Assembly (NCBI RefSeq): GCF_036322705.1
Contig: NZ_AP027270.1
Span: 2,977,501 to 3,041,500 of the forward strand
Direction of reading: 5' to 3'
DNA: 64,000 nt
Origin: Maricaulis maris
Lineage (GTDB): Bacteria > Pseudomonadota > Alphaproteobacteria > Caulobacterales > Maricaulaceae
Shown one piece after another: positions 1 to 64,000 of the stretch. The notes below the pieces were generated by a model that was not told where the DNA came from, made no database searches, and was given only the letters and a program-made list of their open reading frames with translations. The position numbers and the translations under genes were made by a program. Each line of letters starts with the position of its first letter. Within the stretch, counting starts at the first letter, position 1.

Positions 1-166
1 GCAGCAGGAAGAAGGCCTCCAACCGTCCGCCATAACGGTCCGGTTGTCCGTCCATTCCCCAGTGAACCGGAATTTGCGTCGTGCTGTCGGTCCCCAGCCA
101 CCCCAGCGCCGCCAGGACGAGCGCGGGGACAATAAAGACGACCGAACGGATCAGTCCGCGTTTCAT
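1..166 (-). CDS. SdpI/DUF1648-like membrane protein (partial, 3' end outside window)
   Basis: Only the first 55 codons are present; the gene runs off the left edge. The start ATG is at 166-164, two bases after the stop of the ArsR gene, with a strong GAGGAGGAA ribosome site inside the end of that gene. The product starts with a hydrophobic segment (about residues 8-25), followed by the motif IPVHWGMDGQPDRYGG, which matches the DUF1648 signature of SdpI/YhgB-type integral membrane proteins. In Bacillus, SdpI is an immunity protein that also sequesters its ArsR-type autorepressor SdpR. The pair here has the same layout (repressor first, membrane protein second), so a similar membrane-tethered autoregulation is possible, but that is inference. 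Confidence 0.7.
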   Translation of the reverse strand, partial: MKRGLIRSVVFIVPALVLAALGWLGTDSTTQIPVHWGMDGQPDRYGGRLEAFFLL

Positions 167-168
167 GC

Positions 169-453
169 TCATTCCTCCTCGTCGCTGATTGGGGCCGTCC
201 GGCCAACCAGTGCCATCAACCAGCCGATCGCCTCATCGGCCACGCTGGCGTTGAGGCGGTAGACAATCGTTGTCCCGTGGCGCTCGGCCACAATCAGGCC
301 CGCTTCGCGAAGGATGTTGAAGTGGCCGGACATGGTCGGCTTCGAGACCGGAAACCGGCCGGCCAGAACACCCGCCGAGCTCGGCCCGTCGCGCAGCGCG
401 CGCAGGACGTCGCGGCGAACCGGGTGGGCCAGGGCCTTGAACACATCACTCAT
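169..453 (-). CDS. ArsR/SmtB-family winged-helix repressor (SdpR-like)
   Basis: A 94-residue winged-helix regulator. It begins MSDVFKALAHPVRRDVLRAL, the typical ArsR opening, and has the recognition helix region SKPTMSGHFNILREAGLI. No metal-binding cysteine motif is visible, which fits the SdpR branch better than ArsR/SmtB metal sensors. An in-frame ATG at 471 exists, but GGAGG abuts it directly, while the ATG at 453 has GGAGG 11 bases upstream, and the predicted promoter would start transcription near 470. The gene is co-transcribed with the SdpI-like gene 2 bases downstream and is divergent from the LysE gene. Confidence 0.8.
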   Translation of the reverse strand: MSDVFKALAHPVRRDVLRALRDGPSSAGVLAGRFPVSKPTMSGHFNILREAGLIVAERHGTTIVYRLNASVADEAIGWLMALVGRTAPISDEEE

Positions 454-476
454 TGAAGCCGCATCCTCCACCGCTT

Positions 477-505
477 GTAATAGTTTGGCATGTTCCTAAT
501 CACAA
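477..505 (-). promoter_or_regulatory. Sigma-70-type promoter of the ArsR-SdpI pair
   Basis: On the minus strand TTGTGA (505-500) and TATTAC (482-477) are separated by exactly 17 bases. This places the transcription start near 470 and gives a short leader to the ATG at 453. The site lies in the divergent region facing the LysE-family gene. Repressor binding here is not shown by an obvious palindrome. Confidence 0.5.
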
Positions 506-601
506 CATTGTTGCCGCGTGGCCGGCGCAGCGCCGTGGACAATTTGTCCGCCAATGGCATGGTTGGGCTCGACCGGAACCCTCCGGCGCGCGGAGGCGGC
601 C

Positions 602-1228
602 ATGCTCGACCCGGACCTGTTCCCGATTTTCCTTGTCGGCGCCATTGCACTGGCTTTGACGCCCGGGCCTGACATGGCCTTTACGATCGCGACCGCTGCA
701 TCACGCGGCCGGCGCGCCGGGCTGGCCGCCATGGCCGGCATCATCACCGGTGGCGCCATCTGGACGGTGCTGGCAGCTGCCGGCCTCGCGGCACTGCTGA
801 CAACAGCCGAACAGGCGCTGACGGTCGTGCGATATCTGGGCGCTGGCTATCTGCTCTACCTCGCCTGGGTCACCTTGCGAAAACTCGACGCCCCGCTGGA
901 AGCCCGCAGCGCGCAGACCGTCTCACGCGCCTTTCGGCGCGGGCTTGTGACCAATCTTCTCAATCCCAAGGTCGGCCTCTTCTTCCTCGCCTTCCTGCCC
1001 CAGTTCACCAATCCCGAGCTGTCGCCAGTCTGGCTGCAAATGCTGGTACTCGGTGGGATCTTCTTTGCGATCGGAACAGCGGTTCTGACCGCTGTCGCGC
1101 TCGCCGCCGGTCAGGCCCAGGCCTGGCTGGCCGATTCCCGCAACGCGCGACGTGTCCTCAATGGCCTGTCTGCGACCGCATTCGGCGGCCTCGGTCTGCG
1201 CTTGCTTCTGATCGACGACGCGGCTTAA
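602..1228 (+). CDS. LysE/RhtB-family amino-acid exporter
   Basis: A 208-residue integral membrane protein of the LysE superfamily, which exports amino acids or their analogues. The N-terminal segment with LALTPGPDMAF (about residues 16-26) is the hallmark LysE/RhtB motif (TPGP), and the sequence alternates hydrophobic helices through to the C-terminus, including NLLNPKVGLFFLAFLPQF, the second conserved motif of the family. An upstream in-frame ATG exists at 518, but the ATG at 602 is preceded by GGAGG and gives the family's usual length. The substrate cannot be told from sequence. pyrF follows after 9 bases, so the two may be co-transcribed. Confidence 0.85.
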   Translation: MLDPDLFPIFLVGAIALALTPGPDMAFTIATAASRGRRAGLAAMAGIITGGAIWTVLAAAGLAALLTTAEQALTVVRYLGAGYLLYLAWVTLRKLDAPLEARSAQTVSRAFRRGLVTNLLNPKVGLFFLAFLPQFTNPELSPVWLQMLVLGGIFFAIGTAVLTAVALAAGQAQAWLADSRNARRVLNGLSATAFGGLGLRLLLIDDAA

Positions 1229-1237
1229 AACCGCGGC

Positions 1238-1930
1238 ATGTCACACGCCGATTCCCGCCTCATCGTCGCGCTCGACCTGCCGACGACAGACGCCGCCTGG
1301 TCTCTCGTCGAGTCCGTCGGCGATACCGTCAGCTTCTACAAGATCGGGCTTCAGCTCTTTCCCGTTGGCGGAATGGATCTCTGCCACCGGATCAAGGCCG
1401 CCGGAAAACAGGTTTTCCTCGACTTCAAACTGCACGACATCCCGGCGACCGTGGAGAAAGCGACCCGTTCGATCACCACGGGCGGAGCAGACCTGCTCAC
1501 CATCCACGCCGAACCTGCCGTGATGCGCGCCGCCGTGGCGGGCCGCGAGGGCTCGGATCTGAAATTGCTCGGGGTCACGGTCATGACCTGCTATGACGAC
1601 GAGATGCTGGCCGAAATGGGCTATGCGTTCGGCGCTCGCGACCTCGTTCTTCGGCGTGTCGAGCAATCGCTGGAAGCCGGAGTCGACGGCGTTGTCGCCA
1701 GCGCCCATGAGGCGCGAGAGATCCGTCAGCGCTTCGGTGATGATCTGCTGATCGTCACGCCCGGCATTCGGCCCGCAGGCGCCGACATTGGCGATCAGAA
1801 GCGGGTTTCGACACCGGCCAGCGCCTTGGCCGACGGTGCCAGTCACCTGGTCGTTGGACGACCGGTCAACGCGGCCGCGGATCCCGAGGCAGCCGCCAGA
1901 GCCATCGTCGCGGAAATGGCGAACGTCTGA
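1238..1930 (+). CDS. pyrF: Orotidine-5'-phosphate decarboxylase
   Basis: The 230-residue enzyme converts OMP to UMP, the last step of de novo pyrimidine synthesis. The type-1 active-site signature is intact: K35 in FYKIGLQLF and the D62-x-K64-x-x-D67 array in LDFKLHDIP. The phosphate-binding TPGIRP loop and the C-terminal VVGRPVNAA segment are also present. Length matches bacterial PyrF. It is the second gene after the LysE exporter; the functional link between them is not evident. Confidence 0.97.
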   Translation: MSHADSRLIVALDLPTTDAAWSLVESVGDTVSFYKIGLQLFPVGGMDLCHRIKAAGKQVFLDFKLHDIPATVEKATRSITTGGADLLTIHAEPAVMRAAVAGREGSDLKLLGVTVMTCYDDEMLAEMGYAFGARDLVLRRVEQSLEAGVDGVVASAHEAREIRQRFGDDLLIVTPGIRPAGADIGDQKRVSTPASALADGASHLVVGRPVNAAADPEAAARAIVAEMANV

Positions 1931-1949
1931 TCCGGTCCCGGATTGCGGT

Positions 1950-1968
1950 CCCGCTATCGGGCGGTTTT
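1950..1968 (+). terminator. Weak intrinsic terminator after pyrF
   Basis: A short CCCG-CTAT-CGGG hairpin is followed by CGG and then TTTT, 20 bases after the pyrF stop. The stem is only 4 bp, so the call is tentative. The T-run overlaps the 3' end of the convergent minus-strand gene. Confidence 0.3.
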
Positions 1969-2530
1969 ATTGGCCAACCAGCTGCGTGCGGAGCGCACCG
2001 CGCGCCTGCATGCGCAGAATCGGCGAGACCGGGACCTGTCCGGGTGCCAGGACGCTGGCTCGTCCGGCCGCGTCAATAGCGATAATCCCGCGATATCCAT
2101 ACTGGATGGCCGGTTCCCGTCCGACACCACCGACAAGGTTTCCGGCGAAGAAGTCATCGCTGAGGCGGACAGGCTCGCCTCCGGAAACCGGCAAGGGGGC
2201 AGTGGTCACAGGCCGAACGGAGCGGGGTGATTGCCGGGTCGGCGCAGGCGCGGGCTGGCGGACCTGCGGCTGCAGCGGCGCCGTCCCTGCCGCATGCGGG
2301 CGGTTCGGCGGAGCTCCGGCAAGCGCGAGGCTTGTGGTCGGCGCGGGCGCGGCGAGACCCGCAGGCATCTCGGTAAAGCGGCAGGGCGGCCCGGCATAGT
2401 CGCCAGCGAGGGCCTGGCGGATATCGTCCGCCGTGCAGGTGCGCTTAGGCCCGCCCTGGGCCTCGGCAGGGCTCGCCCACAGTGCGCATGCTGCCAATGC
2501 GGCCAATCGGATCAGGCTCGAATGTCTCAT
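1967..2530 (-). CDS. Secreted proline-rich protein of unknown function
   Basis: A 187-residue product with a classic signal peptide (hydrophobic core SLIRLAALAACALWA, cleavage likely after SPAEA or EAQ). It is followed by a short region with two cysteines (CTADDIRQALAGDYAGPPC), a Pro/Ala-rich linker (about residues 60-112) and a C-terminal part containing YGYRGIIAID. I do not recognise the family. It is convergent with pyrF and shares no clear operon. The intact reading frame and signal peptide support a real gene; function is not assigned. Confidence 0.6.
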   Translation of the reverse strand: MRHSSLIRLAALAACALWASPAEAQGGPKRTCTADDIRQALAGDYAGPPCRFTEMPAGLAAPAPTTSLALAGAPPNRPHAAGTAPLQPQVRQPAPAPTRQSPRSVRPVTTAPLPVSGGEPVRLSDDFFAGNLVGGVGREPAIQYGYRGIIAIDAAGRASVLAPGQVPVSPILRMQARGALRTQLVGQ

Positions 2531-2602
2531 TCCGGCACACTAGCAGCTTGCCGGTCGTCCACTAAGCACCTGCACCGGTCAGGCGAAGCGGCCGGCGCCA
2601 GA

Positions 2603-3054
2603 TCACGTTTCAGGCGCGTTCCGGTCAGACACCGAGGGGCTGACGGAGTCGAGCCAGTCCAGCGCCGCATCCCGGCCCCGGAATATCTGTACTGTCACGC
2701 CCGGACTGTCGCGCGAGAGTGTCTCCCACACCGCCGCGAGGGCATCATTGAAGGGCGAGGCCACAACATTGGCCGCATGGATATGTTGCCCCGGGGCGTT
2801 TCGCGCCTGCCAGTCATCAATCCCGTCGCGCACGGCTTCACGATGTCGAAATCCGCCCCGTCGCCGGGCAGGTCGTCGGCATAGACCGAAAGCCGGTTGA
2901 AATGAGGTCGCCAGTCCGGATGCGCGGCGGCCTCGTCATAGGCCGCGAGGATCGTCTCAAGACTGATTTCTCCACGCCAGACGAATTCGGCCACGGCTCT
3001 CTCTCGGTGGATCACGACCTCGCAAGGCTTCGTGGAGGAGGCTTCAGAAGTCAC
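2603..3054 (-). pseudogene. Frameshifted small protein gene (possible STAS/SpoIIAA-like fold)
   Basis: Two reading frames join into one continuous product. The first half (from a GTG at 3054) runs through WRGEISLETILAAYDEAAAH to DFDIVK; the second half continues VRDGIDDWQARNAPG to RDAALDWLDSV and ends at 2603. Restoring one base near 2834-2836 (AAG-CCG to AAG-GCC-GTG) would give DFDIVKAVRDGIDDW and a single product of about 149 residues. The GTG start overlaps the last codons of the SdhAF4-like gene upstream, with AAGGGGA as ribosome site. The fold guess rests on a SpoIIAA/STAS-like alternation and is weak. A sequencing error is the alternative explanation. Confidence 0.6.
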
Positions 3055-3286
3055 AGATGATCCCCTTCTTCTCCCAATCGCCGAACCGCGTCGGCTCAGG
3101 CCCTTTGCGCCCCCCCAGCTCAGTTGGGCTCTCGCTGTCGCGGGCTGCCTGGCGGGCCGCAGCCTCCCGCCTTTCCGCCGCTTCCGCAAGGGCGCGTTGA
3201 GCGGCCGGGGTGAGTGTTTTTGGGGCCGCAGTTTCGGAGGGGATTGCGGTCATGCCGGTCCCGTCTTGCTGATCATCATCGGTCAT
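3044..3286 (-). CDS. DUF1674 / succinate dehydrogenase assembly factor 4-like protein
   Basis: An 80-residue protein whose C-terminus [19 protein letters not shown] is the defining motif of DUF1674, the bacterial relatives of mitochondrial SDHAF4, which helps flavinylated SdhA assemble. The N-terminal half is an Ala/Glu-rich charged helix ([19 protein letters not shown]). The start ATG at 3286 was chosen because it begins the conserved length; the upstream in-frame codons are unlike the family. It is divergent from htpX with a 53-base gap and its 3' end overlaps the start of the broken gene downstream. Confidence 0.8.
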
Positions 3287-3339
3287 ACCATCTAGATAGA
3301 TCGCGAGCCCCGGCTCGCCAAGACACACAGGCTTCGACA

Positions 3340-4236
3340 ATGACAGCAAACACGTTGCGCACCTTCCTCCTCCTCGCCGGGATGACGGCACTTTTCATGG
3401 GAATCGGCTATCTGCTGGGCGGTCCGGCGGGTGCGCTGCTGGCCCTTGTGGTGGCGGGCGGCATGAACCTGTTCGCCTGGTGGAATTCCGCCGACATGGT
3501 GCTGCGCATGCACGGGGCCCGCGAGATCGGCGTCGATGAGCGGCACCCGGCCTTGCGCCAGTATGCGAGCGATGTCGAAAACCTGGCGCGCCGGGCCGGC
3601 CTGCCGGTCCCGCGGGTTTTCGTCATCCAGAGCGACCAGCCCAACGCCTTTGCGACCGGCCGCGACCCGGCCCATGCCGCCGTCGCCGCGACGACTGGCC
3701 TGCTGGAACGTCTCAACCGGACCGAGATCCAGGGCGTGATGGCGCACGAGCTGGCCCATGTGAAAAACCGCGACACGCTGACCATGACGGTCACCGCGAC
3801 CCTCGCCGGTGCGATCGGCATGCTGGCCAATTTCGCGTTCTTCTTCGGCGGCAATAACCGCGCCGGGCTGCTGGGCTCCCTCGCCATGATGATCTTCGCC
3901 CCGATGGCCGCGATGCTGGTGCAAAGCGCCATTAGCCGGGCCCGCGAGTACGAGGCGGATCGCGTCGGCGCAGAGATTGCCGGTGACCCGATGGCGCTTG
4001 CCAGTGCACTGGAAAAGATCGAGCGGTCCGCCCGCCGCACAATGAATGTCGCCGCCGAGCGCAATCCGGCGACCGCCCACATGTTCATCATCAACCCGCT
4101 GAACGGTCAGCGCATGGACAACCTTTTCTCCACACACCCCGATACAGCCAACCGGATCGACAAACTGCGCCGGATGGCCGGTGCCCGTGCCGATATTGCG
4201 CCCGGACCCTGGTCACAAAGAGGTCCCTGGGGCTGA
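3340..4236 (+). CDS. htpX: Membrane zinc metalloprotease HtpX
   Basis: A 298-residue M48-family inner-membrane protease that degrades misfolded membrane proteins. Two N-terminal membrane segments span about residues 8-25 and 29-48. The zinc motif HELAH is at 136-140, followed by KNRDTL, and the third ligand lies in the YEADR motif. A second pair of hydrophobic segments sits between them. The ATG at 3340 begins the conserved [15 protein letters not shown] stretch; the longer in-frame extension runs through non-family sequence. It is followed 52 bases later by rsmB on the same strand. Confidence 0.95.
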
Positions 4237-4288
4237 TCCGCGGCACCTCGCCATCGACGGGGCGGGACCTGCGTGCTAGCTCCGCGGC

Positions 4289-5590
4289 ATGAGTGACGGA
4301 CTTTCCCCGCGCCGCGCTGCGGCCCTTGCCTACCTTGCCGTGATGAAGGAACGCCGCACGCTCGAGGCGGCGCTCGACCACACGCCCGATTTCAACGCCA
4401 TGAGCGATCGCGACCGGGCCTTTGCACGTGCCATCACCGCGACGACCTTTCGCCGTCTCGGGCAGACCCGAACAGTCTTGAACGCCCTGCTCTCGCGGCC
4501 GCTGCACGAAACCTCCGAAGGGGCCCAGGCCCTGCTGATCACCGGCGCGACCCAGCTGTTGTGGATGGACGGCGCGCCGCACGCCGTCGTGTCCTCGACC
4601 GTGGAGCTGGCCCAGGAGCGCGCCGACGCCCGCAAGCTCAAGGGGCTGATCAATGCCGTCCTGCGCCGGGTTGATCGTGAGGGCCGCGAGCCGCTCAAGC
4701 AGACCCTCCCGCGCGACAACCTGCCGGACTGGCTGCGTGACAGCTGGCGGGCGGCCTATGGTCCAGGCACGTTGAGCCGGATCGCCAACGCCATTGCCAC
4801 CACCCCGCCCCTCGACCTGACGGTTCGCAATCCGGACGAGCGTGAGCACTGGGCCGACCAGCTCGAGGCGCAAATCCTGCCAAACGGCTCCCTGCGACGC
4901 AGCGTGGTTGGCGACGTCCGGGCCCTGCCGGGCTATCGCGAGGGCGCCTGGTGGGCGCAGGACGCCGCAGCCTCGATTCCGGCCACACTTCTGGACCTGA
5001 AACCCGGCAGTCGCGTGATCGACCTGTGCGCCGCTCCCGGCGGCAAGACGCTGCAACTGGCCGCGACAGGAGCCGACGTGACGGCACTCGACCTGTCGGA
5101 CAAGCGCCTCGACCGCCTCCGCGAGAACCTCGGACGGACGGGACTCTCGGCGACCCTCGTGGCCGGTGATGCCCGGACCTACCAACCGACCCGCCTCGCT
5201 GACGCCGTGCTTCTGGATGCGCCCTGCACAGCCACGGGAACGCTGCGGCGGCACCCCGAGGCCGGCTGGATCAAGCGCGAGGACGACACCCTCCGCATGG
5301 CCCGGCTGCAGGACGAGATGATCAAGGCCGCCGTCACAATGCTCAGACCCGGCGGGCAGCTTGTGCTATGCACGTGCTCACTGCAGCCTGAAGAGGGCGA
5401 GGCGCTGGCCGGACGGGTCCCGGGACGTCACAAATTGCTCAAGGACTCGCCCGTCAAACCGGCCGAAATGCCCGGCCTGGAAGCCGCCATCACGCCGGCC
5501 GGCTGGGTCCGCCTGACACCGGCCCTGTGGGCCGACCGAGGCGGCATGGACGGATTTTTCATCGCCCGGTTCGTCAAACGGACCGGGTAG
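4289..5590 (+). CDS. rsmB: RsmB-type 16S rRNA (cytosine-C5) methyltransferase
   Basis: A 433-residue SAM-dependent RNA m5C methyltransferase. Residues 1-140 form a NusB-like RNA-binding domain. The catalytic domain has the SAM loop LCAAPGGKT (245-253) and both family cysteines: DAPC (C312) and TCSLQ (C362), the release base and nucleophile pair of RsmB/NOL1. The rest of the C-terminus matches family length. It precedes rpe by 66 bases on the same strand, an order also seen in related genomes. Confidence 0.93.
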   Translation: MSDGLSPRRAAALAYLAVMKERRTLEAALDHTPDFNAMSDRDRAFARAITATTFRRLGQTRTVLNALLSRPLHETSEGAQALLITGATQLLWMDGAPHAVVSSTVELAQERADARKLKGLINAVLRRVDREGREPLKQTLPRDNLPDWLRDSWRAAYGPGTLSRIANAIATTPPLDLTVRNPDEREHWADQLEAQILPNGSLRRSVVGDVRALPGYREGAWWAQDAAASIPATLLDLKPGSRVIDLCAAPGGKTLQLAATGADVTALDLSDKRLDRLRENLGRTGLSATLVAGDARTYQPTRLADAVLLDAPCTATGTLRRHPEAGWIKREDDTLRMARLQDEMIKAAVTMLRPGGQLVLCTCSLQPEEGEALAGRVPGRHKLLKDSPVKPAEMPGLEAAITPAGWVRLTPALWADRGGMDGFFIARFVKRTG

Positions 5591-5656
5591 CCTCAAAACC
5601 GGCCGCCCCGCCGTGTTCGACTTGCGCGGGTCCGGCCCCACTGTTATCGGATCGAT

Positions 5657-6316
5657 ATGGGTGCTCCCGTGATCATTTCCCCGTCCATCCTCTCGGCTGA
5701 CTTTGCCAAGCTGGCCGAAGAGGTTCGTGCCATCGACGAAGCCGGTGCCGACTGGATCCACATCGATGTGATGGACGGGCATTTCGTGCCCAACCTGACC
5801 ATCGGCCCGGCGGTGATCAAGGCCTTGCGCCCGCACAGCAAGAAGCCCTTCGACGTCCACCTGATGATCACGCCGGTCGATCCCTACATCCAGGATTTCG
5901 CCGATGCGGGGGCCGACATCATTACCGCGCATCCGGAAGCCGGGCCGCATTTTCATCGGACCGTCCAGGCGATCAAAGCGACCGGCGCCAAGGCCGGCGC
6001 CGCGCTGAACCCGTCAACGCCGGTGGAAGTGATCGATTACGTTCTCGACGAGCTCGACCTCGTTCTGGTAATGAGCGTCAATCCGGGCTTTGGCGGCCAG
6101 AGCTTCATTGCCAGCCAGCTGCGAAAGATCGAAGCCCTGAAAGCCCGGATCGATCAACGCGGCCTTGCCACCAGGATCGAGGTTGATGGTGGGGTGAACC
6201 CGCAAACGGCCAAGGACTGCATTGCCGCAGGCGCGTCTGCGCTGGTCGCCGGATCGGCCGTGTTCAAGGGCGGGCCTGACGCCTATCGCGCCAACATTTC
6301 AGCGCTGCGTTCGTAA
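5657..6316 (+). CDS. rpe: Ribulose-phosphate 3-epimerase
   Basis: A 219-residue TIM-barrel enzyme interconverting ribulose-5-phosphate and xylulose-5-phosphate in the pentose phosphate pathway. Family signatures are present: SPSILSADF near the N-terminus, [16 protein letters not shown] (35-50) carrying metal/catalytic residues, DVHLM (66-70), VNPGFGGQ and the second acidic strand EVDGGVN. It is 3 bases upstream of the heparinase-like gene, implying co-transcription. Confidence 0.97.
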
Positions 6317-6319
6317 GTC

Positions 6320-8167
6320 ATGGCGGTCAAAGTGCGTCTGTCTGATTATGCTGACGCGCTCGTCGCAACGGCGCGACGGGAGGCGTCCTCGACGCTGCAT
6401 TCCATCGGCCTGTTCTCCAGCCTGCACGACCTTGGTCCGCTGCCGACCGAAATCGGCCCCTTGCCCGAGGACTTCTACGCCAGCAAGCCGGAGCGCGGAG
6501 CGGAAATCCGCGCCGGCCGCTTTCCGCTTGCCGGTGACCTGCTTTCGGTCGATCCCGAGCAGGACAATATCTGGCTGAAGCCCGCACCAACGCGGGCTTT
6601 CGCACGCCGCCTGCACGGCTTCGGCTGGCTCCGCGACGTTATCGCTGCGCCCGAGGACGGCGACAGGGAAGATGACGCCAGGGACGCCGACACCGGGGAC
6701 GATGGCGACAGGGAAACAGACACGACGATGATGGCCGCCGGACCGGAAACGGCCCGCCTTCTGGTCGATAGCTGGATCAAGGCCTTCGGTCGCTGGAACA
6801 GCTTTGCCTGGGGACATGGCGTTCTCTCGGCCCGGATCATCAACTGGCTGCGTGCCGGCGACGTCCTGTTCGATGCCCCGGAAGAAGGCCGCAAGAGCCG
6901 CAATGCCCGGCTGCGCAGCCTGCTGCGACAGGCCCGCTACCTTCAGCGGACGATACCGCTGGCCCATGACGGCGCAGTGCGACTTCGCTGCGCGATCGCG
7001 CTCAGCTTCGCCGGCCTGTCCATTCCCAAACAGGGCGGATTGCAGAAAGCCGGCCTGGCGGCGCTGGAAAAGGAAGTGAAGCGTCAGATCCTGCCGGATG
7101 GCGGTCATGTCTCTCGCTCGCCACGAGCAGGGACCGAGGCCCTGATCGACCTCATCGCGCTTCGTGACGTGGCCGAAAAGGCGGGCGTCGAATTTCCGCG
7201 CGAGATTGTTCGCGCGATCGACCGCCTGGCGCCGATGTCCCGCTTCTTCCGGATGAGCGATGGTGGACTGGCGAGTTTCCACGGCGGCGGCGAATGCGAC
7301 CATGGCGCCCTGAAACTGGCGCTCTCGCGCGACGAAACCGGCGCCAAGCCCTTCGGATTCGCGCCGCATTCCGGCTATCACCGCGCCGAAGCCGGAGGCG
7401 CGACCATTATCGTCGATGTCGGCAAGGCCCCGCCGGGTGCCCTGAGCACCGGCGCCCATGCCAGCGCCCTGGCCTTTGAGCTATGCACCTCGGGCGGGCG
7501 TCTGGTGGTCAATTGCGGATGGCATGACGACCAGCCATCGACGTGGCGCGAGGCCGTACGCGCCACAGCAGCCCACTCAACATTGACGCTCGAGGAGACC
7601 TCGTCGGCCCGCCTCTTCCCGCCAGGCTGGCAACGCGACCTGCTCGGACCGCGGCTGACATCGGCCCCCGGCCCGGTCACGGCACGGCGCAATGAAGAGG
7701 ACATGGGGATCTGGCTCGAGGGGATTCATGAAGGCTATCGCGGCGAATACGGGCTGTCGCACCGCCGCCGCGTTTTCCTGGCCGCCGATGGCGGTGACCT
7801 GCGCGGCGAGGACGCCCTGTTTCGACCGGTGTCGGATGGTCCGCCCGACGATGTCGATGTCCGCTACCGCTTCGCGATCCGGTTTCACCTTCATCCCGAC
7901 GTCCGGGCCTCCCTGTCACGTGACAATATGAGCGCCTTGCTGGTGCAGCCAGACGGCGATGGCTGGCGTTTCCGTACGGATGGCGGCCCGATCCGACTGG
8001 AACGATCCGTCTATCTCGCTGCCGGCGCACCTCCACAACGGGCGACACAAATAGTAGTACAGGGGGAAGCCGAGCCGTTCGGGGCCGGTGACAGACCGCC
8101 GAACCGTGTACGCTGGGCTTTCCAGCGCCTGGGCCGGGTTGGCGGCACCCAGGGGGAAACCGGATGA
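6320..8167 (+). CDS. Heparinase II/III-family protein
   Basis: A 615-residue protein of the alginate-lyase/heparinase II-III group: an alpha-helical toroid (roughly residues 1-330) followed by the heparinase II/III-like beta domain (from about 350, with FGFAPHSGYHRAEAGG). Such proteins cleave acidic polysaccharides by beta-elimination, yet no signal peptide is visible here, so it may act on a cytoplasmic or envelope-biosynthetic intermediate. The same gene lies beside rpe/purH in relatives (from memory). An acidic low-complexity insert (residues 111-136) interrupts the N-terminal domain. The stop overlaps the start of the next gene (ATGA). Confidence 0.85.
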   Translation: MAVKVRLSDYADALVATARREASSTLHSIGLFSSLHDLGPLPTEIGPLPEDFYASKPERGAEIRAGRFPLAGDLLSVDPEQDNIWLKPAPTRAFARRLHGFGWLRDVIAAPEDGDREDDARDADTGDDGDRETDTTMMAAGPETARLLVDSWIKAFGRWNSFAWGHGVLSARIINWLRAGDVLFDAPEEGRKSRNARLRSLLRQARYLQRTIPLAHDGAVRLRCAIALSFAGLSIPKQGGLQKAGLAALEKEVKRQILPDGGHVSRSPRAGTEALIDLIALRDVAEKAGVEFPREIVRAIDRLAPMSRFFRMSDGGLASFHGGGECDHGALKLALSRDETGAKPFGFAPHSGYHRAEAGGATIIVDVGKAPPGALSTGAHASALAFELCTSGGRLVVNCGWHDDQPSTWREAVRATAAHSTLTLEETSSARLFPPGWQRDLLGPRLTSAPGPVTARRNEEDMGIWLEGIHEGYRGEYGLSHRRRVFLAADGGDLRGEDALFRPVSDGPPDDVDVRYRFAIRFHLHPDVRASLSRDNMSALLVQPDGDGWRFRTDGGPIRLERSVYLAAGAPPQRATQIVVQGEAEPFGAGDRPPNRVRWAFQRLGRVGGTQGETG

Positions 8168-10065
8168 GCAAGCCGCCGTCCAGGGCGCGGGGCGCGACGT
8201 CGATCCGCAGCCAGATGTCCATGGTGGCGGTCGCCCTCTTCGACCTCACGGCCGGGGCCGTTGCCATGTGGGCCGCGGTCCTGCTGCGCTACCGCTTTGA
8301 GCCCACCGCACCGCCGGACGACATCGTGCTGCAGTCGGTGGCGGTCTTTGCGCTGGCCTGCGCGATCATCTTTCCGATCGAGGGCCTGCATCGCGGTTTG
8401 TGGCGCTATACCGCGCTGAACGATGCCGCCCGGATTGTCCGGGCAATTGTGCTGGCCAATCTCGTCTTCCTGCCGATCCTCTTTCTCATCAACCGGCTCG
8501 ATGGTTTCCCGCGCACCTCCATCCTGCTGGAAATGCCGATCCTGCTTTTCATCCTGCTGGCAGCCCGCCTTTCGGTCGCCGCCCTGCGCACGCAAGGCCT
8601 TCGCGGGGCCTTGCAGATCGAGGACCGGTCCAAGCCGACTGCAATCCTGGTTGGATCAGCCCTCGAGCTGGATGACGCGCTGAGGGAGCTGGGGCGCCGC
8701 AATGGATCGGTCCCGTTTCGGACCAAGGGGCTGGTTGAACCCGGCGCCAGCCTGACCGGACACGCCATCCGTGGCATTCCGGTGCTGGGTGGCCTGGAAG
8801 CCCTACCGGCCGCGCTCAAACGACTGGCAGAGGTCGAAAAAGACGCACCGCGCCTCGTTCTCGCCGGCGCACACCCCGATTCCGAAACGGTCAATCAGCT
8901 GATCCGGATCGCCTCGCGGACCGGGGCCAAGTTGTCGCGCGCGCGACCGACTGACGGACGGGACGCCTTTTCGCCGGTCGAAGCCGCAGACCTTCTCAAC
9001 CGCCCGCCGCGGGCACCCAACCTGTCTCCTGCACGCCCCCTGATCGAGGGCCGGCGGGTCTTGATCACCGGTGCCGGTGGGACCATCGGCTCGCAGCTCT
9101 CGCGCCTGGCCGCCACATTGGGCCCGGAAAAGCTGATCCTGTTCGATGCGTCAGAGGCCAATCTCTACGAAATCGATCTCGAATTTGCCAAGCGCTATTC
9201 CGGGATCGCCTGGCGGGCGGTTCTCGGCGACGTCCGGGATCGTGACCGGCTCGACCAGGTTTTCCGTGAGGAGCGGCCGGACGTGGTGCTGCATGCTGCC
9301 GCGCTGAAACATGTCCCGATGAGCGAACGCAATCCGGGCGAGGCAGCCCGCACGAATATCATCGGGACCGTCAATACGATCGAGATGTCGCAGCAGCACG
9401 GGGCCAGCGTTGTGGCATTGATTTCGACCGACAAGGCCGTCAATCCCGGCAATGTCATGGGCGCGACCAAGCGGGCGGCAGAGCTTTACGCGCGGGCCGC
9501 CGCCCCCCGCTCGCCGGCAACCCGGGTCTGCGTTGTCCGGTTCGGCAATGTCTTGGGCTCCACCGGCTCGGTCGTGCCCCTTTTCGAACGCCAGATCGAG
9601 GCCGGCGAACCGGTAACGGTCACGGACGCTGAAGCCACACGCTATTTCATGACGGTCGAAGAGGCGTCCGGCCTGGTACTCGACGCTGCAGCACAGACCG
9701 CCGCCGATCCGGCACTCAATGGCGCGCTTTATGTGCTCGACATGGGACGACCGGTGTCGATCATGCGCCTCGCCCGGCAGCTCCTGAGGCTGCGCGGACG
9801 CGACCCCGATGCGCCAGGGGCTATCCGGGTAGTCGGCTTGAGGCCAGGCGAGAAACGCCATGAGAACCTGGTCTATGATTTCGAAAGCACAATCGAGACC
9901 TCGATTGACGGGGTCTGGGCCGTCACCGGACCGGATCTCGATCCGGCCGCTGTCAGCGCCGGGCTCGATGCCGTTGTCAGCGCTGCCGGCAGCGGCGATG
10001 GCGCTGGTGCATCGGCGGCGCTCGAAATGCTTTGCAAGTTGCGTCCCTCAACGTTGGAAGATTGA
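8164..10065 (+). CDS. Membrane-bound UDP-sugar 4,6-dehydratase (CapD/PglF/WbpM family)
   Basis: A 633-residue protein with four predicted N-terminal membrane helices (between about 18 and 140), a CoA-binding-like nucleotide domain (about 155-260) and a C-terminal SDR dehydratase. The SDR part has the NAD loop GAGGTIG (303-309) and [16 protein letters not shown] (421-436), in which Met432 replaces the usual SDR tyrosine, as is characteristic of the large WbpM/PglF dehydratases acting on UDP-GlcNAc. It likely makes a 4-keto-6-deoxy sugar for surface glycans. Translation is coupled to the heparinase-like gene by an ATGA overlap. Confidence 0.9.
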
Positions 10066-10127
10066 CTTGCCGGCGCGCCGTGGTACCTCGCCGCGGATCA
10101 GTCGGGATGAAAAACGGAGACCCTTCC

Positions 10128-11723
10128 ATGTCAGACCATGACCTTGCGCCTGTTCGGCGCGCCCTGATTTCCGTTTCCGACAAGTCCGGCCTGATTGAGC
10201 GCGGACGCCAGCTGGCCGATGCCGGCGTGGAAATCCTGTCGACCGGCGGAACACTCCGGGCGCTCAAGGACGGCGGCATCCCGGCCAAGGACGTCTCCGA
10301 AGTCACCGAATTCCCCGAAATGATGGATGGCCGCCTGAAGACACTGCATCCGCGGGTCCATGGCGGCCTGCTCGGGCGCCGCGACAACACCGAAGACCGT
10401 GCCGCCATGAGCGAACACGGCATCCCCTTCATCGACCTGCTCTATGTCAATCTCTACCCGTTCGAAGAAACCGTCGCCAAGGGCGCGGCGTACGAGGATT
10501 GCGTCGAGAATATCGACATCGGCGGACCGGCGATGATCCGCGCTGCTGCAAAGAACCACGCGTGGGTCAATGTGTGCGTCGATGGCGCTGACGTCGACCG
10601 GGTCCTCGCCGACATGGCCAAGCATGACGGCCACACCGGCCTTGAGCTACGCAAGGCCCTCGCCGGCAAGGCCTATGGTCGCACCGCGGCCTATGACGCG
10701 GCGATCTCGAACTGGTTTTCCGATACGCTGGAAGACCCGGCGCCGGATTACCGCGCCTTTGGCGGCGCGCTCACCCAGGCCCTGCGCTATGGCGAGAACC
10801 CGCATCAGAACGCCGCCTTCTACTCCAGCTCGGAAAATCGGGCCGGAATCGCGACTGGTCGCCAGGTGCAGGGCAAGGCGCTGAGCTATAACAATCTGGC
10901 CGACGCCGATGCCGCCTTCGAGCTCGCGGCTGAATTCGACCCCCGCGACAAGGCGGCTGTGGTCATCGTCAAGCACGCCAATCCCTGCGGTGTTGCTCTC
11001 CATGATGACCTCGCGGCCGCCTATGAAAAGGCGTTTGCGGCCGATCCGATTTCGGCCTTTGGCGGGATTGTCGCCATGAACCGCAAGCTTGACGCCGACA
11101 CTGCGGGCGAACTGGTCAAGATATTCACCGAGGTCGTGATTGCGCCCGACGCCGATGAGGATGCCCTGTCGGTCCTGTCCGCCAAGTCGAACCTGCGGGT
11201 CCTCCTGACCGGCGGCATGCCCGATCCCAAGCAAGCCGGCTGGCTGACCAAGACGGTCGCTGGCGGACTGCTGGTCCAGGAACGTGATATCGGGATGATC
11301 AGCCCGGACGACCTCAAGGTCGTGACCCGGCGCGCGCCCACCGACGCCGAACTCGCCGATCTCTTGTTTGGCTGGAAAGTCGTCAAGCACGTCAAGTCGA
11401 ACGCCATTGTCTATGCCCGTAACGGCTCCACAGCCGGCATCGGCATGGGTCAGACCAGCCGCCTGGAAGCCGCACGCCTCGCCGTGCGCAAGGCCGAGGC
11501 GACGGCTCAGGAAAACGGCTGGGACGAGCCGCGAACCAAGGGTTCGGTCTGTGCTTCTGATGCCTTCTTCCCTTTCGCCGACGGTCTACATGCCGCCGTC
11601 GAGGCGGGGGCAACGGCGGTGATCCAGCCGGGCGGCTCGATCCGTGACGAGGAAGTCATCGCCGCGGCCGACGAAGCCGGCGTCGCCATGGTCTTCACCG
11701 GGATGCGCCATTTCCGTCACTAG
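10128..11723 (+). CDS. purH: Bifunctional AICAR transformylase / IMP cyclohydrolase
   Basis: A 531-residue bifunctional enzyme for the last two steps of IMP synthesis. The N-terminal MGS-like domain (to about residue 200) is the cyclohydrolase; the C-terminal part is AICAR formyltransferase, with [24 protein letters not shown] and the end FTGMRHFRH. The start at 10128 is supported by GGAG 9 bases upstream and by the conserved beginning [12 protein letters not shown]; an earlier in-frame ATG (10107) lacks such support. It follows the dehydratase by 62 bases. Confidence 0.97.
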
Positions 11724-11796
11724 CGCTGACGGCGGCCGCTGCATGTGAATCAAGGAAACATTGTCGGGGCGGGTCTGATCACGGCACTATCCCGCC

Positions 11797-12669
11797 ATGA
11801 ACGGATTTTCCTTGATACGTCGTGCCGGTCTTGGCCTTGCCATCGTGCTGACCGGCCTCGCCGTCAGCGCATCCGGCAACCTGACCGGCTGGACCGTCCC
11901 CACCCGCTCGCTTGACGAGCAGACCGCCTTGCTGCGCGACCATGTCGAAATTCGCCTGCCGACCGGTGCGGGCGGACCGGTACCGGCTGTCATCATGCTG
12001 CATGGCTGTGGCGGACTGCGGCAAGTCCAGCAAGCCTATGCCGATGACGTGCTCGAGGCCGGGTACGCCGTCGTCATTGTCGATTCCAACGGAGCCCGCG
12101 GGATCGGACGCCTGGGCTCGATGATGCAGGTCTGCCTGGCCTTGAGGCTGTGGGGACAGGAACGCGCGGCAGACATTCCGGCGGTCATTGACCGGCTCTC
12201 CGCCGAGCCGGCGATCGATGGGGAGCAGCTCGCGCTGATCGGCTGGAGCCATGGTGGCTGGACCGTGCTGGAAGCCCTCGACTTCGCCGGTGAGGGACGA
12301 GCTTCGCCGGCGCTGCAACCGCAACCGGACACACCCCTGCACGGGGTCCGGGTGGCGATCACGATGTATCCTTATTGCGGCTTCCCGGTCCGGGCTGACG
12401 GTCGCGGCTTCCCGCCGTCAGTTCCGATCCACGCCATTCTCGCCGAACGGGACGTGATCGCGCCGGCTGATGCCTGTGAACGCCTGTTCCGACGCGCTGA
12501 TGCCGCCGGGATGCCGATCGACTACACCATTTGGCCGGGTCTGACCCACGCCTTCGACGAACCGGATGGTCCGCCCGATCCACGGATTGAATACAATGCG
12601 GGCGCGGCCCAAAGAGCCCGCGCCCGCATTCTGGTCTGGCTTGACGGCGCCTTCAGCGATCAGGGCTGA
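11797..12669 (+). CDS. Dienelactone hydrolase-like alpha/beta hydrolase, exported
   Basis: A 290-residue alpha/beta hydrolase. The N-terminus has a signal peptide or anchor (LGLAIVLTGLAVSASG). The oxyanion region is VIMLHGCGG, the nucleophile elbow GWSHGG carries serine, the acid is in LAERDVIAP and the histidine in GLTHAFDEP, so the triad looks complete. The family includes dienelactone hydrolases, but the serine nucleophile and export suggest an esterase of unknown substrate. The last 10 bases overlap the convergent glutamate dehydrogenase gene. Confidence 0.8.
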   Translation: MNGFSLIRRAGLGLAIVLTGLAVSASGNLTGWTVPTRSLDEQTALLRDHVEIRLPTGAGGPVPAVIMLHGCGGLRQVQQAYADDVLEAGYAVVIVDSNGARGIGRLGSMMQVCLALRLWGQERAADIPAVIDRLSAEPAIDGEQLALIGWSHGGWTVLEALDFAGEGRASPALQPQPDTPLHGVRVAITMYPYCGFPVRADGRGFPPSVPIHAILAERDVIAPADACERLFRRADAAGMPIDYTIWPGLTHAFDEPDGPPDPRIEYNAGAAQRARARILVWLDGAFSDQG

Positions 12670-15600
12670 ACGACAGACGCCATCTCACCAAGCTGGGTTG
12701 AGGCGATCGCCAGTTTGGACAGTGTCCAGGATCCGGACTCATCAAGCTGACGCTGGACCGAGTCGACCCGTCCGGCCTCTTCCTCATTGACCGTGTTCCA
12801 CGCTTCCACCAGAGCGTCCGCCCACTCCCGCGACGGCTCTTCGACACCGGAGGCCAGCGATCCACCGGCCTGGGCAGCAAAGCGCATCGCCGAGCCGGTA
12901 AAGGCTTGCTGGCTTGCATAGAAGTCTTCCATCAGGCGACGCACGGCGAGGCGATCCCAGTGCAGCTCGGAGGACACTTCCTGGCCGAGACCGCGCAAGC
13001 GGTCGAACTTAAAGCGCGCGCCGACAGCGTGGTAGATGTAGGCGGTGGACGCCAGCGGCCAATCGGACTCCATCGCCATGTCGATGACATCCGTTGAGGA
13101 GGTCAGCGGCCGCATTTCAGCGACGGCGAGGGCGAGCTCCGGCGGCGCCCCGGCTTCGATAAAGCGCTTCTGGCGTGCCTTCACACCGCGCCGTTCATGG
13201 GTCGAAATGATCTCGTGAACCATGGAGCGCAGGGTCTGGACGCCGGGCTGATAGGCCTCGATGACATCCGTGATCGCATCCGGCTTCGACGATTTCTGGT
13301 TTCGGCCCCGACGCACGAGCCAGTAGGTCTGGCGTCGCAGGAGGCGGATAATCTCTTCGTGGAGCTGGACCTGGACGCTGGCCGGAGCCTTGTTGTCCAG
13401 CGCATTGATGGCATCCGTGATCTCGGCAAATCCGAAGATCTGGCGCCCCGCCTCGAAGGCCCGAGCAATTGCGGGCACGGCCGCCGTCGTGGAATCAATC
13501 GCGCGGTGAATGAAGGTCGGACCGCCCAGATTGATCATCTCGTTGGCCAGCACCGTCGAGATGATCTCCCGCTTCAGCCGGTGCGACTGCATGGCTTCAC
13601 CAAAGTCATGAAGGCCCTTGGGGAAATAGTTCACCAGCATCGGCTTGAAGTGCGGATCATCCGGAACGTCGGACGCGACGAGCTGATCAAACAGGGTGAT
13701 CTTGGCATAGGAGTTGAGCACGGCGAGCTCGGGCCGTGTCAGGCCCTGCTCCCGGGCCTTGAGGCCGCGGACCTGTTCGACCGAGGGCAGTCCCTCGACA
13801 TCGCGATCAAGCTGGCCGAGCTCCTCAAGCCGCGCCATGAAACGCTCATGGGCGTCGAGATCGGCAGCGGCCGTATGCTCGGCAAGCGACAGGGCGAGGG
13901 ACTGATCGTAATTGTGACGCAGGACATGGTGCGCGACGTCGGTGGTCATGGACTCGAGCAGCTTGTCACGCGCCTCGCGGGTCATTTCGCCATTGCGCAT
14001 CATCGGACGCAGGAGGATCTTGATATTGACCTCGTGGTCCGAGCTGTCGACACCGGCGGAATTGTCGATGAAGTCGGCATTGGCGCGGCCACCATGTCGG
14101 CCATATTCGATACGCGCGGCCTGGGTGAAGCCGAGATTGGCGCCCTCGCCGATGACCTTTGCCCGCACTTCGTCGGCATTGACGCGCAAGCCGTCATTGG
14201 TCTTGTCGCCAACTTCCCAATGCTGTTCGAGCGTCGCCTTGGCATAGGTACCGATGCCACCGAACCAGAGCAGTTCGACATCGGCCTTGAGCAGGGCATT
14301 GATCAGTTCAACCGGACTCGCACTGTCCTTGGAAAGCCCCGTGAGGGCCTTCATTTCTGCGCTCAGCGGGATCGACTTCGCGGACCGTGTGAAGACCCCA
14401 CCGCCTGTTGAAATCAGCGACTTGTCATAGTCCTGCCATGAGGTTCTCGGCAGATCGAACAAGCGCTTGCGTTCGGTCCACATGGTCTCCGGATCGCCTG
14501 GATCGGGATCGATGAAGATGTCACGATGGTCGAAGGCCGCGATCAGCCGGATCTGCTTGGACAGCAGCATGCCGTTGCCAAAGACATCGCCGGACATGTC
14601 GCCAACACCGATCACGGTGAAGGGCTCGGACTGGATATCCTTGCCCATTTCGCGGAAGTGGCGCTTGACCGATTCCCAGGCCCCGCGGGCCGTTATGCCC
14701 ATCTTCTTGTGGTCATAGCCCGCCGACCCGCCCGAAGCGAATGCATCACCGAGCCAGAAGTCGAACTCTTCCGTGGCCAGGCCATTGGCGGTGTCCGAGA
14801 AGGTCGCCGTGCCCTTATCGGCGGCGACCACCAGATAGGGGTCCTCATCATCCCAGCACTCGGTCGAGCGCGGATGAACAACGGCCTCATCGACAATATT
14901 GTCGGTCAGGTCGAGCAGGCCGCGAATGAAGGTCTTGTAGGCCTCGCGTCCGGCTTCGAAAACCTCCTCGCGCGAGCCGTTGCGCGGCAGGGATTTGGGA
15001 TAAAAACCGCCCTTCGAGCCGACCGGGACGATAACCGCATTCTTGACCTGCTGTGCCTTCACCAGGCCGAGCACTTCGGTGCGGAAATCATCGCGGCGAT
15101 CGGACCAGCGCAGGCCGCCACGGGCGACCGGGCCGAAGCGCAGGTGGACGCCCTCGACATCGGGCGACCAGACGAAGATTTCACGATAGGGCTTGGGCAG
15201 CGGCAGCTCCTCCAGCAACTCGCTCGCGATCTTGATCGCAATGCGGGGCTTGGGCTGACCATCATCACCGTGTTGGTAGAAATTGGTCCGCAGCGTGGCT
15301 TCGACGAGATGGAAAATACGACGCAGGGCCCGGTCATGATCGAGACTGGCCACATCATCGAGTTGCTTGCGAAGCGTCTCGGAAACCTCCCAGACCGCAT
15401 CGGACCGGGTTTTCCTGTCGTCGGCAAACTCGGGATCAAACTTGACCCGGGCCAGTTCAAGAAGGCCGCGGGCGATATCGGGATAGGCAGCCAGCGCTTC
15501 TTCCTGGATCGCTTGCGACGGATCCAGACCGGTCTGCTGACGATAGCGCGCGCAGGTCCGCAGGAAGGCGGCTTCACGCCAGGTAACGCCGATTTCGACG

Positions 15601-17585
15601 ATCAGACGGTTGAACCCGTCATCCTCGGCTCGCCGGTCCGCGATGGCGAGCAGGGCGTCTTCGAGATTGGGCGCCAGTTCCTTGAGGTTCCGGCCCTTGA
15701 GCGCGTCTGATTTCATTTCGAAATCATGGATATGGGCGCGATCAAACAATTCACCGTCGGCGCCGCGGCGATCGACCGGGAAGCCGGTTTCCTGAACGAC
15801 GTAGAGGCCCAGGTTTTCCAGCACCGGCATGACACGCGACAGCGAGACCGGCTTGCCGACGCGATAGATCTTGAGACGCAGATCGGCTTCGCCGTCGTCC
15901 GCTTCACGATAGACGCGAACCGCAACCTTGTCGGTCCCGCCCAGCGATTCCAGCTTCATGACGTCGGCGAGGGCTTCTTCAGGATCATAAAGCTCCCGAT
16001 AGCCAGCCTTGAAGGCATCCTGGTACGCCCCCATCCGCAACCGGATGGTCTCGGGCGCATTGCGGCGAACATGGGTTTCCAGATCGTCTTCCCAGGTTCG
16101 GGCAAGACGGGCGACCTTGCGCTCGAGTTCAGCGGTATCGGGCTCGGGGTGGTCGAAGGGATTGAGACCAATGATGTAGTGAACCCGGGCGAGGGAACTG
16201 TCGCCGAATTGCGGGTAGAAGGCCGAGAGGCGGCCACCGAAGGCTTCGCGGATCAGCTCGCCGGCCTGTTCACGGACTTTCGAGTTGTACCGGTCGCGCG
16301 GAACGAAAAGCAGGGCCGACACGAAACGGTCAAACTGGTCACGCCGGATGAAAAGCTTCGTACGGGGACGGTCATGCAGGTGGAGAATGCCGAGACAGAT
16401 CTCCAGCAGATCGTTCTCGTCAGTCTGGAACAGCTCGTCCCGCGGGAAATTCTCGACCGTGTTGCGCAGCTTCTTCGCCGAGTGGGTGCCAGGCGTCTTG
16501 CCCGCCCGCTCGAGGACACGGCGAACCTTGCGCCGGATCAGCGGCACGGCGCTGGCGCTCTGGTCATAGGCCTCGGCCGTAAACAGTCCGACAAAGCGCG
16601 CCTCGCCGATCACGGCACCGTCCTCGCGATACCGTTTCACGCCGATATAATCCATGTAGACGCGGCGATGGACGCGCGACTTCATATTGGCTTTGGCCAC
16701 GATGATCGGGCTGGGTTCGCGAAGGAAGGTCTCGATCGCCGGTGTCAGAACGGCCGGCTCGGAACCCTTGCGCAGGACATGACGGTCCGGGTCACGCAGA
16801 ACGCCCCGACCGGTCTCTGGCCGGACGCGCGGATGGCGTTGCGCCATCGACCCGTCTTCATCGACCTCGAAATCATAGACGCGGCACCCCAGGAAGGCGA
16901 AGTGATCGTCCCGGAGCCAACGCAGGAATTCCATGGCCTCGGCCAGCTCGTCAGGCGCGGCATGGGTGGTCGCGGCGGACAGGTGGGCGATCGCCTCATC
17001 CATCTGCGCCCGCATGTCGGTCCAGTCCTCGACAGCGACGCGAACATCATCAAGCGTTGCCGTCACGCCCTCAATGAGGGTCCGGCGTGACAATTCGTCG
17101 AGTGGCGGCAGATGCACCTGGATCATTGATTCCGCGAGGCAGCGTCCGCCTTCGGCGACGCGGGCACCGGCATTGTCCCGTCGGACCTGAACAATGGGGT
17201 GGAACATCGCAATGATGTCATGGCCCTGGGCACCCACTTCGCCCATCACGGAGTCGACAATGAAGGGCCGGTCACGACCAATAATCTCGAGCACGTCTCG
17301 CGGCAGGTCCGATCCATCGGCGCGCGTCGCGGTGCGCATCCTGACGAGAATATCGTCACCGGGACGGTCATCGCCGAACTGCCAGAAGTCGACGCTGAGC
17401 GCAGCGAGATCTTTCGGTCCGACCCGTTCAAGGTCTTCCGCTAGCGCGTCATCGTAAATCTGCGAGAAAAACGAGTCCCCGGTATCACCACTTTCGGTGC
17501 CGAAAACCTTGAGCCAGCGCGTCCGCGCCGCCTCCATGAAATCTGCGCGACTGTAAGCGTGCGCGACTCCGACGACCGCCCCCAT
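12660..17585 (-). CDS. gdhZ: NAD-specific glutamate dehydrogenase, large 180-kDa type
   Basis: A 1641-residue protein of the GDH-180 family, which oxidatively deaminates glutamate to 2-oxoglutarate. The long N-terminal half has ACT-like regulatory segments (for instance RDRPFIVDSVMGEV near residue 100). The catalytic region contains PVARGGLRWSDRRDDFRTEV and KNAVIVPVGSKGGFYPKSL with the conserved lysines. In Caulobacter the equivalent GdhZ links metabolism to cell division. The ATG at 17585 has AGGGAG as ribosome site; an in-frame ATG 63 bases upstream precedes non-conserved residues. Its 3' end overlaps the convergent hydrolase gene by 10 bases. Confidence 0.95.
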   Translation of the reverse strand: MGAVVGVAHAYSRADFMEAARTRWLKVFGTESGDTGDSFFSQIYDDALAEDLERVGPKDLAALSVDFWQFGDDRPGDDILVRMRTATRADGSDLPRDVLEIIGRDRPFIVDSVMGEVGAQGHDIIAMFHPIVQVRRDNAGARVAEGGRCLAESMIQVHLPPLDELSRRTLIEGVTATLDDVRVAVEDWTDMRAQMDEAIAHLSAATTHAAPDELAEAMEFLRWLRDDHFAFLGCRVYDFEVDEDGSMAQRHPRVRPETGRGVLRDPDRHVLRKGSEPAVLTPAIETFLREPSPIIVAKANMKSRVHRRVYMDYIGVKRYREDGAVIGEARFVGLFTAEAYDQSASAVPLIRRKVRRVLERAGKTPGTHSAKKLRNTVENFPRDELFQTDENDLLEICLGILHLHDRPRTKLFIRRDQFDRFVSALLFVPRDRYNSKVREQAGELIREAFGGRLSAFYPQFGDSSLARVHYIIGLNPFDHPEPDTAELERKVARLARTWEDDLETHVRRNAPETIRLRMGAYQDAFKAGYRELYDPEEALADVMKLESLGGTDKVAVRVYREADDGEADLRLKIYRVGKPVSLSRVMPVLENLGLYVVQETGFPVDRRGADGELFDRAHIHDFEMKSDALKGRNLKELAPNLEDALLAIADRRAEDDGFNRLIVEIGVTWREAAFLRTCARYRQQTGLDPSQAIQEEALAAYPDIARGLLELARVKFDPEFADDRKTRSDAVWEVSETLRKQLDDVASLDHDRALRRIFHLVEATLRTNFYQHGDDGQPKPRIAIKIASELLEELPLPKPYREIFVWSPDVEGVHLRFGPVARGGLRWSDRRDDFRTEVLGLVKAQQVKNAVIVPVGSKGGFYPKSLPRNGSREEVFEAGREAYKTFIRGLLDLTDNIVDEAVVHPRSTECWDDEDPYLVVAADKGTATFSDTANGLATEEFDFWLGDAFASGGSAGYDHKKMGITARGAWESVKRHFREMGKDIQSEPFTVIGVGDMSGDVFGNGMLLSKQIRLIAAFDHRDIFIDPDPGDPETMWTERKRLFDLPRTSWQDYDKSLISTGGGVFTRSAKSIPLSAEMKALTGLSKDSASPVELINALLKADVELLWFGGIGTYAKATLEQHWEVGDKTNDGLRVNADEVRAKVIGEGANLGFTQAARIEYGRHGGRANADFIDNSAGVDSSDHEVNIKILLRPMMRNGEMTREARDKLLESMTTDVAHHVLRHNYDQSLALSLAEHTAAADLDAHERFMARLEELGQLDRDVEGLPSVEQVRGLKAREQGLTRPELAVLNSYAKITLFDQLVASDVPDDPHFKPMLVNYFPKGLHDFGEAMQSHRLKREIISTVLANEMINLGGPTFIHRAIDSTTAAVPAIARAFEAGRQIFGFAEITDAINALDNKAPASVQVQLHEEIIRLLRRQTYWLVRRGRNQKSSKPDAITDVIEAYQPGVQTLRSMVHEIISTHERRGVKARQKRFIEAGAPPELALAVAEMRPLTSSTDVIDMAMESDWPLASTAYIYHAVGARFKFDRLRGLGQEVSSELHWDRLAVRRLMEDFYASQQAFTGSAMRFAAQAGGSLASGVEEPSREWADALVEAWNTVNEEEAGRVDSVQRQLDESGSWTLSKLAIASTQLGEMASVVQP

Positions 17586-17715
17586 GGTGGCGCTCCCTGG
17601 ACTGTTGTGTTTATCCGCTGAGCCTATCCCTGTTCGAAATGCAAGCAACCCGCCTACGCCGTTGAAAACGCAAACGAGCCATTCTTTTTCTCAACAGACC
17701 GCTTGAAGCGATAGC

Positions 17716-17917
17716 GGCGCCGCCGGGTAGGGACAGGGGAACCCGGCGGCGCCTGTCAGACCTCATAGGCAGGCTGGGGGGACGCACAGTGAGGCCTGGT
17801 CTTCGCGAACGGGGGCCAATCGGGCGGAAATGGGGGGATACCGCACCGGCTGGCCTGCCGCTCACCCTCCCATGTAGAAAGCCCGCTCCGGATTTAAAGA
17901 CCGGGGTGGGCTGTTTT
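17716..17917 (+). ncRNA. Candidate structured small RNA (plus strand)
   Basis: This part of the 430-base gap between gdhZ and the isochorismatase-like gene holds no convincing ORF. A perfect 13-bp stem (17716-17728 with 17741-17753) encloses a purine-rich 12-base loop, AGGGACAGGGGA. A second 7-bp stem pairs 17768-17774 with 17853-17859 and encloses an inner GGCC hairpin around 793-817. The segment ends in a GU-tolerant terminator-like hairpin at 17880-17912. No known RNA class (6S, SRP, RNase P, tmRNA) was recognised. No strong promoter was found, so the 5' end is unknown. Confidence 0.3.
17880..17917 (+). terminator. Intrinsic terminator-like hairpin, plus-strand specific
   Basis: AGCCCGCTCCGG (17880-17891) pairs with CCGGGGTGGGCT (17901-17912) across a 9-base loop, followed by GTTTTC. 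The two imperfect positions are G-U wobbles when read on the plus strand but A-C mismatches on the minus strand. The structure is therefore stable only in a plus-strand transcript, although no plus-strand protein gene precedes it nearby. Confidence 0.5.
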
Positions 17918-18015
17918 CGTGCGAATTCGCAGGGGGTGCGTCATTATCACCCGGTTGTGATAGGGCCAGGTCGCTGTTGGTCGGTGGAGTCAGGCGGCCG
18001 GATCAAGACACAGGG

Positions 18016-18558
18016 TCAGGCAACCGGGGCCTCTGCCGGCCAATCCCGGGTCAGGGCTTCCCAGTCCATGACAGGCGACATCCGGGCCACCAGGTCAAAG
18101 GCCATGCTGCGTGTCTCGGCTATGTCACGGGGCTCGACGGCAAGCGCACCGACGGCGTCGGGTATGACGGTTATCGCCTTGTCACGGTTGCAGTCGTCGA
18201 ACACCGTCGCGAGGATCGAGAACGGAGCCGAAAACCCGACCAGGAGTGCCGTCGAACCGGCACTGCGCGCCAGCACCTGATGAAAATAGGGATCAGAGAA
18301 GGCCGACAAACCCCGGCGCTGGAACACGGCCTCCTGCGCGGTCGGTCGCAGCCCGTCGATCGGCGCACGACCCGCTTCGGGGCCATCGCTGCGGAACTGA
18401 CAATGACAGACCCGCCAGCCTGACTGCCGGGCATGGCGCAGCAAGTCACGGATCCGCTCAATCACGACCCGGTTCTCCGGAGCCACGCGTCCATCGGCTC
18501 CGGTGACCTGATCGCGCTGGCAATCAAGCAGGATCAGGCAGGGATCGGTGAAGCTCAT
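18016..18558 (-). CDS. Isochorismatase-fold protein lacking catalytic Cys and Lys
   Basis: A 180-residue protein of the isochorismatase-like cysteine hydrolase superfamily. The first strand LILLDCQRD keeps the catalytic aspartate (D12). The family lysine in the K-x-x-x-SAF segment is glutamine (Q80 in VFQRRGLSAF), and the nucleophilic cysteine position in the G-x-x-x-x-x-C segment is serine (S114 in GFSAPFSILATVF). It is therefore unlikely to be a conventional hydrolase and may bind rather than turn over its ligand. It is the last gene of a three-gene operon, coupled to the upstream GNAT gene by an ATGA overlap. Confidence 0.75.
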   Translation of the reverse strand: MSFTDPCLILLDCQRDQVTGADGRVAPENRVVIERIRDLLRHARQSGWRVCHCQFRSDGPEAGRAPIDGLRPTAQEAVFQRRGLSAFSDPYFHQVLARSAGSTALLVGFSAPFSILATVFDDCNRDKAITVIPDAVGALAVEPRDIAETRSMAFDLVARMSPVMDWEALTRDWPAEAPVA

Positions 18559-19163
18559 GCGGCCTCCTCGGGTTTACGAACGGTCTCACGCTCCTGCTCT
18601 TGCATCCGCGCGAGCGAAAGGTCAAACGGGCCGGGCCTGTCCCATTCGCCATCAGGCCGGATCACGACCATTGGATCGGTGTCCATCGTAATGGCGTTGG
18701 CCGGTGGCACGAGATCGCGCTCGATCTCGACGTACTTGTAATCGGAAAAGCCGAACTCCGGACGCTCGGCGCGCAGGCGGAAGCCGTGGGTGCGCCAGTA
18801 TTTCACCCGATTGAGCTGGGCATGGCCGAGCATTTTGCGGTAGCCGCGGCGCGCGGAGTAGCGCTGCGCCTCCTGCATCAGGACCCGCATCACCCCGAAG
18901 CGTCGGTATTGGCGCAAGACCGCGGCCCGCTCGACCTTCGCGAAGTCCGCGAAGAAACGCAGGCGCAGGACACCGACAGGCTCCTCGCCCTTCCAGGCGA
19001 TCAGGTGGGCCGCGCCGACGAAGTCGTTGCCATCATACTCTTCGCCATACGGGGCAAACTGCTCACCCAGATAGATAACGCCGCGAAGCGTCATCGCCAT
19101 CATCACCTGGTCGAGGGAGCGCGCGACTGTCACTTTCAGACTATCGGGTATCGCATTTTTCAT
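18555..19163 (-). CDS. GNAT-family N-acetyltransferase
   Basis: A 202-residue GNAT-fold protein. After an N-terminal helix region comes the strand AAHLIAWKGEEPVGVLRLRFF and the acetyl-CoA-binding segment around VLRQYRRFGVMRVLMQEAQRY, then GHAQLNRVKYWRTHGFR, which matches the GNAT C-terminal beta-strands. The start ATG at 19163 overlaps the upstream stop (ATGA), and its own stop overlaps the next start in the same way, so the three genes are translationally coupled. The substrate is unknown; the C-terminal 50 residues extend beyond the GNAT core. Confidence 0.75.
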   Translation of the reverse strand: MKNAIPDSLKVTVARSLDQVMMAMTLRGVIYLGEQFAPYGEEYDGNDFVGAAHLIAWKGEEPVGVLRLRFFADFAKVERAAVLRQYRRFGVMRVLMQEAQRYSARRGYRKMLGHAQLNRVKYWRTHGFRLRAERPEFGFSDYKYVEIERDLVPPANAITMDTDPMVVIRPDGEWDRPGPFDLSLARMQEQERETVRKPEEAA

Positions 19164-19798
19164 GAGCGGCCCTCCCATTGCCCCAGGACCGTCCGCTTCA
19201 ACAGCAGGTCTCCCAGCTTTTGCGGGAAGCCGGTGCTGCCATAGAGCGGGCTTTCGCCGTCCGGGTAGGCACAAATTTCAAAATTGAGGCGCCGCATCAG
19301 TGCTTTGCCTTCGGTCGTCCGGGCGCGGGCATAGACCCGCACATCGGCGTAGAAACCACGCCATCCCACAAGAAGCGCGCGCAAGGCGGCGGCCTGGGCA
19401 TGCGGCGTCACCCCCGCCAGACCCCATGACAGGAGCGCCGACGCCCGCTGGTCGGGCCCGCAAACCCACTCCCGACGCGCATTCGCGAAACCAAACTCGC
19501 CCGCCAGGAGAGCCTCGACACCCAATTCGCTAAGAGGGATTGACGCAACGAAACCGTCAGGCCTGCCATTCCATCGACGCATGTGTAGCGAGGTGCGGGT
19601 CCATTGCTGGACACGGCCGATGTCTGATGCGCTCGCAATCTCGCCATCAATCAGGGCGTCGGCGAGGGCGTGAAAATCATCGATCTCGGACAGCTGGACA
19701 GGCTTGAATCCCAAGGACCCAAAGGCTTGGTCAAGACGTTCGACCGGGAATCGGAATCCGGTCTCTGTCGCCCCGAGCCGCAGCTCCTCACCCATCAT
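19160..19798 (-). CDS. Conserved protein of unknown function, possibly GNAT-like
   Basis: A 212-residue soluble protein that I do not recognise with certainty. Its C-terminal half (ALRALLVGWRGFYADVRVYARARTTEGKALMRRLNFE) resembles the last strands of an acetyltransferase, where the acceptor ends in a 'xxLGF'-like motif. ATG 19798 is preferred over the GTG at 19807 because GGAG lies 8 bases upstream of it. It is the first gene of the operon with the GNAT and isochorismatase-fold genes, and a perfect CtrA-type box lies 21 bases upstream of the start. Confidence 0.6.
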   Translation of the reverse strand: MMGEELRLGATETGFRFPVERLDQAFGSLGFKPVQLSEIDDFHALADALIDGEIASASDIGRVQQWTRTSLHMRRWNGRPDGFVASIPLSELGVEALLAGEFGFANARREWVCGPDQRASALLSWGLAGVTPHAQAAALRALLVGWRGFYADVRVYARARTTEGKALMRRLNFEICAYPDGESPLYGSTGFPQKLGDLLLKRTVLGQWEGRS

Positions 19799-19819
19799 GT
19801 CACGCACTCCGCCTTGTGG

Positions 19820-19834
19820 TTAATTCTTCGTTAA
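19820..19834. promoter_or_regulatory. CtrA-type binding site, perfect TTAA-N7-TTAA
   Basis: The sequence TTAATTCTTCGTTAAC matches the full CtrA consensus TTAA-N7-TTAAC without a mismatch. It sits in the only gap between two divergent units: 21 bases from the three-gene acetyltransferase/isochorismatase-fold operon and 53 bases from the LysR start. CtrA is the cell-cycle regulator of Caulobacterales and relatives. Binding is inferred from sequence alone. Confidence 0.55.
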
Positions 19835-19887
19835 CACCGGCGCGGTACCGCTTCTTCTGGAAAGTTGGAATAGGGGGTAGTCAGCGC

Positions 19888-20859
19888 GTGGATAACGATC
19901 TTCGACGGAACGTGTTCGACTGGGACGATCTGCAGATCTTTCATGCCGTCGCGACCACGGGCTCGATGAGCGCCGCAGCGACTGTACTCGGCTGCCAGCA
20001 ATCCACCGTGTCAAAGCGAATGCGACAGCTTGAAAGCCGTCTGGCATCTCAGCTCATCGAGCGCCGGGCGGACGGCGTCGTGCTGACCAAGGCTGGCAGC
20101 GCTGCGCTGGATTATGCCGTCACCATGCAGCGCTCGGCCCAGCGCCTCGAGACCGAACTCGCCGGCATGGATCGGAGCCTTGCGGGACAGGTGTCCCTGC
20201 GCGTTCCCGACGGTCTGGCGACCTATTGGCTGGCCCGGCATATACCGGAATTTCAACGCGTAAATCCGGAGATAGCCCTGAAGCTGATCAATGATCGCTC
20301 GGCCCCGGCAAGCGATACCGCTGCCGCGCTGAGCCTGACCTTCACGCCGGACAAGTCCATGGACACAGAGGCGCGCGCACTCGGCAGCATTCATTACATG
20401 CCCATGGCGTCGCGCGAGTTCATCGCGACCTACGGGGCACCGCGGTCGCTGGAGGACGTTCTGACCCTGCGCTTCCTGCGCCTGGAACAGTACGATCCGT
20501 CGCTCCACCTGTGGCAGCGAAAAGCCACGACAACGGATGAGGTTGTAAGATATTCATTCACTGCGGACATTAGTTCGGTGCTATTTGAAACCATACGCCA
20601 TGGTGGTGGCATTGCCATGGCACCGACCTATCTGGCGTCCTTGTATCCGGGCGAACTTGTCGTGCTTGATTACGACTTTCATCAAGACGTGCGGTTCTGG
20701 CTCAAGAACTCACCCGGAAGCCTCGGAATATCACGAATAAAGTGCGTTGCTGACTGGATTGCCGAACTGTTCAACCGTAGACTTCATCCTTGGTTCCGCG
20801 AAGAGTTCTGCCATCCAAACGAGTTTTGCGACGTAGAAGTCATCAAACCACAGACGTGA
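19888..20859 (+). CDS. LysR-family transcriptional regulator
   Basis: A 323-residue regulator. The N-terminal winged helix begins FDWDDLQIFHAVATTGSMSAAATVLGCQQSTVSKRMRQLE, the LysR helix-turn-helix, and is followed by a ligand-binding domain (from about residue 90) with the closing segment RHGGGIAMAPTYLASL. The GTG at 19888 is preferred: AGGGGG lies about 10 bases upstream, and the upstream in-frame stretch from 19816 runs through the CtrA box region and looks non-coding. It is divergent from the three-gene operon, the usual position for a LysR regulator of its neighbour. The XRE gene follows after 8 bases. Confidence 0.85.
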   Translation: MDNDLRRNVFDWDDLQIFHAVATTGSMSAAATVLGCQQSTVSKRMRQLESRLASQLIERRADGVVLTKAGSAALDYAVTMQRSAQRLETELAGMDRSLAGQVSLRVPDGLATYWLARHIPEFQRVNPEIALKLINDRSAPASDTAAALSLTFTPDKSMDTEARALGSIHYMPMASREFIATYGAPRSLEDVLTLRFLRLEQYDPSLHLWQRKATTTDEVVRYSFTADISSVLFETIRHGGGIAMAPTYLASLYPGELVVLDYDFHQDVRFWLKNSPGSLGISRIKCVADWIAELFNRRLHPWFREEFCHPNEFCDVEVIKPQT

Positions 20860-20867
20860 GGACGCAA

Positions 20868-21254
20868 ATGAGTGCTAGAGGCCCGACCAGTATTGATCAG
20901 CATGTTGGCGCGCGTCTGCGCTTGCGACGCAGTCTTCTGGAAATGAGTCAGTCCGAGCTCGGTGAAAAGCTCGGCGTGACGTTCCAACAGGTCCAGAAGT
21001 ACGAGCGTGGCACCAACCGGATCGGTGCAAGCCGTCTGTTCCACGTCGCGAAAGTCATGGAAGTCCCGGTGTCCTACTTCTTCGAAGGCCTCGAAGAAGA
21101 CGGCTCGTCCGAGCTGAAGGGTCCGGACTCCGATACGCTCTACGACTTCATTGCCAGTCCCGACGGCCTGGCCCTGGCCTCTGCCTTCGCGGGCATCAAG
21201 GACCAGACCGTCCGTCGCCGGGTCATCGACCTGTTGCGGTCACTCGCAAGCTGA
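20868..21254 (+). CDS. XRE-family helix-turn-helix regulator
   Basis: A 128-residue Cro/CI-type DNA-binding protein. The HTH spans about residues 9-65: GARLRLRRSLLEMSQSELGEKLGVTFQQVQKYERG then NRIGASRLFHVAKVMEVPVSYFF, the widespread alphaproteobacterial PhrR-like form. The C-terminal 45 residues carry a helical tail (GIKDQTVRRRVIDLLRSLA). The start at 20868 is 8 bases after the LysR stop, so the two regulators are probably co-transcribed. Confidence 0.88.
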   Translation: MSARGPTSIDQHVGARLRLRRSLLEMSQSELGEKLGVTFQQVQKYERGTNRIGASRLFHVAKVMEVPVSYFFEGLEEDGSSELKGPDSDTLYDFIASPDGLALASAFAGIKDQTVRRRVIDLLRSLAS

Positions 21255-21259
21255 CTGTC

Positions 21260-21291
21260 TTGCGCCTGGCCTGTCGCAAGGCCGGGCGCAA
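21260..21291 (+). terminator. Hairpin after the XRE gene
   Basis: TTGCGCCTGGCC (21260-21271) pairs with GGCCGGGCGCAA (21280-21291) over an 8-base loop, 5 bases after the XRE stop. The one imperfect pair is a U-G wobble on the plus strand. There is no T-run after it, so it may stabilise the mRNA end or act with Rho. Confidence 0.45.
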
Positions 21292-21462
21292 AACGGCTTG
21301 CCCGCGCTTCCCTGCCAGATCACGCCTTGCCAGAAGCCTCCTTGCGAGATGAGCGGCAAATGATCGCCCGGTGAATGCCGGCGCCGGGAAATGGCCTTGA
21401 GGCCGCCCCGCCACCGCCCTTCTCCTGCATGACACTGGCCGCTCAAGATCGAGGAGGCCGAC

Positions 21463-21624
21463 ATGCAAACACCCCCTGAAAAACCGACCCGCTTGCCGAT
21501 CACGGCCCCGGCCGCCTTGCGCATCGGCCTGCCGCACCTGCTGGAACGGCAGCACCCTGTCGTTCCGGCCAAGGATGCCCGTCATGCGTCCTATGTCCGT
21601 CTGCGTGAACTCGGGATGTCCTGA
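21463..21624 (+). CDS. Small ORF, 53 residues, unknown function
   Basis: This ORF begins MQTPPEKPTRLPITAPAALR and ends LRELGMS. It is preceded by a strong ribosome site, GAGGAGG, 5 bases before the ATG. The product is basic and proline-rich at the start and has a predicted helix in the second half (ARHASYVRLREL). No domain was recognised. It lies alone between the XRE terminator hairpin and the tRNA-Gly gene, which otherwise would be an empty 400-base stretch. The strong ribosome site is the main argument. Confidence 0.5.
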   Translation: MQTPPEKPTRLPITAPAALRIGLPHLLERQHPVVPAKDARHASYVRLRELGMS

Positions 21625-21706
21625 TCCGGCCCGAAATACGACAGGAAACGGCTCCGGAGCGCGGATCACGCACGGGCAGCACTTATTCTTCAGGTTAAGG
21701 GAAGAA

Positions 21707-21781
21707 TGGAGCGGGCGATGAGATTCGAACTCACGACATTCACCTTGGCAAGGTGACGCTCTACCCCTGAGCTACGCCCGC
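21707..21781 (-). tRNA. tRNA-Gly (anticodon GCC)
   Basis: The minus strand folds into a full cloverleaf of 75 bases with encoded CCA. The acceptor stem is GCGGGCG/CGCCCGC, the D-arm contains AGCTCAGGGGTAGAGC, the anticodon stem CACCT/AGGTG holds loop TTGCCAA (anticodon GCC), and the T-arm contains GAGTTCGAATCTC. The discriminator base is T. Confidence 0.98.
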
Positions 21782-21819
21782 TCACGATTTGCGGGGCTTG
21801 GCCCCGCCGGGGAGCGGGG

Positions 21820-21848
21820 TATATCGCGCAAAGCTCGGAAGATTGCAA
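21820..21848 (-). promoter_or_regulatory. Promoter of tRNA-Gly
   Basis: On the minus strand TTGCAA (21848-21843) and GATATA (21825-21820) are 17 bases apart. The start would be near 21813, leaving a leader of about 30 bases that contains a GGGGC-CAA-GCCCC hairpin before the mature tRNA. Confidence 0.55.
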
Positions 21849-21901
21849 GCGTCTGTTTCCGTCCTCTTGCACATGGCCAACAGGCGCGCTTCTACTGCGG
21901 C

Positions 21902-22423
21902 ATGACAGCCACCCGGACAGACCTCTTCGCGCGCCTCGATGCACTGGGCATCGGACACAAAACCTACGAACACCCGCCGATCTTCACCGTTGCCGAAGGC
22001 GAGGGCATGAAGGACGACATGCCGGGCGGCCACACCAAGAACCTCTTCCTGAAAGACAAGAAGAACACCCTGATCCTCGTCTCGGCCCTGGCAGAGACCA
22101 CGATCCGCATCAATCAGCTGCATCGTGCGCTTGAATGCGGGCGCCTGTCCTTCGGCAAGCCGGACCTGCTTTTCGAGACCCTTGGCGTGAAACCGGGCTC
22201 GGTCACGGCCTTTGCCCTGCTCAACGACACCGCTCATCGTGTCCGGTTCGTGCTCGACGCAGCCTTGCTGAACCATCGGATCGTCAATTTTCACCCACTC
22301 ACCAATGACGCGACCACGGCGATCGACCGGGATGACCTGCTGCGCTTTGCCCGCGATACCGGGCACGAACCACTCATTGTTGACTTTGCAGCGCTCGCCG
22401 CTGCCGCCGATGCGGCACAGTGA
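21902..22423 (+). CDS. YbaK/ProX-domain aminoacyl-tRNA deacylase (ProXp-ala/PrdX type)
   Basis: A 173-residue single-domain YbaK/aa-tRNA deacylase-like protein that hydrolyses mischarged tRNA, probably Ala-tRNA(Pro). The motif [13 protein letters not shown] (about residues 42-54) with the conserved lysine is typical of the PrdX/ProXp-ala group, as are GLKPGSVT-like ([12 protein letters not shown]) and [12 protein letters not shown]. It is divergent from the tRNA-Gly gene and precedes cnoX by 76 bases. Confidence 0.88.
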
Positions 22424-22499
22424 CAGCTTGCAAGACGGGCGCCGAGAGGCCACTTAGACCCTTCACAGAGACCTTCCGGCAAATGACAAGGATAGCGGC

Positions 22500-23417
22500 A
22501 TGACCCTGATCACAGGCGCCAACAATCAGGACAACGCGGTCGACGACCTGGTTCGCGACTCCTCGGACCAGACTTTCATGCAGGACGTCGTCGAAGCGTC
22601 GCGTGATGTGCCGGTCCTGGTGGACTTCTGGGCACCGTGGTGCGGCCCGTGCCGCCAGCTTGGCCCGATGATCGAGAAGACCGTGCTGGACGCCGGCGGT
22701 GCCGTGAAGCTTGTGAAGATCAATATCGACGAGAACCCGGGGATCGCCCAGCAATTGCGGGTTCAGTCCATTCCGGCCGTGTTCGCCTTCAAGAACGGCC
22801 AACCGGTCGACGGTTTCACCGGGGCACTGCCGGAAAGCCAGATCAAGGATTTCATCGCCCGGATTTCCGGCAAGGGGCCAAGCGAGGCCGAGATCCGCGC
22901 GATTGTCGACCGCGGTCTCGCGGCGATCGAGGGCGGCGATCTCAATGGGGCCTCCCAGGATTTCGCTACCGTTTTGCAGATTGATCCGGGGCACCCGGGC
23001 GCGCTGTCGGGCCTGGTCCGGGTCTGGCTGAAAGCCGGCGATGCCGACAAAGCGCGCCAGATCCTGGCGCAGATCCCCGAAGACCGCGCCGATGACCCGG
23101 CAGTGGACGGTGCCCGCGCAGCGCTCGAGCTGGCAACCGGCAGGCCCGCAGATGACGGTGCAACAGCGGCCCTGCGCCAGGCCGTCGCGGAGGATGCCAG
23201 TAATCTCCAGGCGCGTTACGATCTCGCCGAGGCCCTGGTCGCGGCCGGTGATCACAAGGGCGCTGTTGACCAGTTGATCGCCATCACCGCCCTCGACCGG
23301 GAATGGAATGAGCAGGCCGCCCGGACGCTTTTGCTCAAAGTCTTCGAGGCCGCCGGCCCGGTATCCGAAGTCACACGGGATGGGCGCCGCCGTCTGTCCG
23401 CCATCCTGTTCTCGTAG
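22500..23417 (+). CDS. cnoX: Thioredoxin-TPR co-chaperone CnoX (YbbN family)
   Basis: A 305-residue two-domain protein: a thioredoxin domain (about residues 20-130) with WCGPC (C48, C51), then TPR-like helices to the C-terminus. CnoX proteins hold unfolded substrates and pass them to GroEL or DnaK. The E. coli protein has lost the CxxC pair, while this one keeps it, so it should also be redox-active, as in Caulobacter-type CnoX. It starts a tight run with the Trm112-like and DUF971 genes. Confidence 0.9.
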
Positions 23418-23428
23418 GGAGATCCGCA

Positions 23429-23620
23429 ATGAGCGATACCGAAACCCGTGAAGTCGACCCCAAGCTGCTCGAGATCCTGGTTTGTCCGGTGACCCGGGAA
23501 ACCCTTCACTACGACCGGGAAGCCCGGGAACTGATCTCAAAAGGCGCGGGGCTGGCCTATCCGGTCCGCGACGGCATTCCGATCATGCTGCCGGAAGAAG
23601 CCCGGCAGATCGAGGACTGA
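23429..23620 (+). CDS. Trm112/YcaR-family small protein
   Basis: A 63-residue protein of the Trm112 (UPF0434) family. The pattern [17 protein letters not shown], then [26 protein letters not shown] is diagnostic. Only one of the cysteines usually found in zinc-binding members is present, as is common in this bacterial branch. It lies 11 bases after cnoX and 2 bases before the DUF971 gene. Relatives in eukaryotes activate methyltransferases; the bacterial role is unclear. Confidence 0.9.
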
Positions 23621-23622
23621 CC

Positions 23623-23925
23623 ATGTCACGCCCCTGGCCCGAAAAGCTCGACTTCTCCAGCGCCGACAAGACGCTCCATGCCCGCTTCGATGATGGCCAG
23701 GAATTTTCCATCCCGTTCGAGACCTTGCGCGTGGAAAGCCCCAGCGCCGAGGTCCAGGGCCATGGACCTGGCCAGAAAAAGATCGTCACCGGCAAGCATA
23801 ATGTCGGCATCACCAAGGCAGAGCCGGTCGGCCGCTATGCGGTCCGCCTGACCTTTGATGATGGCCATGACAGCGGCATTTTCACCTGGGACTATCTGTA
23901 TGCTCTCGGAGGAGCGGCCCGCTAG
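23623..23925 (+). CDS. DUF971 / gamma-butyrobetaine hydroxylase-like N-terminal domain protein
   Basis: A 100-residue stand-alone DUF971 domain. The features are the strand pattern LHARFDDGQEFSIPFETLRVESPSA, the GKHNVGITKAEPVGRYAVRL core and the C-terminal FDDGHDSGIFTWDYLY motif. The domain occurs fused to gamma-butyrobetaine hydroxylase in eukaryotes, and alone in bacteria, often near iron-sulfur genes. It follows the Trm112-like gene immediately and is probably translated from the same mRNA. Confidence 0.88.
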   Translation: MSRPWPEKLDFSSADKTLHARFDDGQEFSIPFETLRVESPSAEVQGHGPGQKKIVTGKHNVGITKAEPVGRYAVRLTFDDGHDSGIFTWDYLYALGGAAR

Positions 23926-24010
23926 CCGTAGACGGGCCGAGCGGCCTTTCTGCGCGGGACAGGATGACGGGCGTTTGATAGCCTGACCGGAGCTGTTTCC
24001 GGAGACTGTC

Positions 24011-24550
24011 ATGCAAACTGCCAATCCCGCCCTGATGCTGCGCGCTACCATCCTGGCCTGTGCCGCCTTCACCGCCAGTGCGCCAGCCCTGGCCGGACCG
24101 GATGATTTCGGTCCCGGCCCCCTGATCGTCGAATACGGCCAGATCGCGGCTGTGGATTTCGACATGGCGATGCCGCAGGACACCGCTTACCAGGTCGCCT
24201 TTGATGTTGCCGCCCGCTCGGAGACGGACGCGCTCAACCGCACCCTGACCAGCGCTGCACGCTTTTTGAACATGCATGCCGCCAATGGTGTCGCCGCCGA
24301 GAATCTGCACCTCGCCGTGGTCATTCACGGCGGTGCCATCAACGACGTGACGACCGCGTCGGCGGGTCCGAATGCCGATCTGGTGGCAGCCCTGCTCGAT
24401 CACGGCGTTCGCCTGATCGTCTGCGGCCAGACCGCCGCCTATTATGATGTCGAGCGGGAGGATCTTCTACCCGGCGTCGAGATGGCGCTCTCGGCGATGA
24501 CGGCCCATGCCCTGCTTCAGCAGTCAGGCTATACGCTCAACCCGTTCTGA
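24011..24550 (+). CDS. Exported DsrE/DsrF-like family protein
   Basis: A 179-residue protein with a signal peptide (ATILACAAFTASAPALAG) followed by a DsrE-like fold: HLAVVIHGGAINDV, then LLDHGVRLIVCGQTAAYYDV and the C-terminal helix with LPGVEMALSAMTAHALLQQSGY. The single cysteine in VCGQT lies at the position conserved in DsrE proteins. Such periplasmic forms are found near sulfur metabolism genes, but no such neighbour is seen here. It is convergent with the ubiH-like gene. Confidence 0.8.
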   Translation: MQTANPALMLRATILACAAFTASAPALAGPDDFGPGPLIVEYGQIAAVDFDMAMPQDTAYQVAFDVAARSETDALNRTLTSAARFLNMHAANGVAAENLHLAVVIHGGAINDVTTASAGPNADLVAALLDHGVRLIVCGQTAAYYDVEREDLLPGVEMALSAMTAHALLQQSGYTLNPF

Positions 24551-24569
24551 TCCGAGGTCAGATCCCCGC

Positions 24570-25844
24570 TCAGGCGGCGTCCAGTCGCTCGCCTTTCAGG
24601 AGGCGGGGCGGGTCACCGGTCTCGCCGCCGGCCTGGCGCATGAAGAAGCGGCGAGCGGGACCGATCTTGTTGACCAGCGACATGCCGAAGCCGCGGATCT
24701 GGCGGATCGGCTCGATATCGTTGGAGAACAGCCGGTTGAAAATGTCCGTCCCTGCGGCCAGCGAGGCACTGTCGAACTTGCGCCAGTCCTGGTAGCGACG
24801 CAGCGTGATGAGCGCGCCGATGTCCAGCCCGACCCGCTTGGCTTCCCCGGTAACCTCGGCCAAGGCCGCCGCATCGCGAATGCCAAGATTGAACCCCTGT
24901 CCGGCAAGCGGGTGGATGCCGCGTGCGGCATCGCCAACAAAGGCTATCCGGTCATCGCAGAAGCGCTCGCTGAAACGCAGCCCCAGCGGATAGCTGAAAC
25001 GCGGGCCTTCCGGACGCACATCGCCAAGAAAGTCGCCGAAACGGTTCTCCAACTCTTCCTGGAATACCGCTTCCGGCGCGTCCCGCAGGGCGTCGGCAAC
25101 AGCATCCGGCTCGGTCCACACCAGAGATGACCGATTGTCAGGAAGTGGCAGGATGGCAAACGGCCCGGATGGGAGAAAATACTCATAGGCGACCCCGTTG
25201 TGGGGCAGGGCATGACGCACCGTCGCGACCAGGCCTTTCTGGCCGTATTGCCAGCCGGCGGTCCGGATGCGGGCCTGATCACGCAGGCGCGAGAATTTGC
25301 CATCGCAGGCGACCAGCAGTTGGGCCGACAACACCCGGCCATCATCGAGATACAGATCCACACCATCGCCGCGGGTTTCGTACCGATCCGCCCGGGCCGG
25401 CGCCAGGATGGTAATGCGGGGCCGGGACTTCAGGGTCTGGATCAGGGCGAAGCGGGAATGACGGTTCTCGGCCATCCAGCCAAGCGGCTCACCCTCATCG
25501 CCTTCGGAAATCTCGCGCCGATCAAAATGCAGCGTGTGCGGCCCGGGCCCGCCCGGCTTGTTGCCACCATAGGGGCGACCATCACAGACAAGGATGTGCT
25601 CGATGCGCTGGGTAAAGGGCTTGAGATGCTCTGCCACGCCGAGCGCCTCGAACATGCGCCAGGACGTATAAGCCAGTGCCGAAGCCCGGCCGTCAAAGGT
25701 CGGCGCAAGCTGGTCTTCCATCTCCAGCGCATCAACCAGGGCAACCCTCAGGCCCGCCTGGTCCATCGCCAGCGCGAGGGTCATCCCGGCGAGCCCGCCA
25801 CCAGCGATCACAACATCGCCATCAAAAAATGCTGTCTTGGTCAT
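24570..25844 (-). CDS. UbiH/UbiF/Coq6-type FAD monooxygenase (ubiquinone ring hydroxylase)
   Basis: A 424-residue flavoprotein of the ubiquinone hydroxylase family. The N-terminal dinucleotide fold has GGGLAGMTLALAMDQAG, the middle has the LLVACDGKFSRLRDQA motif, and the C-terminal FAD motif is GDAARGIHPLAGQGFNLGIRD. Which ring position it hydroxylates cannot be decided from sequence. It is divergent from ftsK across a 107-base gap containing a CtrA-like site. Confidence 0.9.
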   Translation of the reverse strand: MTKTAFFDGDVVIAGGGLAGMTLALAMDQAGLRVALVDALEMEDQLAPTFDGRASALAYTSWRMFEALGVAEHLKPFTQRIEHILVCDGRPYGGNKPGGPGPHTLHFDRREISEGDEGEPLGWMAENRHSRFALIQTLKSRPRITILAPARADRYETRGDGVDLYLDDGRVLSAQLLVACDGKFSRLRDQARIRTAGWQYGQKGLVATVRHALPHNGVAYEYFLPSGPFAILPLPDNRSSLVWTEPDAVADALRDAPEAVFQEELENRFGDFLGDVRPEGPRFSYPLGLRFSERFCDDRIAFVGDAARGIHPLAGQGFNLGIRDAAALAEVTGEAKRVGLDIGALITLRRYQDWRKFDSASLAAGTDIFNRLFSNDIEPIRQIRGFGMSLVNKIGPARRFFMRQAGGETGDPPRLLKGERLDAA

Positions 25845-25902
25845 GACGCGCAGAATAGGCGGTTTGCTGGCTCTGAAAAGCGGCCAGAGCGTCGCAGCGC
25901 TG

Positions 25903-25917
25903 TTAACCTTTGTTTAC
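25903..25917. promoter_or_regulatory. CtrA-like site upstream of ftsK
   Basis: TTAACCTTTGTTTAC matches TTAA-N7-TTAA with one mismatch (last A to C) and also fits the extended TTAACC half. It lies 34 bases before the ftsK start in the ubiH-like/ftsK divergent gap. Confidence 0.4.
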
Positions 25918-25951
25918 CGACCGGGAAGACTTGCAGCGTTAGGAAGAACGG

Positions 25952-28378
25952 ATGAGCCGCAAACCCTCGACCCGCAAAGCCAAGACGCCGAAGTCTGCGC
26001 CCAAGCCGACGCCGCAATGGCGCCTGCGTCTGACCGATATCCTGTTCGGCAGCCTGATGCTGGCTGCCGGCGTGTTCCTGATGATCGCACTCTTGACCCA
26101 CAATGTGCTCGATCCCAGCTGGAATGTCGCGTCCGACGGCGCCATCGGAAACTGGATGGGCCGACCGGGCGCGACCGCCAGTGACGCTCTATTGCAGGCG
26201 CTTGGCTGGGCGGCAGGCGGGCCGGGCATTGCGCTCGTTATCTGGGGCGGCATCCTGATCTGGCGGACACCGGAGCGGCGCAACGGATCAATCGCCATCT
26301 TCCGGTGGGTATTTGCAGCGCTGGGAACCGCGGGCTTCGCCGCCGCCGTCGCCTCCCTGCCCGTGCCGCAAGCCTGGCCACTCGCTGTGGGCCTGGGCGG
26401 GGTTGTCGGCGACACGACGCTGGGTGCACTCGCTTCATTGCCCGCCCGTCTCGATCTGCCGGGTTCAACTGCCATCGCCGCCGGCTTCGCGCTCCTGCTC
26501 TCGATCGCCGGCATCTTCTTCACCTTCGGTTTGCGGGCCCGCGACCTGAGCTCGGCCCTCGATGCCGGCGGACTGGCCTGGGCAACGCTGAGGGTCTGGT
26601 TTGACCAGCTCCGCGGTCGGCTTGCAGATTGGGGGCCGGGTTCCGAACGGGCGGACGAGGACGCGTTCGATGATGATCGACCGGAGCGCGATGAACCGGT
26701 CTTGCGGCGCGCCATGAGGGCGGCCGACCATGAACCAGCACCGGCCACCGCCCGGGCGGCCGAACCGGAAGCGCCCAGTTACAATCCCGCGGTAAAAGTG
26801 GCCCCGTCGCGCAAGTCGCGCGACTCCGACCGGGACCTGCGTGAGGCTCAGGGCGCGCTTCCCTTCACCCGCAGTGAGGGCTTCAAACTGCCGCGGCTGG
26901 ACCTTCTGGCCAGGCCGGACGTCCGCAATGACGCCATTGACGAGATGGCGCTGCGCCAGAATGCCGAGCTTCTTCAGGGCGTGCTGTCCGACTTCGGGGT
27001 CAAGGGCGAGATCGTCCAGGTCCGCCCCGGCCCTGTGGTCACGCTCTACGAATTCGAACCGGCCCCGGGCGTCAAATCGTCCCGTGTTATCAATCTGGCT
27101 GACGATATCGCGCGCTCCATGAGCACGATGGCGGCCCGCGTTGCCGTTGTGCCCGGGCGCAATGCGATCGGAATCGAGCTGCCCAATCCCAAGCGCGAAA
27201 CCGTTTTCCTGCGAGCCCTGTTCAATTCCAAGGCCTTCGAGGACGCCAAGGCCGAGCTCCCCTTTGCCCTTGGCGAGACGATTGGCGGTGAACCTTTCGT
27301 CGCCGACCTCGCGCGGATGCCGCACCTGCTGATCGCCGGCACCACCGGCTCGGGCAAATCGGTCGGTATCAATGCCATGATCCTGTCCCTGCTCTACCGG
27401 CTGCCACCGGAAGACTGCCGGATGATCATGATTGACCCGAAAATGCTCGAACTATCGGTCTATGACGGTATCCCGCACCTGCTCAGCCCGGTCGTGACCG
27501 ATCCCAAGAAGGCGGTTGTGGCTCTCAAATGGGCGGTTCGCGAGATGGAGAGCCGCTATCTGCGCATGTCCAAGGTCGGCGTGCGCAATGTCGCCGGCTT
27601 CAACGAGCGCGTCGCAGAGGCGCTGGCGACCGGCGAGGAACTATCGCGCACGGTCCAGACCGGCTATGACAAGGAAAGCGGCGAACCGGTCTTCGAGACC
27701 GAGACCATCTCAGCGGAGAAGATGCCCTACATTGTCGTCGTGATTGATGAGATGGCCGATCTCATGATGGTGGCCGGCAAGGAAATCGAGGGCGCGGTCC
27801 AGCGCCTCGCCCAGATGGCCCGCGCCGCCGGCATTCACCTCGTGACAGCGACCCAGCGGCCCTCCGTCGATGTTATTACCGGCACCATCAAGGCCAATTT
27901 CCCGACCCGGATTTCCTATTCCGTGACCTCCAAGATCGACAGTCGCACCATCCTCGGCGAGCAGGGAGCCGAACAACTCCTCGGCATGGGCGACCTGCTG
28001 TACATGGCATCCGGTGGACGCGTCCGCCGCCTGCATGGTCCGTTTGTGTCCGACAAGGAGGTCGAAGACGTCGCCGCCTTCCTGAAAAAGCAGGGCGCGC
28101 CGGAGTATCTTGAAGCCGTCACGGCCGGCGGCGACGATGACGAGACCGACCTGCCCGGCATGGATGACGGCGAGGGCAGCGGCGATGCCCTGTTCGACCA
28201 GGCCGTGGCACTTGTTGCCCGCGACCGGAAAGCCTCGACCTCCTATATCCAGCGCCGGCTGCAGATCGGCTATAACCGCGCTGCAACCCTGATCGAACGC
28301 ATGGAAGAGGAAGGCATGATCGGTCCGTCCGACCATGCCGGTCGCCGTGAGATCTATCTGCCCGAGGGCGAGGGCTGA
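25952..28378 (+). CDS. ftsK: DNA translocase FtsK
   Basis: An 808-residue septal DNA pump. About four membrane helices occupy residues 30-190, followed by an acidic/Pro-Ala linker (about 215-290), the alpha and beta motor domains and the gamma winged helix at the C-terminus (YIQRRLQIGYNRAATLIERMEEEGMIG). The Walker A motif GTTGSGKSVGIN is near residue 463, and the Walker B segment is YIVVVIDEMADLM. The protein is of usual alphaproteobacterial length. It resolves chromosome dimers and moves the terminus at division. Confidence 0.97.
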   Translation: MSRKPSTRKAKTPKSAPKPTPQWRLRLTDILFGSLMLAAGVFLMIALLTHNVLDPSWNVASDGAIGNWMGRPGATASDALLQALGWAAGGPGIALVIWGGILIWRTPERRNGSIAIFRWVFAALGTAGFAAAVASLPVPQAWPLAVGLGGVVGDTTLGALASLPARLDLPGSTAIAAGFALLLSIAGIFFTFGLRARDLSSALDAGGLAWATLRVWFDQLRGRLADWGPGSERADEDAFDDDRPERDEPVLRRAMRAADHEPAPATARAAEPEAPSYNPAVKVAPSRKSRDSDRDLREAQGALPFTRSEGFKLPRLDLLARPDVRNDAIDEMALRQNAELLQGVLSDFGVKGEIVQVRPGPVVTLYEFEPAPGVKSSRVINLADDIARSMSTMAARVAVVPGRNAIGIELPNPKRETVFLRALFNSKAFEDAKAELPFALGETIGGEPFVADLARMPHLLIAGTTGSGKSVGINAMILSLLYRLPPEDCRMIMIDPKMLELSVYDGIPHLLSPVVTDPKKAVVALKWAVREMESRYLRMSKVGVRNVAGFNERVAEALATGEELSRTVQTGYDKESGEPVFETETISAEKMPYIVVVIDEMADLMMVAGKEIEGAVQRLAQMARAAGIHLVTATQRPSVDVITGTIKANFPTRISYSVTSKIDSRTILGEQGAEQLLGMGDLLYMASGGRVRRLHGPFVSDKEVEDVAAFLKKQGAPEYLEAVTAGGDDDETDLPGMDDGEGSGDALFDQAVALVARDRKASTSYIQRRLQIGYNRAATLIERMEEEGMIGPSDHAGRREIYLPEGEG

Positions 28379-28472
28379 CACGTGCAGCGATTGCACCTGA
28401 GGCCTGAAAACGTGAGCCATCCATGAACATCGAGGCCTTGCTCGTGCCGCAATCCCGGGCCAGCTTGGCAGC

Positions 28473-29138
28473 ATGATCACGCTACTTGCCTCCATCGCCC
28501 TTCTGCAGGCGACCGACCCCGCGACCGCTCAGGACGAGCCGGTGTCACCGCCAACTGACACCAGCGAGACGGTCACCGCACCGACCCTCGACCCGGAGCG
28601 GGCGATCGCCGGGATCAATGCCTATCTCAACGCGGTCGAGACCCTCCGGTCGCGCTTCATCCAGATCGCGCCGGACGGCTCCTTTGCCGAGGGCGACCTG
28701 GCCCTGTCGCGTCCCGGCCGGCTGCGGCTCGACTATGACGAGCCCAATCCGCTTCGCATCATCGCAGATGGCACCACGGTTGCGGTCGAGGATCGGGCGC
28801 TGGAGACCGTCGACCGCATCCCGCTGCGGTCAACCCCGCTCTGGTGGCTGTTGAAGCCGGAAATCAATATTTCCGAGGATGCGGCCATCGTCTCCATGGA
28901 AAGCGAATTCGGCTTTCTTTACCTCACGCTTCGCGACCCGTCCGGTGAGATGGAAGGCGAAATCATGTTTGTTTTTGCCGAACCGAATTATGAATTGCGC
29001 GAGTGGTTTGTCACCGACGCGCTGGGCGAGATCACCCGCGTGAGCCTGACCGATGTGCAGCCGGGCGTGAACCTGAACCCGCGCCTGTTTGTGATTCCGG
29101 AGCCGGAGAATCGTCGTGATTCGAGGCGTGGCCGATAA
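28473..29138 (+). CDS. lolA: Outer-membrane lipoprotein carrier LolA family protein
   Basis: A 221-residue periplasmic protein beginning with a short hydrophobic export segment (ITLLASIALLQATDPATA). The LolA core follows: INAYLNAVETLRSRFIQIAPDGSFAEGDLALSRPGRLRLDYDEPNP, DGTTVAVEDRALETVDRIPLRSTPLWWLL and the C-terminal strand ITRVSLTDVQPGV. It carries lipoproteins from LolCDE to the outer membrane. The ftsK-lolA-xthA order is shared with relatives. Confidence 0.9.
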   Translation: MITLLASIALLQATDPATAQDEPVSPPTDTSETVTAPTLDPERAIAGINAYLNAVETLRSRFIQIAPDGSFAEGDLALSRPGRLRLDYDEPNPLRIIADGTTVAVEDRALETVDRIPLRSTPLWWLLKPEINISEDAAIVSMESEFGFLYLTLRDPSGEMEGEIMFVFAEPNYELREWFVTDALGEITRVSLTDVQPGVNLNPRLFVIPEPENRRDSRRGR

Positions 29139-29220
29139 CTGCCTGCGACATTTTGAACACACGCAATTTCTTTCTCATTTTTTATTTGTAAAACTCTGAG
29201 CGCTGTGGCGTTATTGTAAC

Positions 29221-29378
29221 GCTGACTGAGAGGCAATGGATCGGCGTCGTCCCCCCGCTTGCGGATCCTTTCCTCAGTCGCGCCGGAATGATCCCCTCCC
29301 GGCGCTGCGCTGTAAAAGACACGCGCATGGCTTTGCGCCCGGTCTCCTCCCCCCTCGAGACCGGGCGCAATTCATTCC
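29221..29378 (+). ncRNA. Candidate small RNA with three C-rich hairpin loops
   Basis: The 323-base gap between lolA and the next gene shows a promoter-like pair TTGTAA (29186-29191) and CGTTAT (29209-29214), spacer 17, giving a start near 29221. From there three hairpins follow: GACTGAG/CTCAGTC (29224-29230 with 29273-29279), a perfect 7-bp GCGCCGG/CCGGCGC stem (29280-29286 with 29299-29305), and a perfect 14-bp stem (29333-29346 with 29357-29370) followed by TTCATT as terminator. The loops contain CGTCCCCCC, GATCCCCTC and CTCCCCCCTC, anti-Shine-Dalgarno-like sequences reminiscent of the alphaproteobacterial cuckoo/CcsR type. No ORF is convincing here. Confidence 0.45.
29333..29376 (+). terminator. 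Intrinsic terminator of the candidate small RNA
   Basis: A perfect 14-bp GC-rich stem (TTGCGCCCGGTCTC with GAGACCGGGCGCAA) with a 10-base C-rich loop is followed by TTCATT. Read on the minus strand the stem is followed by AGCC, so the plus strand is favoured. Confidence 0.55.
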
Positions 29379-29461
29379 GGCCTCCGGTTACCCGCCACTC
29401 ATTACCACCTCTCGCACCCGGACCCCTGTTGCAGCGGCGCGTTGAGGGTTAAATACGCATC

Positions 29462-30070
29462 ATGCAGTTCCATGATGACCCCGACGACGCGGACATTCCG
29501 CGCCTGCTCGAAGAAATCCCGCTCCTCTACAAGGCCAAGGCCTTTGCCGAGAGCCTCAACTCCAATTCCTGGTTCGCGCGCCTGGGCGAACCGCTTGATG
29601 CGCGCGAGCTGTTTCTGGCCCGCGCCTATCTTGATGGCCTCGGCTTTCCCGATGCCGAGCCGGCAGTGCTGTCCGACTGGGAGGAGGCGGCTGGCGCGGC
29701 CGAGACCCTCGATCGCGACGCAGCCAGCTGGGAAGCGGAGGAAATGCTGCGCACCGGTCTGGTCTCACGCGTGCTGGAGCGGCTCGACGAAGAAGCGGTT
29801 CACGCTGCCCTGGCCATGGTCACCGAGAAGACTGGCGACAGCGCCCGGGACATTGTCGAGGATGCCGCGGCCATGGACGATGTCGAGGACATGGCCCTGG
29901 TGAACGCGGCGGCCGGAGCGCTGGCCCAGGCGGCCAATGGCGCGGCCCTGGTCATTCTGGCCGAAGCCGAAGACGATCAGCCTCCGCACCCCTTCCTGGC
30001 CCGCTGGCGCCTGTTCGCGCGCGGGCGCTGGCCGGTCGGCCTCGCCGGCGCGACCTACAACATTCTTTGA
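29462..30070 (+). CDS. Conserved acidic protein of unknown function
   Basis: A 202-residue acidic, largely alpha-helical soluble protein with no recognised domain. It starts FHDDPDDADIPRLLEEIPLLYKAKAFAE, has a helical middle rich in Ala and Glu (for example RVLERLDEEAVHAALAMV) and ends with an Arg/Trp-containing tail (RWRLFARGRWPVGLAGATYNIL). A GAGGG ribosome site lies about 14 bases before the ATG. It lies between lolA and xthA and is probably co-transcribed with xthA, 28 bases downstream. Codon use looks like that of its neighbours. Confidence 0.7.
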   Translation: MQFHDDPDDADIPRLLEEIPLLYKAKAFAESLNSNSWFARLGEPLDARELFLARAYLDGLGFPDAEPAVLSDWEEAAGAAETLDRDAASWEAEEMLRTGLVSRVLERLDEEAVHAALAMVTEKTGDSARDIVEDAAAMDDVEDMALVNAAAGALAQAANGAALVILAEAEDDQPPHPFLARWRLFARGRWPVGLAGATYNIL

Positions 30071-30098
30071 CGCATCAGACAGATTCCGGACACCCCTC

Positions 30099-30911
30099 AT
30101 GACCCTGACCCTTGCCAGCTGGAACATCAATTCCGTGCGCTTGCGCGCGATACCCCTTGTCGCAGACTGGGTCCGCGAGGCCGATCCGGACGTGCTCTGC
30201 CTGCAGGAGATCAAGTGTCTGAGCGAGCAGTTCCCGGAAGACGCCTTCCGCGAAATGGGATTCCGGCACTTCCACGTCCGGGGCCAGAAGGGCATGCATG
30301 GCGTGGCGATTGCTTCGAAATACCCGCTCGAGGACCTCGGCGATTGTGATTTGTGCCCGCGCGGGGAGGCCCGCCACCAGCGCGTTGGCGTCGAAGGCAT
30401 CGAGCTGCACAATTTCTACATTCCCGCCGGCGGTGACGAGCCGGATCCGGCGATCAATCCGCGCTTTGCCCACAAGCTGGAGTTTCTCGCCCGGATCGAA
30501 CGCTATTTCGCCGAGCGGGCCGCCGAGAACGCCCCCCTCGTTCTGGTTGGTGATTTCAACATCGCGCCCTATGAGCATGATGTCTGGTCACACAAGCAAT
30601 TGCTCAAAGTGGTGTCGCACACACCGGTCGAAGTCGAAGCCCTGGAGCGGATCCGCCAGGCGGGACAGTTCTCCGACGTGGCCCGCGAGCTGATCCCGAT
30701 GGACGAGAAAATCTACACCTGGTGGAGCTACCGGGCGAAAGACTGGCGCGCCGCCAATCGCGGTCGACGGCTGGACCATATCTGGGCCGCCCCCGCGGCA
30801 CGCGATCGGGCGCTCGCCGGTGGCCGCGACGCCTTCAGGATATGGGAAGACGAGCGCAGCCGCGAGAAGCCATCAGACCACGCGCCGGTTGTCCTCACGC
30901 TCGGCAGCTAA
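30099..30911 (+). CDS. xthA: Exodeoxyribonuclease III (AP endonuclease)
   Basis: A 270-residue exonuclease-endonuclease-phosphatase fold enzyme for base excision repair. Motifs in order: LASWNINSVRLR (N9), LQEIKC (E37 metal ligand), GDFNIAP near residue 155, RLDHIWA and the C-terminal SDHAPV histidine. The start at 30099 begins the conserved strand MTLTLASWN; the in-frame upstream stretch lies inside the preceding gene in another frame. It is convergent with cenR. Confidence 0.95.
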   Translation: MTLTLASWNINSVRLRAIPLVADWVREADPDVLCLQEIKCLSEQFPEDAFREMGFRHFHVRGQKGMHGVAIASKYPLEDLGDCDLCPRGEARHQRVGVEGIELHNFYIPAGGDEPDPAINPRFAHKLEFLARIERYFAERAAENAPLVLVGDFNIAPYEHDVWSHKQLLKVVSHTPVEVEALERIRQAGQFSDVARELIPMDEKIYTWWSYRAKDWRAANRGRRLDHIWAAPAARDRALAGGRDAFRIWEDERSREKPSDHAPVVLTLGS

Positions 30912-30934
30912 CGCCGACCGACCCGAGGGCAGCG

Positions 30935-31621
30935 TCAGTTCTGGAGCCGGTAGCCACCGCTCTCGGTGACGAGCAAGCGCGCGTGCGCTGGTTCCGGCTC
31001 GATTTTCTGGCGCAGCCGGTAGATGTGAGTCTCCAGCGTGTGGGTCGTGACCGCCGGATTATACCCCCAGACCTCGTGCAGGAGTTCGTCCCGCGGCACC
31101 GGCTTGCCGCCGGCCCGATAGAGATATTTGAGAATATTCGTCTCTTTCTCGGTCAACCGGATCTTCTTTTCATCCGTGGTCAGCAGCACCTTCATCGACG
31201 GACGAAACTCATAGGGACCGACCTGGAAAACAGCATCCTCGCTCTGCTCATGGCTGCGAAGATGGGCCCGGACCCGGGCCAGCAGGACGGAGAACTTGAA
31301 CGGCTTGGTGACATAGTCATTTGCACCGGACTCCAGACCAAGGATCTGGTCGGCATCGGTGTCCTGGCCCGTGAGCATGACGATCGGAGCCGTAATGCCG
31401 TTCTTGCGCATCAGGCGGCACGCGTCGCGCCCGTCCATGTCGGGCAATTCAACATCGAGAAGGATGAGATCGGCACGCTCACTTCGGGCTGTGGCCATGC
31501 CGCCGCCGGCGGTCTCGGCGGACAGGGTGCGGAATTCCTCGTGCAGGGCAAACTGCTCGACAAGGGCTTCACGGAGGTCTTCGTCATCATCGACGATCAG
31601 GATGGTTTTTTGCGCGTTCAT
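30935..31621 (-). CDS. cenR: OmpR-family response regulator, CenR type
   Basis: A 228-residue two-domain regulator. The receiver has the acidic pocket VDDDED, phosphoacceptor D56 in LLDVELPDMDG and K106 in TKPF. The C-terminal winged helix has KKIRLTEKETNILKYLYRAGG and NPAVTTHTLETHIYRLRQKI, very close to what I recall of CenR, the essential envelope regulator of Caulobacter and Rhizobiales. The start ATG at 31621 precedes the first receiver strand; a further in-frame ATG at 31648 adds nine residues. No histidine kinase gene is adjacent. Confidence 0.8.
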   Translation of the reverse strand: MNAQKTILIVDDDEDLREALVEQFALHEEFRTLSAETAGGGMATARSERADLILLDVELPDMDGRDACRLMRKNGITAPIVMLTGQDTDADQILGLESGANDYVTKPFKFSVLLARVRAHLRSHEQSEDAVFQVGPYEFRPSMKVLLTTDEKKIRLTEKETNILKYLYRAGGKPVPRDELLHEVWGYNPAVTTHTLETHIYRLRQKIEPEPAHARLLVTESGGYRLQN

Positions 31622-31873
31622 GCGTTGATCATGCCCATTTCGTTGCACAAGGCAATTCCTGCCGCGTGGCAGAATTTGCCCGGCAGGTTTTGCTGGTCTG
31701 GTCAGTTTTTCCCAGCCGTTACTGGGTGGTGATCTGGTCCCGAATTTGCTTGGTTAACGACAGGTCCGGCTGCCCGGACAAACCTCCGTGGTGGGGGAGG
31801 CGAAGCGGATGCCGATACGGTCACGTGCCGGACGTCCCTCGCCGACCACCGCATTCCTTGAAAGGCTCGCGAC

Positions 31874-32374
31874 ATGGAATGGCAGGTCAGCCAGAACGGA
31901 AGCCTTGCCCTTGAGGCAGACACCGTACCCGCAGCCCTCGGCCGTGCCGGAGTCACAAAGGCGTCAGACAAGCGTGAGGGCGACGGTGCGACCCCGCTCG
32001 GATGCTATCGCCTGCGTCGGGTTCTGTATCGGGCCGACCGGATCGCGCGGCCGGTGACCGTCCTGCCCTGCCGGGCCATCCGCGAGGATGACGGCTGGTG
32101 TGATGCACCCGGAGACCCGGCTTATAACCGGCCCGTCCGGCTGCCCTACCCGGCATCTCATGAGGCCTTGTGGCGCGAAGACGGCCTCTACGACATCATC
32201 CTCGTGCTAGGCCACAATGATGACCCGCCGATTGCCGGGTCCGGGTCGGCGATCTTCCTGCATTGCAAACGGGGTGACTATGAGCCGACCGAGGGCTGTG
32301 TGGCTCTGGCTCCGGAGCATGTCCGGACCCTTCTGGCCGCCGCCAGACCGGGCGACGGCCTGCGGATCAGCTAG
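31874..32374 (+). CDS. L,D-transpeptidase (YkuD domain) protein
   Basis: A 166-residue single YkuD-domain protein with the catalytic pattern HCKRGDYEPTEGCVAL (H130, C142). Other typical elements are the KREGDGATPLGCYRL segment and the NRPVRLPYP strand. No signal peptide is visible, as in the YafK/ErfK-like short cytoplasmic-looking forms, so its location is uncertain. L,D-transpeptidases crosslink peptidoglycan or attach proteins to it. The stop codon shares bases with the stop of the convergent PLP-binding protein gene. Confidence 0.85.
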   Translation: MEWQVSQNGSLALEADTVPAALGRAGVTKASDKREGDGATPLGCYRLRRVLYRADRIARPVTVLPCRAIREDDGWCDAPGDPAYNRPVRLPYPASHEALWREDGLYDIILVLGHNDDPPIAGSGSAIFLHCKRGDYEPTEGCVALAPEHVRTLLAAARPGDGLRIS

Positions 32375-33048
32375 TCCGGACGCGAGCCGAAAAAGCCTGT
32401 TCCGACGCGGATCGAAGTCGCACCCAGTCCGATCGCTACCGGATAGTCGGCGCTCATCCCCATCGACAGCTCGGCAATATTGTTTTGTGCCGCCAGTTTG
32501 GCGAGCAGGGCAAAATGCAGGCCTGCCGGCTCCTCGACGGGCGGAATACACATCAGGCCGCTGACCGAGAAACCGTAATGGCCGCGCATGCGAGCTAGGA
32601 AATCCGCCAGCTCGGCCGGCGCGATCCCGGCCTTCTGGACCTCTTCGCCTGTATTGACCTGGACATAGAGACCCGGTGCCCGTCCCTGCCGGTCCATTTC
32701 TTTGCGCAGCGCGCCCGCCAGCTTTTCGCGATCGAGCGTTTCGATCACGTCAAACAGGGCCACCGCCTCGGCCGCCTTGTTGGACTGCAGCGGGCCAATC
32801 AGGCGCAGTTCCAGATCCGGGTAGCTTTCGCGACGGTCGGCCCAGTGGGCCTGGGCCTCCTGGACCCGGTTTTCGCCAAACACCCGCTGGCCGGCTGCCA
32901 AAGCCTCGGCCAACCGCTCTTCGGGCTGGCGTTTGGAGACAGCGACCAGTTTGATGGACTGCGGGCTGCGACCGATATCGGAAGCAAGCGTTGTGATTTC
33001 AGCGAGCAGGGCCTCGCGGCGGGCGGCAATATCGGAGGGATTGATCAT
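32371..33048 (-). CDS. YggS/PLPBP-family pyridoxal-phosphate-binding protein
   Basis: A 225-residue alanine-racemase-barrel protein that binds PLP and maintains vitamin B6 and amino-acid homeostasis. The cofactor lysine is K39 in KLVAVSKRQ, followed by FGENRVQEAQAHW and the C-terminal SMGMSADYPVAIGLGATSIRVGTGFFG. The 3' end overlaps the L,D-transpeptidase stop by 4 bases (shared CTAG), and the ATG overlaps the ATG of the divergent TenI-like gene, so both ends are fused to neighbours. Confidence 0.93.
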   Translation of the reverse strand: MINPSDIAARREALLAEITTLASDIGRSPQSIKLVAVSKRQPEERLAEALAAGQRVFGENRVQEAQAHWADRRESYPDLELRLIGPLQSNKAAEAVALFDVIETLDREKLAGALRKEMDRQGRAPGLYVQVNTGEEVQKAGIAPAELADFLARMRGHYGFSVSGLMCIPPVEEPAGLHFALLAKLAAQNNIAELSMGMSADYPVAIGLGATSIRVGTGFFGSRPD

Positions 33049-33697
33049 GAAGTCGGCCTACGATGCAGCAGCGCGCATGGCAAGCGCGGCCGCCCGTCTG
33101 ACGGGTGATCGGCCGCACGTCCTGCCCCCGCTGCTGGCCCTGACGGATCCGCTCAGGCAGCCTGATCCGGTCGCCCTGATCGCCAACCTCGCACCGGGTT
33201 CGGGTGTCATCTACCGGCATTTCGGTGCTGCCGACCGGCTGGAGACGGCTCGCCGCGCTGTGACCCTGGCCAACAGGAAAGGCGTCACGATATTGGTCTC
33301 TTCCGATCCAGACCTTGCCCGCCGGAGCGGGGCTCACGGGATACACTGGCCGGAGCAGCATATCGCACAGGCCGGACGGATGCGGGCACGAGGCAGCACG
33401 CTGATCTTCACCGCGTCGGCCCACTCTGTGAAGGCTCTGGCCCGGGCCCGCCTCGCCGGGATCGATGCCACGCTCGTATCGACGGTTTTTCCGAGCGCCA
33501 GCCCGAGTGCCGGGCGGCCAATGGGACCGTTGGCCCTTGCCGCCTGGGCGCAGCACAGCGACATGCCGATCTACGCGCTCGGCGGCGTCAATCCGCGCAC
33601 GATCAGGCGTCTGGAAAGCTTGCAAATCTCAGGAGTAGCTGTGGTCGGTGCGCTGGAAGTCGGCGCGATCAGAACCGCAGGGCCGACTCAAACTTGA
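33047..33697 (+). CDS. Thiamine phosphate synthase-like / TenI-family protein
   Basis: A 216-residue TIM-barrel protein. LLALTDPLRQPDP, then GSGVIYRHFGAADR, SGAHGIHWPEQHIA and MPIYALGGVNPRTIRRLES follow the ThiE/TenI fold. The phosphate-site glycines are present (ALGGVN), but the ThiE pyrophosphate-site residues are not clearly conserved, so TenI-like or a divergent ThiE are both possible. The ribosome site GGAGGG lies within the start of the divergent yggS-like gene, and the start codons overlap. The 3' end overlaps ntrZ by 29 bases. Confidence 0.7.
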   Translation: MKSAYDAAARMASAAARLTGDRPHVLPPLLALTDPLRQPDPVALIANLAPGSGVIYRHFGAADRLETARRAVTLANRKGVTILVSSDPDLARRSGAHGIHWPEQHIAQAGRMRARGSTLIFTASAHSVKALARARLAGIDATLVSTVFPSASPSAGRPMGPLALAAWAQHSDMPIYALGGVNPRTIRRLESLQISGVAVVGALEVGAIRTAGPTQT

Positions 33698-34100
33698 TTT
33701 CCGGCTGACGGGCTTCGTCTTCGCTGTTGCGGACAAAGAAGCTTTCATCCGGCGACGCAAAACGAACCTGGCCGCCGAGGCGAATACGGTCACCAAAGGT
33801 CACGAAGGCTCCGGCGCTCAGGTCGTCGTTGAGACGCGAGTCGCTACGGTCCTGAATGCCCAGAGAGACGCCCCAGCGCTCGCCCAGTTCAAGATCGAAC
33901 GTCGTGATTTCGTCGAGTTCCGGCGTCGGGGATTCGGCCATGGACAGGGTGAAAGCCTCGTACCAAGGCGCAACCGCCTCGGCTTCAGCGGTCACATCCT
34001 GGGCCATTGCGGCCGGTGCGCACAGGAAAACCGCCAGGGCAGCAGCTGCCATGGTCGATTTTGTTCCAATGATTTCAAACGGATTTCCCCGCCCACTCAT
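33669..34100 (-). CDS. ntrZ: NtrZ-family periplasmic regulatory protein
   Basis: A 143-residue exported protein. A signal peptide (STMAAAALAVFLCAPAAMAQ) is followed by the conserved core RWGVSLGIQDR, LSAGAFVTFGDRIRLGGQVRF and the ending PEIKFESALRF. In Caulobacter NtrZ restrains the NtrY kinase in the periplasm; assignment here is by sequence recall. The ATG at 34100 has GGGAGAAG about 6 bases upstream. The neighbours ntrY/ntrX are not in this window. The last 29 bases overlap the convergent TenI-like gene. Confidence 0.75.
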   Translation of the reverse strand: MSGRGNPFEIIGTKSTMAAAALAVFLCAPAAMAQDVTAEAEAVAPWYEAFTLSMAESPTPELDEITTFDLELGERWGVSLGIQDRSDSRLNDDLSAGAFVTFGDRIRLGGQVRFASPDESFFVRNSEDEARQPEIKFESALRF

Positions 34101-34204
34101 TGTACTTCTCCCTCACGCCCAACCGTTGTAGCGCAGCCAAGCCTGCCAGCCCAAATAGAATCTACGGCCGGGGTGAAAGAAGTCTGAGGCCTGTTGCGGA
34201 ATTG

Positions 34205-35491
34205 TCAGTATCGCCAGCCGAGCTCAAGAAAGGCGGTGAATGCGTCCACCTCCCGCTGGACACGGCCCGGACCGGAGCTCTCCGGAAAGCTGGTCTCGGC
34301 GGCCTGGAGTCCGAAGGCCACGAGCCCGTGATCACCGACGAGACGCGAGCTGGCAATTTGCCAGATTTCGCTGTCGCTGTGGACAAAGTCATCGCTGGAC
34401 GCGGCAAACTCCAGCGTCGTCAGCCAGTCGCCGCTCTCCCATCCGATGGAGCTGGCCCAGGCCTCGTAATCACCAGATCCTGAAACCGCATTATTGCTTC
34501 GGCGCCAGCGGCCCCCGGCACGCCAGTCCTGCCAGCGCCAGGACAGGCCCGCATCGACACCCGAGACAGGCTCAAAGCCCGGCCCGCCCTCCACCCGCCC
34601 AGCCTGGCTGGCCGACAGGCTCGCTGCCCATTCATGCTCGCCGCGACGGACTTGGTAGGTCAGGGCCAGTTCGGCGACGTCACGATTGATCGCGCCAACC
34701 TGCCCGCCCGGCCCTGTGCCGCGCGGGCAGTAGTCGACGCCGCATTGGCTGACTTCGGGCGTGAACGAGACCGCCGCCCTGACCGTGCCCACGGTTGTTT
34801 CCTGACCCAGAGCGACCGATCGAAACACGAATTTTGGGTCCTGCCCGGAATGGGGCGCTTCGGTTCGAACCGCTGTAACGGAACTGGCGCGCAGATGCCC
34901 GCCATCGGCGCGCACCAGGCGAGCGGTTGCAGGTCCGCCCACCGGATCGAGTCGGGCCGCGCCGGCGCCATAGCCCAAACGTACTTCGCCCCAGCCAGTA
35001 TCGGTGAAGAGATAGGCTTCGGAGATCGCCGCTCGGGAGCGATCGCCACCGAAAGCGCCGTCGCTGAACAGGCCGCTGTCAGACGCGATGGGGGTTTGAG
35101 GCGCCGCGACGGTCCCGACCCGTGCGCAATCGCCAATTGCCGCCGGACAACTCCCGACACGGCCACCATGCGCCGCGCCGGGCAGGTCACGCTCGGCATG
35201 GCCGGTCAGGACCAAGCCCCAGCGGCGGCCGAGATCGGTGAAGCTTTCGAAGTCCAGGCCCAACTCGAGATCAGCCAGCATCTCGATGCTGTCGTCTGGC
35301 GTATCACCGCCCAACAAGACAAGGCCGGCATCCCCACGCCAGGTCAGGCTATGGACGGATTCAAGTTCGAAAGGATCGCGGGATTGCGGCGCCGGATTCT
35401 GCGGGAAAGCGGGGTCCTGCGGGAATGCCGGCGGGGCCGCAAGTGTCCCGGACAGAGCAGCGAAAAGTATCGCGCTTGAAGTCCGTTTCAT
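34205..35491 (-). CDS. Outer-membrane porin-like beta-barrel protein
   Basis: A 428-residue exported protein: a signal peptide (SSAILFAALSGTLAAPPAF) then repeated amphipathic strands with alternating aromatic residues, ending ELGWRY, the C-terminal aromatic signature recognised by the BAM complex. It resembles general bacterial porins with loops such as SGLFSDGAFGGDRSRAAISEAYLF and two cysteine pairs (SCPAAIGDC, CGVDYCPRG) that could form disulfides in surface loops. The substrate is unknown. It is 104 bases upstream of ntrZ on the same strand. Confidence 0.82.
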   Translation of the reverse strand: MKRTSSAILFAALSGTLAAPPAFPQDPAFPQNPAPQSRDPFELESVHSLTWRGDAGLVLLGGDTPDDSIEMLADLELGLDFESFTDLGRRWGLVLTGHAERDLPGAAHGGRVGSCPAAIGDCARVGTVAAPQTPIASDSGLFSDGAFGGDRSRAAISEAYLFTDTGWGEVRLGYGAGAARLDPVGGPATARLVRADGGHLRASSVTAVRTEAPHSGQDPKFVFRSVALGQETTVGTVRAAVSFTPEVSQCGVDYCPRGTGPGGQVGAINRDVAELALTYQVRRGEHEWAASLSASQAGRVEGGPGFEPVSGVDAGLSWRWQDWRAGGRWRRSNNAVSGSGDYEAWASSIGWESGDWLTTLEFAASSDDFVHSDSEIWQIASSRLVGDHGLVAFGLQAAETSFPESSGPGRVQREVDAFTAFLELGWRY

Positions 35492-35755
35492 CGCTCGCGG
35501 TCCCGCCGATCGGCCCCGTCCCCCCGGACGTCGCGCCTTACAGGAGGTTAGCGCGCGCGTCCGGTCAAGCGTCCGGAAAGTGTTGAATGCGTGTTCACCA
35601 AAATATGTTGCAGGTTTGTCACGCCTGACTGGGTGCCTTTCGCCGCTGGCGCGCGCGATTTCGCGTGTTATACAAAGCCTTCAAAATCTGAAGCGCGTTT
35701 GCGTCTTTCAGTTTATCGCGCGTTTTCGCCGTTTGTTTCGAAGGAGTCACGGCAC

Positions 35756-36250
35756 ATGTCGGACCGTCGGATTCTTGGATTGATCCTTTCTGCCGCCATC
35801 CTCGCCCTGCCGGCTTGCGCATCGCGCAACGCCGACACTGCGGACTCATCGTCGGAGTCTTCCGGATTCCGCCTGCCCTCGCTGCCGAATCCGCTGGCCA
35901 ACAACCGTCCGGTTGAGGCCGAAGGCATCGGGGTGAACGGCTTCCTGTGGCGAGCGAGCCTCGACACGATCAGCTTCATGCCGCTGGCGGAAGTCGACCC
36001 GTTTGGTGGCGTGATCGTCACCGACTGGTACGCCAATCCGCAAATGGCGAACGAGCGCTTCAAACTGACGGTTTACATCCTCGATACGCGTCTGCGTGCC
36101 GATGCGCTGGCTGTCAGTGCCTTCCGTCAGGTCCGCAGTGAGACGGGCGAGTGGATCGATGCCGAAACGGGCGCTCAAACCGCCTACGACATTGAAAACG
36201 CGATCCTGACCCGCGCGCGGCAACTGCGCATTTCACAGCTGGAAAACTAG
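35756..36250 (+). CDS. DUF3576-domain lipoprotein
   Basis: A 164-residue protein with a lipoprotein signal ([15 protein letters not shown], cysteine at about residue 22). The mature part contains [33 protein letters not shown] and [21 protein letters not shown], the DUF3576 core found upstream of leuS in alphaproteobacteria. It is 55 bases upstream of leuS and probably heads the leuS-lptE-holA operon. The start follows a GAAGGAG site. An envelope role is likely but unproved. Confidence 0.88.
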
Positions 36251-36305
36251 TCCGGCTGCCAAGCCTGATCGATTACCGGGGGCGCGGCGCGGCCGCGGGC
36301 CAGAC

Positions 36306-38903
36306 ATGACACGATACAATCCTCGCGAGGCCGAACCCAAGTGGCAGTCGGCCTGGGATGCCTGTGATGCATTCAAGGCCCAAGGGCCGATCGCATCGGG
36401 CGGCAAGCCGAAATACTATGTGCTCGAGATGTTTCCCTACCCGTCGGGTCGGATTCATGTCGGCCACTCCCGGAATTACACGATGGGTGACGTCGTGGCG
36501 CGCTACAAGCGCGCGCGCGGCTTCGACGTGCTTCACCCGATGGGCTGGGATGCCTTCGGTCTTCCGGCCGAGAATGCCGCCCGAGATCGCGGCGTGCATC
36601 CCGGCGCTTGGACCTACGACAATATTGACGCCATGCGGGGCCAGCTGCAGCGTCTGGGGCTGGCGCTCGACTGGAGCCGCGAGTTCGCAACCTGCGATCC
36701 CGCCTATTACCGCCATCAGCAGGCGATCTTCATCAAGTTGATGGAGCAGGGCCTGGTCTATCGCAAGACCGCCAAGGTCAATTGGGACCCGGTGGACCAG
36801 ACCGTTCTGGCCAATGAACAAGTCATCGACGGTCGGGGCTGGCGCTCTGGCGCGCTCGTCGTCCAGCGTGAGCTGGACCAGTGGTTTTTCAAGATCACCG
36901 ATTATGCAGACGAGCTCACCGACGCCCTCGACGAACTGGATCGCTGGCCGGACAAGGTCCGGACCATGCAATCCAACTGGATTGGCCGGTCACGCGGTGC
37001 AGAAGTCAGCTTTCCGCTGACCGACGCGGATCTGTCTGCCGAGTTCGGCGCGACGATCGACGTTTTCACAACGCGCCCGGACACGCTCTTCGGCGCCAGT
37101 TTCCTGGCGCTCGCGCCGGATCATCCGATAGTCAAAGCGCTCGCCGCTGATGATCCGGAGATCGACCGTTTCATGCGCGAATGCGCGCGCATGGGCACGA
37201 CCGCGGAAGAAATCGAGAAGGCGCCGAAGCGGGGCGTCGACCTCGGCATCACGGTACGCCACCCCTTTGATGAAACTTGGGAATTGCCGGTCTGGTCGGC
37301 CAATTTCGTACTCTCCGGCTACGGCACTGGCGCCATTTTCGGGTCGCCAGCCGGCGATCAGCGCGATCTCGACTTCGCCCGCAAATACGGCCTGCCTGTC
37401 AATCCGGTGGTCCTGCCGCCGAACGCCGATGCCGCGAGCCATGTGATCACAGACGAGGCCTATACCGGCCCGGGTACGATCTATAATTCACGCTTCCTGG
37501 ACGGTCTCTCGACAACGGACGCCATCGAGCGCGCCATCGCCGAGCTCGAGAGCCTGAAGCTGGGCAAGGGTGCAACCAGCTATCGCCTGCGCGACTGGCT
37601 GGTCTCTCGCCAGCGCTATTGGGGTTGCCCGATTCCGGTGGTTCACTGCGGTGATTGCGGTGTGGTGCCGGTCCCGCAGGACCAGCTTCCGGTCAAGTTG
37701 CCCGACGATGTCACCTTCGATCATCCGAGCAATCCGCTCGAGCGTCATCCGACCTGGAAGAACACGGACTGCCCGTCCTGTGGCAAGCCGGCACGGCGCG
37801 AAACCGATACGCTGGACACCTTCGTCTGCTCGTCCTGGTATTTCCTGCGCTTCACCTCGCCTTGGGCAGAGGACACACCCTTCCTGGCCAGCGACGCCGA
37901 GCACTGGATGCCGGTCGACCAGTATGTCGGCGGTATCGAGCACGCCATCCTGCACCTTCTTTATGCCCGCTTCTTCACGCGGGCCCTGAATGATGCCGGC
38001 CTGATGAACATGTCGTCCGGTGAGCCTTTCGCCGGCCTGTTCACCCAGGGCATGGTGACCCACGAGACCTACAAGTCCGCCGAAGGCAAATGGCTGTCTC
38101 CAGAGGAGGTCGACCAAGGCGAGAACGGGATGGTCGAGATTGCCACGGGCAAGCCGGTGACGGTGGGCTCGATCGAGAAAATGTCCAAGTCGAAGAAGAA
38201 TGTGGTCGATCTGGACGCCTTTATCGAAAGCTATGGCGCTGATGCCGTCCGCTGGTTTGTCCTCTCGGATTCGCCGCCGGAACGCGACGTCGAATACACC
38301 GATAGTGGTGTTGAGGGTGTCTGGCGGTTTATCCAGCGCCTGTGGAGCACGATAAACTCCCTTCCGGAAGGTGCACCGGGACCGCTGACCGTCGCTGAAG
38401 ACGCCACCGGCGAGGCACTCGACATCCGCCGCGCCGCCCACAAGGCCTTGCAGTCGGTCACCGAGTCGATCGAGGGCTTCCGCTTCAATTCCGCAGTGGC
38501 GCAGGTCCATGACCTGGTCAATGTGCTGCGCAAGTTCGAACCGGCAGACGCCGGCGGGATCGCGGCCAAGGCAGAGGCGCTGGGGATCCTGGTCCGGATC
38601 ATCGCGCCTTTCGTCCCGCACCTGGCCGAAGAATGCTGGGCCCTGCTCGGCGGAGACGGTCTGGTCATTGATGCGGCCTGGCCCGAGGCAAACGCCGCGC
38701 TTCTTGTCGCCGACAGCGTCGTCCTGCCCGTTCAGGTCAATGGCAAGCGGCGGACTGAGATCGAGGCTCCCAAGGGCGCCGCCCAGGATGTCGTTGAAGC
38801 AATGGCAATGGCGGACGAAACCGTCCAGCGCGCGCTGGAAGGGCTTACTGTCCGCAAGGTTATCGTGGTACCTGATCGTATCGTGAATATCGTCGCAGGA
38901 TAG
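36306..38903 (+). CDS. leuS: Leucyl-tRNA synthetase
   Basis: An 865-residue class-I synthetase. The signature HVGH lies at residues 51-54 ([15 protein letters not shown]), the CP1 editing domain spans about 220-420 with the [11 protein letters not shown] motif, the zinc-like [10 protein letters not shown] knuckle follows, and KMSKSKKN is near residue 625. The C-terminal domain is complete ([14 protein letters not shown]). It is 5 bases upstream of lptE, typical of alphaproteobacterial operons. Confidence 0.98.
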
Positions 38904-38908
38904 AAACC

Positions 38909-39412
38909 ATGGGTTCCAGCCGCCGCGCCCTCTTGATCATGATCGCCGCGTCGGCAGGTGTCGCCCTGTCAGGCTGTGGTTTCTCGCCGATGTATGGCGA
39001 ATCCGGCGTCAGCGCGGCGCTGTCCGATATCCGAGTGGAGACCGGCCGGGAACAGGTCGACTTCCATCTCCAGGAAGCGCTGCTCGACCGGATGGGAGCG
39101 CGCCACGCCTCGGGTCCCTACATCTTGCGCACCGAGAGTGACACAACCCGCTCACCGCTCGGCGTTGGCGCTGACGCCGCGATCTCCCGCTATGCGATCG
39201 GCCTGACTGTTGATTATGGCCTCTTCCGCGACGGGGATGTCGATCCGGTCGTATCCGGAACAGTCCGCTCGGAAGCCTCCTACAATGTCCCGCTCTCGGT
39301 CTATGCCTCGGTTTCGGCCGAACGCGACGCGACGGAGCGGGCCGCTCAGCTGGCTGCGGAACGAATCGCCAGTCAGCTCGTGCGGGCGTTGCAGGACGCC
39401 AACACGCAGTGA
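38909..39412 (+). CDS. lptE: LPS assembly lipoprotein LptE
   Basis: A 167-residue lipoprotein with lipobox LSGC (ASAGVALSGCGFSPMYG). The remaining sequence gives the LptE two-layer fold (IRVETGREQVDFHLQEALLDRMG, TVDYGLFRDGD, RAAQLAAERIASQLVRAL). LptE plugs the LptD barrel that inserts LPS. The stop overlaps the start of holA, an order conserved from leuS to holA. Confidence 0.9.
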   Translation: MGSSRRALLIMIAASAGVALSGCGFSPMYGESGVSAALSDIRVETGREQVDFHLQEALLDRMGARHASGPYILRTESDTTRSPLGVGADAAISRYAIGLTVDYGLFRDGDVDPVVSGTVRSEASYNVPLSVYASVSAERDATERAAQLAAERIASQLVRALQDANTQ

Positions 39413-40461
39413 AGGCCACCGCGCGGGATGCCGATGCCCGGGTCAGCAAACCCGACCCGTCAATCCGCGCCTACCTGATCTACGGACCGGATCGTGGCCT
39501 CACCCATGAACGGGCCCAGACGCTCGTCCGCGCCATCCTCGAAGATCCTGACGATCCCTTCGCGCTCACCCAGCTGACAGAAGAAGATCTCAAATCCGAT
39601 CCGGCCGGCCTGGCCGATGCGATGGCGGCCATGTCGCTCACCGGCGGCAAACGCCTGGTCCGGGTCCGGCTCACGGGTGAAACCGGGAGCGGACCGATTA
39701 TCGACCTGATCAAGGACCTCGAGAGCGGCTCTCTCGCGGCGGAAGCGGTGCTGCTGGTCGAATCAGGAGATCTAACGCCGCGAGGGAAGCTCCGAAAAAC
39801 CTTTGAACCGGCAAAAAGTGCAATAGCAATAGCATGTTATGCTGATAGTGCTCATTCACTCGAATCGCTCTGTGAAGATATGCTCAAGGTTGAAGGGCTC
39901 ATTCTTGATCGCGATGCGCGTGATGCATGGCTGCCCCGGCTGGAAGGCGACCGTGCGCTGGCCCGTGGCGAGATTGAAAAGCTCATCCTCTACAAGGGGC
40001 TCCGCTCACAACGCTTGGAGGGCGAGGACACGGTCACGCGCTCAGACATCGAAGCGATCGCGGCTGACCAGGGTGAGGCCCAACTTGACGCCGTACTGGC
40101 ACCGGCTTTGCTCGGACTGATGACGAAGGCCGACAGTGCCTACCATCGCTCGATCAGTGCCGGTGGCTCGGCGGTCGGAATTCTGCGCGCCCTGCAACGC
40201 CGGCTCGATCAGCTCGGTGCCGTCCATGCTGCTGGCGGAAATGAGACCGCGATGGCAAGAAGCGGCGCGCCACGCTTTGGACCCCAGGCCGACGCCTTCA
40301 AGCGACAGCTTTCAATGTGGCGGGGTCGGCGGCTGGATCACGCGCGCCAACTCGCCTTTGATGCGGAACGCGCCGTCAAGCGCTCCGGGGCTCCGGCAGA
40401 GGCCCTGGTCGGCGATCTGCTCCTGCGCTTGGCGCGCGGTGCTGCACAGATGGGGCGTTAG
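39409..40461 (+). CDS. holA: DNA polymerase III delta subunit
   Basis: A 350-residue clamp-loader subunit. The start is GTG at 39409, overlapping the lptE stop (GTGA). The N-terminal AAA+-like domain opens IRAYLIYGPDRGLTHERAQ and the middle has GDLTPRGKLRKTFEP; the C-terminal helical collar ends GDLLLRLARGAAQMGR. Walker motifs are degenerate, as is normal for delta. It is convergent with parB, 4 bases apart. Confidence 0.93.
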   Translation: MKATARDADARVSKPDPSIRAYLIYGPDRGLTHERAQTLVRAILEDPDDPFALTQLTEEDLKSDPAGLADAMAAMSLTGGKRLVRVRLTGETGSGPIIDLIKDLESGSLAAEAVLLVESGDLTPRGKLRKTFEPAKSAIAIACYADSAHSLESLCEDMLKVEGLILDRDARDAWLPRLEGDRALARGEIEKLILYKGLRSQRLEGEDTVTRSDIEAIAADQGEAQLDAVLAPALLGLMTKADSAYHRSISAGGSAVGILRALQRRLDQLGAVHAAGGNETAMARSGAPRFGPQADAFKRQLSMWRGRRLDHARQLAFDAERAVKRSGAPAEALVGDLLLRLARGAAQMGR

Positions 40462-40465
40462 GCGC

Positions 40466-41386
40466 CTACCCGCGGCTCACGTCAGCACTCAAGCGACGGC
40501 AGACATCATCGAGTTGCTCGAGGGTCTTGTACTGGACCCGCAGCTCACCGCCCTTGGCGCCATGGCGAATATCGACAGCCAGACCCAGACGGGCGGTGAT
40601 ATCCGCTTCAAGCGAGCGTGTGTCCGCGTCCTTGGAATCATGGCTTCGAGGAGCCGCCTTGGTCTCGGGTGCAGCGGGATTGTGCGCTTCCCGGGCCAGC
40701 TTTTCGGCATCCCGGACCGACAAACCCTTTGCAATGATCAGGTCGGCCAACGCCGCCGGATCGGGAGCGTTGGCGATCGCTCGCGCATGCCCGGCTGAAA
40801 TCTGCCCGTCTGCCAACAAGTTGAGCACGGAGTCAGGAAGTGACAGGAGGCGCATCATGTTGGCGACATGACTACGGCTCTTGGAGACCGCGTGGGCGAC
40901 GTCTTCCTGGGTATGACCGAAGCGATCGATCAGCTGACGATAGGCCTGCGCCTCTTCGACCGGGTTCAGATCCGCGCGCTGGACGTTCTCGACGATACCG
41001 ATTTCCAGTGTCTCTCGGTCGGTGAGCTCGCGTACAAGCGCCGGCACTTCATGCAGGCGGGCCCGCTGAGCCGCGCGCCAGCGGCGCTCGCCGGCGACAA
41101 TCTGGAAGCGCTCGCCGTCATCAACCGGCCGAACCAGGATCGGCTGGACAATCCCCTTGTCCGAGATCGATTCAGCGAGAGCATTGAGTTCTGGCTCGGA
41201 GATCGACTTGCGTGGCTGTTCTGGATTGGGCGCGATCAACTCGATCGGGATCATCCGCACACCATCACGCGACGGTTTGGCACGCTCGGTCGGCGCTTCC
41301 GGAGCGCTATAGCCTTCGGTATCGGTCTCGCCGAGCAAGGCCGACAAACCTCGACCCAGTCGCTTGTTCTTGTCGCTGGCGCTCAT
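40466..41386 (-). CDS. parB: Chromosome partitioning protein ParB (Spo0J)
   Basis: A 306-residue parS-binding CTPase. The N-terminus RLGRGLSALLGE is typical; the ParB/Srx nucleotide domain carries IVQPILVRPV and GERRWRAAQRA, the HTH is around FGHTQEDVAHAVSKSRSHVANMMRLL, and the C-terminal dimerisation segment starts after an Ala/Lys linker. It is translated from the parA mRNA, overlapping by 4 bases. The two perfect parS sites lie within 5 kb. Confidence 0.97.
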   Translation of the reverse strand: MSASDKNKRLGRGLSALLGETDTEGYSAPEAPTERAKPSRDGVRMIPIELIAPNPEQPRKSISEPELNALAESISDKGIVQPILVRPVDDGERFQIVAGERRWRAAQRARLHEVPALVRELTDRETLEIGIVENVQRADLNPVEEAQAYRQLIDRFGHTQEDVAHAVSKSRSHVANMMRLLSLPDSVLNLLADGQISAGHARAIANAPDPAALADLIIAKGLSVRDAEKLAREAHNPAAPETKAAPRSHDSKDADTRSLEADITARLGLAVDIRHGAKGGELRVQYKTLEQLDDVCRRLSADVSRG

Positions 41387-42228
41387 GCCACTTCACCCTG
41401 TTCTTCACGTCGACGCTTGCGTTCCTGCTGAACGATTTCCTTGGCCAGGCTGATATAGGCCTGGGACCCGCTGCAGTGCAGGTCATAGAGCAGGACAGGC
41501 TTGCCCACAGATGGCGCTTCGGAGACCCGCACATTGCGCGGGATGACGGTCTTGTAGACCTTGTCGCCGAAATGCTCCCTGACATCTGCCGCCACTTCCG
41601 CCGACAGGTTGTTGCGGCTGTCATACATGGTCAGAACGACGCCCTGTATGTCCAATCGGGAGTTCAGATGGCCTCGCACCCGCTCCACCGTCTTGAGCAG
41701 CTGTGACAGTCCCTCAAGGGCGAAGAACTCGCACTGCAGCGGCACCAGGATGGCGTCGGCCGCGGTCAGAGAATTGACGGTCAACACGTTCAGAGAGGGT
41801 GGGCAGTCAATCAGGATATAGTCGAGCGCCGCAGCATCCGGTCCGAGCGCATCAAGGCTTTGATCGATGGCACGCTTGAGGCGGTAGGAGCGGCGCTGAT
41901 CATCGGCCAGTTCCAGCTCTGCTCCTGACAACATGACATCGGAGGGGACGATGCTGAGACCCGGCACCACCGTTGGCACCAGAGCGGATTTGAGCGAGTC
42001 CCCGCCTACCAAGACGTCATAGGATGTCAGGGTGCGCATGTTTGGCGGAACGCCGAGCCCGGTCGAGGCATTGCCCTGCGGGTCGAGATCGATGATGGCG
42101 ACCCGCTGCTTGATCGCAGCGAGGGCTGTCCCGAGATTGATGGCCGTCGTGGTCTTTCCGACGCCGCCCTTTTGATTGGCAACAGCAATAACACGGGGCG
42201 CCTTGGCGCGCTGGACGTCATTTGACAC
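41383..42228 (-). CDS. parA: Chromosome partitioning ATPase ParA (Soj)
   Basis: A deviant Walker A ATPase of about 281 residues with KGGVGKTT near the N-terminus, [16 protein letters not shown] and the C-terminal [11 protein letters not shown] helix. The GTG at 42228 is preferred because GAGGTGG lies 5 bases upstream; an ATG at 42240 has no ribosome site. Either start overlaps the rsmG end, so translation is coupled. It drives segregation of the ParB-parS complex near the origin. Confidence 0.96.
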
Positions 42229-42841
42229 GTTCCACCTCATGAATGCGCAGGATCACACCGTCACTGGTACGACTGGGTATGACTTCGTGATCGAATGTCC
42301 AGTGTTTAGCCGCCTCGGTCAATTCATCACGGTAGTTTTGCCCTTTGAAGAAAAGGCCTTGAGCGTTGTTTTTCAACAAGGGCGCGACATAGCCCAATAA
42401 TTTATTCAAAGGGGCAAACGCCCGCGCGGTGATGAGATCGAACCCTTCGGCAGGGTCCAGGGTTTCGACTCGCACGGATCGCGCGTCCGCATCCAGGCCC
42501 AACGCACCAATGGTTTTGCGAAGAAAGGCGACTTTCTTGCCAACGGAGTCGACCATGGTGACGTGAGCCGCCTGGCCGCGATCGCGAAAGCCCAGGGCGA
42601 GCGCTATGCCGGGAAAGCCGGCACCGGCTCCCAGATCCGCGACCTTCATCACGCTTGGCGGGATGTGCTCGAGAAGCTGGTAGCTATCCATCGCATGACG
42701 CGCCCAGAATTGGTCAAGCGTCGAGCGCCCGACCAGATTAGTGTGGGCATTCGTTTCGACCAGCAGGGCCCGCCATTGCTCAAAGCCATCGAGTGTTTCA
42801 CGTGAAACACCGGTTTCCCGGCCAAACGCGTCCCGGTCCAT
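42218..42841 (-). CDS. rsmG: 16S rRNA (guanine527-N7)-methyltransferase
   Basis: A 207-residue SAM-dependent methyltransferase (GidB). The SAM loop is [16 protein letters not shown], with the acidic [15 protein letters not shown] and [13 protein letters not shown] following. It sits between mnmG and parA as in most alphaproteobacteria. A perfect parS site is embedded in its 5' coding part (codons 11-16), where it encodes part of the [14 protein letters not shown] segment. Its 3' end overlaps parA. Confidence 0.96.
42794..42809. promoter_or_regulatory. parS site 1 (perfect, inside rsmG)
   Basis: TGTTTCACGTGAAACA is the perfect 16-bp palindromic parS consensus recognised by ParB. It lies in the coding region of rsmG, about 12.5 kb from the presumed oriC and about 1.4 kb from the parB start. 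Confidence 0.95.
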
Positions 42842-44701
42842 CTAGCTGGCCTCCTGCGCACGCCGTTTCACGTGCGCCAAAACAGCCGTGAGGGCGCCCG
42901 GCGTCACGCCTTCAATACGGGAGGCCTGTCCCAGCGTTTCGGGACGGGCGAGTTCAAGCTTTTCCCGAGCCTCATTCGACAGACCGCCGATCCGGCCATA
43001 ATCAAGATCCCGCGGCAGGCGAACCGACTCGTCGCGACGGAAGGCGAGAATGTCCGCTTGCTGTCGATCAATATAGCCGGCGTAGAGCGCATCGATCTCG
43101 ATCTGCTCAGCCACGCTGGCGCTGACCTGGGCCAGTTCTGGCCAAATCTCGCTCACCCGAGACCAGTCCACACCGGGATAGGCCAGCAGTTCCGAGACAT
43201 CCCGACGCTTTCCGTCAGCATTCACCGATAGGCCCTTTGACCGGGCCTCATTCGGGGTCAACGACAGGCTCTTGGCCAATGACCGCGTCGCGGCAAGCTC
43301 AGACAATTTACCATCAAACCGGTCCGCTCGCGTCTTTCCGACGAGGCCAAGCGAAACACCGGTCGGGGTCAGGCGCTGGTCAGCATTGTCGGCCCGGAGT
43401 GACAGACGATACTCGGCCCGTGATGTGAACATGCGATAGGGCTCACTCACACCCCGCGTGATCAGGTCGTCGATCATCACGCCAATATAAGCCTCGGATC
43501 GGCTGAGAACGAAGGGCGCCCGGCCGGTCGCGGCCAGTGCGGCATTGGCACCGGCCATCAGGCCCTGGGCCGCCGCCTCTTCATAACCCGTCGTGCCATT
43601 GATCTGTCCAGCCAGCCAGAGTCCCGCGCGCTTGCGCATCTGCAGGGTCGCGTCGAGCTCTCGCGGGTCAACATAGTCATACTCGATCGCGTAGCCGTAG
43701 CGCTTCACCTCGACCTGTTCGAGGCCCGGGATCGTTTCCAGGAAGCGCTGCTGCACATCGTCGGGAAGCGAGGTCGAGATACCATTTGGATAAACGGTAT
43801 CGTCCTCCAACCCCTCCGGCTCCAGGAAGACCTGATGCTGAGACCGGTCGGCGAAACGGACCACCTTGTCCTCGATCGACGGACAATAGCGCGGGCCCCG
43901 ACCCGCAATGGCGCCGGAATAGACCGCAGACTGGCCGAGATTATCGGCGATGATCTGATGGGTCGCGTCAGTCGTCCGGGTGATCGCACAGGTAATCTGC
44001 GGGACCGTGATCCGATCGGTCAGGAAGGAAAACGGCACCGGCTCGTCATCGGCAGCCTGCTGTTCCAGGGACTCCCAATCGATTGACGACTTGCGCAGCC
44101 GCGCCGGCGTCCCGGTTTTGAGCCTGCCCATGCGGAGATCGAGACCGTAGAGCGTATCAGACAAGCCGATGGACGGCGCCTCGCCGGCCCGTCCGGCGGG
44201 TATACGCTCGCTGCCGCGATGGATGAGGCCCCGCAGAAAAGTCCCGGTCGTGAGGACGACAGCCTTGGCATGGTAAGCCTGTCCGGAGGCATCAACAGCC
44301 CCGACGCAACGCTCACCGTCGAACATCAGATCCTCGACCGCTGCCGCCAGGATTTCGAGGTTATCGGTCGCCGCCAGTTCAGCCTGCATCCCGGCCCTGT
44401 AGAGCGCGCGATCCGACTGTGTCCGCGGTCCACGGACTGCCGGGCCCTTTGAGCGGTTCAAGAGTCGAAACTGGATTCCGGACGAATCCGCGACCCGGCC
44501 CATCACACCGTCCAGCGCATCAATCTCACGAACAAGATGGCCCTTGCCCAGACCACCAATGGCGGGATTGCAAGACATCTCGCCGATGGTCTCCAGCTTG
44601 TGGGTCATCAGCAGCGTGCGTGCGCCCAGCCGAGCGGAAGCCGCCGCGGCATCGCAGCCGGCATGGCCGCCACCAATGACAATCACATCCCAAGTCTGCA
44701 T
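42842..44701 (-). CDS. mnmG: tRNA uridine-5-carboxymethylaminomethyl modification enzyme MnmG (GidA)
   Basis: A 619-residue FAD protein. It starts [19 protein letters not shown] (dinucleotide fold), carries the conserved [14 protein letters not shown]-type motif as [17 protein letters not shown] and the C-terminal helical domain that binds MnmE. With MnmE it modifies U34 in several tRNAs. The start at 44701 begins the conserved N-terminus; the longer frame to 44758 adds non-family residues. A parS site lies about 85 bases upstream. Confidence 0.97.
42864..42879. promoter_or_regulatory. Degenerate parS-like site in mnmG
   Basis: CGTTTCACGTGCGCCA keeps the central GTTTCACGTG of parS but matches only 12 of 16 positions, with the right arm lost. 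It is 70 bases from the perfect site in rsmG. It may be a weak or decayed ParB site. Confidence 0.35.
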
Positions 44702-44784
44702 GGGTTTCGTCCGTCCGGTCCGAGCTCGAAAAGAGGTTGGCTTACATAGGGCCTTCACCGGGCCGAGTCGAGATCAAGCGGGGA

Positions 44785-44800
44785 TGTTTCACGTGAAACA
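44785..44800. promoter_or_regulatory. parS site 2 (perfect, upstream of mnmG)
   Basis: A second perfect TGTTTCACGTGAAACA lies in the intergenic region between mnmE and mnmG, 2.0 kb from the first. It is positioned where it could also affect mnmG transcription. Confidence 0.95.
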
Positions 44801-44821
44801 CAAGTGAGGCTTAACCCGACC

Positions 44822-46138
44822 CTATTTGCCGATACAAAATTGCGAAAACACACGGTCCAACACGTCTTCGACGTCGACCCGACCGGTGAGACTCTCGAGG
44901 GCTCTCACAGCGAGACGCGCGTCCTCGCCCGCCAGTTCGGGCGCCAAGGCCAGATTGTCCCGACAGCGTGCCAGCGCTTCAAGCGCAGCCTCGACCGAGC
45001 GCCGGTGGCGGACCCGACTCAGGGCCGGCATCTCACGGGCAGAAAGCCGATCACGAACGATCGATTCAATGCGGCCCTCAAGTGCTGCAACGCCCTCGCC
45101 GGATTTCGCACTCAGGCGATAGGCGCCCTCGCTGCCTGAACCAGGCGCAAGATCCTGCTTGTTGAGCACCAGCAAGTCACCTTCCATCAGACGCCCTTTG
45201 AGGTCCTGCAACTCCTCTTGCGACCGGGCATCGGCGACCCCGATCCGGAGATCCGCATGCTCGGCCCGATCCAGCGCGCGCCGAACCCCCTCCGCTTCGA
45301 TCGCATCGACCGCTTCACGCAAACCGGCGGTATCCGAAATCACGACCGGGAAGCCAGCCAGGGTCAGCTGAACCTCGACGATATCGCGCGTCGTTCCCGG
45401 AATATCCGTGACAATCGCTGCATCACGCCGCGCCAAACGGTTCAGCAAGCTCGATTTGCCCGCATTCGGCGCCCCGATCAGCGCGATCGAGAAACCGGTC
45501 CGGATCCGTTCGCCACGACGACCGTCATCCAGATGTGCGAGCATGGAGGCGATCAACGCACTCAAGGGCTCATGGGCCGTATGAGACAGCGCGTCGGGAA
45601 CATCGTCCTCGTCGGGGAAATCAATCTCACCTTCGATGGACGCCATGGCGGTGATCAGGCGCTCACGCCATCCCTCATAGAGGCGCCGCAAGGAGCCCGA
45701 CATCTGGGCCAGCGCCTGGGCCCTCTGGCCTTCGGTCTCGGCTTCAATCAGATCGGCGAGGCCCTCAGCTTCAGTCAGGTCAATTTTCTCGTTCTCGAAC
45801 GCCCGGCGGGTGAACTCGCCCGCCTCTGCCGGATGCCCACCGGCCTCGTCGATCGCCGCCAGCATCGCCTCGATCACGGCGGGTCCGCCGTGCAGGTGAA
45901 ACTCGACGCAATCCTCGCCGGTAAAACTCGCCGGTCCCGGAAACCAGAGAACCAGCCCACGGTCCAGCACGCGCCCACGCGAGTCCCACAGCACCCGTAG
46001 CGCCGCCTGTCGCGGCTCTGGACGCGGCAGGCCGGCGATCGCATCAAGCATTCCGCCGGCCCCGCTGCCCGACAGGCGTATCACGGCTACACCGGACCGG
46101 CCCGCCGGCGTGGCGAGCGCGTAAACAGTTGTATTCAA
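44822..46138 (-). CDS. mnmE: tRNA modification GTPase MnmE (TrmE)
   Basis: A 438-residue GTPase. The N-terminal folate-binding domain starts VYALATPAGRSGVAVIRLSG; the G domain has GAPNAGKSSLLN, DIPGTTRD and DTAGLRE; the protein ends CIGK, the catalytic cysteine tail of MnmE. No ATG begins the frame: the start is TTG at 46138, with GGGAAGGGCAG upstream. It partners MnmG encoded next door. Confidence 0.95.
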   Translation of the reverse strand: MNTTVYALATPAGRSGVAVIRLSGSGAGGMLDAIAGLPRPEPRQAALRVLWDSRGRVLDRGLVLWFPGPASFTGEDCVEFHLHGGPAVIEAMLAAIDEAGGHPAEAGEFTRRAFENEKIDLTEAEGLADLIEAETEGQRAQALAQMSGSLRRLYEGWRERLITAMASIEGEIDFPDEDDVPDALSHTAHEPLSALIASMLAHLDDGRRGERIRTGFSIALIGAPNAGKSSLLNRLARRDAAIVTDIPGTTRDIVEVQLTLAGFPVVISDTAGLREAVDAIEAEGVRRALDRAEHADLRIGVADARSQEELQDLKGRLMEGDLLVLNKQDLAPGSGSEGAYRLSAKSGEGVAALEGRIESIVRDRLSAREMPALSRVRHRRSVEAALEALARCRDNLALAPELAGEDARLAVRALESLTGRVDVEDVLDRVFSQFCIGK

Positions 46139-46142
46139 ATGA

Positions 46143-46391
46143 CTAACTGCCCTTCCCCGATCCCGGGGTGGTCCCAGCCTGACGCATCATCTCCATGAAT
46201 TGATTGGTCATTTGGCCACCAATGGAGGACCATTGACGCATCAAGGCTTCCGGCTCCATGGATTCCAGATTAGCCTCGGTGCGACGAACCACTTCATCGA
46301 CCATCGCCTCATTGATGCGTGAGACATCCGGCAAGCCGAGAAAGCTTCTTGCTTCATCCGGCGTGCAATCAATATCGATCTTGACCTTCAT
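46143..46391 (-). CDS. DUF6489-family small protein
   Basis: An 82-residue protein beginning MKVKIDIDCTPDEARSFLGLPDV, a motif I associate with DUF6489 proteins common near mnmE in alphaproteobacteria. The remainder is helical (VDEVVRRTEANLESMEPEAL, MTNQFMEMMRQAG). The ATG at 46391 has GGGAGG 5 bases upstream. The stop is 4 bases before the mnmE start, so they form an operon. Function unknown. Confidence 0.85.
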   Translation of the reverse strand: MKVKIDIDCTPDEARSFLGLPDVSRINEAMVDEVVRRTEANLESMEPEALMRQWSSIGGQMTNQFMEMMRQAGTTPGSGKGS

Positions 46392-46439
46392 TCCGGCCTC
46401 CCGTGTACGGGTTGAAGGAGCACTCAACAGGAGCCCCCC

Positions 46440-47138
46440 ATGAACGGTCAATATATCCCGATCACCGGACGTGATGGAGAATTTTCCGCTTATCGCGCCG
46501 TCCCCGCATCCGGCACAGGCCCGGGCGTCCTCGTCCTGCAGGAAATCTTCGGTGTGAACCACAACATGCGTGACATCTGCGACGGCCTTGCCGAAGCGGG
46601 TTTTGTGGCCCTGTGCCCGGATCTTTTCTGGCGTATCAAGCCGGGAATCGAACTGGACGATCATGTTGACGCCGATCTGCAGCGTGCCTTCCAACTATTT
46701 GGTGAATTCGATGTCGAGGCCGGCATGACCGATATCGCGGTCGCCCTCGCCCACCTCCGCAAGGATCCCGCCTGCACCGGCAAGGCCGGAGCGATCGGCT
46801 ACTGCCTCGGTGGTCTGCTGGCTTACCTCACAGCCTGTCGCACCGATAGCGATGCGACCGTTGGCTATTATGGTGTTGGCATCGAGGGGCGTCTGGCTGA
46901 AGCCGATGCCCTTGACCGTCCCCTCCTGCTGCACATTGCCGGCAAGGACCAGTTCGTGCCCGCCGAAGCACAGGCCAGAATTCATGCCGCCTTCGACGAG
47001 CATGCCATGATCCGGCTCGAGGACTATCCCGACGAGGACCACGCCTTTGCGCGCCCGGACGGCGATCATTATGGCGAGCAGAGCGCCGGCGTCGCCAACG
47101 CCCTGACCCTGCAATTCCTGAAACAGGGGCTCACCTGA
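46440..47138 (+). CDS. Dienelactone hydrolase family protein
   Basis: A 232-residue alpha/beta hydrolase of the carboxymethylenebutenolidase type. The motifs are LVLQEIFGVNHNMRDICDGLAEAGF, the nucleophile elbow GYCLGG with cysteine, the acid region HIAGKDQFVPAE and the histidine in DEDHAFARPDG, so the Cys-Asp-His triad is complete. Substrate unknown; the family is often a general detoxifying lactonase. It is divergent from the DUF6489 gene with a 48-base gap. Confidence 0.93.
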   Translation: MNGQYIPITGRDGEFSAYRAVPASGTGPGVLVLQEIFGVNHNMRDICDGLAEAGFVALCPDLFWRIKPGIELDDHVDADLQRAFQLFGEFDVEAGMTDIAVALAHLRKDPACTGKAGAIGYCLGGLLAYLTACRTDSDATVGYYGVGIEGRLAEADALDRPLLLHIAGKDQFVPAEAQARIHAAFDEHAMIRLEDYPDEDHAFARPDGDHYGEQSAGVANALTLQFLKQGLT

Positions 47139-47241
47139 CCCTCAACGCGCTCTGCTCGCGCAATTGTTAGAGCGTTGTCACTTGTCGACGGGGTGTCAGG
47201 TGGGCAGTAATTGACGTCTGGATCAGACCCGGTATCGATCA

Positions 47242-48066
47242 TTGGCTTTCGTAGACGACATCCGCGACGTTCGCCTTGCAGGCTTTCCCCTGCGCCTGCC
47301 CTTCCTGGCCTTGACGACGCTGGGCTGGCTCGGATGCCTGCTGGTTTTCGCGACCGCAGCCTGGATCGACGCAGTCCGGGCCAACCCGCAGGTCACATAC
47401 AGCATGATCCTACTGGCCTGGGGACGCGGGCTCATCCCCTGGCTCGTTCTCTTCCCACTGGTGTTCAAGCTCGGCGCCCGGCACGCGAATTCCGGACTGA
47501 GAGAAACCCTGGTGTCGGCGTTGACCGCCGGCACGATCGCGATGATCGCGGTGCTGGCCTATGCCAGCATCACCTTCTCGATCGGTACGGACCGCTCTCC
47601 GCTGGACACCATTGCCGCTTTCGGGATGCGCGCCTTCCTGTGGGACATTGTGCTGTTCGTCCTGACCTTCCTGCTTGGCCGACAGATGCGGCCAATCTTC
47701 GATCCCAGCACATTCGGAACACCGGATTATGGTTCTCTCGCGGTCAAGTCGAGCGGTCGCGTCGAATACATCCCGGTCCGCGATATTCTCGGCGCGACGG
47801 CCCAGGGCAATTACATCGCCCTGCACCTCGCCGAACGGGATGTGCTCCACCGTACCACCATGGCCCAGCTTGAATCCGCCCTGTCGGAGGCCGGCTTTGT
47901 CCGCATCCACCGCTCGCACCTGGTCAATCCGTCACGCATCAGTGTGGCGCGCTCGCGCGGAGAAAGCTTCCGGATAGTCGAGCTGACCAACGGCACCCAG
48001 CTGCCGGTATCGGACCGCTATCGGGCCGAGGTCCGCGATCAGCTCGACCAGCGCGTCCGCGGCTAG
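47242..48066 (+). CDS. Membrane-anchored LytTR DNA-binding regulator
   Basis: A 274-residue protein with four predicted membrane helices (about 17-42, 52-75, 88-113, 122-146) and a C-terminal LytTR domain (about 165-270: SLAVKSSGRVEYIPVRDILGA, NYIALHL, FVRIHRSHLVNPSRI, LPVSDRYR). LytTR domains bind DNA directly, so this is a membrane-bound transcription factor. The only start in a suitable place is TTG at 47242, without a clear ribosome site, so the start is uncertain. Confidence 0.75.
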   Translation: MAFVDDIRDVRLAGFPLRLPFLALTTLGWLGCLLVFATAAWIDAVRANPQVTYSMILLAWGRGLIPWLVLFPLVFKLGARHANSGLRETLVSALTAGTIAMIAVLAYASITFSIGTDRSPLDTIAAFGMRAFLWDIVLFVLTFLLGRQMRPIFDPSTFGTPDYGSLAVKSSGRVEYIPVRDILGATAQGNYIALHLAERDVLHRTTMAQLESALSEAGFVRIHRSHLVNPSRISVARSRGESFRIVELTNGTQLPVSDRYRAEVRDQLDQRVRG

Positions 48067-48204
48067 GGCTGCGTCGTCACACCGAGCTTGTGACACCACA
48101 CGCACGCCACCGGTTTCAGCCCTACAGGCCAGACAACAAGTTCCGCAGGCAGCCGAGACACCCCCAGTGGGACCGCCCGGTGCCCGACCCTGTCGCCCTT
48201 CAGC

Positions 48205-48837
48205 CTAGTCGAGTGAGCTGGCGACAGCCCAGCTCGGGCGTCCGGTCATCCGCTCGAAATAAGCCTTCACCGCGTCCGGCGCGTCATCCAGCTGTTTGAT
48301 CAACTTCAGCAGGAACAGCATGTAGACCACCGAGATGTCGGCAGCGGTGAACCGGTTCGCCACCAGAAAGTCGCGGTTTTTCAGACCGTGCTCAGCGAGC
48401 ATGGCCAGGGCTTTCTGGGTATCCGACTTGGCGGACTTAGCGATGCCCGGATTCCGCGCCTTCTCCGGCAGCAGCATGGTGTGGGCGAGCAGCAGGGAGA
48501 CCGGCATGATCATGCCGCTTTCACCGAAATGCAGCCATTGCAGATAGAGATGATAGTCAGCTTCGTCAGGCCTCACATCGAGGTCGGTCGGGCCATAACG
48601 ACCCATGATGTATTGCATGATCGCGACGGACTCGAACATCACCCGGCCGTCATCATCAAGCGCCGGCACCTTGCGGAGCGGATGAATGTCGGCATAGGCC
48701 TCATCCCCCGCCGGCCGCTGGGCAAAGGCCACCGCTTCGAGCGTATAGGGCAGACCCATCTCCTCCAGCAGCCAGCGAACCCGGATCGAGCGGGTTCTCG
48801 GTGCGTGATAGAGACGCAGCTTCGGTGTATCGACCAT
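48205..48837 (-). CDS. Glutathione S-transferase family protein
   Basis: A 210-residue protein with an N-terminal thioredoxin-like domain (KLRLYHAPRTRSIRVRWLLEEMGLPY, HPLRKVPALDDDGRVMFESVAIMQYI) and a C-terminal helical domain (VANRFTAADISVVYMLFLLKLI). The active-site residue is likely the serine in the SIRVRW segment. It acts in the cytosol on an unknown electrophile. It stands alone, facing the GDPD gene across a 205-base gap. Confidence 0.9.
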   Translation of the reverse strand: MVDTPKLRLYHAPRTRSIRVRWLLEEMGLPYTLEAVAFAQRPAGDEAYADIHPLRKVPALDDDGRVMFESVAIMQYIMGRYGPTDLDVRPDEADYHLYLQWLHFGESGMIMPVSLLLAHTMLLPEKARNPGIAKSAKSDTQKALAMLAEHGLKNRDFLVANRFTAADISVVYMLFLLKLIKQLDDAPDAVKAYFERMTGRPSWAVASSLD

Positions 48838-49042
48838 GGTGGTACTCCCCGTTATTCAACGTCCGGCATTGATGCGCCGGATCATCGGTTCTTCAATCGT
48901 CCGGCCATTGAAACCATACCCGCGCCAATCAGCTATCCGAAATGTCGCATGATCGCGATACAGTCCTTCAATAACCGTTGGACAGACAGCCCCTGCAACA
49001 GCCCGGAAACCGGGCCACCACAGCCTACTCGAGGACCTCCCC

Positions 49043-49912
49043 ATGCGCCGATCCGTCTTAGCTATCCTGGTCCTGATCGCGTCCTGTGCTCCCGAGCCGG
49101 TGGGTCTGGAGGACCGGCCGGCCCTGCCGGCCGCAGCCCTGACCTGCTTTCGCGCGGAGGGCTTCTCGATGCTCGCGGCACACCGCGGGGGCCCGGCCCC
49201 GGGCTATCCGGAAAATGCCCTCTCCAGCCTGCAGCGGCTCTCCGAGATCGGCGTCCTCTATGCCGAAATCGATGTCCGCCGGTCCAGCGATGGCGTTCTG
49301 TTTCTGCTTCATGACGACACGCTCGACCGGACAACGACCGGCACCGGCTCCGTGACCGGCCAGCCCTGGAGAGCGCTCTCGGACTTGCAGCTCGAAGACA
49401 ATAACGGCCAAATCACCGCGGACCACATACCCACCCTCTCAGACGCCATTGCGCTGGCACAGACGGCCGGGCTGGTCCTCAATCTCGATCTCAAATCCGT
49501 GGCGCCGGAAGAGATTGTCCAGACCATCCAGACCACCAATGCCCGCGATCACGTCGCGATCATCGCCTACTCCGTCGAGGACGCGGCTGCCATCCACGCG
49601 CTGGATCCCGGCCTCGTCCTCTCGGTTCCCAATGACCTGCCCGGACTGGCGTCTGTCGGCGTCAATCTGGAGACAAGCTATATCTGGCTTGGTACCGGGC
49701 CGCTGGATGCCGAGATGGACGCGACGCTCGCCAGCCGCGGGCTGGAGACGTCAGCGGGTCTTTTCCGCCGTGAAGACGGGACTGATACACCCTATCTGGA
49801 GGCCCGCGCGGCCGGTATCGAGCTCCTTTCAATCGATGATGTCGATACCGCGGTTCGCGCGCTCGGTGGTGCGCAGACCCTGCGTGGGCAGATTGCCGCC
49901 TGCACGCCCTAG
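49043..49912 (+). CDS. Glycerophosphodiester phosphodiesterase-domain lipoprotein
   Basis: A 289-residue protein with a lipoprotein signal (SVLAILVLIASC). The GDPD domain has AHRGGPAPGYPENAL with catalytic H and the metal ligands, EIDVRRSSDG, LLHDDTLDRTTTGTG and NLDLKS. It probably releases glycerol-3-phosphate from glycerophosphodiesters in the periplasm, or acts on another phosphodiester. The C-terminus DVDTAVRALGG is complete. No operon partner is evident. Confidence 0.9.
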   Translation: MRRSVLAILVLIASCAPEPVGLEDRPALPAAALTCFRAEGFSMLAAHRGGPAPGYPENALSSLQRLSEIGVLYAEIDVRRSSDGVLFLLHDDTLDRTTTGTGSVTGQPWRALSDLQLEDNNGQITADHIPTLSDAIALAQTAGLVLNLDLKSVAPEEIVQTIQTTNARDHVAIIAYSVEDAAAIHALDPGLVLSVPNDLPGLASVGVNLETSYIWLGTGPLDAEMDATLASRGLETSAGLFRREDGTDTPYLEARAAGIELLSIDDVDTAVRALGGAQTLRGQIAACTP

Positions 49913-49971
49913 CCGGCAACTTACGAACCGGATCATACTGGCAGCTCGACCCAACTGCGCAGGTGATCTTG

Positions 49972-50946
49972 ATGACGAAGGCGATCCGAATCCACCAGAC
50001 CGGTGGACCGTCCGTGATGCACGTGGAGACCGTCGAAACGCGCGACCCCGGCCCCGGCGAACTGCGCATCCGGCATGCCGCCATCGGCATCAACTTCATC
50101 GATACCTATCACCGTTCGGGGCTTTACCCCGTGCCCCTGCCCGCCGGTATCGGATTGGAAGCCTCCGGCACCGTCGACGCCATCGGCACTGAGGTGAGCG
50201 GGTTTCAGCCCGGCGACCGCGTCGCCTATGGCGGCGGACCGCTTGGCGCCTATGCAGAGGTCAATATCGTCCCCGCGGGACGCGTCGCCCACCTGCCGGA
50301 CGCGGTATCCTTTGACCAAGCGGCCGCCATCATGCTCAAGGGCATGACCGCGCGCTATCTCCTCAAGGAGACCTATGCCGTCAAACCCGGCGACACGATC
50401 CTGTTCCACGCAGCCGCGGGTGGAGTCGGTCTCCTGGTTTGCCAATGGGCCCGCGAGCTGGGAGCGACCGTGATCGGTACCGCCGGCAGTGAGGAAAAAT
50501 GTGCCCTCGCGCGCGCAATGGGCGCGACCCACATGATCAACTATTCGAGCGAGAATGTCGTCTCCCGCGTCCATGAGATCACGGACGGAAAAGGCGTGCC
50601 CGTTGTCTATGACGGTGTCGGCAAGGATACTTTTGAGATGTCGCTGGATTGCCTGCAGCCGAGGGGTCTTCTGGCCAGCTTCGGTAATGCCTCCGGTCCG
50701 GTCACAGGGGTCGATCTCGGCATCCTGACCCAGAAGGGCTCGCTCTATGTCACCCGCCCGTCACTTGCCCATTATACGGCAAGCGAAGCTGCCCTTGCGG
50801 CCAATACGGCCGATGTCTTCGACGCCGTCGCACGGGGCATCCTGACGATCAGCGTCAATCAGCGCTTCGGCCTCGATGACGCCGTTCAGGCGCATGAAGC
50901 GCTGGAAGGCCGGCGGACGACAGGGGCCAGCATTCTGGTCCCCTGA
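49972..50946 (+). CDS. Quinone oxidoreductase-like zinc-free MDR protein
   Basis: A 324-residue medium-chain dehydrogenase/reductase of the quinone oxidoreductase branch. The N-terminal IRHAAIGINFIDTYHRSGLY and PAGIGLEASGTV motifs, the NADPH loop FHAAAGGVGLLVCQWAREL and the absence of zinc-ligand cysteines mark this group. The ATG at 49972 is chosen because AGGTGA lies just upstream; a GTG at 49963 would add three residues. It is convergent with rho. Confidence 0.9.
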   Translation: MTKAIRIHQTGGPSVMHVETVETRDPGPGELRIRHAAIGINFIDTYHRSGLYPVPLPAGIGLEASGTVDAIGTEVSGFQPGDRVAYGGGPLGAYAEVNIVPAGRVAHLPDAVSFDQAAAIMLKGMTARYLLKETYAVKPGDTILFHAAAGGVGLLVCQWARELGATVIGTAGSEEKCALARAMGATHMINYSSENVVSRVHEITDGKGVPVVYDGVGKDTFEMSLDCLQPRGLLASFGNASGPVTGVDLGILTQKGSLYVTRPSLAHYTASEAALAANTADVFDAVARGILTISVNQRFGLDDAVQAHEALEGRRTTGASILVP

Positions 50947-50959
50947 TCGCCCGACCCGG

Positions 50960-52270
50960 TCAGGTGTTCATGGAGTCGAAGAACTCGTCATTGGTCTTGG
51001 TCTGACGGAGCTTGTCGAGCAGGAACTCGATCGCATCCTGGGCACCCATCGGGTTGAGGATACGGCGCAACACATACATTTTCTGGAGCTGGCCGCGATC
51101 CACGAGGAGTTCCTCTTTCCGCGTTCCGGATTTGAGGATGTCGATGGCCGGGAAGACGCGTTTATCGGCAACCTTGCGGTCGAGAACCACTTCCGAGTTA
51201 CCCGTACCCTTGAATTCCTCGAAGATGACTTCGTCCATCCGCGAGCCGGTATCGATCAGTGCGGTCGCAATGATGGTCAGCGAGCCGCCATTCTCGATAT
51301 TCCGGGCAGCACCGAAGAAGCGTTTCGGACGCTGCAGGGCATTCGCGTCGACACCACCGGTGAGGACCTTGCCCGAGGACGGCACCACGGTGTTGTAGGC
51401 GCGGCCAAGACGGGTGATCGAGTCCAGCAGGATCACGACATCGCGCCCGTGCTCGACCAGGCGCTTTGCCTTTTCAATAACCATTTCGGCAACTTGGACA
51501 TGACGCGTTGCCGGTTCGTCAAAGGTCGAAGCAATCACCTCGCCCTTCACCGTACGCTGCATGTCCGTCACTTCTTCCGGGCGCTCATCGATCAGCAGCA
51601 CCATCAAGTAGCAATCCGGATGATTGCTTTCTATGGCGTGGGCGATGTTCTGCAGGAGGACGGTCTTACCGGTCCGGGGCGGCGCGACGATCAGGCCACG
51701 CTGGCCCTTGCCGAGCGGTGCCACAATATCGATGACGCGGCCCGAGCGATCCTTCACGGTGGGATCGGCAAGTTCCATGTTGAACCGGCTCTCGGGATAG
51801 AGCGGGGTAAGATTGTCGAAGTGGACCTTGTGACGGGCTGACTCCGGGTCCTGGAAATTGATCGTCGAGACCTTCAGAAGCGCGAAATATCGTTCGCCAT
51901 CCCGCGGGCTCCTGATTTCACCCTCAACCGTGTCACCGGTTCGCAGGCCGAATTTCCGGATCTGGGTCGGCGAGACATAGATGTCATCCGGTCCGGCCAG
52001 GTAGTTCGATTCCGGTGCTCGCAGGAACCCGAACCCATCCTGCAAGACCTCGAGAACACCGCCGCCATGAATCTCGACATCCCGCTCGGCCAGGGCCTTG
52101 AGAATCGCGAACATCATGCCCTGCTTTCGCAGGGAGGATGCATTCTCGATTTCAAGCGCTTCGGCGAATTCGAGAAGCTCGGTCGGTTTCTTTTCCTTCA
52201 GTCCCTGGAGCGACATGTGCTCCAGGCCTTCAAGAAGAGCCGGTACAGGTAGGGAGGTTTCGTCAGTCAT
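50960..52270 (-). CDS. rho: Transcription termination factor Rho
   Basis: A 436-residue hexameric RNA helicase. Order: N-terminal helical region, cold-shock RNA-binding domain with [22 protein letters not shown], the Walker [19 protein letters not shown]-loop region [16 protein letters not shown] and R-loop region [18 protein letters not shown] later in-frame Met (residue 19, [14 protein letters not shown]) matches the N-terminus of shorter Rho proteins and could be the real start. It follows the hem genes after a 222-base gap, which may contain its leader. Confidence 0.97.
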
Positions 52271-52492
52271 GATGATACTTCAGCTCAAGCACAAGAGCGT
52301 GGCCGCCAAAGGGCCTTACGCGATCAAGCAAGTCGGGTGCCGTCAAAGCGGAGGGTACCCGTGAATTGAGGAGCAGACGGGCGCGCTGAAAATCACGCGT
52401 CTCACGTCACGAAAGAAAGGATCCCGAAAAGGAGTCACGAAACCCTTGCCATGCAGGTCGCCCATCGTCAAGCGCCCACATATTTGTTCCTG

Positions 52493-52948
52493 CTATTTCA
52501 GGGCAACAACAGCAATCAGGACTATGGCGATCGCGAGAACAAACGGGACTTCATTGAGCATGCGATAGCGCTTGTCAGACCAGTCATTCGTTCCGTTCTG
52601 GAAGCGCTTGAACCGGGCCGAGAAAACCATGTGCAGACCGGTCATGAGGATGACCAGGACGAATTTGGCCGTCCAGGCCCAGCCCTGGAACACAGCCCAG
52701 CCGCCAGCCCGTTCCATGTTCGACCAGATCAGCGCTAGTCCCAGGATCCAGACCACGATCATGGCCGGGTTCATGATGATCTTGAGAAGACGCTGTTCCT
52801 GAAGTTTCAGGGTCTCGTCAAGCTCTCCGCCGGGCGTTGCGGCACAATGATAAACATAGAGCCGTGGCAAATAGAGCAGCCCGGCCATCCAGGCGATGAC
52901 CGCGAGAATGTGGAAGGCGCGGAGCCAGTCGTAGGCGGCGAGCATCAT
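52493..52948 (-). CDS. hemJ: Protoporphyrinogen oxidase HemJ
   Basis: A 151-residue membrane protein with four predicted helices that oxidises protoporphyrinogen IX. Conserved residues are the histidine in RAFHILAVIAWMAGLLYLPRLYVYH and the basic KF/KRF segments in GLHMVFSARFKRF. HemJ replaces HemG/HemY in many alphaproteobacteria. It sits directly after hemH and hemE on the same strand, forming the late heme operon. Confidence 0.93.
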   Translation of the reverse strand: MMLAAYDWLRAFHILAVIAWMAGLLYLPRLYVYHCAATPGGELDETLKLQEQRLLKIIMNPAMIVVWILGLALIWSNMERAGGWAVFQGWAWTAKFVLVILMTGLHMVFSARFKRFQNGTNDWSDKRYRMLNEVPFVLAIAIVLIAVVALK

Positions 52949-52969
52949 GATGGGTCTATCCCTGAGCGA

Positions 52970-54010
52970 TCAGGCAGCAGTCTTGCACGGACATCCCTTG
53001 CAGTCAGCCGGGCAAATCCGTTTGCCGTCATCGGGAAACAGGCCCGGTTCACGGCGCAGGGCATTGCCCACAACATTGGCCAGGCTCTCGATGAACACGC
53101 GATCAAGACCCAGCGCCGGCACCCGGACATAGGTCTTGATACCCAGTTCCTCGGCGATCTCGGCATATTCCTCATCAAGCTCGACGAGGGTCTCGATATG
53201 CTCGGACACAAAGGCGATCGGCGTCAAAAGAATGGATTTCCCATCCTCGGCCGCCTGATGAATGGCCTTGTCGGTTGAGGGCCCGATCCATTCGAGGGGA
53301 CCGACGCGGCTTTGGTAACAGATCTGATAATCGGGAAATTCCGGCAATTGCTTCGCCACAGCCGCAACTGTCTGCTCGACCTGCCACTGATAGGGATCAC
53401 CGGCATCGACGATCTTCTTGGGAAGACCGTGCGCCGAGAACAGCAACCGCACGTTTTCAGGCCGACCGGCCTTCTCCCAGGCCTTGCGGATCATGGCCGC
53501 ATGGGCATCAAGGAAAGCAGCCTCGGTCGGATAACAGCAAATCGCCCGCGTTTCGGGACCGCCCGCATCGCGCCAGGCCTTGAGCGAAGACCCTGTCGTC
53601 GTCGTGGACAGTTGCGGATAGAGCGGCAGCAGCACGGTCTCGTCCGGCTGCCAGGCCTTCACTTCCTCGGCCACATCATGGGTGAACGGATGCCAGTAGC
53701 GCATGGCCGGCCAGATCCGGATCTCATAATCCGGCCATTGCGGGGCAAGATGATCAGCGAGCGCGTTGGCCTGACGGATGGTCTCGGGCAATAGCGGCGA
53801 TCCGCCACCCATCTTGGCATAATTGGCTCGCGCCTCCTTGGCCCGAACCGTCGAGATGAACAGCGCCAACGCTTCCCGGATCAAACCCGGGGCCTGGATG
53901 ATAGCCGGATCACGAAACAGGTTGCGCAAGAAGGGGCGCACCGAGTCCGGACCATCAGGACCACCCAGATTGAACAGGACAACTGCCAGTTTCTTGCGCG
54001 CGTCGCTCAC
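52970..54010 (-). CDS. hemH: Ferrochelatase with C-terminal iron-sulfur-type cysteines
   Basis: A 346-residue enzyme inserting iron into protoporphyrin IX. Motifs: VVLFNLGGPDGPDSVRPFLRNLF, SAHGLPKKIVDAGDPY and SRVGPLEWIGP. The C-terminal tail ICPADCKGCPCKTAA carries four cysteines that fit the [2Fe-2S] cluster known in several bacterial ferrochelatases, including Caulobacter. It lies 22 bases upstream of hemJ and 15 bases downstream of hemE. Confidence 0.95.
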   Translation of the reverse strand: MSDARKKLAVVLFNLGGPDGPDSVRPFLRNLFRDPAIIQAPGLIREALALFISTVRAKEARANYAKMGGGSPLLPETIRQANALADHLAPQWPDYEIRIWPAMRYWHPFTHDVAEEVKAWQPDETVLLPLYPQLSTTTTGSSLKAWRDAGGPETRAICCYPTEAAFLDAHAAMIRKAWEKAGRPENVRLLFSAHGLPKKIVDAGDPYQWQVEQTVAAVAKQLPEFPDYQICYQSRVGPLEWIGPSTDKAIHQAAEDGKSILLTPIAFVSEHIETLVELDEEYAEIAEELGIKTYVRVPALGLDRVFIESLANVVGNALRREPGLFPDDGKRICPADCKGCPCKTAA

Positions 54011-54025
54011 TATCCGCTCCCTGGA

Positions 54026-55063
54026 TCAGGCGCGACCGCGAATGCGCGCCAGTAATTGCTCGACATGGGCCACCGGCACATCGGGCGTAATCCCGTGTCC
54101 GAGATTGAAGATATGGGGCCGCCCGGCCCAACTATCCAGCAAGCGATCCACCTCGCCATCCAGCGCCGCCCCACCGGCCCTCAAGGCGGCCGGATCGAGA
54201 TGACCCTGAACCGGCATGCCCTCGGGCAGGACCGACTGGATCCAGGCCGGATCGACAGCGGTATCAATGGCAATCGCCGTCACACCCGTCTCACGGGCAT
54301 AACGCGGATAGAGCGTGCCCGCCCCGCGCGGAAAGCCGATGATCGGCACATCGATGCCCTTGGCCCGCACTGCGTCGATGATCCGCTTGGTCGGCCGGAT
54401 AATGACGCGTTCAAACAGCGGCTCGGGCAGACCTTCCGCCCAGCTGTCGAACAATTTCAGCACTTCAGCGCCGCAATTGGCCTGCATGACCAGATACTCA
54501 GCCGTGACATCAGCGATCCGGTCCATCATTGCGTCAAAGGCTTCCGGATGCTCCCAGGCCGCGACCCGGGCCTTGAACCGGTCCTTCGACCCGCCACCCT
54601 CGATCATGTAGGTCGCTACGGTCCACGGCGATCCCGCAAAGCCGATCATCGTCGTCGTGTCCGGCAGCTGAGGAACGACGCGTTTGAGCGTCTCCCCGAT
54701 CGGTGCCAGCACGGCCTCGGTCTGATCGAGCCGGAGTTCCTCGAAATTCAGCGGATCGAACGGTTCCAGCTTGGGGCCTTCACCCGTGACGAACCAGACT
54801 TTCCGGCCAAGCGCGATCGGCACCAGCAGGATGTCGGCAAACAGGATCGAAGCATCGAAGCCAAAACGACGAATGGGCTGCAGAGTCACTTCTGCCGCCA
54901 GATCCGGAGAGAAACAGAAATCGATGAAGTTCTTCGCCCGGGAGCGAACCTCACGATACTCGGCGAGATAGCGACCAGCCTGGCGCATCAGCCAGACGGG
55001 CGGTGGCGAGACAGTTTCTCCAGCGAGAACCTGAAGGAGCGGTTTCTTGATCGTGTCTTTCAT
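54026..55063 (-). CDS. hemE: Uroporphyrinogen decarboxylase
   Basis: A 345-residue enzyme decarboxylating uroporphyrinogen III. The N-terminal signature PPVWLMRQAGRYLAEYRE, the DASILFADILLVP strand and GFPRGAGTLYPRYARETG are intact. It heads the hemE-hemH-hemJ operon, and its start faces the presumed replication origin, as hemE does in Caulobacter. Confidence 0.97.
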   Translation of the reverse strand: MKDTIKKPLLQVLAGETVSPPPVWLMRQAGRYLAEYREVRSRAKNFIDFCFSPDLAAEVTLQPIRRFGFDASILFADILLVPIALGRKVWFVTGEGPKLEPFDPLNFEELRLDQTEAVLAPIGETLKRVVPQLPDTTTMIGFAGSPWTVATYMIEGGGSKDRFKARVAAWEHPEAFDAMMDRIADVTAEYLVMQANCGAEVLKLFDSWAEGLPEPLFERVIIRPTKRIIDAVRAKGIDVPIIGFPRGAGTLYPRYARETGVTAIAIDTAVDPAWIQSVLPEGMPVQGHLDPAALRAGGAALDGEVDRLLDSWAGRPHIFNLGHGITPDVPVAHVEQLLARIRGRA

Positions 55064-55345
55064 CGGTCCTGCTTAGGCATCTCTTCCCACAGGATCAATC
55101 TGTCCCTTTCATCTCTCTAAAAGAATTAAAAGGATTGTAGATGGTAGTGGGGGCGTGGATGACGTGGAATATCCCGGTTCTACCCGTTTTTCACGGTCCT
55201 GAAGGTCAAATTTTTCCTTCCACACAATCAATCAGCGGGCGCACGTTGAAAAGAAAATCAGTGATATTTCTCAATAATTTCCCTCGGGAATAAAATGTGG
55301 AATGACAGTGGAAAACGAGCGCGGAACGGGTGCCGGACTGGAACG

Positions 55346-55386
55346 TCATCCACAGGGCTTTCCCCGGAGCGGGTGCATGTGGATAG
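55346..55386. promoter_or_regulatory. Inverted pair of DnaA boxes
   Basis: TCATCCACA (55346-55354) and TGTGGATAG (55378-55386) each differ from the DnaA box consensus TTATCCACA by one base. They point toward each other with 23 bases between them, inside the presumed origin. Confidence 0.6.
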
Positions 55387-55471
55387 TGCTGTGGGTTGCT
55401 CGCGGTAAGACCGGGTACTACTCACACCTGCCGTGGCCTGATTGCCGGGCTGGGGAAAACAGACCAACTTA

Positions 55472-55486
55472 TTAACAAATGGTAAA
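55472..55486. promoter_or_regulatory. CtrA-like site at the right edge of oriC
   Basis: TTAACAAATGGTAAAC is TTAA-N7-TTAA with one mismatch (TAAA), and its reverse complement gives TTTACCATTTGTTAA, close to the preferred TTAACCAT form. It lies 21 bases before the DUF299 gene start. Confidence 0.5.
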
Positions 55487-55507
55487 CGCTAGACCGGTGA
55501 CCGGCTC

Positions 55508-56347
55508 ATGCCCCCCCAGAACTCAGCCTTCAATACCTGCTTTCACATCCACATGGTGTCCGATTCCACGGGCGAGACCCTGATGGAAGTGATGCGGGCC
55601 TCGGTCGCCCAGTTCGAGGGCACCAGTCCGCTGGAACATCTCTATGCCCTGGTGCGATCATCGAAGCAGCTTGATCGGGTTCTCGATGAGGTCGCTGCCT
55701 ATCCCGGCGTGGTCATGTACACGATGGTGAATGCCGATTTGCGGCGTGAGCTGGAAACACGCTGCGTGGAGCTGGGCGTTCCTGCGATTGCTATTCTTGA
55801 CCCGATGCTGGCCACGCTCAGTGCCTATCTCGGACGCCAGGTCGCGAGCCGGGCGGGTGCCCAGCGGTCGCTGGATGCCGATTATTACCGCCGGATCGAT
55901 GCCCTGAATTATGCGATGGCCCATGATGACGGTCAGGGCGATGATTTCGAGGGTGCTGACATTGTGCTGCTCGGGGTCAGCCGCACATCCAAGACGCCGA
56001 CCAGCGTCTACCTGGCGCATCGCGGTTTTCGCGCCGCCAATATCCCGCTCGTGAAGGACGTCCCCTTGCCACCGGCCATTTTCAGCCTGCGCAATCCACT
56101 CGTGGTCGGGTTGACGGCGTCGCCCGAGCGCATTGTCCAGATCCGTCGCAACCGTCTGCTCAGTCTGAATGAGGACCGGGACACGAATTACATTGATGAT
56201 TTCGCGGTCCGCGAAGAGATCCTTTACGCCAAACGCCTTTACGCCAAACACAAATGGCCGACGATCGATGTCACGCGTCGCTCGATCGAGGAGACGGCGG
56301 CCAAGATCATCAATCTTCTTATGGAAAAGCGGAACCTGACGGTATGA
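55508..56347 (+). CDS. DUF299 kinase/pyrophosphorylase (PEP synthase/PPDK regulatory protein)
   Basis: A 279-residue protein of the PPDK/PEPS regulatory family, which phosphorylates and dephosphorylates a threonine of pyruvate phosphate dikinase or PEP synthetase. The start HIHMVSDSTGETLMEVMRA and the P-loop-like GVSRTSKTPTSVYLAHRG are diagnostic. The target cannot be told. It is the first gene right of the origin, as in Caulobacter, and its stop overlaps the maf start. Confidence 0.93.
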   Translation: MPPQNSAFNTCFHIHMVSDSTGETLMEVMRASVAQFEGTSPLEHLYALVRSSKQLDRVLDEVAAYPGVVMYTMVNADLRRELETRCVELGVPAIAILDPMLATLSAYLGRQVASRAGAQRSLDADYYRRIDALNYAMAHDDGQGDDFEGADIVLLGVSRTSKTPTSVYLAHRGFRAANIPLVKDVPLPPAIFSLRNPLVVGLTASPERIVQIRRNRLLSLNEDRDTNYIDDFAVREEILYAKRLYAKHKWPTIDVTRRSIEETAAKIINLLMEKRNLTV

Positions 56348-56934
56348 CCCGGTTTATCCTGGCTTCCGGAAGCCGAATCCGGGCCGACATTCTCACACAA
56401 GCGCATATCCCGTTCGAGATTATCAAATCCGATGTGGATGAAAGCGTGATCAAGTCCGAGCGCACAGACCTCAATCCGCGCGACATGGCCCTGTGTCTGG
56501 CAGAAGCGAAGGCGGCGCCGGTGTCGCTGGCTCATCCGGACGCGCTGGTTCTTGGGGCCGACCAGACCATGGAACTGGATGAGACGCTGCTCGACAAGCT
56601 GCCGGATCCGACCCTGGCACGGGAACGCCTGCAACGCATGCGCGGTCGGCCGCATTATCTTCATGCCGGCCTTGCCTTGCTGCAGGCCGGACAGCCGGTC
56701 TGGACCTTCCAGCAAACCTCGACGATTTACGTCCGGGAGTTCTCGGACGCCTTTCTGGACTCCTATCTTGAACGCGCCGGCGACGCCCTGACAGCCAGTG
56801 TCGGGGCCTATGCCTATGAGGGCCTGGGCGCGCAATTGTTTGAGCGTGTCGAAGGCGATTACTACGCCATTCTGGGCCTGCCGCTTCTGCCGCTGGCGGC
56901 CGAGCTGCGGGCCCGCGGGGTGCTGGCGCCATGA
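56344..56934 (+). CDS. maf: Maf-family nucleotide pyrophosphatase
   Basis: A 196-residue house-cleaning enzyme that hydrolyses non-canonical or modified nucleoside triphosphates. The N-terminal ILASGSRIRADIL, the GADQTMELD motif and the GDYYAILGLPLLPL ending are present. The start at 56344 overlaps the previous stop (ATGA), and its own stop overlaps aroE. Confidence 0.92.
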   Translation: MTRFILASGSRIRADILTQAHIPFEIIKSDVDESVIKSERTDLNPRDMALCLAEAKAAPVSLAHPDALVLGADQTMELDETLLDKLPDPTLARERLQRMRGRPHYLHAGLALLQAGQPVWTFQQTSTIYVREFSDAFLDSYLERAGDALTASVGAYAYEGLGAQLFERVEGDYYAILGLPLLPLAAELRARGVLAP

Positions 56935-57773
56935 TTCCAACCGGTGCAGCTCGATTTGCCGGCGTCGCGGGTCATCCGGTGGCCCATTCCCTGTCGCCGG
57001 TTCTGATGCAGCACTGGATCGATGCGGCTGACCTCGACGCCCTCTATGTCCCCTTCCCGGTCGCGCCGGAAGATTTTGACAGGGTTGTGGCAGGACTGGC
57101 GCGTGCTGGGTGTGCCGGTCTCAATGTCACGCTGCCCCACAAGGAAGCGGCGCTCGAGCTTGCCGATACGGCATCGGCCTCGGCGCGGGCGGTCGGAGCT
57201 GCCAATCTCCTGACATTTTCGGCCTCGGGCATTCATGCTGACAATACTGACATTGCCGGGTTTCTCTATGCGTTGGCACCGGCATCGATTGATTATAGCA
57301 AGACCCGGGCGCTGGTTTTCGGAGCCGGAGGCGCTGCACGGGCACTGGTTTATGGCCTCCTGACAGCAGGTGTCACCAAACTCGCTATCTGCAATCGCAA
57401 TCTGACCCGGGCGGAAGGTCTGGCCCGCGACATTGCCCCTGATGCCAGCCTGGTCCCGTGGGAAGCCCGTGATGATGCCCTGGACGGTTCTACCCTCATC
57501 ATCAATGCCACCTCGCTCGGCCTGGGTGGTCGCGACGACCTTGACCTGGACTGGCAGCGTGTCGCATCCGGCAGTGTCGCCTTTGATAGCGTCTACACGC
57601 CGTTGAAGACGGGATTTTTGGCCGCCGCTGCGGACCGGGGCCTGACCGCGATTGACGGGCTGGACATGCTGATCGGGCAGGCCCGGCCCAGCTTTCAGGC
57701 CTTCTTCGGGCGCCCGGTGCCGGATCTACCCGCCATCCGCCACCGACTGATCCACCAGTTGGAGGCGCAGTGA
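56931..57773 (+). CDS. aroE: Shikimate dehydrogenase
   Basis: A 280-residue NADP-dependent enzyme of aromatic amino-acid synthesis. Substrate-binding VAHSLSPVLM, catalytic lysine in NVTLPHKEAA, aspartate in NTDIAGFL and the NADP loop GAGGAARALVYGL are intact. It overlaps maf at the start and touches coaE at the end (TGATG). Confidence 0.95.
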   Translation: MIPTGAARFAGVAGHPVAHSLSPVLMQHWIDAADLDALYVPFPVAPEDFDRVVAGLARAGCAGLNVTLPHKEAALELADTASASARAVGAANLLTFSASGIHADNTDIAGFLYALAPASIDYSKTRALVFGAGGAARALVYGLLTAGVTKLAICNRNLTRAEGLARDIAPDASLVPWEARDDALDGSTLIINATSLGLGGRDDLDLDWQRVASGSVAFDSVYTPLKTGFLAAAADRGLTAIDGLDMLIGQARPSFQAFFGRPVPDLPAIRHRLIHQLEAQ

Positions 57774-58384
57774 TGCTGACGGTCGGATTGACGGGGTCCA
57801 TCGGCATGGGCAAATCGGCAACCGCGCAGATCCTGCGCGACGCTGATATCCCGGTCTTTGATTCCGATGCTGCCGTTCATGCGCTGTACGCGCCGGGCGG
57901 TGCCGCGGTCGAGCCGGTCGGTCGCGCCTTTCCCGGCGTGGTTGTCGACGGGGCGATTGACCGTTCCCGACTGTCCGATGCGCTGAAGGCCGACCCGGAT
58001 GGGTTCGAAATCCTCGAAGAAATCGTTCACCCACTCGTCAGTGCTGCGCGCGAGGCCTTCGTCCGGGAAAACCGGGCCGCCGGCCATGACATCCTTGTCT
58101 TCGACGTCCCGCTCTTGTTTGAAACCGGCGGTGAGGCGCGGGTCGACGCGGTCATTGTCGTCCATGCGCCGGATGCCGTGCGCCGCGCCCGCGTGATGCA
58201 GCGTCCGGGCATGACCGAAGCCAAGCTGGAGGCCATAATCGCCCGGCAGCTTGACGATTCGAGCAAGTTGTCGCGGGCGGATTTCGTTGTGGAGACGTCC
58301 GGTGGGCTGGACGATGCGCGGCGACAGGTTGCTGATATCATTGACGCACTGAAACAGCGCCTGGCCAATGACGGCGCGCGTTAG
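57773..58384 (+). CDS. coaE: Dephospho-CoA kinase
   Basis: A 203-residue P-loop kinase doing the final CoA step. Walker A is GLTGSIGMGKSA, followed by VFDSDAAVHALY and PLLFETG. The ATG at 57773 is chosen because GGAGG lies 7 bases upstream; a GTG at 57770 would add one residue. It shares a base with the aroE stop and precedes dnaQ by 17 bases. Confidence 0.95.
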   Translation: MLTVGLTGSIGMGKSATAQILRDADIPVFDSDAAVHALYAPGGAAVEPVGRAFPGVVVDGAIDRSRLSDALKADPDGFEILEEIVHPLVSAAREAFVRENRAAGHDILVFDVPLLFETGGEARVDAVIVVHAPDAVRRARVMQRPGMTEAKLEAIIARQLDDSSKLSRADFVVETSGGLDDARRQVADIIDALKQRLANDGAR

Positions 58385-58401
58385 AGGATCAAGGCAGAGC
58401 C

Positions 58402-59094
58402 ATGCGTGAAATCGTCTTCGATACCGAAACCACGGGACTCGATCCCAATAGCGGCGACCGCATCACCGAACTGGGTTGCGTCGAGATCATTGATTTCATT
58501 CCAACCGGCAAGACCTTCCACGCCTATGTGAATCCACAGCGCTCCATCCCCAAGGAAGTTGTCGACATTACCGGGCTGACCACTGAATTCCTGGCCGACA
58601 AGCCGCTCTTTGACGAGGTCGGGCCCGGGTTCGTCGAGTTCGTCGGCGATGCGACCATGGTCGCCCACAACGCATCCTTCGATCGCGGTTTCATCAATAT
58701 GGAGCTGGCGCGGCTGGGGCTTGCGACCTATCCGGAGGACCGCTTCAAGGACACGGCGCGCATCGCCCGGGCCAAGTTTCCCGGCTCCTATGTCTCGCTT
58801 GATGCCCTTTGCAAACGCTTTGATATCTCGCTCGATACCCGTGACAAGCACGGCGCGCTGATCGACTCCCTGCTTCTGGCCGAAGTCTATCTCGAGCTGA
58901 TGGGGGGGCGGACGCGAGCGCTCGACCTGTCAGGGCAGGGCAGTGGCACGGGTGGTCGGGCGGAGTTTCCGGCCCGTGCACCACGCGCCACCCCGCTTGG
59001 CGCTCGCCAGACAGACGCAGAGCGCGCCGCCCATGCCGCCTTTGTTGACGAGATGGGCGAGAACGCGCTCTGGAAAAAACTGACGATTCAGTAA
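58402..59094 (+). CDS. dnaQ: DNA polymerase III epsilon subunit (proofreading exonuclease)
   Basis: A 230-residue DEDDh exonuclease. Exo I is VFDTETTGLDP (D7, E9), Exo II HNASFDRGF and Exo III DKHGALIDS. The C-terminal tail beyond about residue 180 is the linker and polymerase-binding segment. It ends the maf-aroE-coaE-dnaQ run and is convergent with secB, 6 bases apart. Confidence 0.95.
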   Translation: MREIVFDTETTGLDPNSGDRITELGCVEIIDFIPTGKTFHAYVNPQRSIPKEVVDITGLTTEFLADKPLFDEVGPGFVEFVGDATMVAHNASFDRGFINMELARLGLATYPEDRFKDTARIARAKFPGSYVSLDALCKRFDISLDTRDKHGALIDSLLLAEVYLELMGGRTRALDLSGQGSGTGGRAEFPARAPRATPLGARQTDAERAAHAAFVDEMGENALWKKLTIQ

Positions 59095-59100
59095 GTTCGC

Positions 59101-59619
59101 TTAATTAGCTGCGGCCGGATCGCCATTGCCGTTGCTCTCCGAACCCGGAGCCGCCGCGGCGCGCTTGGCGATCTGGGCGCGATACAAGCCGGCGAAATCG
59201 ACCGGATCCAGCATCAGCGGCGGGAAATTCCCGTCACGGGTCGCATCAGCCAGCACGCGGCGGGCGAACGGGAAAATCAGGCGCGGGCACTCGATCAGCA
59301 GGAAAGGTTCGCGATCCATCTCGCCGACATTGGCAAGCTGGAACAGGCCGGCATAGGACAGCTCGGCGATGAAAACGACGGTCTCGTCGCGCGAGGCCTT
59401 TGCGTTCACCGTCAGCACGACTTCGAAGGTGTCTTCACCAACGCCGCGCGCCTGGACATCAATGCCCAGATCGATCGCCGGGGTCGGCTGACCCGGGCGC
59501 AGCGTGTCCGGAGCACCGGGGTTTTCGAAGGAGAGATCCTTCACGTATTGCGCAAGAACGCGCAGCTGAGGCTGTTGGTCGGCAGCCGGTGCGGCGGGCG
59601 TGGTCGGTGCGTCGGTCAT
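59101..59619 (-). CDS. secB: Protein-export chaperone SecB
   Basis: A 172-residue tetrameric chaperone delivering precursors to SecA. Conserved parts are LAQYVKDLSFENPGAP, the AELSYAGLFQLANVG strand and IECPRLIFPFARRVLADATRDGNFPPLMLDPVDF. The ATG at 59619 starts an unstructured acidic N-terminus typical of alphaproteobacterial SecB; a longer in-frame extension upstream crosses the divergent promoter and is rejected. Confidence 0.95.
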   Translation of the reverse strand: MTDAPTTPAAPAADQQPQLRVLAQYVKDLSFENPGAPDTLRPGQPTPAIDLGIDVQARGVGEDTFEVVLTVNAKASRDETVVFIAELSYAGLFQLANVGEMDREPFLLIECPRLIFPFARRVLADATRDGNFPPLMLDPVDFAGLYRAQIAKRAAAAPGSESNGNGDPAAAN

Positions 59620-59820
59620 GGAACTCCCCGGATGGGTCTGTAAACGGCTGGCCGTGAGTGGCCATGTCAAGGCGAGCGCGCCCGTTACCATGCCGGCCGG
59701 TGACCGGCAAGAAGGCAAGACCACAGCGAAAAGGCTGACGCGGGCCCAAATAGAGCCTATATCTAAGGGTACAACGGGTCGGCGATCCGATGCGCCGCCC
59801 TCTGTCAGCTTAACAAAGGT

Positions 59821-60453
59821 ATGACTCTCCCCATGGATATCTGGACGCTTATTGGTGGCATTGCTGCGATTTTCTTCGCCTATCGCCTCTATACGGTGCT
59901 CGGTCGACGCGAGGGCCATATGGAAGCCCCCACGCCTGGCAACAAACCGGCGGTCAGTACCGATCCGGACAAGACGCCTCACCTGCGTCCGGCTTTCGTG
60001 GGTCCGGCTGCTGCCGGCCTTGAGGCCATTGCCGGTGCCGATAACCGCTTTGATCCGGACACCTTTCTGACCGGTGCCCGCAGCGCCTACGAGATGATTG
60101 TGCACGCCTTTGCCGCGGGCGACCGTAAGGCGCTCGAGCCTCTGCTCGCCCCCAACGTGCTCGACCGCTATACCGCCGCCATCGATCAACGCGCGGATCG
60201 CGGCGAAACCGTCCGCACCGAAATCGACCGGATCAAGACGGCCGAGATCACCGAAGCGAGCCACACCGATAGCACGGCCCGGATCAAGGTTCGTTTTGTC
60301 GCCGAGATCGCGACCGAGACACGGGACAGCGATGATGTCGTGATCGCTGGCGATCTGGGCCGGCTGACACCCGTCACCGAGGATTGGGTTTTCGAGCGTC
60401 GTACCGATACGGGCAATCCGAACTGGGTGTTGACCCGTGTTGCGGCGGTTTGA
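59821..60453 (+). CDS. Tim44-domain inner-membrane protein (TimA-like)
   Basis: A 210-residue protein with one N-terminal membrane helix (WTLIGGIAAIFFAYRLYTVLG) and a C-terminal Tim44/NTF2-like domain (FDPDTFLTGARSAYEMIVHAFAAGDRKAL to DWVFERRTDTGNPNWVLTRV). It is the bacterial relative of the mitochondrial import component Tim44; in Caulobacter it is called TimA. Either the ATG at 59821 or that at 59833 may start it. It overlaps mltA by 17 bases and diverges from secB. Confidence 0.9.
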   Translation: MTLPMDIWTLIGGIAAIFFAYRLYTVLGRREGHMEAPTPGNKPAVSTDPDKTPHLRPAFVGPAAAGLEAIAGADNRFDPDTFLTGARSAYEMIVHAFAAGDRKALEPLLAPNVLDRYTAAIDQRADRGETVRTEIDRIKTAEITEASHTDSTARIKVRFVAEIATETRDSDDVVIAGDLGRLTPVTEDWVFERRTDTGNPNWVLTRVAAV

Positions 60454-61690
60454 CCGCCTCCTGCTGATCGGCGTCGTTTTCCTCGCCGCCTGTCAGCCGC
60501 GTGCACCCGAACCGGAGCCTGCGCCTGAACCGGAACCCGAGACCCCGGTCGCGGAGCGTCCTGAAACACTGGATTTTCAGCCTGTTACCTGGACAGCGAT
60601 GGACGGGTGGGGGGAGCACGACCTCGTGCCTGCCCTGCAGGCCCTGCGACGCAGCTGCGCCCGCCTCGACAGGCGCGATGACCGTGACTTTCTCAATCCC
60701 CAGGCCGGCTGGGCCGGTCGGGTCGAGGACTGGCGCGGAGCGTGTACGGCGGTCGCCATGACACAGGCCGGTCCGCAAGCGGCGCGAGCCAGTCTGGAGG
60801 CGGTCTTCACGCCGGTCCGGCTGCTGGCGCGGGACGCCGAAACCGGCGAAACCCGTACCGAGGGTCTGCTGACCGGCTATTACGAGCCTTATGTCGAGGT
60901 TCGCCGCGAGCGCGAAGAGGGGTTTACCCAACCCCTGCGTCGTCGTCCGGACGATCTGGTGACCGTTGATCTCGGCCGTTTCGACCCCAGTCTCGCGGGA
61001 CGCCGCATTGTCGGCGAGGTCCGTGATGGCGAGCTCGACCTCTACAAGGACCGCACGGCGATCGAGACCAGCAATGCCGGCGAGATTTTCGCCTGGGGTC
61101 GACCGATTGATGTCTTTTTCCTCCAGATCCAGGGGTCTGGCCGTTTGCTGTTTGATGACGGCCATGAGGAACGCGCGGCCTTTGCCGCCCATAACGGCCT
61201 GCCCTACCGCTCTATTGGCCGCGAACTGATCCAGCGCGGTGAGATGGAAGCCCATGCCGCGTCCAAGCAGGGTATTGAAGCCTGGCTCAACGAACACGGG
61301 CCCGAGGCGACAGCTGAACTGTTTGGCGTCAATCCGCGCTATGTTTTCTTCCAGAGCGAGGTGATGACTGATCCCGATCTCGGACCACGTGGTTCTGCCG
61401 GGACCCCGTTGACCCCGATGGCGTCAATCGCTGTCGACACCCGCGTCATGGCGCATGGTGTGCCGGTCTGGCTCTCGGCGGACCTGCCGGAGCTGCCGGC
61501 CTGGAGCGGCCTTGTGGTGGCCCAGGACTCGGGCGGCGCGATCAACGGACCGTTGCGCGGAGATTTCTTCTGGGGCTGGGGTGAGACCGCCGAGCGACGG
61601 GCCGGGACGACCCGCGCCGAGGCCGAATGGATCCTGCTGCTGCCACACACCGTGGTCGCACAGCTGTTCGCCGATACCGAGCCGACCTGA
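60437..61690 (+). CDS. mltA: Membrane-bound lytic murein transglycosylase A
   Basis: A 417-residue lipoprotein with signal LLLIGVVFLAAC followed by a Pro/Glu-rich linker (PEPEPAPEPEPETPVAE). The MltA/3D barrel has LLTGYYEPYVEV, FFLQIQGSGRL, VNPRYVFF and the catalytic region VVAQDSGGAINGPLRGDFFWGWG. It cleaves peptidoglycan glycan strands to anhydro ends. The start is GTG at 60437 inside the timA end. The Smr gene follows after 3 bases. Confidence 0.94.
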   Translation: MLRRFDRLLLIGVVFLAACQPRAPEPEPAPEPEPETPVAERPETLDFQPVTWTAMDGWGEHDLVPALQALRRSCARLDRRDDRDFLNPQAGWAGRVEDWRGACTAVAMTQAGPQAARASLEAVFTPVRLLARDAETGETRTEGLLTGYYEPYVEVRREREEGFTQPLRRRPDDLVTVDLGRFDPSLAGRRIVGEVRDGELDLYKDRTAIETSNAGEIFAWGRPIDVFFLQIQGSGRLLFDDGHEERAAFAAHNGLPYRSIGRELIQRGEMEAHAASKQGIEAWLNEHGPEATAELFGVNPRYVFFQSEVMTDPDLGPRGSAGTPLTPMASIAVDTRVMAHGVPVWLSADLPELPAWSGLVVAQDSGGAINGPLRGDFFWGWGETAERRAGTTRAEAEWILLLPHTVVAQLFADTEPT

Positions 61691-61693
61691 TCG

Positions 61694-62284
61694 ATGGCCC
61701 GCAAACGGACCATGCGCCCCGAGGAGCGCGCGCTCTGGAGCCGTGTCGCCAAGTCGGTGACGCCGATCTCGCCGGACCGTGTCCGCAATCTGGAAGAGCC
61801 GGCCCCTGCTGAGCCGCCAGCCGCGCCGAAATCCGGCATGGAGACGGCGGCGCGGGCCTATGACACCGGACTTCAGCCGCCAACCCGGCAGCGCGCCCCG
61901 GCCGCTTATGACCCGCCCCTCCCGCATGACCGGTCGGGCGAAAAGCGGGTCCGGCGCGGTCGTCTCGATCTGGATGGCCGGATTGACCTTCATGGACTGA
62001 CCCAGGCCCAGGCCCTGCGCTCCCTGCGTCATTTTCTGCAGATGGCCCACGCCAGCGGCTACCGCACTGTCCTGGTCATCACCGGCAAGGGCTTCAAATC
62101 CCGCGAGCGTGAGGCGGCGCCCTGGGAGGTCGTCGAGGAGCCCGGCGTTCTCCGACGCAAACTCCCGGAATGGTTAGGCCTTCCGGAGTTTAGTCAGTAT
62201 GTGTCAGGGTTCGCGACCTCGCACGCCCGCCATGGCGGCAGCGGCGCGTTCTATGTGACTCTGAGAGTGCGAAACCGCGACTGA
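61694..62284 (+). CDS. Smr/MutS2-domain endonuclease-like protein
   Basis: A 196-residue protein with a disordered Pro/Ala-rich N-terminal half and a C-terminal Smr domain: LDGRIDLHGLTQAQALRSL (DLHG motif), VLVITGKGFKS and HARHGGSGAFYVTLR. Stand-alone Smr proteins nick DNA or cleave stalled mRNA. It follows mltA after 3 bases and converges on hslU. Confidence 0.9.
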   Translation: MARKRTMRPEERALWSRVAKSVTPISPDRVRNLEEPAPAEPPAAPKSGMETAARAYDTGLQPPTRQRAPAAYDPPLPHDRSGEKRVRRGRLDLDGRIDLHGLTQAQALRSLRHFLQMAHASGYRTVLVITGKGFKSREREAAPWEVVEEPGVLRRKLPEWLGLPEFSQYVSGFATSHARHGGSGAFYVTLRVRNRD

Positions 62285-62294
62285 CGCGTCGTCC

Positions 62295-63602
62295 TTACAG
62301 GATGAATTTCGACAGGTCGGCATTCTTGGCGAGGGCGCCAACATGCTCGGCGACATAGTCCGCATCGATGGTGATGGATTGCCCGGACTTGTCCGACGCC
62401 GTGAACGAGATGTCCTCGACCAGTTTTTCCATCACCGTCTGAAGCCGCCGGGCACCGATATTCTCGACGCTGGCATTGACCTCGGCGGCCAGCTTGGCCA
62501 GCGCATCAATGGCATCATCGGTGAAGTCGAGCGTCATGCCCTCCGTCGCCATCAAGGCGATATACTGCTTGATCAGGCTGGCTTCCGGCTCAACCAGGAT
62601 GCGCTTGAGATCGGCTTCGCTGAGGGCCGCCAGTTCGACCCGGATCGGCAGGCGGCCCTGTAATTCCGGCAGCATTTCCGAAGGCTTGGCGACGTGGAAG
62701 GCGCCCGAGGCGATGAACAGGATATGGTCGGTCTTGATGGCGCCGTGCTTGGTGGCCACCGTAGTGCCTTCGATAAGCGGCAGCAGGTCGCGCTGCACGC
62801 CCTCTCGGGAAACATCGCCGCCGCGGGCATCGGAGCGGGCAACGATCTTGTCGACCTCGTCGAGGAAGACGATGCCGTCATTTTCGGCCAGCTTGATCGC
62901 ATCCGCGGTAATCTGGCCGTCATCGAGCAGCTTGTCGGCCTCCTCATTGATCAGCGGCTCATAGGCATCCTTTACTTTCAGCCGGACGGTCTTGGTCTTC
63001 TGACCAAAGCCCTTGCCGAGGATGTCGCCGATATTGATTACGCCGGCGCCGCCGGAGGGCATGCCGGGAATGTCGAGCATTTGCATCGAGGCGCCGGTAT
63101 CGGCGAGCTGGATCTCGACATCCTTGTCGTCCAGCTCACCGGCCAGCAGGCGCTTGCGGAAGCTGTCGCGGGTGGCCTCGCTGGCGCCCGGGCCGACCAG
63201 GGCGTCGACGACCCGGTTCTCGGCGGCGGCATGGGCCTTCGCTTTTACGTCTTCACGCTTTTTCTCGCGGACAATGGTGATGGCAATCTCGACCAGGTCG
63301 CGGGCGATTTGGTCGACATCGCGGCCGACATAGCCGACCTCGGTGAATTTTGTCGCTTCGACCTTGATGAAGGGCGCACCGGCGAGCTTGGCCAGGCGGC
63401 GCGAGATCTCGGTCTTGCCGACCCCGGTCGGTCCGATCATCAGGATGTTTTTCGGCGTGACTTCCTCGGCGAGGGTCTCGTCGAGCTGGCGCCGGCGCCA
63501 GCGATTGCGCAGGGCGATGGCGACCGCCTTCTTGGCATCGGCCTGGCCGACGATGAAGCGGTCGAGCTCGGAGACTATTTCGCGGGGCGTAAAATCGGTC
63601 AT
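62295..63602 (-). CDS. hslU: HslUV protease ATPase subunit HslU
   Basis: A 435-residue AAA+ unfoldase. It begins [33 protein letters not shown], with Walker [17 protein letters not shown], the I-domain insertion, Walker [16 protein letters not shown] and the ending NADLSKFIL. The ATG at 63602 matches the family start; an in-frame ATG at 63629 adds nine residues. hslV, which usually lies directly upstream, is not in the adjacent position: a divergent VOC gene is there instead. Confidence 0.95.
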
Positions 63603-63682
63603 AATTGTCTTTGTATTGCTTGCGCTCATCCCTGATGTAATCAGGCGCAGGCCGCAAAACCAGTCCTGAAAGGCATGACCCC

Positions 63683-64000
63683 ATGACCCGTCCGCGTTTC
63701 CACCTGGCGTTCCCGGTTGATGATCTCGCCGCGGCGCGGCGTTTCTATGGCGAATTGCTGGGTTGCCGCGAGGGCCGGTCCAGCCCGTCCTGGGTCGATT
63801 TCGACCTGCATGACCACCAGATCGTCGCCCATCTGGCGCCGGAAGAATGCGCGGCTGTTCCAGTGGGTGCGGTGGATGGAAAACAGGTCCCGGTGCGTCA
63901 TTTCGGTCTCCTGTTGGATTGGGCCGTTTGGGAATCCCTGGCCGCGAAGCTCAAGGCGGCGGGCCAGGACTTCATCATTGACCCCTATGTCCGCTTCAAG
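63683..64000 (+). CDS. VOC-family (glyoxalase-like) protein, partial
   Basis: The first 106 codons are present; the gene runs off the right edge. [23 protein letters not shown] is the opening betaalphabetabetabeta module of vicinal-oxygen-chelate proteins, with a putative metal-ligand histidine early in it, followed by [18 protein letters not shown] and a second module beginning [24 protein letters not shown]. It diverges from hslU. The substrate is unknown. Confidence 0.88.

Follow-up and report, generated by a model that had tools for sequence, protein, structure and literature searches.

A hemE–DUF299 gap with a single composite CtrA/DnaA-like site as the probable replication origin of a Maricaulis maris chromosome

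Introduction

Where does this Maricaulis maris chromosome begin to replicate, and how is that start tied to the cell cycle? The question is raised by one intergenic gap in the window, i.e., the whole 64,000-nucleotide stretch of DNA analysed here (C1:2977501-3041500, C1 being the single contig of 3,142,398 bp that makes up the chromosome). A preliminary description, made from the sequence letters, proposed the gap as a probable replication origin and suggested that its cell-cycle control may be wired differently from that of Caulobacter. The two genes flanking the gap, hemE and a DUF299 gene, are the neighbours of the Caulobacter origin, Cori (PMC1914354).

Materials and Methods

The place of the gap, its skew, neighbours, sites and conservation, and the nearby parS, were established by computation. 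GC skew was computed for the window and 40 further samples of 20 kb each, which together cover about 27% of the chromosome and include a contiguous 104 kb around the gap. The gap was compared between our genome and 18 congeners. A quick tree of 59 rows was built from hemE fragments; its forks are weak, its outgroup is not one clade, and gain and loss are indistinguishable on it.

In the wider collection, 46 of 170 loci failed a strict two-gene test (hemE plus DUF299), and some short ones were recovered by position. Left out after this test were two loci of relatives (L178, L206) and 24 of the 74 more distant named loci (L098-L171), in which DUF299 was not found beside hemE; the pairing is not universal. 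Thirty further loci lie outside the motif and shuffle count, some named loci duplicate genomes of the G series (L092, L093, L097), and upstream stretches were taken for 60 of 97 other relatives with a DUF299 match.

Results

Location of the Probable Origin

The gap and the genes and sites that bear on its identity are as follows, in window coordinates:

40466-41386, minus strand: parB, named by eye from sequence and place
41383-42240, minus strand: parA, named by eye from sequence and place
42794-42809, no strand: perfect parS TGTTTCACGTGAAACA, in the parAB-gid region
44785-44800, no strand: perfect parS TGTTTCACGTGAAACA, in the parAB-gid region
54026-55063, minus strand: hemE, uroporphyrinogen decarboxylase (Pfam PF01208, E 5.3e-107), left neighbour
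55064-55507 (C1:3032564-3033007), no strand: highly probable replication origin (oriC), intergenic between hemE and DUF299, with a skew switch, DnaA-like boxes, low GC and blocks conserved in 19 Maricaulis gaps
55508-56347, plus strand: DUF299/COG1806 gene (Kinase-PPPase; Pfam PF03618, E 1.3e-89), right neighbour

The gap is bounded by the hemE start codon (ending at 55063, minus strand) and the start of the DUF299 gene (55508, plus strand); as in hemE-type origins, it lies between hemE and COG1806/DUF299. The Pfam matches of these two neighbours bear out the resemblance to the gene context of Caulobacter Cori noted in the preliminary description. To the right of DUF299 are genes with Maf, shikimate dehydrogenase, CoaE and exonuclease domains, and the left side also carries ferrochelatase and rho. 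hemE is 76-77% identical to that of near relatives from Maricaulis isolates and 81% to that of the nearest relative. The gap had also been called the longest non-coding stretch of the window, which is correct: the longest run free of ORFs of at least 100 aa is 55121-55507 (387 bp).

GC skew is positive in every 20-kb sample from the right side of the window, via the contig start, to C1 1.433 Mb, and negative in all samples but one from C1 1.4915 Mb back to the window, the exception on this left arm (C1 2,041,000-2,060,999) being slightly positive at +0.003. The second switch falls between C1 1.433 and 1.4915 Mb, an interval that contains the exact antipode of the gap, 1.4616 Mb. A skew minimum elsewhere had been named in advance as the result that would speak against the gap; within the contiguous 104 kb, and with about a quarter of the chromosome sampled, the cumulative minimum is at window position 55117, inside it. 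Single 4-kb blocks on either side of the gap run against the trend and the minimum is flat, so on our reading the switch is located to a few kb only.

The same data bear on a different placement, in which the gap would be an ordinary divergent promoter region of hemE and DUF299 and the true origin would lie beside dnaA. The origin adjoins dnaA in many bacteria, and here dnaA is found at the contig start (C1 ~530), about 110 kb to the right of the gap. However, skew is negative up to the gap and already positive in both samples between the gap and dnaA (C1 3,041,501-3,061,500 and 3,100,000-3,119,999), and parS is near the gap. We consider an origin beside dnaA, disfavoured by the skew, to be highly improbable. 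Skew, gene context, parS and genus-wide conservation support the original proposal: with high probability, 55064-55507 is the replication origin, which places the origin of this Maricaulis chromosome.

The two parS sites are 10-12 kb from the gap, comparable to Caulobacter crescentus, where parABS lies ~10 kb from Cori. Of 11 congeners, nine likewise have sites of the parS type on this side of the origin, at a distance of 7.6-12.6 kb; the stretches from G007 and G009 ended short of that distance.

Initiator Boxes and Base Composition

Sites for the initiator and the region it may open are distributed over the gap in the following order:

55154-55162, minus strand: weak DnaA-like box TCATCCACG, two mismatches
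55244-55303, no strand: AT-rich block (67-70% A+T) from the composition profile, candidate unwinding region
55307-55315, minus strand: weak DnaA-like box TTTTCCACT, two mismatches
55346-55354, plus strand: DnaA box TCATCCACA, left member of an inverted pair, one mismatch from TTATCCACA
55378-55386, minus strand: DnaA box CTATCCACA, right member of the pair, one mismatch from TTATCCACA
55418-55426, plus strand: DnaA-like box CTACTCACA, two mismatches to TTATNCACA, continuing from the right unit of the GGTNNNACC tandem described below
55451-55459, minus strand: W-box-like TTTTCCCCA, containing TCCCCA
55469-55477, plus strand: DnaA-like box TTATTAACA, two mismatches, overlapping the CtrA-like site

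The inverted near-perfect pair and the weaker boxes of the preliminary description are recovered by the counts, and an AT-rich block is present. With the pair and four further sites, the gap holds six DnaA-like sites within two mismatches against 0.58 expected from the density in the window, and its GC content is 0.507 compared with 0.633 for the window; a box cluster above chance with raised A+T is what a hemE-type origin displays. When the sampled genome is cut into 22,878 overlapping 444-bp segments, only 22 have two or more boxes at one mismatch at most; these form three clusters, the gap being one. A place at C1 ~1,184,050 has seven boxes at two mismatches, more than the gap, but none within one mismatch. 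Across the 19 Maricaulis gaps, TGTGG on the plus strand of the right box of the pair is identical in all, as are the last three letters, ACA, of the box at 55418-55426, whose preceding C is shared by 18. The perfect box TTATCCACA is absent from the gap, all eight copies in the genome being elsewhere. Cori boxes are also relatively weak, belonging to the G- and W-types (PMC4468827; PMC4285127), and TCCCCA is the Cori W-box consensus (PMC4285127).

Outside the origin, ccrM was found in 18 Maricaulis genomes (L237, C1 ~2,322,040; L238-L254), its starts having been found by sequence pattern and those of G007 and G009 placed by hand. In 17 of these genomes, a DnaA box precedes the ccrM start by ~65-108 bp. 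Fifteen of these boxes are exact copies of TTATCCACA and two have one mismatch, with none in G010; the box is often flanked by GANTC and stands just before a TTAACG-N5-TTAGCC element. This arrangement suggests that DnaA controls ccrM directly. One more of the eight perfect boxes is ~340 bp upstream of ctrA (L234, C1 738083), where a divergent ORF, fliI-like by eye, begins.

A Single Composite CtrA/DnaA-Like Site

The genome encodes DnaA, a CcrM-like methylase (found by its RAMA domain) and a protein 87% identical to a CtrA query sequence. In the gap, CtrA is matched by one site:

55472-55486, plus strand: CtrA-like site TTAACAAATGGTAAA, TTAA-N7-TAAA with one mismatch

The preliminary description had seen only one convincing CtrA site, and the search agrees, since the next candidate (55126-55140) needs two mismatches; the several CtrA sites of a Cori-type origin are reduced here to one within one mismatch. 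The site shares bases with the DnaA-like box TTATTAACA and stands 36 bp before the DUF299 start. Allowing one mismatch, there is exactly one such site per gap in our genome and in each of the 18 congeners, whereas shuffles gave a mean of 0.22 for the congeners and 0.07 for our own gap. It is aligned at the same place in all 19, 33-45 bp before DUF299 in 18 of them; in G010 the distance to the assigned start is 103 bp, the gap being longer by the start assignment used. Box and site together give the consensus TTRTTAACA-N5-TWAA, and this block is the best-conserved 16-column stretch of the 19-gap alignment (identity 0.91 against 0.54 for the mean column). The pattern TTRTTAACANNNNGTWAAC is matched exactly once in our genome, and allowing one mismatch adds a single further match. 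By sequence, the gap fits the type reported for MCS10, a single CtrA-like site that shares bases with a DnaA-like box in a composite unique in the genome as an exact match. The congener G015 has TTATTAACAATTGGTAAACG at the composite-site position, together with one GGTNNNACC without the tandem and two GANTC.

The other elements of Cori are scarcer. The gap has no IHF consensus within one mismatch and no exact G-box. GANTC, not seen by eye, is indeed absent by programmatic count, but this is not significant by itself because only ~1.6 are expected from shuffles, and the absence alone could be chance. The IHF and GANTC sites of a Cori-type origin are lacking, the GANTC absence being within chance. 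The motif is patchy in the genus, from 0 to 4 per origin, with none in 9 of 19. Unlike Maricaulis, three Sphingomonas, two Rhizobiales and three of four f2 genomes (L112, L122, L130, L158, L160, L199-L201) have 8-11 GANTC in the hemE-DUF299 gap against ~1-3 in shuffles, and one member of the Maricaulis family from outside the genus (L091) has eight in its origin gap.

Could the CtrA-like site serve the DUF299 promoter instead? It could, given its mismatch and its position 36 bp before the start, a usual distance for a promoter element, and CtrA would then have no direct control over initiation at this origin. With a stricter CtrA pattern, a site is missing altogether from 9 of 59 gaps, and 31 of the 59 lack one close to the right end. 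Against this reading, the DnaA-like box is conserved within the same block, and mutants of the MCS10 site reportedly alter ori-plasmid replication. We regard a pure promoter role as unlikely. Because the single site is present in 19 of 19 genomes, overlaps a DnaA-like box and belongs to the best-conserved block, CtrA control has probably been kept and concentrated in one site. The earlier suggestion of different wiring finds only partial support.

A Tandem Element beside a DnaA-Like Box

Two further elements of the gap share the palindromic unit GGTNNNACC:

55176-55184, no strand: left GGTNNNACC palindrome (GGTTCTACC), only partly conserved in the genus
55404-55422, no strand: tandem GGTAAGACC-G-GGTACTACT of GGTNNNACC-type units 10 bp apart

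The stretch 55404-55426 is this tandem fused to the DnaA-like box, the right unit running into CACA. With A or G as the first base of each unit, the tandem with its 10-bp period is present in 16 of 19 Maricaulis gaps (15 in the strict form) and absent from those of G004, G015 and G016; it occurs once in our genome, as does a reversed control pattern. GGTNNNACC was counted 33 times in the 19 genus gaps against 1.9 in mononucleotide shuffles, a number inflated by shared ancestry, since it mainly reflects a single site that 18 of the 19 have ~100 bp before DUF299. The counts were 9 against 2.2 in 28 other gaps of the family, 2 against 1.0 in 12 of the order and 6 against 5.0 in 50 named gaps.

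In 101 genomes, ours included, the strict tandem GGTNNNACCSGGTNNNACC has 20 places and the reversed control 11. Of the 20, seven fall in origin gaps and seven others no more than ~15 kb away from the origin, while six are distant or on other contigs. This clustering is only suggestive because several near-origin places are co-inherited (G002 with G005; G004 in a near version), and some coincide with gene ends, lie close to them or fall inside parB. Six Maricaulis genomes (L212, L214, L216, L218, L220, L221) have a second tandem of the GGTNNNACC type 7-14 kb away from the origin, located either at parB or downstream of hslU, both genes being named by eye. The tandem outside the origin of G010, inside a D-Ala-D-Ala ligase gene (read by eye), was taken as chance.

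As to what might bind it, the core of GGTNNNACC is that of a GntR/FadR-type operator; the E. coli PdhR box has the core GGTnnnACC (PMC7660256). A single regulator with an FCD domain was found in the genome; within its 3.4-kb locus, GGTNNNACC is missing upstream of it and occurs once ~1.4 kb downstream, giving no sign of GntR/FadR-type autoregulation there. ParB is not favoured as the binder, since canonical parS exists.

Rather than a protein site, the tandem may be just a side effect of DnaA-box conservation or a hairpin of the terminator type. Away from the origin, some tandems are at or near convergent gene ends (G001; G007 and G009), one group is inside the parB coding sequence, and single copies of GGTMWKACC do not outnumber those of its reversed control (126 against 125 per strand, among the matches listed), hence no sign of a large regulon. 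However, the origin tandem is not at a gene end, and all 19 gaps share GT and ACC in its left unit and GG in its right one, with variable columns in between. We take this explanation as a genuine possibility, a little short of an even chance. It is also conceivable, if somewhat unlikely, that Maricaulis origins carry two composite initiator/regulator sites, CtrA/DnaA and a second at 55404-55426 where a PdhR-like GGTNNNACC regulator, perhaps a metabolic sensor, would compete with DnaA; the further tandems in the origin-parS region of several species would then mean that an extra signal feeds into initiation. Literature matches for the string GGTNNNACC gave none with an origin in the title or the start of the abstract, and the block of tandem plus DnaA-like box is possibly new.

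Discussion

We consider it very likely that the gap is an oriC in which, judging by anatomy and conservation, repression of the Caulobacter type would be reduced to one composite site; experiments on such repression come from relatives. We hypothesize that a few weak boxes surrounding the inverted pair (55346 and 55378) serve for the assembly of DnaA, which would then melt the AT-rich block at ~55244-55303. In the non-replicating cell, phosphorylated CtrA would occupy 55472-55486 and, by sharing bases with TTATTAACA, keep DnaA off. New origins would be segregated by ParAB through the two parS sites.

The wiring does differ from that of Caulobacter, although most of this is already known. Shaheen, Ouimet and Marczynski (2009) reportedly described an origin of Maricaulis maris MCS10, another species, with one CtrA site overlapping a critical DnaA box; the site is said to be unique in that genome, its mutation to raise ori-plasmid replication, and IHF and CcrM sites not to be conserved. 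The origin described here follows a plan already reported for MCS10, the likeness being the single CtrA site overlapping a DnaA box. This plan is uniform across the 19 Maricaulis genomes compared.

Among the 59 rows of the hemE tree, the composite site is found in 23 (all 19 Maricaulis, both g8 and two of three g7) and needs two changes; five more rows (two g4, the third g7, g16 and one f3) have a right-end CtrA site without an exact DnaA-like box. The right-end site could reflect older shared ancestry. Some marine Caulobacter origins also use CtrA, a trait that probably evolved independently (PMC4468827), and the presence of similar composite sites in the corresponding position of two further genus groups of the family bears on this published view of separate uptake in marine and freshwater Caulobacter.

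If the GGTNNNACC element binds a regulator, it would represent an additional input into initiation in dimorphic bacteria. Its core is the same as that of the E. coli PdhR box (PMC7660256), of the GntR/FadR type; the PdhR consensus has AATT flanks, whereas the Maricaulis units are 10 bp apart beside a DnaA-like box.

ChIP-seq in the budding relative Hyphomonas neptunium shows CtrA bound to a site adjoining the origin (PMC7200025). Caulobacter crescentus Cori has five CtrA sites, one IHF site and two G-boxes (PMC1914354; PMC4468827), where the present gap has one CtrA-like site, no IHF match and no exact G-box. What the two origins have in common is the placement between hemE and DUF299, DnaA boxes of relatively low affinity, an AT-rich region and a CtrA site near or overlapping a DnaA box (PMC1914354; PMC4468827).
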